From: a virus
Direction: 5' to 3' (one strand)
DNA: 20,107 bases
IMG/VR virus record: IMGVR_UViG_3300011129_000029
Location: 1-20,107 of that record
Under the pieces are notes generated by a model. It had not been told where the DNA came from, did no database searches, and worked only from the letters and a program-made list of their open reading frames with translations. This document shows, one piece after another, positions 1 through 20,107 of this stretch. Both the position numbers and the translations under genes were made by a program. The stretch's first letter is position 1, and each line of letters starts with the position of its first letter.

Positions 1-1
1 A

Positions 2-157
2 CCAGGTACAGGAGCTAACAGAGGAGCTGTTGGTTCACTAGGTACTTCTAGTGGTATAGGAACTGCTGGAACATCTCAAGCAGGACTAGTTGGCTCAGTT
101 AACACAGAAATACAAAATGATGATGTAGTACTTCCATATATGAAAGGAAATGTATAA
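2..157 (+). CDS. 3' end of a small protein, first copy of a tandem pair (partial)
   Basis: An open frame enters from the left edge (codons begin at base 2) and stops at TAA 155-157. Only the last 51 residues are present, rich in Gly, Ser and Thr and ending in DDVVLPYMKGNV. The last 49 residues match the end of the next gene at 43 of 49 positions, so the two are tandem paralogues. The stop overlaps the next ATG as TAATG, and the codons for the terminal MKGN supply an AAAGGA-type ribosome binding site for the next gene. I do not recognise the function. The Gly/Ser-rich, small, late-region character suggests a virion-associated protein, but that is inference. Confidence 0.75.
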   Translation, partial: PGTGANRGAVGSLGTSSGIGTAGTSQAGLVGSVNTEIQNDDVVLPYMKGNV

Positions 158-474
158 TGGCTACATATAGTATGATTTTTGGAGGACCTGATTTAAAAGC
201 TACACCAGGTGATATAATAACAGGAAGTAAACCAAGTAAAAGAGTTTATCCTTCAGATATAATACTTGGAGCATCAGGTCCTGGTACTAAGACAACTTCA
301 GTAGAAAAAGAAGCAAAACAGAATACAGGTGCTAATCGTGGCGCTGTAGGTAGTTTAGGTACGTCTTCAGGTATAGGTACTGCAGGTAGTGCCCAAGCTG
401 GTTTAATTGGCTCAGTTAATACTGAGGTACAAAATGATGATGTATTATTACCATACATGAAGGGGAATATATAA
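157..474 (+). CDS. Small protein of unknown function, second copy of the tandem pair
   Basis: This 105-residue protein starts at an ATG overlapping the previous stop (TAATG). The N-terminal half carries a short internal repeat, PGDIITG at residues 17-23 and PSDIILG at 32-38. Residues 57-105 are the conserved Gly/Ser-rich block shared with the upstream copy. There is no signal peptide, membrane segment or catalytic motif. Many aligned codons differ synonymously between the copies, including a Ser TCA/AGT exchange and an Arg AGA/CGT exchange, so the duplication is not recent and the protein sequence appears to be under selection. It lies before the fibre region and overlaps the next gene by TAATG. 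The Gly/Ser block loosely recalls the region after the coiled coil in the gp14-like protein at 18392-19042, but that likeness is weak. Function is unknown. Confidence 0.8.
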   Translation: MATYSMIFGGPDLKATPGDIITGSKPSKRVYPSDIILGASGPGTKTTSVEKEAKQNTGANRGAVGSLGTSSGIGTAGSAQAGLIGSVNTEVQNDDVLLPYMKGNI

Positions 475-917
475 TGGTCGCACCAGTAATAGTAGCAGCA
501 GGAATAGCAGCAAGGTATGGAGCTAAAAAGCTCATGAAACATTTAACTAAACAAGCTATTAAAAAATCAAAAGGTAAAGCTGCAATTAACAAAGCACAGA
601 AGACTAAGAAAAATATAGAGACTAGGAATAATATGGATGTAGATAAAGCCTCTTGGAAAAAAGTATATAGAGGAGCTAGAGAAATAGATGGTTCTTATAC
701 TGACCCAGCAAATGCTATTCTAAGAACTAAAGGTAAAGTAAATATAGGGTCACGACCTATTGGTAAAAATCCTACTAAAAGAATTAATAGAAAATATGGT
801 GACCCTGAACTTAATGTTAAAGGTAATCAAGTTATGAGTAAAGCATATAAAGCACATTCTAAATATAGTCCAGATAATCATGATTTTCCAAAAATCGGGT
901 ATGAAAAAGCTTGTTAA
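474..917 (+). CDS. Basic protein of unknown function with hydrophobic N-terminus
   Basis: A 147-residue protein begins at ATG 474, overlapping the previous stop (TAATG), with AAGGGG about 8 bases upstream as binding site. The first 15 residues (VAPVIVAAGIAARYGAK) are hydrophobic and could be a short amphipathic or membrane-seeking segment. The rest is strongly basic and rich in Lys, Arg and Asn, with no family motif I recognise. The last residues (GYEKAC) look unlike a natural end, and a different frame continues at once as MKKLVKNGYSLKDMEF. A +1 shift near 896-901 would give a more natural C-terminus of about 22 further residues. It could be a DNA-associated or virion protein; this is a guess from charge and location. 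Confidence 0.7.
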   Translation: MVAPVIVAAGIAARYGAKKLMKHLTKQAIKKSKGKAAINKAQKTKKNIETRNNMDVDKASWKKVYRGAREIDGSYTDPANAILRTKGKVNIGSRPIGKNPTKRINRKYGDPELNVKGNQVMSKAYKAHSKYSPDNHDFPKIGYEKAC

Positions 918-951
918 AAATGGTTATTCTTTAAAAGATATGGAATTTTAA
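901..951 (+). other. Possible +1-frame continuation of the upstream gene, or a 16-codon mini-ORF
   Basis: ATG 901 opens a 16-codon frame ending at TAA 949-951, overlapping the last six codons of the gene at 474-917 in the +1 frame. Its product reads like the tail of a longer helical protein. It may be the true C-terminus of the upstream gene reached after a frameshift (natural or from assembly), a coupled mini-gene, or chance. No classic slippery heptamer is obvious at the junction. Confidence 0.25.
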
Positions 952-961
952 AAAAAAAATA

Positions 962-1213
962 ATGCCCTATCAAACTAAAGGTAAAAGAGATTACAAGAAA
1001 GAACTTAACTGGGAAAAGAAAAAGAAACCAGGTAGAGTAAAAGATAGAGCTTCACGCAATGCAGCTAGAAAGAAAGCTGGTCTTAAGAAGGGAGACCCTC
1101 GTCAAGTAGACCATAAGGATAATAACCCTAGAAACAATACTAAAAAGAATCTGCGCAAGGTTGCAGCTAAGACTAATCTAAAGAAAGAATCAAAGAGGAA
1201 AAAACGTGGCTAA
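962..1213 (+). CDS. Mini HNH-type endonuclease-like protein
   Basis: This 83-residue, very basic protein carries an HNH_3-like core at residues 49-64: VDHKDNNPRNN followed by NL. Asp50-His51 match the metal/catalytic DH pair, Asn58-Asn59 and Asn63-Leu64 match the conserved NN...NL of the family, and Asn72 may stand in the third HNH position. No zinc knuckle or target-recognition domain is visible, so this is close to a bare nuclease core or a truncated homing-type enzyme. Known HNH proteins nick or cut DNA; in phages they act as homing nucleases or assist packaging. It is not next to the terminase here. The start has no clear Shine-Dalgarno sequence and follows an A10 run. It overlaps the next gene by 8 bases. 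Activity is unproven; a basic DNA-binding relative is an alternative. Confidence 0.65.
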   Translation: MPYQTKGKRDYKKELNWEKKKKPGRVKDRASRNAARKKAGLKKGDPRQVDHKDNNPRNNTKKNLRKVAAKTNLKKESKRKKRG

Positions 1214-1553
1214 AATAGACCTACCTACCATATCATCTGGTTATGCTAGTAATACAACATTTAATACTACATTTACCACAATAGAAAACGAGTTCCAACA
1301 AAAAGTATTATATCGAGATAATCCTACTGGTGAACCTAACTCCATGCAGAATGACCTCGACTTGAATAGTAATGACATCAACAATGTTAAAGATATAACA
1401 ATGACTGGTGATTTTACTGTAGACGGGGTAGATTATTTAACATCAATGCAAACCCTATATGACAATTACCTAGCTTTAATTGATAGGGTAACAATTAGTA
1501 CAGATTCTCCTTCTGGTGGTTCAGATGGTGATATCTGGTTTAAAGTAACTTAA
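1206..1553 (+). CDS. Tail fibre or fibre-collar protein (short)
   Basis: The 115-residue protein starts at GTG 1206 (product MAKIDLPTISSGYAS...), chosen because AGAGG lies about 7 bases upstream and the MAKID start suits the family. The N-terminal part, with INxxF/ENEFQ-type helix followed by VLYRDNPTGEPN and LNSNDINNVKDI, is a pattern I know from N-terminal regions of marine podophage tail fibres, where it helps attach the fibre to the tail. The segment DLNSNDINNVKDITMTG looks like the start of a beta-helical fibre shaft, and the end DGDIWFKV is a common fibre/adaptor ending. In larger fibres this region continues into a long shaft; here it stops at residue 115 and other short fibre genes follow, so it may be an anchor for separately encoded fibre parts. 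Confidence 0.65.
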   Translation: MAKIDLPTISSGYASNTTFNTTFTTIENEFQQKVLYRDNPTGEPNSMQNDLDLNSNDINNVKDITMTGDFTVDGVDYLTSMQTLYDNYLALIDRVTISTDSPSGGSDGDIWFKVT

Positions 1554-1566
1554 GGAGAAATAATAA

Positions 1567-1959
1567 ATGGCAGCTTTATCGGATTATGCAGAAAAGCTAT
1601 TACTAGACTACTCGATGACAACAGGTTCTGTTACTCGTCCTACAGCTTGGTATGTAGCATTATATACAGTAGCACCTAGTGATTCAGGTGGTGGTACAGA
1701 AGTTTCAGGTGGTGGATATGCTAGAAAGACAGTAGCATTTGCAGCAGCAACTTCAGGAGCAGGAACTACATCTAACTCAGGTGATGTATCATGGACAGCT
1801 TCAGGAGCTGCTTTTGGTACTGTAGTAGCTATTGGTATTCATGATGCATCATCAGGTGGAAACTTGTTATGGCATGGTAACATGACAGCATCTAAAACAA
1901 TTGCTGATGGTGATACATTAGAATTTTCAGCTGGTAATATCGACTTAACCTTAGCTTAA
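1567..1959 (+). CDS. Tail fibre-associated or structural beta-sandwich protein
   Basis: A 130-residue protein with a good binding site (TAAGGAGAA, 8 bases before ATG). After an N-terminal helix (LSDYAEKLLLDY) come the motifs WYVALYTVAP, GGGYARKTVAF and GDVSWTASG, then a Gly/Ser/Thr-rich beta region. I recognise this pattern as a small, widespread phage structural or tail-associated protein; I cannot attach a precise family number. No transmembrane segment. It lies between the presumed fibre anchor and the repeat protein at 1969, which supports a role in the host-recognition apparatus. It could be a small receptor-binding or fibre-tip component. Confidence 0.55.
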   Translation: MAALSDYAEKLLLDYSMTTGSVTRPTAWYVALYTVAPSDSGGGTEVSGGGYARKTVAFAAATSGAGTTSNSGDVSWTASGAAFGTVVAIGIHDASSGGNLLWHGNMTASKTIADGDTLEFSAGNIDLTLA

Positions 1960-1968
1960 GGATACACC

Positions 1969-2784
1969 ATGGCTGACGGTTTTCGAGTCCTTGAAAATGG
2001 CGACAGCAGGATTACGGAAGCCAGTGTATTTCGTATAACGGAACGATTTACATTAGGTGAAGCTACTCTTGCAGGAACTGGTACGTTAAGTGCAAGTCCA
2101 ACTGTATCATTTATAGTTAGCTCTGCTTTAACAGGTACAGGCACACTAGCTGCAGTAGGGATAAGAATACATAATGCAGAGTCTGGATTAACTGGTACAG
2201 GTACTATAAGTGCAGATGGTGATTTAAAAGCATTAGGATTATCAGACCTAGCAGGCAGTGGTAGTATGACTGCTTTAGGTAGAAAAGTATTTTTTGGTGA
2301 AGGTGATTTAACTGGTACAGCTACAATAAGTGTAGTACCATCACATACACAAGTAGCTCTTGCAGATTTACAAGCAGTAGGTAGTAAATTATCTGTAGGT
2401 GAAAGAACACAGTTTGGTCATGCTAATTTTACAAGTACAGGTACTGCATCATTTTTGCAAACCTTTACTGCTAAGCCACTAGCAGATTTAACTAGTACTG
2501 GCACTATATCAGCAGAAGGTGTAGTTAAACAAATAGCTTTTGCAGACTTTACAAGTACTGGAACATTAAGTGCTTTTGCATTAAAAATTAAATTTGGATT
2601 AGCAGACTTAACTGGAACAGGTACTTTAGTTGCTGATGCATTAGAAACAGATATGTATGTTAAAGTAAGTGGTTCATGGGAAGATTCACAACCATTTGTT
2701 AAACATGAAGGTGTTTGGAAAGAACCTGTTATATATAAAAAAGTAAGTGGTGCTTGGAAAAAAGTTTATAGGAAGGGCACTTAA
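1969..2784 (+). CDS. Repeat-containing tail fibre/tip protein
   Basis: The 271-residue protein has three parts. Residues 1-32 carry two RITE motifs (SRITEAS and FRITERF). Residues 33-228 form ten units of exactly 20 residues with the consensus DLTGTGTLSA at the start of each unit (variants include LAGSGSM and FTSTGT). Residues 229-271 carry three copies of a YVK-x-SGSW-like motif (YVKVSGSW, FVKHEGVW, YKKVSGAW). Tandem Thr/Gly beta-strand units are typical of elongated fibre shafts, and the Tyr/Val-Lys...Trp repeats are common at the ends of phage tail and tip proteins. It has a short relative immediately downstream. Codons 1-26 are richer in GC (about 47% by hand count, 1969-2046) than most of the window. 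A receptor-binding role is inferred. Confidence 0.75.
   Translation: MADGFRVLENGDSRITEASVFRITERFTLGEATLAGTGTLSASPTVSFIVSSALTGTGTLAAVGIRIHNAESGLTGTGTISADGDLKALGLSDLAGSGSMTALGRKVFFGEGDLTGTATISVVPSHTQVALADLQAVGSKLSVGERTQFGHANFTSTGTASFLQTFTAKPLADLTSTGTISAEGVVKQIAFADFTSTGTLSAFALKIKFGLADLTGTGTLVADALETDMYVKVSGSWEDSQPFVKHEGVWKEPVIYKKVSGAWKKVYRKGT
2065..2652 (+). repeat. Ten tandem 60-bp units encoding a 20-residue fibre repeat
   Basis: Within the gene at 1969, the residues around (D/A/G)(L/F)TGTGT(L/I)SA recur exactly every 20 residues from residue 33 to 228, that is every 60 bp. Units begin at residues 33, 53, 73, 93, 113, 133, 153, 173, 193 and 213; the last is 16 residues long. Unit 6 (DLQAVGSKLSVGE...) is the most divergent. 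Nucleotide identity between units is limited, so repeat expansion is not recent across the array. Confidence 0.85.
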
Positions 2785-2786
2785 CC

Positions 2787-3092
2787 ATGACTATACAATA
2801 TGGTGAATTTAAAAGTTATACTGATACTGATTTAATCAGAGATTTAGAAACAGGTACAGATATAAGAATCACAGAAGCTGGTGATACTAGAATTACAGGT
2901 GCTGTATTAGTAAATGCTGGTGTAAGTTCTATGACAGCAGAAGGAACTAAATCAGGTTTCTTAAATATTATGTATGTTAAATATTTAGGTGCTTGGAAAA
3001 ATAGTCAACCATATGTAAAACATTTAGGAAGTTGGAAAAAACCAACAAAAATTTATAAAAAAGTAGGAACAACTTGGACAAGGGTTAAATAA
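2787..3092 (+). CDS. Short paralogue of the upstream repeat fibre protein
   Basis: This 101-residue protein has the same three-part plan as the gene at 1969 but almost no shaft. Two RITE-type motifs (DIRITEAG and DTRITGAV) lie at about residues 25-40. They are followed by roughly one shaft unit (VNAGVSSMTAEGTKSGF) and then the same Trp-repeat end (YVKYLGAW, YVKHLGSW, YKKVGTTW). It begins 2 bases after the upstream stop. The pair therefore looks like a long and a short version of the same fibre component, made by duplication with gain or loss of repeats. It could be an alternative tip, or a leftover of recombination that still keeps an intact frame. It overlaps the next gene by TAATG. Confidence 0.7.
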   Translation: MTIQYGEFKSYTDTDLIRDLETGTDIRITEAGDTRITGAVLVNAGVSSMTAEGTKSGFLNIMYVKYLGAWKNSQPYVKHLGSWKKPTKIYKKVGTTWTRVK

Positions 3093-3535
3093 TGGCAAAT
3101 GTAAAAATATCAGGATTAACGGGAGCTTCATCAGTAGCAGACGCTAATGAGTTTGAAATTAATGAATCGGGGACTTCTAAAAAAGTTACTGGTACACAAT
3201 TAAAAACATTTGTATACTCTCCTAATGAAATAACACTAACAGGTACTGGTTCTTTAGAACTACCAACAGGTACAACAGCACAGAGACCAGGCTCAGCAGC
3301 TGCAGGTATGTTTAGATACAACTCAACTACTGGAGCATTTGAAGGTTATACATCAGCTTGGGGTTCTATTGGTGGTGGTGCTTCTGCAGGAGGTGTAATT
3401 TATGAAAATGCTCTTACAGTAACATCAGATTACACTTTAACAACAAACAAGAATGGAATGTCAGTAGGACCAGTTACACTAGGTACAGGAGTTACTGTTA
3501 CTATTCCTTCTGGACAACGATGGGTGGTATTATAA
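3092..3535 (+). CDS. Tail fibre-like protein
   Basis: A 147-residue protein. The N-terminus (VKISGLTGASSVADANEFEIN...SKKVTGTQLKTFV) is a common phage-fibre opening. The middle has LPTGTTAQRPG, MFRYNSTTGAFEGY and AWGSIGGG, a module I recognise from the shafts and tips of many marine and cyanophage fibres. The C-terminal part (TLTTNKNGMSVGPVTLGTGV then TIPSGQRWVVL) is another familiar beta-rich fibre end. It overlaps the previous stop (TAATG) and is followed after 1 base by another fibre gene. It probably forms part of a multi-gene fibre or an alternative tip; the receptor is unknown. Confidence 0.7.
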   Translation: MANVKISGLTGASSVADANEFEINESGTSKKVTGTQLKTFVYSPNEITLTGTGSLELPTGTTAQRPGSAAAGMFRYNSTTGAFEGYTSAWGSIGGGASAGGVIYENALTVTSDYTLTTNKNGMSVGPVTLGTGVTVTIPSGQRWVVL

Positions 3536-3536
3536 T

Positions 3537-4052
3537 ATGGCTACAATAATTAATGCAGATACAAGTAACGGATTAAAACTAACCTCTGATACAAGTGGAA
3601 TAATAGAATTTCAATCTGGTGGCACAACTAAAGGTGGAGTAAATGCTACAGGACTTACAGGGGATGCCTCTCAATTAACAGGAATACCAGCAGGAGCTTC
3701 TTTATCAACAGCATCTGGTTCAGCACCTAGTTACAGTGCAAGAGCATGGGTTAACTTTAATGGTACAGGTACAGTTGCTATTGGAGCTCAAGGAAATGTG
3801 AGTAGTATTACGGATAATAGCACTGGTAATTATACTGTAAACTTTAATACAGCAATGCCTGATGCTGATTATGCTGTTTCTTTACAAAACACTGCATTTA
3901 GTGCAGCAAATATTGGTGGAAATATTGTAATTGCTGGAACAGCTGCTGGTGGCGCAACTTTAAAATCTACTACACAACTTCAAATACAAACATTTGCAAA
4001 CACTACGGGTGTTTATGATTATGCTGAAATAAATTGCATAATTTTTAGATAA
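3537..4052 (+). CDS. Tail fibre protein with cyanophage-like tip domain
   Basis: The 171-residue protein opens with a beta-rich module (IINADTSNGLKLTSDTSGIIEFQ) often found near the start of short phage fibres. It then has a tip domain beginning ARAWVNFNGTGTVAI, with NVSSITDNSTGNYTVNF and MPDADYAV. I recognise this domain from cyanophage and marine phage fibres, where it is expected to trimerise and bind the host surface. No strong Shine-Dalgarno is present; the ATG lies 1 base after the upstream stop, so translation is probably coupled. The next gene (4062-4307) is a small accessory protein, making the first of three fibre/accessory pairs. Confidence 0.75.
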   Translation: MATIINADTSNGLKLTSDTSGIIEFQSGGTTKGGVNATGLTGDASQLTGIPAGASLSTASGSAPSYSARAWVNFNGTGTVAIGAQGNVSSITDNSTGNYTVNFNTAMPDADYAVSLQNTAFSAANIGGNIVIAGTAAGGATLKSTTQLQIQTFANTTGVYDYAEINCIIFR

Positions 4053-4061
4053 GGAAAAATA

Positions 4062-4307
4062 ATGGATAAAGTAATAGTATATACACAAGACAATGGAACA
4101 GTAGCTATCATAACGCCTGCCGTATCAGTAGAGCATGCACTTAAAGATGTGCCAACAGAAAAAGAATATAAAATTATAGATGTAGCAAACTTACCAACCG
4201 ACAGAACATTTAGAGATGCTTGGGTTCTTGATGGAGCTACTATAAAAATAGATGCTGAAAAACAAGCAGTAATACAAACTAACCTAGATGCAATGGAGAA
4301 TGAATAA
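4062..4307 (+). CDS. Small fibre-associated accessory protein, possible chaperone
   Basis: An 81-residue protein with a good binding site (TAAGGA). It opens MDKVIVYTQDNGTVAIITP and has DVPTEKEYKIIDVANLPTDRTFRDAW, a pattern I recognise from small genes sitting directly after fibre genes in marine phages. Such small partners often act as fibre-assembly chaperones (compare T4 gp38 or lambda Tfa in position, not in sequence), but this has not been shown for this family to my knowledge. The C-terminal third is helical. It is unrelated in sequence to the accessory genes at 4899 and 5719. It overlaps the next fibre gene by TAATG. Confidence 0.6.
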   Translation: MDKVIVYTQDNGTVAIITPAVSVEHALKDVPTEKEYKIIDVANLPTDRTFRDAWVLDGATIKIDAEKQAVIQTNLDAMENE

Positions 4308-4897
4308 TGGCTGATATAGTATTAACAGGAGACACCTCTGGAGCTATTACAGTTGCAGCACCAGCAGTAGCAGGAACAAATACACTTACACTACCTGCAA
4401 GTACAAGCACGATAGCAACAACAGCAGATGTAAACGCACTTACTACAGGTAAAATACTGCAAGTATTACAAGGAACACTTACAACAGGTTTTACAACAAC
4501 ATCTACTTCTTATGCAGATTTATTAACAGTAGCTATTACTCCATCAGCAACAGATAGTAAAGTTTATGTTAGCTTTACAACTAATGCTGGAACAAATGGA
4601 GATGTAAATCATTTATATACTTCTTTGTTTAGAGATACTACAGAAATTGGCAGTGCAACAGCTGCTGATAGTAGAACAGGAGCTCAAACTGTTACAAATA
4701 CTGGTGGTCAACAACAAATGAATTACGCAGGTGCGTTATTAGATTCTCCAAGTTCTACAAGTGCTATTACTTATGCTGTAAAAGTTAAAGTATCTACTGG
4801 TACAGGATATTGGAATAGGTCAGCAAGAGATAATAACGCTGCTGCATATGATGGTAGGACTGTAACACAAATAACAGTAATGGAGGTAGGAGCATAA
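4307..4897 (+). CDS. Tail fibre protein (cassette 2)
   Basis: The 196-residue protein starts with a well-known fibre anchor module (VLTGDTSGAITVAAPAVAG, then NTLTLPAST), followed from about residue 49 by a tip domain beginning KILQVLQG with STSYADLLTVAITPSATDSKV and ending ITVMEVGA. The tip shares its frame (K-x-LQV start, VxITPxAxDS, ITVMEV end) with the fibre at 5186-5719, although the middle has diverged strongly, as expected for host-contacting loops. The codons for the final MEVGA contain GGAGGTAGGAG, which serves as the ribosome binding site of the accessory gene at 4899. Confidence 0.75.
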   Translation: MADIVLTGDTSGAITVAAPAVAGTNTLTLPASTSTIATTADVNALTTGKILQVLQGTLTTGFTTTSTSYADLLTVAITPSATDSKVYVSFTTNAGTNGDVNHLYTSLFRDTTEIGSATAADSRTGAQTVTNTGGQQQMNYAGALLDSPSSTSAITYAVKVKVSTGTGYWNRSARDNNAAAYDGRTVTQITVMEVGA

Positions 4898-4898
4898 T

Positions 4899-5186
4899 AT
4901 GAATACTAAAGCAATATACGCATTATATCCTGATGTAGTAACAATTAGAGAACAAGAAGATGGCTCTGTATTATGTTATAACGCAAAAGATGAGCTTGTA
5001 AAAATTACTAGAACTGTTATTGATGCTTGGGTAGACCCTGAAGAATATAAATATCAAAGAGAACAAGCATATAAACCATTAGCTGAGCAACTAGATATGC
5101 AGTTTCATGATTCACAAGATAGTACTGAAACATGGCTTGACCATATAAAAGAAGTCAAAGCTAAATACCCAAAAGGAGATAAGTAA
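4899..5186 (+). CDS. Fibre accessory protein (cassette 2), possible chaperone
   Basis: A 95-residue protein. Residues 4-60 (KAIYALYPDVV ... VIDAWVDPEEYK ... YKPL) match the first part of the gene at 5719-5982. The C-terminal part (EQLDMQFHD ... W ... IKEVKAKYPK) is a motif I know from many phage tail-accessory proteins. AGGAG 6 bases before the ATG is encoded inside the end of the fibre gene, so the two are translated together. A role in fibre folding or attachment is inferred from this constant position. Its last codons (KGDK) contain the AAGGAG binding site for the next fibre gene, which it overlaps by TAATG. Confidence 0.65.
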   Translation: MNTKAIYALYPDVVTIREQEDGSVLCYNAKDELVKITRTVIDAWVDPEEYKYQREQAYKPLAEQLDMQFHDSQDSTETWLDHIKEVKAKYPKGDK

Positions 5187-5719
5187 TGTCTGTAACAATT
5201 AACGGAACTAATGGGGTTACATATAATGATGGAAGTGTTCAAGCATCTAGTTCAAAAGTTTTACAAGTAGTAACGGTACAACCAGATACAGGGTTAATTA
5301 GCTTTACATCAACCTCTTTTGCAGAAGTAGATTCTGATTTAAGAGTTACAATAACACCTAAAGCATCAGATAGTACATTAATAGTTACTTGTAATTATCT
5401 TTTTGGTGGCAATAATGGAAGTCAAATGACTGCAATGAAACTATATGATATTACAAATTCTACCAATGTTAATACTGCTGCTTTAGGTAGTAGACAACAA
5501 TGTAATACTTCAGTAAGAGATATGAGTTATGATTTAAATGATGCTATTCAAATACAAATACAAGCACAAACAACTTCTGGTTCAACTGTTGCTAGAACTT
5601 ATGGGATGTATGCAAAATTAGAATCAGCAGCAACAAGATACTTTTTTTCTAACCCTAGCGATTCAGGTGCATTAGGTTATGCAAAACCATCAATAACAGT
5701 TATGGAGGTATCAGCATAA
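5186..5719 (+). CDS. Tail fibre protein (cassette 3)
   Basis: The 177-residue protein begins with a short anchor (INGTNGVTYNDGSVQASSS), typical of phage fibre N-termini, followed by KVLQVV and a tip domain with STSFAEVDSD, VTITPKASDS and the ending SITVMEVSA. It is paralogous to the fibre at 4307-4897 in overall frame, but its N-terminal anchor is of a different type, so the two are mosaics. The terminal MEV codons again hold a GGAGG binding site (5704-5708) for the following accessory gene. Host-receptor binding is the likely job; the receptor is unknown. Confidence 0.75.
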   Translation: MSVTINGTNGVTYNDGSVQASSSKVLQVVTVQPDTGLISFTSTSFAEVDSDLRVTITPKASDSTLIVTCNYLFGGNNGSQMTAMKLYDITNSTNVNTAALGSRQQCNTSVRDMSYDLNDAIQIQIQAQTTSGSTVARTYGMYAKLESAATRYFFSNPSDSGALGYAKPSITVMEVSA

Positions 5720-5982
5720 TGAAAGCAATACATACACTATATCCTGAAGCAGTAAAAACTAAAGTTAAAAGTAATACTGAAATGTATGCTTGGGATAAAG
5801 ACGGAAAAGAAATTGAATTAGATTTAGATGCTATTAATAATTGGGTAGACCCAGAAGCATATAAAGATAAAAGACGAGCAGAATACCCTACACTACGAGA
5901 GTGTGTTCATGCAATTCTTGATGGTAATTTAGAATCTTTACAAGAAGCTAGAAACAAAATTAAGGCTAAGTATCCTAAATGA
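5719..5982 (+). CDS. Fibre accessory protein (cassette 3), possible chaperone
   Basis: An 87-residue protein whose first 58 residues (KAIHTLYPEAV ... AINNWVDPEAYKDKR ... YPTL) match those of the accessory gene at 4899-5186. The C-terminal part is different: RECVHAILDG ... LQEARNKIKAKYPK, itself a recurring ending in phage tail-accessory proteins. Both end in K-x-KYPK. The pair therefore shares an N-terminal half and has swapped C-terminal halves. It overlaps the fibre upstream (TAATG) and the membrane-protein gene downstream (ATGA). A fibre-assembly role is inferred from position. Confidence 0.65.
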   Translation: MKAIHTLYPEAVKTKVKSNTEMYAWDKDGKEIELDLDAINNWVDPEAYKDKRRAEYPTLRECVHAILDGNLESLQEARNKIKAKYPK

Positions 5983-6146
5983 AACCTAATCCAGAAGAAA
6001 CTAAACAGGCTATCAAAGAAGGACTAACTGAATGGTTAGAAGATAAATATTCTGAGTTTGGTAAACTAAGTTTAAAAGCTATACTAGCATTACTAATTGC
6101 TGGGTTAGTTTATTTTTGGGCAGCTAGTCAAGGTTGGAAGATTTGA
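5979..6146 (+). CDS. Small single-span membrane protein, possible holin or lysis accessory
   Basis: This 55-residue gene begins at ATG 5979 within an ATGA overlap with the previous stop and ends at TGA 6144-6146. Residues 1-30 are charged (ETKQAIKEG ... EDKYSEFGK), residues 31-50 form one clear membrane helix (SLKAILALLIAGLVYFWAAS), and the tail is short (QGWKI). The next membrane-protein gene starts inside it. Size, one membrane span and position after the fibres match small holins such as T7 gp17.5 in general style, without evident sequence relation. It could equally be a spanin-like or antiholin partner. Confidence 0.65.
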   Translation: MKPNPEETKQAIKEGLTEWLEDKYSEFGKLSLKAILALLIAGLVYFWAASQGWKI

Positions 6147-6568
6147 TTAGTTTGCTTACACATTTAGTACCAATAGCTTTAGGATTTATTGCTAAGCTAA
6201 TGGCTATTAAATCACAACAAGCACATGAGCAACATCAACTTATGCTGGAAGCATTAGCAGCTAAGTCTGTAGAAATAGATAAAGCGAGAGAGCAGTCTAA
6301 TAAAGAATCACCAATGGCTGCTTGGAATCGAAGAATACTAATGTTTTTTATACTAGCATTAGTTGCAGTATATCCAATAGCAGGTTTATTTGATATACAA
6401 ACTGTAATACCAGTAGACATTCCTAAATCAAGTTTTTTGTTTTTTGAATGGGGTGGTGGTACAGAATTTAAAATAGTAGACGGACTATATAAGTTTGATG
6501 AAATATTCAAATGGGCAACAATGATAGTTGAGTTCTACTTTGGTGGACAATTAGCAAAGGGAAAATAA
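6134..6568 (+). CDS. Membrane protein, probable holin (GTA-holin/3TM-like)
   Basis: The 144-residue product has a hydrophobic segment at residues 5-25, a charged, probably coiled region at 26-66 (KSQQAHEQHQ ... DKAREQ), a clear membrane span at 67-87 after WNRR (ILMFFILALVAVYPIAGLF), and a weaker hydrophobic C-terminus (KWATMIVEFYFGGQLA). The W-x-R followed by a span, and overall plan, recall the 3TM holins of phages and gene transfer agents. No ATG is available at the start; TTG codons lie at 6134, 6143 and 6152. The set start overlaps the upstream gene by 13 bases, and binding-site spacing does not decide between them. No endolysin follows. Holin is the best call; a generic membrane protein remains possible. 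Confidence 0.6.
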   Translation: MEDLISLLTHLVPIALGFIAKLMAIKSQQAHEQHQLMLEALAAKSVEIDKAREQSNKESPMAAWNRRILMFFILALVAVYPIAGLFDIQTVIPVDIPKSSFLFFEWGGGTEFKIVDGLYKFDEIFKWATMIVEFYFGGQLAKGK

Positions 6569-6570
6569 GT

Positions 6571-6633
6571 ATGATGGATAAAAAGAAAAAGAAAAAAGTA
6601 ATGAAAAAGAAAGTACCAAAGAAGGGTTACTAG
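6571..6633 (+). CDS. 20-residue lysine-rich micro-ORF
   Basis: ATG 6571 opens 20 codons ending at TAG 6631-6633. More than half of the residues are Lys (runs KKKKKK and KKK), ending VPKKGY. It fills the gap between the holin-like gene and the next basic gene almost exactly, and AAAGGGA about 8 bases upstream is a plausible binding site. Because it continues the same compositional theme as the four genes after it, I think it is translated, but a frame this short could be chance in an AAG/AAA-rich stretch. Confidence 0.45.
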   Translation: MMDKKKKKKVMKKKVPKKGY

Positions 6634-6634
6634 A

Positions 6635-6781
6635 ATGGCTGAAGATAAAAAATATAAGCCTCATATGATGTATGATAAAAAAACTGGTAAAGGACAAATG
6701 GCATTTACTAAGAAAAAACATTTGGCTTTAAAAGCAAAAGGTCATACACATACTAAACCAAAAGCTAAGAAGAAGAAGTAA
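6635..6781 (+). CDS. Small lysine- and histidine-rich protein
   Basis: A 48-residue frame from ATG 6635 to TAA 6779-6781, overlapping the next gene by TAATG and beginning one base after the previous stop. The sequence is basic, with MMYDKKTGKGQMAFTKKKHLALKA-like content followed by GHTHTK and a KKKK end; no Cys, no membrane segment. It is tightly nested in the run of basic genes before the terminase, which supports its being real. I do not recognise a family. DNA or RNA binding is a reasonable guess from charge only. Confidence 0.6.
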   Translation: MAEDKKYKPHMMYDKKTGKGQMAFTKKKHLALKAKGHTHTKPKAKKKK

Positions 6782-7086
6782 TGGCTAAGACACCAGCATG
6801 GACAAGGAAAGAAGGTAAGAATCCTAAAGGTGGATTAAATGCTAAGGGTAGAGCTAGTGCAAAAGCACAAGGCTCTAACCTAAAAGCACCAGTTAAATCT
6901 GGTACAAATCCTAGACGTGTTTCATTTGCTGCTAGATTTGCAGGAATGAAAGGTCCTATGAAAGATAGTAAAGGTAGACCAACACGTAAAGCATTAGCAC
7001 TTAAAGCTTGGGGATTTGGTTCTGTTGAAGCAGCAAGAAACTTTGCTAACAGACATAAAAAATCTAATAAAAAGAAGAAAGCTTAA
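6781..7086 (+). CDS. Basic conserved phage protein of unknown function
   Basis: A 101-residue protein with the motifs PAWTRKEGKNPKGGLNAKGR, SFAARFAGMKGPMKD and KGRPTRKALALKAWGF. I recognise this pattern from many marine phage and some bacterial sequences as a conserved family of unknown function (I believe a Pfam DUF in the 6000 range, DUF6321, from memory and unverified). It is strongly basic, has no membrane span and ends in KKSNKKKKA. It starts at a TAATG overlap and ends at another. A DNA-binding or packaging-linked role would fit the position before the terminase, but nothing here shows it. Confidence 0.7.
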   Translation: MAKTPAWTRKEGKNPKGGLNAKGRASAKAQGSNLKAPVKSGTNPRRVSFAARFAGMKGPMKDSKGRPTRKALALKAWGFGSVEAARNFANRHKKSNKKKKA

Positions 7087-7274
7087 TGGCTACACCTAAA
7101 AAGAAAAGTACTGTAAACAAAGCAGGTAACTATACTAAACCTACAATGAGAAAAGCTTTATTCAATAGAATTAAAGCTGGAGGTAAAGGTGGTAAACCTG
7201 GACAATGGTCAGCTCGTAAAGCACAAATGTTAGCTAAGCAATATAAAGCCAAAGGTGGTGGTTACCGTGGCTAA
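7086..7274 (+). CDS. Basic conserved phage mini-protein (GKPGQWSARKAQ motif)
   Basis: The 62-residue protein has GNYTKPTMRKALFNRIKAG followed by GGKPGQWSARKAQMLAKQYKAKGGGY, a motif I recognise as widespread in marine phages and some bacteria and giant viruses, function unknown. It is basic and probably helical apart from the Gly-rich turns. It overlaps the upstream gene (TAATG) and the downstream gene by 8 bases. The well-conserved motif argues that it is a real gene and not a composition artefact. Confidence 0.7.
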   Translation: MATPKKKSTVNKAGNYTKPTMRKALFNRIKAGGKGGKPGQWSARKAQMLAKQYKAKGGGYRG

Positions 7275-7503
7275 GGCTAAATCGCAAAAGAGTTTATCTA
7301 AATGGACAAAACAAAAATGGAGAACATCTGATGGTAAGAAGAGTAATGGTAAAAAGAGATACCTTCCTGATGCGGCTTGGAAAGCTCTTACACCAGCTGA
7401 AAAGAGAGCTACTAATTCTGCCAAAGCGAAGGGTAATCGCAAAGGTAAGCAGCATGTGGCACAGCCTAAAAAGGTAGCAAAAAAGACATCAAGGTATAGA
7501 TAA
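7267..7503 (+). CDS. Basic conserved phage protein directly before the terminase
   Basis: I place the start at GTG 7267 (product MAKAKSQKS..., 78 residues). A further-upstream GTG at 7255 would add VVTV, which looks less like its neighbours. Motifs are LSKWTKQKWRTSDGKKSNGK, RYLPDAAWKALTPAEKRATN and GKQHVAQPKKVAKKTSRYR; I recognise this as a family common in phages and bacteria with unknown function. It ends 1 base before the terminase gene. In T7 the gene just before the large terminase encodes the small terminase; this protein shows no such similarity, but the position makes a packaging role worth testing. Confidence 0.7.
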   Translation: MAKAKSQKSLSKWTKQKWRTSDGKKSNGKKRYLPDAAWKALTPAEKRATNSAKAKGNRKGKQHVAQPKKVAKKTSRYR

Positions 7504-7504
7504 C

Positions 7505-9037
7505 ATGACTCAGGTTGACCAAATCAGAGAGGCTGCAGAAGCAGACCTACTTACATTTATTAAATTAGTAGCACCACATTTATTACTTGGAGCATTACAT
7601 GAAGAGTTAATAAGTTGGTGGGGTAGAACAGATAGAAAAGATAATCAGTTGGTATTACTTCCTCGTGGACATATGAAGAGTAAACTAGCTGCATATAGAA
7701 CAGCATGGTATGTAACTAACCATCCTGAGACTACTGTATTGTATGTATCAGCTACAGCAGACTTAGCAGAGAAACAGTTATATGCTATCAAACAGATAAT
7801 TGATTCCCCTATATATCGTAGGTACTGGAGTAACATGATACATCCAGAGGAAGGAAAACGAGAGAAGTGGGCAGTAGCTGAAATAGCTGTTGACCACCCA
7901 CAAAGAAAGTTGGAGGGAATACGAGATGCAACAGTTAAAGCAGTTGGGCTTACTAGTAATACGACTGGCTTTCATGCCGATATTGTTGTTCTTGACGATA
8001 TTGTTGTACCTGGTAATGCTTATTCTGAAGATGGTAGAGAGAAAGTAGCAAATGCTTATTCACAACTAGCATCTATTGAGAATCCAGGTGCAGAAGAATG
8101 GGTAGTAGGAACTAGGTATCATCCTAAAGATATATATGATACTATGATTAATATGAAAGAAACTCACTATGATAATGAAGGTGATGTAGAATCTGAATTA
8201 GAAGTCTATGAGTTATTTCAAAGAGTAGTAGAAACAGATGGTGAATTCTTATGGGCTAAGAGAGCACGTAAAGATGGTAAGTCATTTGGATTTGATGCTA
8301 AAGAGTTAGCAAGAATTAAAGCAAAGTATATTGACACTACACAGTTTTATGCTCAATATTACAATGACCCTAATACTACAGAAAGTGCTAGGATAAACTC
8401 AGAGAACTTTCAGTACTTTGATAAAGCTGCTTTAAATGTTAAAGATGGTGATTGGTATATACGAGATAGAAAACTAAATATATTTGCTGCAATTGACTTT
8501 GCATTTAGTTTACGAAGACAAGCAGATTATACTGCATTAGTAGTTGTTGGTGTAGACCATCAAGCTAATTATTATGTATTAGATATAGATAGATTTAAAA
8601 CAGAAAAGATTGTAGACTACTATCAACATATATTAAAGTCTTGGGAAAAGTGGGGATTTAGAAAGATAAGAGCTGAGGTTACAGTAGCACAACAAACCAT
8701 TGTTAAAGAGCTAAAGGACAGTTATCTTAAACCAAATGGTATCCCACTATCAGTTGATGAATTTAGACCTACTAGAAGCTTAGGAGACAAAGCACAGAGG
8801 GTAGGAGCAGTACTAGAACCAAAGTATGATAATTTACAAGTTTGGCATTATAAAGGTGGTAACTGTCAAACATTAGAAGAAGAGTTAGTAATGGTACATC
8901 CACCTCATGATGATATTAAAGATGCACTATCTAATGCTATGGCAATATCATTAGCACCTAAACTTAGAATGACACAAGGTTTAGGATTTAATAAACCTTT
9001 ACCAACTCATAGTAGATTTGGTGGTATAACACATTAA
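7505..9037 (+). CDS. terL: Large terminase subunit (packaging ATPase and nuclease)
   Basis: The 510-residue protein is a DNA-packaging motor. The ATPase domain has a deviant Walker A at residues 53-60 (PRGHMKSK, with Lys58), a Walker B at 160-165 (IVVLDD) and a likely coupling motif at 202-206 (GTRYH). The RNase H-like nuclease domain shows its acidic residues at Asp331 (AAIDFAFS), Glu391 (IRAEVT) and Asp470/Asp473 (HDDIKDAL). It should bind the portal, pump DNA using ATP and cut the concatemer. It is slightly shorter than T7 gp19 and all key residues are present. It starts one base after the previous stop and lies 10 bases before the portal gene. No small terminase is recognisable beside it. 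Confidence 0.95.
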   Translation: MTQVDQIREAAEADLLTFIKLVAPHLLLGALHEELISWWGRTDRKDNQLVLLPRGHMKSKLAAYRTAWYVTNHPETTVLYVSATADLAEKQLYAIKQIIDSPIYRRYWSNMIHPEEGKREKWAVAEIAVDHPQRKLEGIRDATVKAVGLTSNTTGFHADIVVLDDIVVPGNAYSEDGREKVANAYSQLASIENPGAEEWVVGTRYHPKDIYDTMINMKETHYDNEGDVESELEVYELFQRVVETDGEFLWAKRARKDGKSFGFDAKELARIKAKYIDTTQFYAQYYNDPNTTESARINSENFQYFDKAALNVKDGDWYIRDRKLNIFAAIDFAFSLRRQADYTALVVVGVDHQANYYVLDIDRFKTEKIVDYYQHILKSWEKWGFRKIRAEVTVAQQTIVKELKDSYLKPNGIPLSVDEFRPTRSLGDKAQRVGAVLEPKYDNLQVWHYKGGNCQTLEEELVMVHPPHDDIKDALSNAMAISLAPKLRMTQGLGFNKPLPTHSRFGGITH

Positions 9038-9047
9038 GGAATAAATT

Positions 9048-10874
9048 ATGGCAGGTGAAGTAGCTGAAATAGAACAGGCGATTGGACAAGAAAATCTAGC
9101 AAGAGTAATGGCTGGACTTTATAACCAATGGTGGATTCAAAGAAGAGAAAAAGAAACAGAGTGGAGAGAGTTAAGAAACTATCTTTTTGCTACTGATACT
9201 ACAACTACAACTAATAGTACACTCCCCTGGAAGAATAAAACTACCTTACCTAAACTTACACAGATTAGAGATAACTTACATGCAAACTATATGGATGCAT
9301 TGTTTCCTAATGACAATTGGATGAAGTGGGAAGGAGCTTCTAGAGAAGATTCTACTATTAAAAAAAGACAAGCTATTGAAGCTTATCTAAAAACTAAACT
9401 AAAAGAATCTAAGTTTAGAGAAGAAGTAAGTTTACTAGTCTATGATTATATTGATTATGGTAATGCTTTTGGTGAAGTAAGATATGTTAATGAAGAACAT
9501 GTAGACCCTGTAACAGAAGAAACTATTACAACATATAATGGTCCTAAATTAAAACGTATATCACCATTTGATATTGTATTTAATCCTGTAGCAAGTTCTT
9601 TTGCTAAGTCACCTAAGTTTACTAGATATGTTAAATCTGTAGGTGAATTAAAAGCAGATGTAGAAGAAAGACCAGATTTACAATATAAAAAGTCAGCATT
9701 TAATAAAGCATTAGATATTAGGAATTCTATATCTATGTTTAGACAAGAAGATGTTAATAAAGCTGACGCATATATAGCTGATGGTTTTGGTACACTACAA
9801 GAATATTATCAGTCAGGCATGGTAGAAGTATTAGAGTTTGAAGGAGACTTCTATGATAAAGATGAAGAAAAGCTATACAAGAATAGAATCATTACTATTA
9901 TTGATAGAAACTATATAATACGTAATATAGAAAATCCTAGTTATATAGGACAAGATAGTAAGTCTCATGTAGCTTGGAGAAAAAGACCAGATAACTTATA
10001 TGGTATGGGACCTCTAGATAATTTAGTAGGTATGCAATATAGACTAGACCATCTAGAAAATGCAAAAGCAGATGCTATGGATTTAACTATACATCCACCT
10101 ATGGTAATTAAAGGTGAAGTAGACCCATTTGAATGGGGACCTGAAACAACTATACATTTACAAGAAGATGGTAATATTACTATGTTACCTCCTAACCCTG
10201 CAGCGTTCCAAGTTAATAATGAGTTAGCTGCTTTAATGAATAGTATGGAACAAATGGCAGGTGCTCCTAGAGAAGCTATGGGTATTAGAACACCAGGAGA
10301 AAAGACTGCGTTTGAAGTACAGTCTTTACAGAATGCTGCTGGTAGAATATTCCAAAATAAAGTTAATCAATTTGAAGTAGAGTTCTTAGAACCTATTTTA
10401 AATGTAATGTTAGAAACAGCTAAACGTAATTTAGATTTACCTGAACTAGCTAAGGTATATGATGATGACTTTGGAGTACAAGACTTCTTATCTATTACTA
10501 AAGAAGATTTAACTGCTAGAGGTAAGATTAGACCTATAGGTGCTAGACACTATGCTGCTAGAGCACAACTATTACAAAACATGTTAGGTGTCTTTAATAG
10601 TCCAATAGGACAAATGATTAGTCCTCATGTATCACCTAAGCTTGTAGCTAAGATGGTAGAAGAGTATATGGGCTTTGACCAATATGGATTTATGAAAGAT
10701 AATGCTGCATTATTTGAGGCTGCTGAACAAGAAAAACTTAAGATGCAGATTCAACAAGATTTACAGGCACAACAAGCTCAACCAGGAATGGAAGAGCAAA
10801 TGGTTAATCAAGATATTCAACAGATGGAACAAATGCAACCACCTCTTGAAGATGAAGAACCACCTGTAATGTAA
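9048..10874 (+). CDS. Portal (head-tail connector) protein
   Basis: This 608-residue protein follows the terminase and precedes scaffold and capsid, the classical portal position. Supporting features are the helical N-terminus with W-rich segment (NQWWIQRREKETEWRELRNYLF), the phrase NLHANYMDALFPNDNWMKWEG seen in large podophage portals, the wing-like region PFDIVFNPVASSF, YGMGPLDNLVGMQYRLDHLENAKAD and a stem-like stretch GIRTPGEKTAFEVQSLQNAAG. The last 45-50 residues are rich in Gln, Met and Glu and probably form the helical barrel or a flexible tail. Twelve copies should form the ring through which DNA enters and leaves. Binding site AAGGA lies before the ATG. Confidence 0.9.
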   Translation: MAGEVAEIEQAIGQENLARVMAGLYNQWWIQRREKETEWRELRNYLFATDTTTTTNSTLPWKNKTTLPKLTQIRDNLHANYMDALFPNDNWMKWEGASREDSTIKKRQAIEAYLKTKLKESKFREEVSLLVYDYIDYGNAFGEVRYVNEEHVDPVTEETITTYNGPKLKRISPFDIVFNPVASSFAKSPKFTRYVKSVGELKADVEERPDLQYKKSAFNKALDIRNSISMFRQEDVNKADAYIADGFGTLQEYYQSGMVEVLEFEGDFYDKDEEKLYKNRIITIIDRNYIIRNIENPSYIGQDSKSHVAWRKRPDNLYGMGPLDNLVGMQYRLDHLENAKADAMDLTIHPPMVIKGEVDPFEWGPETTIHLQEDGNITMLPPNPAAFQVNNELAALMNSMEQMAGAPREAMGIRTPGEKTAFEVQSLQNAAGRIFQNKVNQFEVEFLEPILNVMLETAKRNLDLPELAKVYDDDFGVQDFLSITKEDLTARGKIRPIGARHYAARAQLLQNMLGVFNSPIGQMISPHVSPKLVAKMVEEYMGFDQYGFMKDNAALFEAAEQEKLKMQIQQDLQAQQAQPGMEEQMVNQDIQQMEQMQPPLEDEEPPVM

Positions 10875-10876
10875 CC

Positions 10877-10895
10877 GTAAAAGCTTGACTTTTAC
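10877..10895 (+). promoter_or_regulatory. Inverted repeat overlapping the -35 box: operator or weak terminator
   Basis: GTAAAAG (10877-10883) and CTTTTAC (10889-10895) are perfect complements separated by CTTGA. The right arm and loop include the whole -35 hexamer at 10885-10890. It may be a repressor/activator site, or a weak hairpin after the portal gene; there is no T-run after it, so a strong intrinsic terminator is unlikely. Confidence 0.5.
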
Positions 10896-10913
10896 TTAAA
10901 TATATGGTATAAT
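10885..10913 (+). promoter_or_regulatory. Extended -10 sigma70-type promoter for the capsid genes
   Basis: TTGACT (10885-10890) and TATAAT (10908-10913) are separated by exactly 17 bases, and TGG lies immediately before the -10 hexamer, giving an extended -10 element. This matches 11 of 12 consensus hexamer bases. With the last T of the -10 at position -7, transcription should begin at about 10920, which is the A of the next ATG. It lies in the 45-base gap between portal and the 68-codon gene, and would drive scaffold and capsid genes using host RNA polymerase. Confidence 0.75.
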
Positions 10914-10919
10914 TATAGT

Positions 10920-11126
10920 ATGGATTTAAAAAGTGAAAAGGCTAAAGCCTTAACTAAGAAACAAGTTTTTGATGAGTTAAGAAGTTATCTTAATGAGCAA
11001 GTAGATATTTCAAATAGAAAGTGTATGGATGAAGAGAATTTTAAACTTCCTGCTTTTAATGAGTATCAAGCTTATCAAAGAGGTATACAAAAGGCTTTAA
11101 CAAAACTATATAATTTATTACCTTGA
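10920..11126 (+). CDS. 68-residue protein of unknown function, predicted leaderless
   Basis: ATG 10920 coincides with the start point predicted from the promoter, and no Shine-Dalgarno sequence lies before it, so the mRNA would have no leader. The product is charged and helical, with TKKQVFDELRSYLNEQVD in the first half and NEYQAYQRGIQKALTKLYNLLP at the end; one Cys, no membrane span. A small helical protein before the scaffold gene is something I recall from other marine podophages, without a known role. It could be a regulator, an assembly factor, or simply the first gene of the capsid transcript. It may also be translated when read through from upstream, since it is in a long + strand operon. 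Confidence 0.65.
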   Translation: MDLKSEKAKALTKKQVFDELRSYLNEQVDISNRKCMDEENFKLPAFNEYQAYQRGIQKALTKLYNLLP

Positions 11127-11142
11127 CCAAAGGAGATGTAAC

Positions 11143-11859
11143 ATGAATGATGAAGTAAAAACAGAAACAACTGAAACACCTGTACAAGAACCTACCCAGG
11201 AGACTGTACAAACAGATACTCAACCAAAAGCATTTGAGATTCCGACCGAAGCTCAAGACGTAATTGGAGAGGGTAAAAAGTACCAGAGCCCAGAGGATGC
11301 TTTAAAGTCAGTACCTCATGCACAGAAACATATTGAGACTCTTGAGTCTGAACTTGCAACTGTACGTGAAGAACTAACTAAGCGTCAAACTACTCAGGAA
11401 CTGATAGATGAATTAAAGTCTGGAGTTCAACCGACAGCCACGACCGTGCCAGTAGGGGAACTTAATCAAGATAATGTAATGGATTTAGTTAATCAAACTA
11501 TTGCTACAAGAGAAGCAAATGCTAAAGCAGACTCTAATGCTAAGTCAGTAGCTGCAAAGTTTACTGCACAGTATGGTGACAAAGCTGAAGTTACTTACAA
11601 CTCTATAGCAAAAGAACTTAACTTATCTGTTAAACAACTTAATGAGCTTGCAGCAACAAGCCCAACAGTAGTATTAAAAGCAGCAGGACTATCTGCAGCT
11701 AAAGCACCAGTAGCTAGTTCTAGTGGTGATATTAATACTGAAGCTCTAAGTCAATCAGCTAAACCAACTGATTTATCTGCAAAGGTAGCAGGTGGTTCAA
11801 CTAAAGACTTATTAGCTGCTTGGGGTAATGCTAAAGCTAAAGTAAATCAACAGTCTTAA
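11143..11859 (+). CDS. Capsid scaffolding protein
   Basis: The 238-residue protein has a strong binding site (AAAGGAGATG) 5 bases before the ATG. The N-terminus (residues 1-40) is acidic and rich in Thr, Glu and Gln. A motif I associate with podophage scaffolds follows, GEGKKYQSPEDALKSVPHAQ at 42-61, then a coiled coil at about 60-94. The C-terminal part is Ala/Lys-rich and helical, ending LLAAWGNAKAKVN, suitable for contacting the capsid protein. Position directly before the major capsid gene and low complexity both fit. It should guide procapsid assembly and leave before or during packaging. No protease domain is seen. Confidence 0.85.
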   Translation: MNDEVKTETTETPVQEPTQETVQTDTQPKAFEIPTEAQDVIGEGKKYQSPEDALKSVPHAQKHIETLESELATVREELTKRQTTQELIDELKSGVQPTATTVPVGELNQDNVMDLVNQTIATREANAKADSNAKSVAAKFTAQYGDKAEVTYNSIAKELNLSVKQLNELAATSPTVVLKAAGLSAAKAPVASSSGDINTEALSQSAKPTDLSAKVAGGSTKDLLAAWGNAKAKVNQQS

Positions 11860-11871
11860 GGAGACTTAATA

Positions 11872-12858
11872 ATGGCACATAATACTGCAAATACAACTGC
11901 GTTCATTGAATCGCAACAGTATTCTCAGTTTATTCTTGATAACTTACACGACTACCTTCTTCCAGAAGGAATGTATCGTGATGTAACAGACTTCGGTTCA
12001 GGTACAACACTAAACATTAAAACAGTTGGTACTGTAACACTTCAAGATGCAGCTGAAGATACACCATTGAACTTTACTAACATAGACACAGGTAACATTA
12101 CTCTATCTATTACTGACTATATCGGTGATGCATGGAAAGTTACTGATGACCTACGTGAAGATGGTTCACAAGTAGATACACTCATGGCTATGAGAGCTAT
12201 GGAATCAACACGTGCTCTTGGTGAAAACCACGAAGGACGTTTCTTAGCTGTCGCTAATGGCGGACAAACAGCAGCAGACCTTAACTTAGTTAATGGTCGT
12301 CCACATCGTTGGGTAGCTGGTGGTTCTGGAGCAGCAACAAGAAATGTTGTTCTTGCTGACTTTGTATCTATGAAACTAGCGTTTGACAAAGCTAATGCAC
12401 CTGCATCAGGTCGTATTGCTATTGTTGACCCTATCGTAGAAGCAACTCTTAACACATTAATCTCTCAAACATCTGTAGTTAATAACACTCCGCAATTCCA
12501 AGGTGTTCTTAACGAAGGTTTTGCTAGAGACCATCGTTTCGTAAGAAACATTATGGGTTGGGATATTTATACTTCTAACTTCTTACCATCACTTACAGCA
12601 ACAGAAGCTATTAACGGTGCAGCATATGACCTAGCTAATGATACAGCTGAAGTTGGTGATAAGGCTAACATCTTCATGTGCGTAGCAGATGATTCATGTA
12701 AGCCTGTTATGCATGCATGGAGACGTGCTCCGCAAACAGAAGGTTGGAGAGACCAAGAAGAAAGAGCTGATAAATATCAGGTTACTTCTAGGTTCGGGTT
12801 TGGTGTTCAGCGTGCTGATACACTAGGCGTTCTATTAACTGATGAAGCAACTTACTAA
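11872..12858 (+). CDS. Major capsid protein
   Basis: A 328-residue protein preceded by a strong binding site (AAGGAGACTTAAT). Its place after scaffold, its size, and a pattern known from marine podophage capsid proteins (FIESQQYSQFILDNLHDYLLPEGMYRDVTDF split over residues 11-42; TVTLQDAAEDTPL; RIAIVDPIVEATLN) support the call, presumably an HK97-type fold. Codon use differs from its neighbours: by hand count 10 of 18 Arg codons are CGT, while the portal gene nearly always uses AGA, and C-ending codons are frequent. This fits very high expression. Next come the accessory protein at 12870 and a strong hairpin. Confidence 0.9.
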   Translation: MAHNTANTTAFIESQQYSQFILDNLHDYLLPEGMYRDVTDFGSGTTLNIKTVGTVTLQDAAEDTPLNFTNIDTGNITLSITDYIGDAWKVTDDLREDGSQVDTLMAMRAMESTRALGENHEGRFLAVANGGQTAADLNLVNGRPHRWVAGGSGAATRNVVLADFVSMKLAFDKANAPASGRIAIVDPIVEATLNTLISQTSVVNNTPQFQGVLNEGFARDHRFVRNIMGWDIYTSNFLPSLTATEAINGAAYDLANDTAEVGDKANIFMCVADDSCKPVMHAWRRAPQTEGWRDQEERADKYQVTSRFGFGVQRADTLGVLLTDEATY

Positions 12859-12869
12859 GGAGAAAAGTT

Positions 12870-13358
12870 ATGACTATTGAAATGGCTCCAGTTCGTGGCG
12901 TTGCAAATCATTATGGTACTCGTACTACTAAGAATAAATATGGTGGTCAAGAGTCTACTAAAATGGGCGTAGTTAAGTCCGCAGAATGGCACTTCTCATA
13001 TGATGACTTGCCTGCTGCTCTTAACAGCAACCTACCACAAGTAATCCCAGCAAACGCATCTATTGTGTCTGCTACTCTTTATATCGATGAAGCATTTACA
13101 TCTACTTCTACTACTACTGACTTAACAGTTGGTCTTGAGCAGAAAGATGGTACTGATATTGACATTAACGGTTTAGTTGAAGCTGATGAGGCAACTCAAA
13201 CAGCTATTGGCACTGCTGGTAATGTTGTTAACGGTGCTGGTGCATTAATTGGTAAAGGCATCGGTGCAAATCCAGGTCAACTTATCGTAGATAAGTCAGC
13301 TGACGATTTGTTAACTGGTAAAGCAAGATGTGTCGTAGAATTCGTATACGACAAGTAA
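12870..13358 (+). CDS. Probable capsid-associated (decoration or completion) protein
   Basis: The 162-residue protein has a strong binding site (AAGGAG, 9 bases before ATG) and the same C-ending, CGT-containing codon choice as the capsid gene, suggesting a similarly abundant product. The sequence is beta-rich (IVSATLYIDEAF, TDLTVGLEQKDG, ARCVVEFVYDK) with no membrane span or catalytic motif; the opening MTIEMAPVRGVANHYGTRTT is unfamiliar in detail. Because it is the last gene before the hairpin and within the capsid unit, a decoration or head-stabilising protein is the best inference. A minor structural or tail-attachment protein is possible. Confidence 0.65.
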   Translation: MTIEMAPVRGVANHYGTRTTKNKYGGQESTKMGVVKSAEWHFSYDDLPAALNSNLPQVIPANASIVSATLYIDEAFTSTSTTTDLTVGLEQKDGTDIDINGLVEADEATQTAIGTAGNVVNGAGALIGKGIGANPGQLIVDKSADDLLTGKARCVVEFVYDK

Positions 13359-13364
13359 TACCTC

Positions 13365-13391
13365 GGTAATGCCCTCTTAGGAGGGCTTACC
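13365..13391 (+). terminator. Strong bulged hairpin after the capsid genes, probable terminator
   Basis: GGTAA (13365-13369) pairs with TTACC (13387-13391), and GCCCTC (13371-13376) with GAGGGC (13381-13386), closing a TTAG loop; only T13370 bulges. This gives an 11-bp stem with a GC-rich core in an otherwise AT-rich genome. No long T-run follows (CCCTAATTTAAT), so termination may be partial, or the stem may protect or set the 3' end of the capsid mRNA. T7 has its terminator in the same place, after gene 10. Confidence 0.7.
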
Positions 13392-13414
13392 CCTAATTTA
13401 ATACAGGAAACATT

Positions 13415-13984
13415 ATGACAATACAACATAATCTTATTACAGGCAGTGACCTACATGAACCAAAGGGAGTGTCGGCAGCATCTAATAAGACTGTCTATGT
13501 TGCTAATGGTTCTGGTTCAGGTGCATGGTCTACTCTAGCAACAGATAGTTTAGCTTTACCAAAAGGTAAGTTTTACTTTTACAATACAGGTTCTCCATAT
13601 ACATTAGCTCATAGTGGTTCTACTGCAAAAGTAGCACCAACTACAGTAGCTTCAGGATATAGTAGCTTAGTTACAGAGGCAACTACAGCTAGATTAACAT
13701 ACACAGGTGCAGCAACAACAGTAGTAAAACTAGACTTTGACGTAAGTATAAGTCAAGCTTCAGGTGCAGACAGAGATATACTAATTTCAGTACATAGAAA
13801 TGGAACTGTTATAGCTGGTTCTCAAGTAGTAGTAACTTCTGTTACAGGTGACTTACATCAAGCTGCTGGGTCATGTTTTTATAATGCTGCTACAAATGAT
13901 TACTTTGAAATCTATGCTCAAAATACAGGAGCATCTGGTGACATGGTATTTCAAAAAGTAGGATTAACACTAACTGCAACATAG
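13415..13984 (+). CDS. Probable head fibre/decoration protein (LITGSDLHEPKG family)
   Basis: The 189-residue protein begins with QHNLITGSDLHEPKGVSAA and KTVYVANGSGSGAW, an N-terminal module I recognise from many marine phage structural proteins near the capsid gene. The remainder (from about residue 75) is beta-rich, with strands such as ARLTYTGAATTVVKLDFDV and DILISVHRNGTVIAG and the end DMVFQKVGLTLTAT. It resembles a jelly-roll or C1q/TNF-like trimer domain. It starts after the hairpin with binding site CAGGAAA. A surface head fibre that may bind particles or host is inferred; a small tail-fibre part is the alternative. Confidence 0.6.
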   Translation: MTIQHNLITGSDLHEPKGVSAASNKTVYVANGSGSGAWSTLATDSLALPKGKFYFYNTGSPYTLAHSGSTAKVAPTTVASGYSSLVTEATTARLTYTGAATTVVKLDFDVSISQASGADRDILISVHRNGTVIAGSQVVVTSVTGDLHQAAGSCFYNAATNDYFEIYAQNTGASGDMVFQKVGLTLTAT

Positions 13985-13992
13985 GATAAATT

Positions 13993-14772
13993 ATGGCTAA
14001 AATGAATTTACTAGCAATGACTCAAGACATCTTATCTGACATGGATTCAGATGATGTCAATAGCATTAATGATAGTGTAGAAGCTTTACAAGTAGCACAG
14101 ATAATTAAAACTACTTACTACAATATTATTGATGGTAAGAACTATGCATTCTTATATGAGTTATTTAAATTAACAGCTAGTGGTACAGATGATAGACCTA
14201 CTCACATGAAGTTACCTGAAGATATTATTGACTTAAAATGGATTAAGTATAATAATAAAAAGAAAGCTACAGATAAAGATAACTTTCAAATGATAGATTA
14301 TAAGTTACCAGAAGACTTTATGGATATAGTAGATGCTAGAGATAGTACTGCTACTAACATAAAGAAAGTTACAGATACTACTGGTATTACTCTTAACATA
14401 CTTAATGATAAATGTCCACAGTATTTTACATCTTTTGATGATGAAACTATTGTAATGGATGCATACTTAAAAACTTTAGAGTCTACATTACAAAACAGTA
14501 AGACACAAAGTCATGGTAAAAGGTCAGTAGCATTTACAATGTCAGATACATTTACTCCTGACTTACCAGTACAGATGTTTACATACTTACTTAATGAAGC
14601 TAAGTCTGCTTGTTTCTTAACATTGAAACAAATGGCTAATCAGAAAGCAGAACAAATATCTGTAACACAAAGACGTAGAATGAGTCAAGATGCTTGGAAG
14701 ATTGCTAAAGGTATTAGATATCCTAACTATGGTAGACATTCTACTAACAAAACAGGAGGGTCTAAATATTGA
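13993..14772 (+). CDS. Tail adaptor protein (T7 gp11-like position, tail tube A)
   Basis: A 259-residue protein. Residues 6-40 (LLAMTQDILSDMDSDDVNSI, then DSVEALQVAQII) and 191-204 (LPVQMFTYLLNEAK) are hallmarks I know from marine podophage head-tail adaptors. The middle has the CPQYFTSFDD...IVMDAY block at 141-157. The protein should form a twelve-fold ring below the portal to which the nozzle attaches. Binding site TAGGATAA precedes the ATG. Its end contains AGGAGGG (14754-14760), used for the next gene, which overlaps its stop as TTGA. Separation from the nozzle gene by three basic genes is unlike T7, where genes 11 and 12 are adjacent. Confidence 0.8.
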   Translation: MAKMNLLAMTQDILSDMDSDDVNSINDSVEALQVAQIIKTTYYNIIDGKNYAFLYELFKLTASGTDDRPTHMKLPEDIIDLKWIKYNNKKKATDKDNFQMIDYKLPEDFMDIVDARDSTATNIKKVTDTTGITLNILNDKCPQYFTSFDDETIVMDAYLKTLESTLQNSKTQSHGKRSVAFTMSDTFTPDLPVQMFTYLLNEAKSACFLTLKQMANQKAEQISVTQRRRMSQDAWKIAKGIRYPNYGRHSTNKTGGSKY

Positions 14773-14987
14773 GTTTTAATACACAGAATACTCAGTCTTT
14801 TATACATAAAGAACAATATGGAAAAAAAGTCAAGAAAGTTAAAACAACTGCTGCAAAAAAGTTGTCTACAGGTAAAGCTTCTCAAATTAATACGTTTACG
14901 AGTCTTAACCTTAAGTCACAAGTAACTAAATATAAACCAACTAAGATAAGTAAATTAACTACTAAAAGGAGAAAAAGACGTGGATAA
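14769..14987 (+). CDS. Small lysine-rich protein with TTG start
   Basis: A 72-residue protein. The TTG start at 14769 overlaps the adaptor stop (TTGA) and is supported by a strong AGGAGGG 8 bases upstream; no ATG lies nearby in frame. The product is very basic: FIHKEQYGKKVKKVKTTAAKK in the first half and TKISKLTTKRRKRRG at the end, with no membrane span, Cys or motif I know. It resembles in composition the mini-proteins before the terminase. It could bind packaged DNA or act in virion maturation; function is unknown. It overlaps the next gene by 8 bases. Confidence 0.65.
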   Translation: MSFNTQNTQSFIHKEQYGKKVKKVKTTAAKKLSTGKASQINTFTSLNLKSQVTKYKPTKISKLTTKRRKRRG

Positions 14988-15549
14988 AGAAACAAGAAGG
15001 AACCTTGCAAAATTTGGACCATTAGAAAAAAAACCAAAAAAGAATCTTACAATGAAAGAAAGACAACCTATACATGGAAGTTTGAGAAGTATATTATCTG
15101 AAGAACAGCCTTTAAAAATGTTTCGTATTCAAAAAAGAAAAACACGTGTTAAAGGTACTAGGAAAGGTAAACCAGTAAATACTACTGGTGGTATGTTTAA
15201 AGCTATGGCAAATGCAGACAAAGCTAAGCAAGCAGCTAAAATGGATACTTCAGTTTATAAACCTACAAATATGACAAAATCTCCTTATGGTGATGCTGAT
15301 TTAGCAGGTAAAGGAAGACGAGGTACACCTAAAGGTAATTATGGTAATGTAAGACAAATTACTGAAGATACTAAATATGGTGGTATGCAAAAAAATAAAC
15401 AGGGCAAGTTAAAAACAACTGCGAAAAAAGCAACAACAAAAGCACCAGCAGGTTTTAAAACTCCAAAAAGATTTAGAGCTGGACCACAAATGGCAAGTAT
15501 GGGTGGAATGAGAAAATCAGGAACACTTAGAGGAAAATACGTAAAATAA
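14980..15549 (+). CDS. Basic protein of unknown function between tail genes
   Basis: This 189-residue protein starts at GTG 14980, supported by AAAAGGAG about 9 bases upstream and the short overlap with the previous stop. It is basic throughout, with KKNLTMKERQPIHGSLRS, FRIQKRKTRVKGTRKGK, an Ala/Lys stretch (KAMANADKAKQAAKMD), and a Gly/Arg/Met-rich end (FRAGPQMASMGGMRKSGTLRG). It appears mostly disordered. No family is recognised. The position between adaptor and nozzle suggests a virion component, possibly an internal DNA-associated protein; regulatory or assembly roles cannot be excluded. Confidence 0.7.
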   Translation: MDKETRRNLAKFGPLEKKPKKNLTMKERQPIHGSLRSILSEEQPLKMFRIQKRKTRVKGTRKGKPVNTTGGMFKAMANADKAKQAAKMDTSVYKPTNMTKSPYGDADLAGKGRRGTPKGNYGNVRQITEDTKYGGMQKNKQGKLKTTAKKATTKAPAGFKTPKRFRAGPQMASMGGMRKSGTLRGKYVK

Positions 15550-15559
15550 GGAGATAGAC

Positions 15560-15862
15560 ATGACCAATGTCAAAAAGAGTTGGAAGACTCACGGTAAGAT
15601 GGATTTACAAGCAGTTATTGCACCTAACACAGCACACTATGTATTTCAGTGGAGTGAAGGTGGAGAGATACCAAAAGAGTTAACAGGTACATATACATCA
15701 ATGGTATTTATGGAAACATCAGTTGCTAGTTATTTAGCTAATTCAAAACCTAAAGAACAGGTAGATGAAAGAGTAAAAGCTAAAGCTAAGACAGAAAAAA
15801 GACTAGCTAAGAAAAAATTAAAAGAGGAAGTAAATGGCACAGAAAGCCGAGAAAGCCTATAG
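15560..15862 (+). CDS. Small protein of unknown function overlapping the nozzle gene
   Basis: A 100-residue protein with a strong binding site (AAGGAGATAGAC) before ATG 15560. The first 60 residues look folded (MDLQAVIAPNTAHYVFQWSE, LTGTYTSMVFMETSVASYL); the last 40 are a charged helix rich in Lys, Glu and Ala (KAKAKTEKRLAKKKLKEEV). It overlaps the nozzle gene by 29 bases, and its final codons carry the AGAGGAAG binding site for it. I do not know the family. Tight coupling with the nozzle hints at a partner in tail assembly. Confidence 0.7.
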   Translation: MTNVKKSWKTHGKMDLQAVIAPNTAHYVFQWSEGGEIPKELTGTYTSMVFMETSVASYLANSKPKEQVDERVKAKAKTEKRLAKKKLKEEVNGTESRESL

Positions 15863-18083
15863 GTCGTTTGTTAAAGGTTTAATAACTGAAGCTAATCAGT
15901 TAACTTTTCCTGAGAATGCATCTATAGATGAAGCTAACTTTGTCCTTAACCGTGATGGTTCAAGGTCTAGAAGGTTAGGTGTCGACTATGAATCTTCCTA
16001 TGCTTTAACAGCTACAGGTTTAACTGCTACAGATATTAAAGAAGGTAAACAATCTTTTCATGTATGGGAAAGTCCTGGAGGAGATACAACAGTATCTTTA
16101 GGTCTTGTTCGTATTAAAGATAAGATATGGTTTATGAATCTATTAACAGATTCTCCATCTGCTAACCTTAAGAATGGTGGTTCTCCTATTACTATAGCTT
16201 CTTTAAGTAATAGTAAAATAGAAACTTCTGTTATTAATAATAAATGTGTTATTGTTTCTAAAGATTTACCTAGACCTGTTTTATTAACTTATGCTAAAAC
16301 TACTGGTCTTGTAACTCAATCAACTATTCAATTAGAAATAAGAGATATCTATGGTGTAGATGATTCTTTATTTCTTGATACTAGACCTACTACATTAAGT
16401 AATGAACACAAATATAACTTACGTAATCAAGGTTGGAATAAAAATATTGTAACAAGTACTGGTGCTGATGCAATTGATTATACATTTACAGAACTAGGAC
16501 AGTACCCATCTAATGCAGATAACTGGACATTAGGTAAAATATCTAATACAGCTAGTGCTGACTATGAAAAGTATGACCCAGATACATTAGTAAAGAACTC
16601 ATTTTCTAACTATCAAATAGCTAAAGGTAGTTTTATTATTGATGCTTTTGAACGTGGTGTAGGTAGAATGAGTAAATCAGATGTAACTTCTGGATTACCT
16701 ACTGATAGAGAAGAAGGTAACATAAGTACTATTACTTCTTATGCACAAAGACTATTTTATTCAGGAGTAGAATCAAATGTAACTGGTGGTGATATTAGGT
16801 CTCCTAATTATTCAGGTTATATTTTCTTTAGTAAAATTATTAAATCAGATGATGATTTTGGTAAATGTCATCAAGAAGCTGACCCAACAGACCCAGGTAT
16901 TAATGATTTAATAGATACAGATGGTGGTTCAATACAAATACCAGACATCACTCGTGTTGTTAAAATTATAGCATCCCAAGCCTCAGTATTAGTTTTTGCA
17001 GAAAATGGCGTGTGGGAGGTTTATGGAGATACTGGAGGGTTTATTGCTACATCTTTCCAAGCAAGTAAAATATCTACTAATGGTATTACAAATGGAGACT
17101 CTGTAGTTAATGTAAATGGTAACTTTATTTACTGGTCTAAAGCTGGTATATACTTACTTAAACCTGATACAGCATCAGGTAGATTTGCAGCAGAATCTTT
17201 ATCATTAACATCAATACAAGATTTATATCTTAAGATACCTGAGGTAGGTAAAGATTTTTGTAAGGGTATCTATGATGAAAAAGAAAATAGAGTTAGATTC
17301 TTATATAATGATAGTACAGGATACTCTTCTTCTAACTATCCTAATAGTTATAATAAAGAATTAATTTATGATTTAACTTTAAAAGCTTGGTCTAAAAATG
17401 AGTTATCTAGTTTAGCATCAGACTCACCTTATGTAGCAGACTATGTAGCAATGCCAGGATATTCAGTATCAGCTAGAGAAGAATCTGTTGTAGCAGGAAC
17501 AGACACTGTGTTAGTTACTGCAGGAGATACAGTTGTAGTACCTGATGATGTAGCTACAAGTAGAACAGAACAATTCAGTTTTCTTACTATTGTAGGAACA
17601 TCATTTACACTATCTAAATATAATGGTAGTGATTTCTTAGATTGGAAAACTAAGGATAGTGTAGGAGTAGATTATTCTAGTTATCTTTATACAGGATATG
17701 AATTGTTTGGTGATATAATGAGACAAAAACAAATACCTTATATATTCTTGTATTTACAAAAAACAGAAGACGGTTTTACAGCATCAGGTGATGACTTAGT
17801 ATTTAAGAACCAGTCATCTTGTAAAGTACAAGCACAATGGGGTTGGTCTAATTCTGCAGCTAATGGTAAATGGGGTAAAGAATTTCAAGCATATAGAATA
17901 CTAAGAAACTATACACCATCAGGAGCAAGTGATGCTTATGATAGTGGTGAGTCTATGGTAGTAACTAAGAATAAACTTAGAGGTTCAGGTAAATGTTTAA
18001 GTTTATATATTAGGTCAGAACAAGGTAAGGACATGAAGTTATTAGGATGGGGACATCCAGTAACTATGCTATCAATAGTATAG
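15834..18083 (+). CDS. Tail nozzle protein (T7 gp12-like, tail tube B)
   Basis: The 749-residue protein opens with YRSFVKGLITEANQLTFPEN, then ASIDEANFVLNRDGSRSRR, a strong signature of podophage tail tubular protein B. Further motifs are VKIIASQASVLVFAENGVWEVYG at about residues 382-404 (written in two parts: IIASQASVLVFAEN, GVWEVYG) and FIYWSKAGIYLLKPDT, consistent with the beta-propeller-like platform and nozzle regions. Six copies should form the lower tail cylinder. It is of normal length for the family (T7 gp12 is about 794). Start: ATG 15834 with AGAGGAAG upstream, inside the previous gene. The next gene follows after one base. Confidence 0.85.
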   Translation: MAQKAEKAYRSFVKGLITEANQLTFPENASIDEANFVLNRDGSRSRRLGVDYESSYALTATGLTATDIKEGKQSFHVWESPGGDTTVSLGLVRIKDKIWFMNLLTDSPSANLKNGGSPITIASLSNSKIETSVINNKCVIVSKDLPRPVLLTYAKTTGLVTQSTIQLEIRDIYGVDDSLFLDTRPTTLSNEHKYNLRNQGWNKNIVTSTGADAIDYTFTELGQYPSNADNWTLGKISNTASADYEKYDPDTLVKNSFSNYQIAKGSFIIDAFERGVGRMSKSDVTSGLPTDREEGNISTITSYAQRLFYSGVESNVTGGDIRSPNYSGYIFFSKIIKSDDDFGKCHQEADPTDPGINDLIDTDGGSIQIPDITRVVKIIASQASVLVFAENGVWEVYGDTGGFIATSFQASKISTNGITNGDSVVNVNGNFIYWSKAGIYLLKPDTASGRFAAESLSLTSIQDLYLKIPEVGKDFCKGIYDEKENRVRFLYNDSTGYSSSNYPNSYNKELIYDLTLKAWSKNELSSLASDSPYVADYVAMPGYSVSAREESVVAGTDTVLVTAGDTVVVPDDVATSRTEQFSFLTIVGTSFTLSKYNGSDFLDWKTKDSVGVDYSSYLYTGYELFGDIMRQKQIPYIFLYLQKTEDGFTASGDDLVFKNQSSCKVQAQWGWSNSAANGKWGKEFQAYRILRNYTPSGASDAYDSGESMVVTKNKLRGSGKCLSLYIRSEQGKDMKLLGWGHPVTMLSIV

Positions 18084-18084
18084 T

Positions 18085-18390
18085 ATGGAAAAGTTATATG
18101 ATGAGTCAGACAATGGCTTTATAGGTATTAGTTTTAGTAAAGAGATGAATGAATGGATAATGCATATAGAATGTCATTCATGGAGTCATAATAAGTTTAA
18201 AAGATATCTAAAAGGATTAGAAACAGTTAAACAAGAACTTAGAAATAGAGGTATTAAAAAAGTTTTTGGTATATGTGAATCAAAGAAAGAAAGAAAGTTT
18301 AATATAGTATTTGGAGCTAAAGCAGTACCAAATGGTATAGTACTTACAGAAGATGGTTTATTAAATTATTTAACAGTATTGGAGATATAA
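18085..18390 (+). CDS. Small protein at the gp13 position, possibly GNAT-like fold
   Basis: A 101-residue protein one base after the nozzle stop. It has alternating strands and helices: GFIGISFSKEMNEWIMHIECHSW, then NKFKRYLKGLETVKQELRNRG, IKKVFGICESKKERKFNIVFGAKA, and a C-terminal helix (parts shorter than the whole are quoted only to show order). The helix followed by G-I-KKVFG and a later strand loosely recalls acetyltransferase (GNAT)-like folds found at the T7 gp13 position in other podophages, but I see no acetyl-CoA Q/RxxGxG/A loop, so an active enzyme is unlikely. A virion-assembly role is inferred from location only. Confidence 0.6.
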   Translation: MEKLYDESDNGFIGISFSKEMNEWIMHIECHSWSHNKFKRYLKGLETVKQELRNRGIKKVFGICESKKERKFNIVFGAKAVPNGIVLTEDGLLNYLTVLEI

Positions 18391-18391
18391 T

Positions 18392-19042
18392 ATGGGTGGA
18401 GCAGTTAAAGCAGTAAAAAAAGTAGCACCTTACGCAGCAGTAGCATTTGGTGGAGCTGGACTAGCAGGTTATGGTCCTATGGCAGGTGCATTTGGAGGTC
18501 TTACTGCTAATATACATACAGGAATAGCTGGAATAGCTGCATCTGGAATAGGTGCATCTACTGCACTTGGTATAGGTAGTCTTGCTATGCAAGGTTATGG
18601 AGCTATACAATCTCAAAAATATGCTAGTCAACAAGCAGGTTATCAACGACAACAAGTAGAAGCCTCTAATAAAGCTGATGCAGCTAGAAATAGATATAAT
18701 CAGTTACAACAAAAAAGACAAAGATTAACTGCTATAAGACAAGCTAGAGTACAACAAGGACAAATTGGAGGAAGTATGGGTGGTACATTAGGTACTGGAG
18801 GTACTTCAGGTTATCTTGGTTCTGTTGGTAGTATAGGAACACAAGCTTCAGTTAATCTAGGTAATATTAATGTAGCAGAAGGATATGGTAATGAAATAGG
18901 TAGACTTAATACTATGGCTGCAAATTATGGTTCTAAAGCTAATACAGCAGCTAGTAAAGGTACTTCTTGGCAAAATATGAGTACACTAGGTGGTAATATA
19001 TTTGCTCAAGGTCCTGAAATTGCAAACTTATTTAAGGTGTAA
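18392..19042 (+). CDS. Internal virion protein, T7 gp14-like
   Basis: The 216-residue protein begins one base after the previous stop (GGAGATA upstream as binding site). Residues 12-72 are Gly/Ala-rich and hydrophobic (AFGGAGLAGYGPMAG, IAGIAASGIGASTALGIGSL), suitable for entering membranes. Residues 74-123 form a Gln/Arg-rich coiled coil (YQRQQVEASNKADAARNRY). Residues 124-162 are Gly/Ser-rich (GTLGTGGTSGYLGSVGS). This architecture and the position after the nozzle are those of gp14-like proteins, which are ejected at infection and form a pore in the outer membrane. Sequence similarity to T7 itself is not evident to me. Confidence 0.75.
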   Translation: MGGAVKAVKKVAPYAAVAFGGAGLAGYGPMAGAFGGLTANIHTGIAGIAASGIGASTALGIGSLAMQGYGAIQSQKYASQQAGYQRQQVEASNKADAARNRYNQLQQKRQRLTAIRQARVQQGQIGGSMGGTLGTGGTSGYLGSVGSIGTQASVNLGNINVAEGYGNEIGRLNTMAANYGSKANTAASKGTSWQNMSTLGGNIFAQGPEIANLFKV

Positions 19043-19045
19043 TAA

Positions 19046-20107
19046 ATGGTAGATAAAGTTACTAATGGTACTCCTGTAGCACCTTTTAATAAAGGTATAA
19101 CTGAAGCTCCTTCTAATACTAGAGAAGCTTATTATACTGCAATTACTAGTGAAAGTGAAGACCCTGTAGGTGTCTATCAACAAATAATATCTGAATTAGA
19201 TATTAATGGTTATTCTCAAACTATATTAGATGCACAACTAGATTGGCAAACAGAACAAGATGTAGTTAGAAAGTCTTATTTAGAAAATGTTATTTCTGAC
19301 CCTGAGTTAAGTAAAGAAGAAAAGAAACAAGTATTAGATGATTATCAACAAACTAATGTTTTATCTAAATCTTTACAAGATAAATACTTTGAAAGATTAT
19401 CTGAAAAAGAAATACTATCAAATAATTGGGATGAATCTAATGAAGATTTAGTAACTTATGAATTACAATTAAATGATATTAAAGTACAGCAAGGTTTTGG
19501 TCAAGTCTTAGAGGTAGCTGGTAAAGTTCTTAAAGGAAATGTAATAGAAACAAATCCTGAAGAACGTACTACTATTGCTAAACGTATACAACAAGTAGAA
19601 TCATTAGAAGAAATGGGTGATACTGGTGGTATATTACCATTAGGTTTAGATGCAGAGTTTTTAGCTTATACTAGAATGATTTTAGGAGAAACTCCAATAT
19701 GGTTAGATAACATAGCTGATTTATTTATGTATGATAATCCAGAAGGAGATGAAAAGAAAACTTGGGGTGAAATTATGGAAATAGTTGAAGCTCAAAATAA
19801 AGAATCTTGGACTGGACAATGGCAACAAGCTTTTGATGATATGCTTCTTAAGATGGGATATAATACAGAAACTATTAATGGTACATTTGTTAATAAAGCA
19901 TTAACTACTGTTGGTGAATACATACAAACTGCTGCTGAATTTATTAATCCTGAAGACCCTACTAAACAAGCAGTTATATTAGAATTAGTTACTGCCTTTG
20001 CTCCTGTAGCTTATGGATTAAAACGCTCTAGTGCTAGAAGAAAAGCTAAAAAGACTGTTGATGATATAATGACTGTTGTTTATAAAGAAAAAAAAAAAAT
20101 TATAAAA
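19046..20107 (+). CDS. Large internal virion/ejection protein, 5' part (partial)
   Basis: ATG 19046 opens a frame with 354 codons and no stop before the window ends. It starts 3 bases after the gp14-like gene. The product is acidic and helical (KSYLENVISDPELSKEEKKQ, IQQVESLEEMGDTGG), with Trp-containing segments (ESWTGQWQQAFDDML) and a mildly hydrophobic stretch near the end (AVILELVTAFAPVAYGL). Position after gp14 corresponds to T7 gp15/gp16, which form the DNA-ejection tube and, for gp16, carry a transglycosylase domain at the N-terminus; no such motif is seen here. The ejection role is inferred. An A12 run at 20088-20099 lies just before the edge. Confidence 0.75.
   Translation, partial: MVDKVTNGTPVAPFNKGITEAPSNTREAYYTAITSESEDPVGVYQQIISELDINGYSQTILDAQLDWQTEQDVVRKSYLENVISDPELSKEEKKQVLDDYQQTNVLSKSLQDKYFERLSEKEILSNNWDESNEDLVTYELQLNDIKVQQGFGQVLEVAGKVLKGNVIETNPEERTTIAKRIQQVESLEEMGDTGGILPLGLDAEFLAYTRMILGETPIWLDNIADLFMYDNPEGDEKKTWGEIMEIVEAQNKESWTGQWQQAFDDMLLKMGYNTETINGTFVNKALTTVGEYIQTAAEFINPEDPTKQAVILELVTAFAPVAYGLKRSSARRKAKKTVDDIMTVVYKEKKKIIK

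Follow-up and report, generated by a model that had tools for sequence, protein, structure and literature searches.

A gene pair for a putative modular tail arm in a Zobellviridae podophage, with relatives whose shaft regions differ in length by whole 20-residue units

Results

Organization of the locus

The window, i.e. the whole stretch of 20,107 nucleotides that was analysed (IMG/VR record IMGVR_UViG_3300011129_000029), has structural genes for terminase, portal/head-tail connector, capsid and tail proteins. About three quarters of it can be matched, at ∼94% nucleotide identity, to MEP402 and MEP401, which are described as Methylophilales phages of the Zobellviridae with OM43 bacteria as hosts (PMC10580990). 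The virus is most likely a Zobellviridae podophage of ocean bacteria whose host, as for these closest relatives, belongs to OM43 (Methylophilales). The features that concern us are the following.

1206–5982: fibre block
1567–1959, + strand: homologue (130 aa) of PF23140, the podophage GP4 'fiber I' protein gp80 (Pfam E 3.5e-40; PDB 8jou_a E 8e-10)
1969–2784, + strand: open reading frame of the long protein (271 aa; head, ten 20-residue units and Trp tail), with orthologues in 26 other distinct two-gene loci
1969–2058, + strand: head of the long protein, residues 1–30, with three RITE-type motifs 8 residues apart (R6, R14, R22; invariant residues in the alignment)
2059–2658, + strand: shaft of ten 20-residue units, residues 31–230 (autocorrelation and unit register)
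2059–2178, + strand: units 1–2, a locally divergent patch (nucleotide identity and dS comparison)
2653–2769, + strand: Trp tail of the long protein, three YVKxxGxWK-type hairpins (alignment, hhalign)
2787–3092, + strand: short protein (101 aa; RITE head, about one degenerate unit and Trp tail), homologous to the C-terminal module of single-gene relatives
2955–3089, + strand: Trp tail of the short protein, residues 57–101, three predicted beta-hairpins (pLDDT about 64–82)
3092–3535, + strand: MANVKIS-type tail fibre gene, directly after the short module (so placed in 101 of 102 loci with downstream sequence)

The protein encoded at 1567–1959 scored far above the curated cut-off of PF23140 (137.7 versus 27 bits) and covered positions 1–128 of the 128 in the family profile. 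We used the long, short, gp80-like and single-gene proteins to gather relatives and obtained 105 distinct loci; one partial match in a MAG, which came from a scan of genome contigs, was excluded from the analysis. The gp80-like gene was found directly upstream of the RITE protein in every locus except that of a distant Arthrobacter phage, and the order of gp80-like collar protein, shaft (where there is one), short module and MANVKIS fibre gene was essentially invariant. In essentially all the loci the appendage genes thus lie inside the tail gene block, between the gp80-like and the MANVKIS-type genes. A tail fibre is an elongated, usually trimeric beta-rich shaft with a C-terminal receptor-binding tip, and from the gene order it is plausible to call the long and the short proteins fibre proteins.

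The unit array of the long gene is old and diverged

A sequence-only reading of this DNA had described the gene at 1969 as ten exact 20-residue units set between a RITE-motif head and a Trp-repeat tail. The number of units and the exact period were recognized correctly, and so were the Trp tail and the head, whose motifs are at residues 6, 14 and 22. The lag-20 BLOSUM autocorrelation of the long protein was 1.06, whereas 5000 shuffles reached at most 0.29 at any lag, and the units follow the consensus xxLTGTGTLSAxGxxxxxxx, the last of them running into the Trp tail. The array begins at 2059, six bases before the start at 2065 that had been proposed. The exactness did not extend to the sequence of the units, which have a mean identity to one another of 33% in amino acids (range 10–50%) and 50% in nucleotides; Tandem Repeats Finder reported no array in the unit region of the gene. 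We also observed an alternating-residue periodicity in the autocorrelation and a register that is kept across the units at 33% identity. The array is old and diverged, and is not a 60-bp tandem repeat.

Ten units were present in all arrays of the window's clade (six genomes compared; MEP401-type methylophages). Units at the same position in the six genomes are 91% identical in nucleotides and 88% in amino acids, whereas units within one array are 51% and 33% identical, and these genomes gave no sign of concerted evolution or slippage. As the number is fixed at 10 and same-position units match best, there is no sign of current gain or loss of units in this clade. A variable-number tandem repeat has near-identical DNA units whose copy number varies among close relatives; with such divergent units, no array reported by Tandem Repeats Finder and a constant count in all the close relatives, this array is not of that type.

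Shaft length in relatives follows a 20-residue ladder

The two-gene form of the window was found in 27 of the 105 loci, with either 10 units (268–273 aa) or 11 units (291–293 aa, or 320 aa with a longer head). The single-gene form, found in more than 70 loci, joins a head and a shaft to a second RITE head and one Trp tail in the same protein. Counted from the final motif of the first head, the second head of these proteins mostly lies at a spacing of 59, 119, 139, 199, 239 or 279 residues, which corresponds to 20n − 1 with n = 3, 6, 7, 10, 12 and 14. Upon grouping the shafts at 60% identity into 30 families, we observed that all families in which exactly two heads were detected fall within 2 residues of this ladder, the exception being one member, L119, which has extra head motifs. 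The shaft families share ancestry, and the strength of the ladder is in the six different spacings and not in the number of loci; many families have a spacing of 119 or 139, and those of 59, 239 and 279 occur in dissimilar shafts. The proposal that the length of the fibre changes by gain or loss of 60-bp units thus survives in part: counts in related genomes range from 3 to 14 units, with whole-unit differences between lineages, but within the window's own clade the number stays at 10, with no current gain or loss.

Some single-gene relatives carry additional domains. In L104, L106 and L138 the protein (about 431 aa) has an N-terminal domain of ∼190 extra residues, and the head and the usual 7-unit shaft come after it. 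The 1095-aa protein of L100 (965–4252) has about seven units, a second head and a Trp tail behind a large N-terminal domain, and sits between the gp80 and MANVKIS genes.

The short protein corresponds to the C-terminal module of fused relatives

The short protein has RITE motifs at residues 27 and 35 followed by about one degenerate unit, and its Trp tail and that of the long protein are homologous (hhalign 99.7%, E 3e-27, 58 columns). In this respect the earlier description, that the next gene keeps the same head and tail with about one unit, was borne out. However, the profile of the single-gene proteins aligned with the short protein over 96 columns up to the C-terminus (hhalign 99.94%, E 9e-37), and one pair of short protein and fused C-terminus is 60% identical over 85 aa without a gap. 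The long protein aligns to the remainder of the single-gene protein plus the tail. From these two alignments, the long and short proteins together, minus the Trp tail of the long one, equal the fused protein. In addition, three phages have no shaft at all: a 99-aa short-type gene directly follows their gp80-like gene.

Judged by these alignments, the short protein is a homologue of the C-terminal module that is fused to the shaft in most relatives. As the module is homologous to the fused C-terminus and is present in every locus, the short gene, going by its sequence, is not a shortened or collapsed copy of the long gene but a version of the end piece that is encoded separately. The idea of a short and a long version of one fibre kept side by side therefore had to be given up, the module even occurring alone in the three shaftless phages. 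The annotation changes accordingly: what is conserved is the small 'hypothetical' gene, to which the repeat protein adds an optional extension.

Split and fused states interchange repeatedly

The long and short genes abut or overlap, with a gap of −4 to +2 nt in 26 of the 27 two-gene loci, as expected for coupled expression; in the exception, L132, the apparent overlap is larger and depends on the chosen start codon. A gp80 tree was too poorly resolved for mapping the two states and hence a TerL tree was used. In this tree the two-gene state is found in one supported clade with the single-gene loci L063, L142 and L204 nested inside, and the well-supported branches force at least four changes of the two-gene label. 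The two-gene and single-gene states have thus interchanged repeatedly. One record of the set, IMGVR_UViG_3300021961_000065 (L059; 74.8 kb), contains a pair of TerL genes at a distance of 43 kb, whose identities to the window's TerL are 77% and 82%, and possibly represents two viruses joined.

Shafts and C-terminal modules are exchanged independently

The locus is mosaic. When L061 (n = 10) is compared with L114 (n = 6), identity is 0.86 for gp80 and 0.84 for the C-terminal module, but only 0.53 for the shaft. Shafts that are dissimilar where the unit number differs, despite similar gp80 proteins, point to replacement of the module. Module duplication also happens: a single-gene relative, L241, has a tandem duplication of the head and first unit at 1563–1832 (135 nt, 87% identity). 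Going by these comparisons, it appears that between lineages the shaft changes its length mainly by replacement or duplication of modules and not by slippage of identical repeats.

The C-terminal module moves independently of the shaft. Between L066 and L218 the shaft identity is 0.49 and that of the C-terminal module 0.87, and between L061 and L059 the values are 0.93 and 0.76, respectively. We saw no sign of gene conversion between the two Trp tails of one genome, as the within-genome identity (0.51) is lower than the long-to-long identity (0.58).

A smaller exchange probably affected the first two units of the window. Units 1–2 are 75–80% identical in nucleotides to L005, L006, MEP401 and MEP402, compared with ∼95% around them, and dS in this patch is 0.42 as against 0.04–0.12 in the rest of the long gene, which suggests that the patch was acquired by recombination. 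Positive selection was rejected as its cause because dS is also high there.

Fold predictions and family matches

AlphaFold2 monomer models were made with the window and contig proteins as input rows. The model of the long protein is all-beta with two strands per unit, but at a pLDDT of 43.5 it is too weak to name a fold. That of the short protein has an overall pLDDT of 59 and is confident only in the three hairpins of the Trp tail. Foldseek found no match to the short model in the PDB, and in BFVD it returned CRP-5 and other phage Trp-hairpin tails, so that this tail recurs in many phage proteins. It is probable that every unit of 20 residues makes up one repeat of a beta structure; the alternating-residue autocorrelation and the low-confidence all-beta model fit this reading without proving anything.

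Profile searches of the PDB with the long and short proteins gave only weak matches (3jx8, 4opw) to uncharacterised proteins, and neither protein matched the chains of 8JOU or other solved chains in sequence at a convincing E-value. The Trp tails of both match phrog_6977 ('minor tail protein'), the match covering only positions 243–282 of 284 of this profile, i.e. the Trp tail and not the family as a whole. The beta-helix adhesin families DUF2807 and Fil_haemagg were rejected, their scores (17.3 versus 24.2 bits and 13.9 versus 21.5 bits, respectively) being below the curated cut-offs.

Comparison with known phages

The same gene pair with 10 units is present in MEP401 (gp59/gp58) and MEP402 (gp62/gp61), where it is annotated just as 'tail protein' and 'hypothetical protein'; the repeats and the gene pair are not mentioned in the parts of the main text of PMC10580990 that were covered here. 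The Roseobacter phages CRP-4 and CRP-5 (Veravirus, Zobellviridae; PMC6918029) have RITE heads, units and a Trp tail in gp54 and gp55, respectively, and this RITE protein is directly downstream of the gp80-like gene as in the window. They differ from the window in having one fused gene and extra internal RITE heads, and the spacings in the CRP-4 group and CRP-5 fall partly off the 20n − 1 ladder (113, 96 aa).

In the tail of the Ralstonia podophage GP4 (PDB 8JOU), fiber I gp80 (PF23140) is homologous to the window's protein at 1567–1959. Another chain of this structure is described as a fibril that links the adhesin to the nozzle collar (PMC13243795), and this chain has no sequence match to the long or short protein. 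The minor tail proteins of Arthrobacter and Microbacterium phages, together with phrog_6977, have the C-terminal Trp-hairpin tail in common with the long and short proteins; mostly just their last ∼40 residues match, and no RITE motif was detected in Truckee gp29.

Discussion

The above results are best explained if the long and the short proteins form two parts of a single tail appendage in a Zobellviridae podophage, a reading to which we would assign a probability of about 0.65. The short protein would be the conserved core, made of a RITE head, one unit and a Trp-hairpin cap, with the gp80-like collar protein on one side of it and the following tail fibre on the other. The long protein would act as an optional spacer, or shaft, in which a head of its own precedes 20-residue beta units in integer number and a separate Trp cap. 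Most relatives would make both parts as one polypeptide, which lacks the shaft's own Trp cap and ends in the short module, and in the window's clade they would come from separate, abutting genes. Shaft length would be set in integer units, probably because a regular beta-rich fold gains one repeat with every unit. The sequences themselves show the architecture, the quantised spacing, the homology between the short protein and the fused C-terminus, the synteny and the mosaicism. From them we infer that virions contain both proteins, that the two are in contact and that the units build an elongated arm; the existence of fused homologues suggests that the split proteins interact.

If the two were instead independent receptor-binding proteins that form separate, similar fibres, the fused form would be a coincidence of domain shuffling. 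Each has a complete head and Trp tail and could assemble alone, and the C-terminal module does recombine independently of the shaft; even so, we consider this unlikely given the fixed gene order, the abutting or overlapping genes, the near-full-length homology of the short protein to the fused C-terminus and the repeated interchange of split and fused states. The model of the sequence-only reading, in which the fibre varies in length through gain or loss of 60-bp units and the short and long versions are kept as alternatives, has in its favour the head motif and tail common to both genes and the whole-unit differences between lineages. It has become improbable with units that are old and diverged without concerted evolution, a number fixed at 10 in all close relatives, and a short protein homologous to the C-terminal module of shaft-bearing single proteins, a module that every locus has.

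It is equally hard to credit that the repeats of the long protein are a low-complexity Thr/Gly/Ser spacer without any structural repeat, the ladder reflecting only descent from a few ancestors. The unreliable AlphaFold model and the lengths of 119 or 139 common to many families would be in line with this. However, six different spacings all equal 20n − 1, including 59, 239 and 279 in dissimilar shafts, and the alternating-residue periodicity and the register persist at 33% identity.

Taken further, the two-part appendage would be a previously undescribed modular tail arm of the Zobellviridae and related podophages, varying in whole 20-residue steps (0, 3, 6, 7, 10, 11, 12 or 14 units), with a tip or core module that is always kept, fused or separate, and is traded independently of shaft length. 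We put this forward tentatively, at somewhat less than even odds. The length of phage arms is thought to matter for receptor reach through surface layers, and to our knowledge there are few natural series with length steps of whole structural units. The ∼100 loci from phages of aquatic bacteria make up such a ladder; it runs from shaftless forms up to 14 units, with neighbours that stay constant and repeated split and fused states. If the proposal is true, they would provide a natural ruler series for relating arm length to the host envelope.

Other genes of the fibre block

Downstream of the gene pair, fibre-like genes at 3537, 4307 and 5186 alternate with small genes (4062–4307, 4899–5186 and 5719–5982). 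The small genes at 4899 and 5719 have a match to phrog_9114 in common, and may encode fibre-assembly partners. Pieces of the region 3504–5232 are 91% identical in DNA to Venkman, a phage of Methylophilales (OM43) that belongs to another viral group. This similarity suggests that fibre genes may have been exchanged between unrelated phages of one host group.
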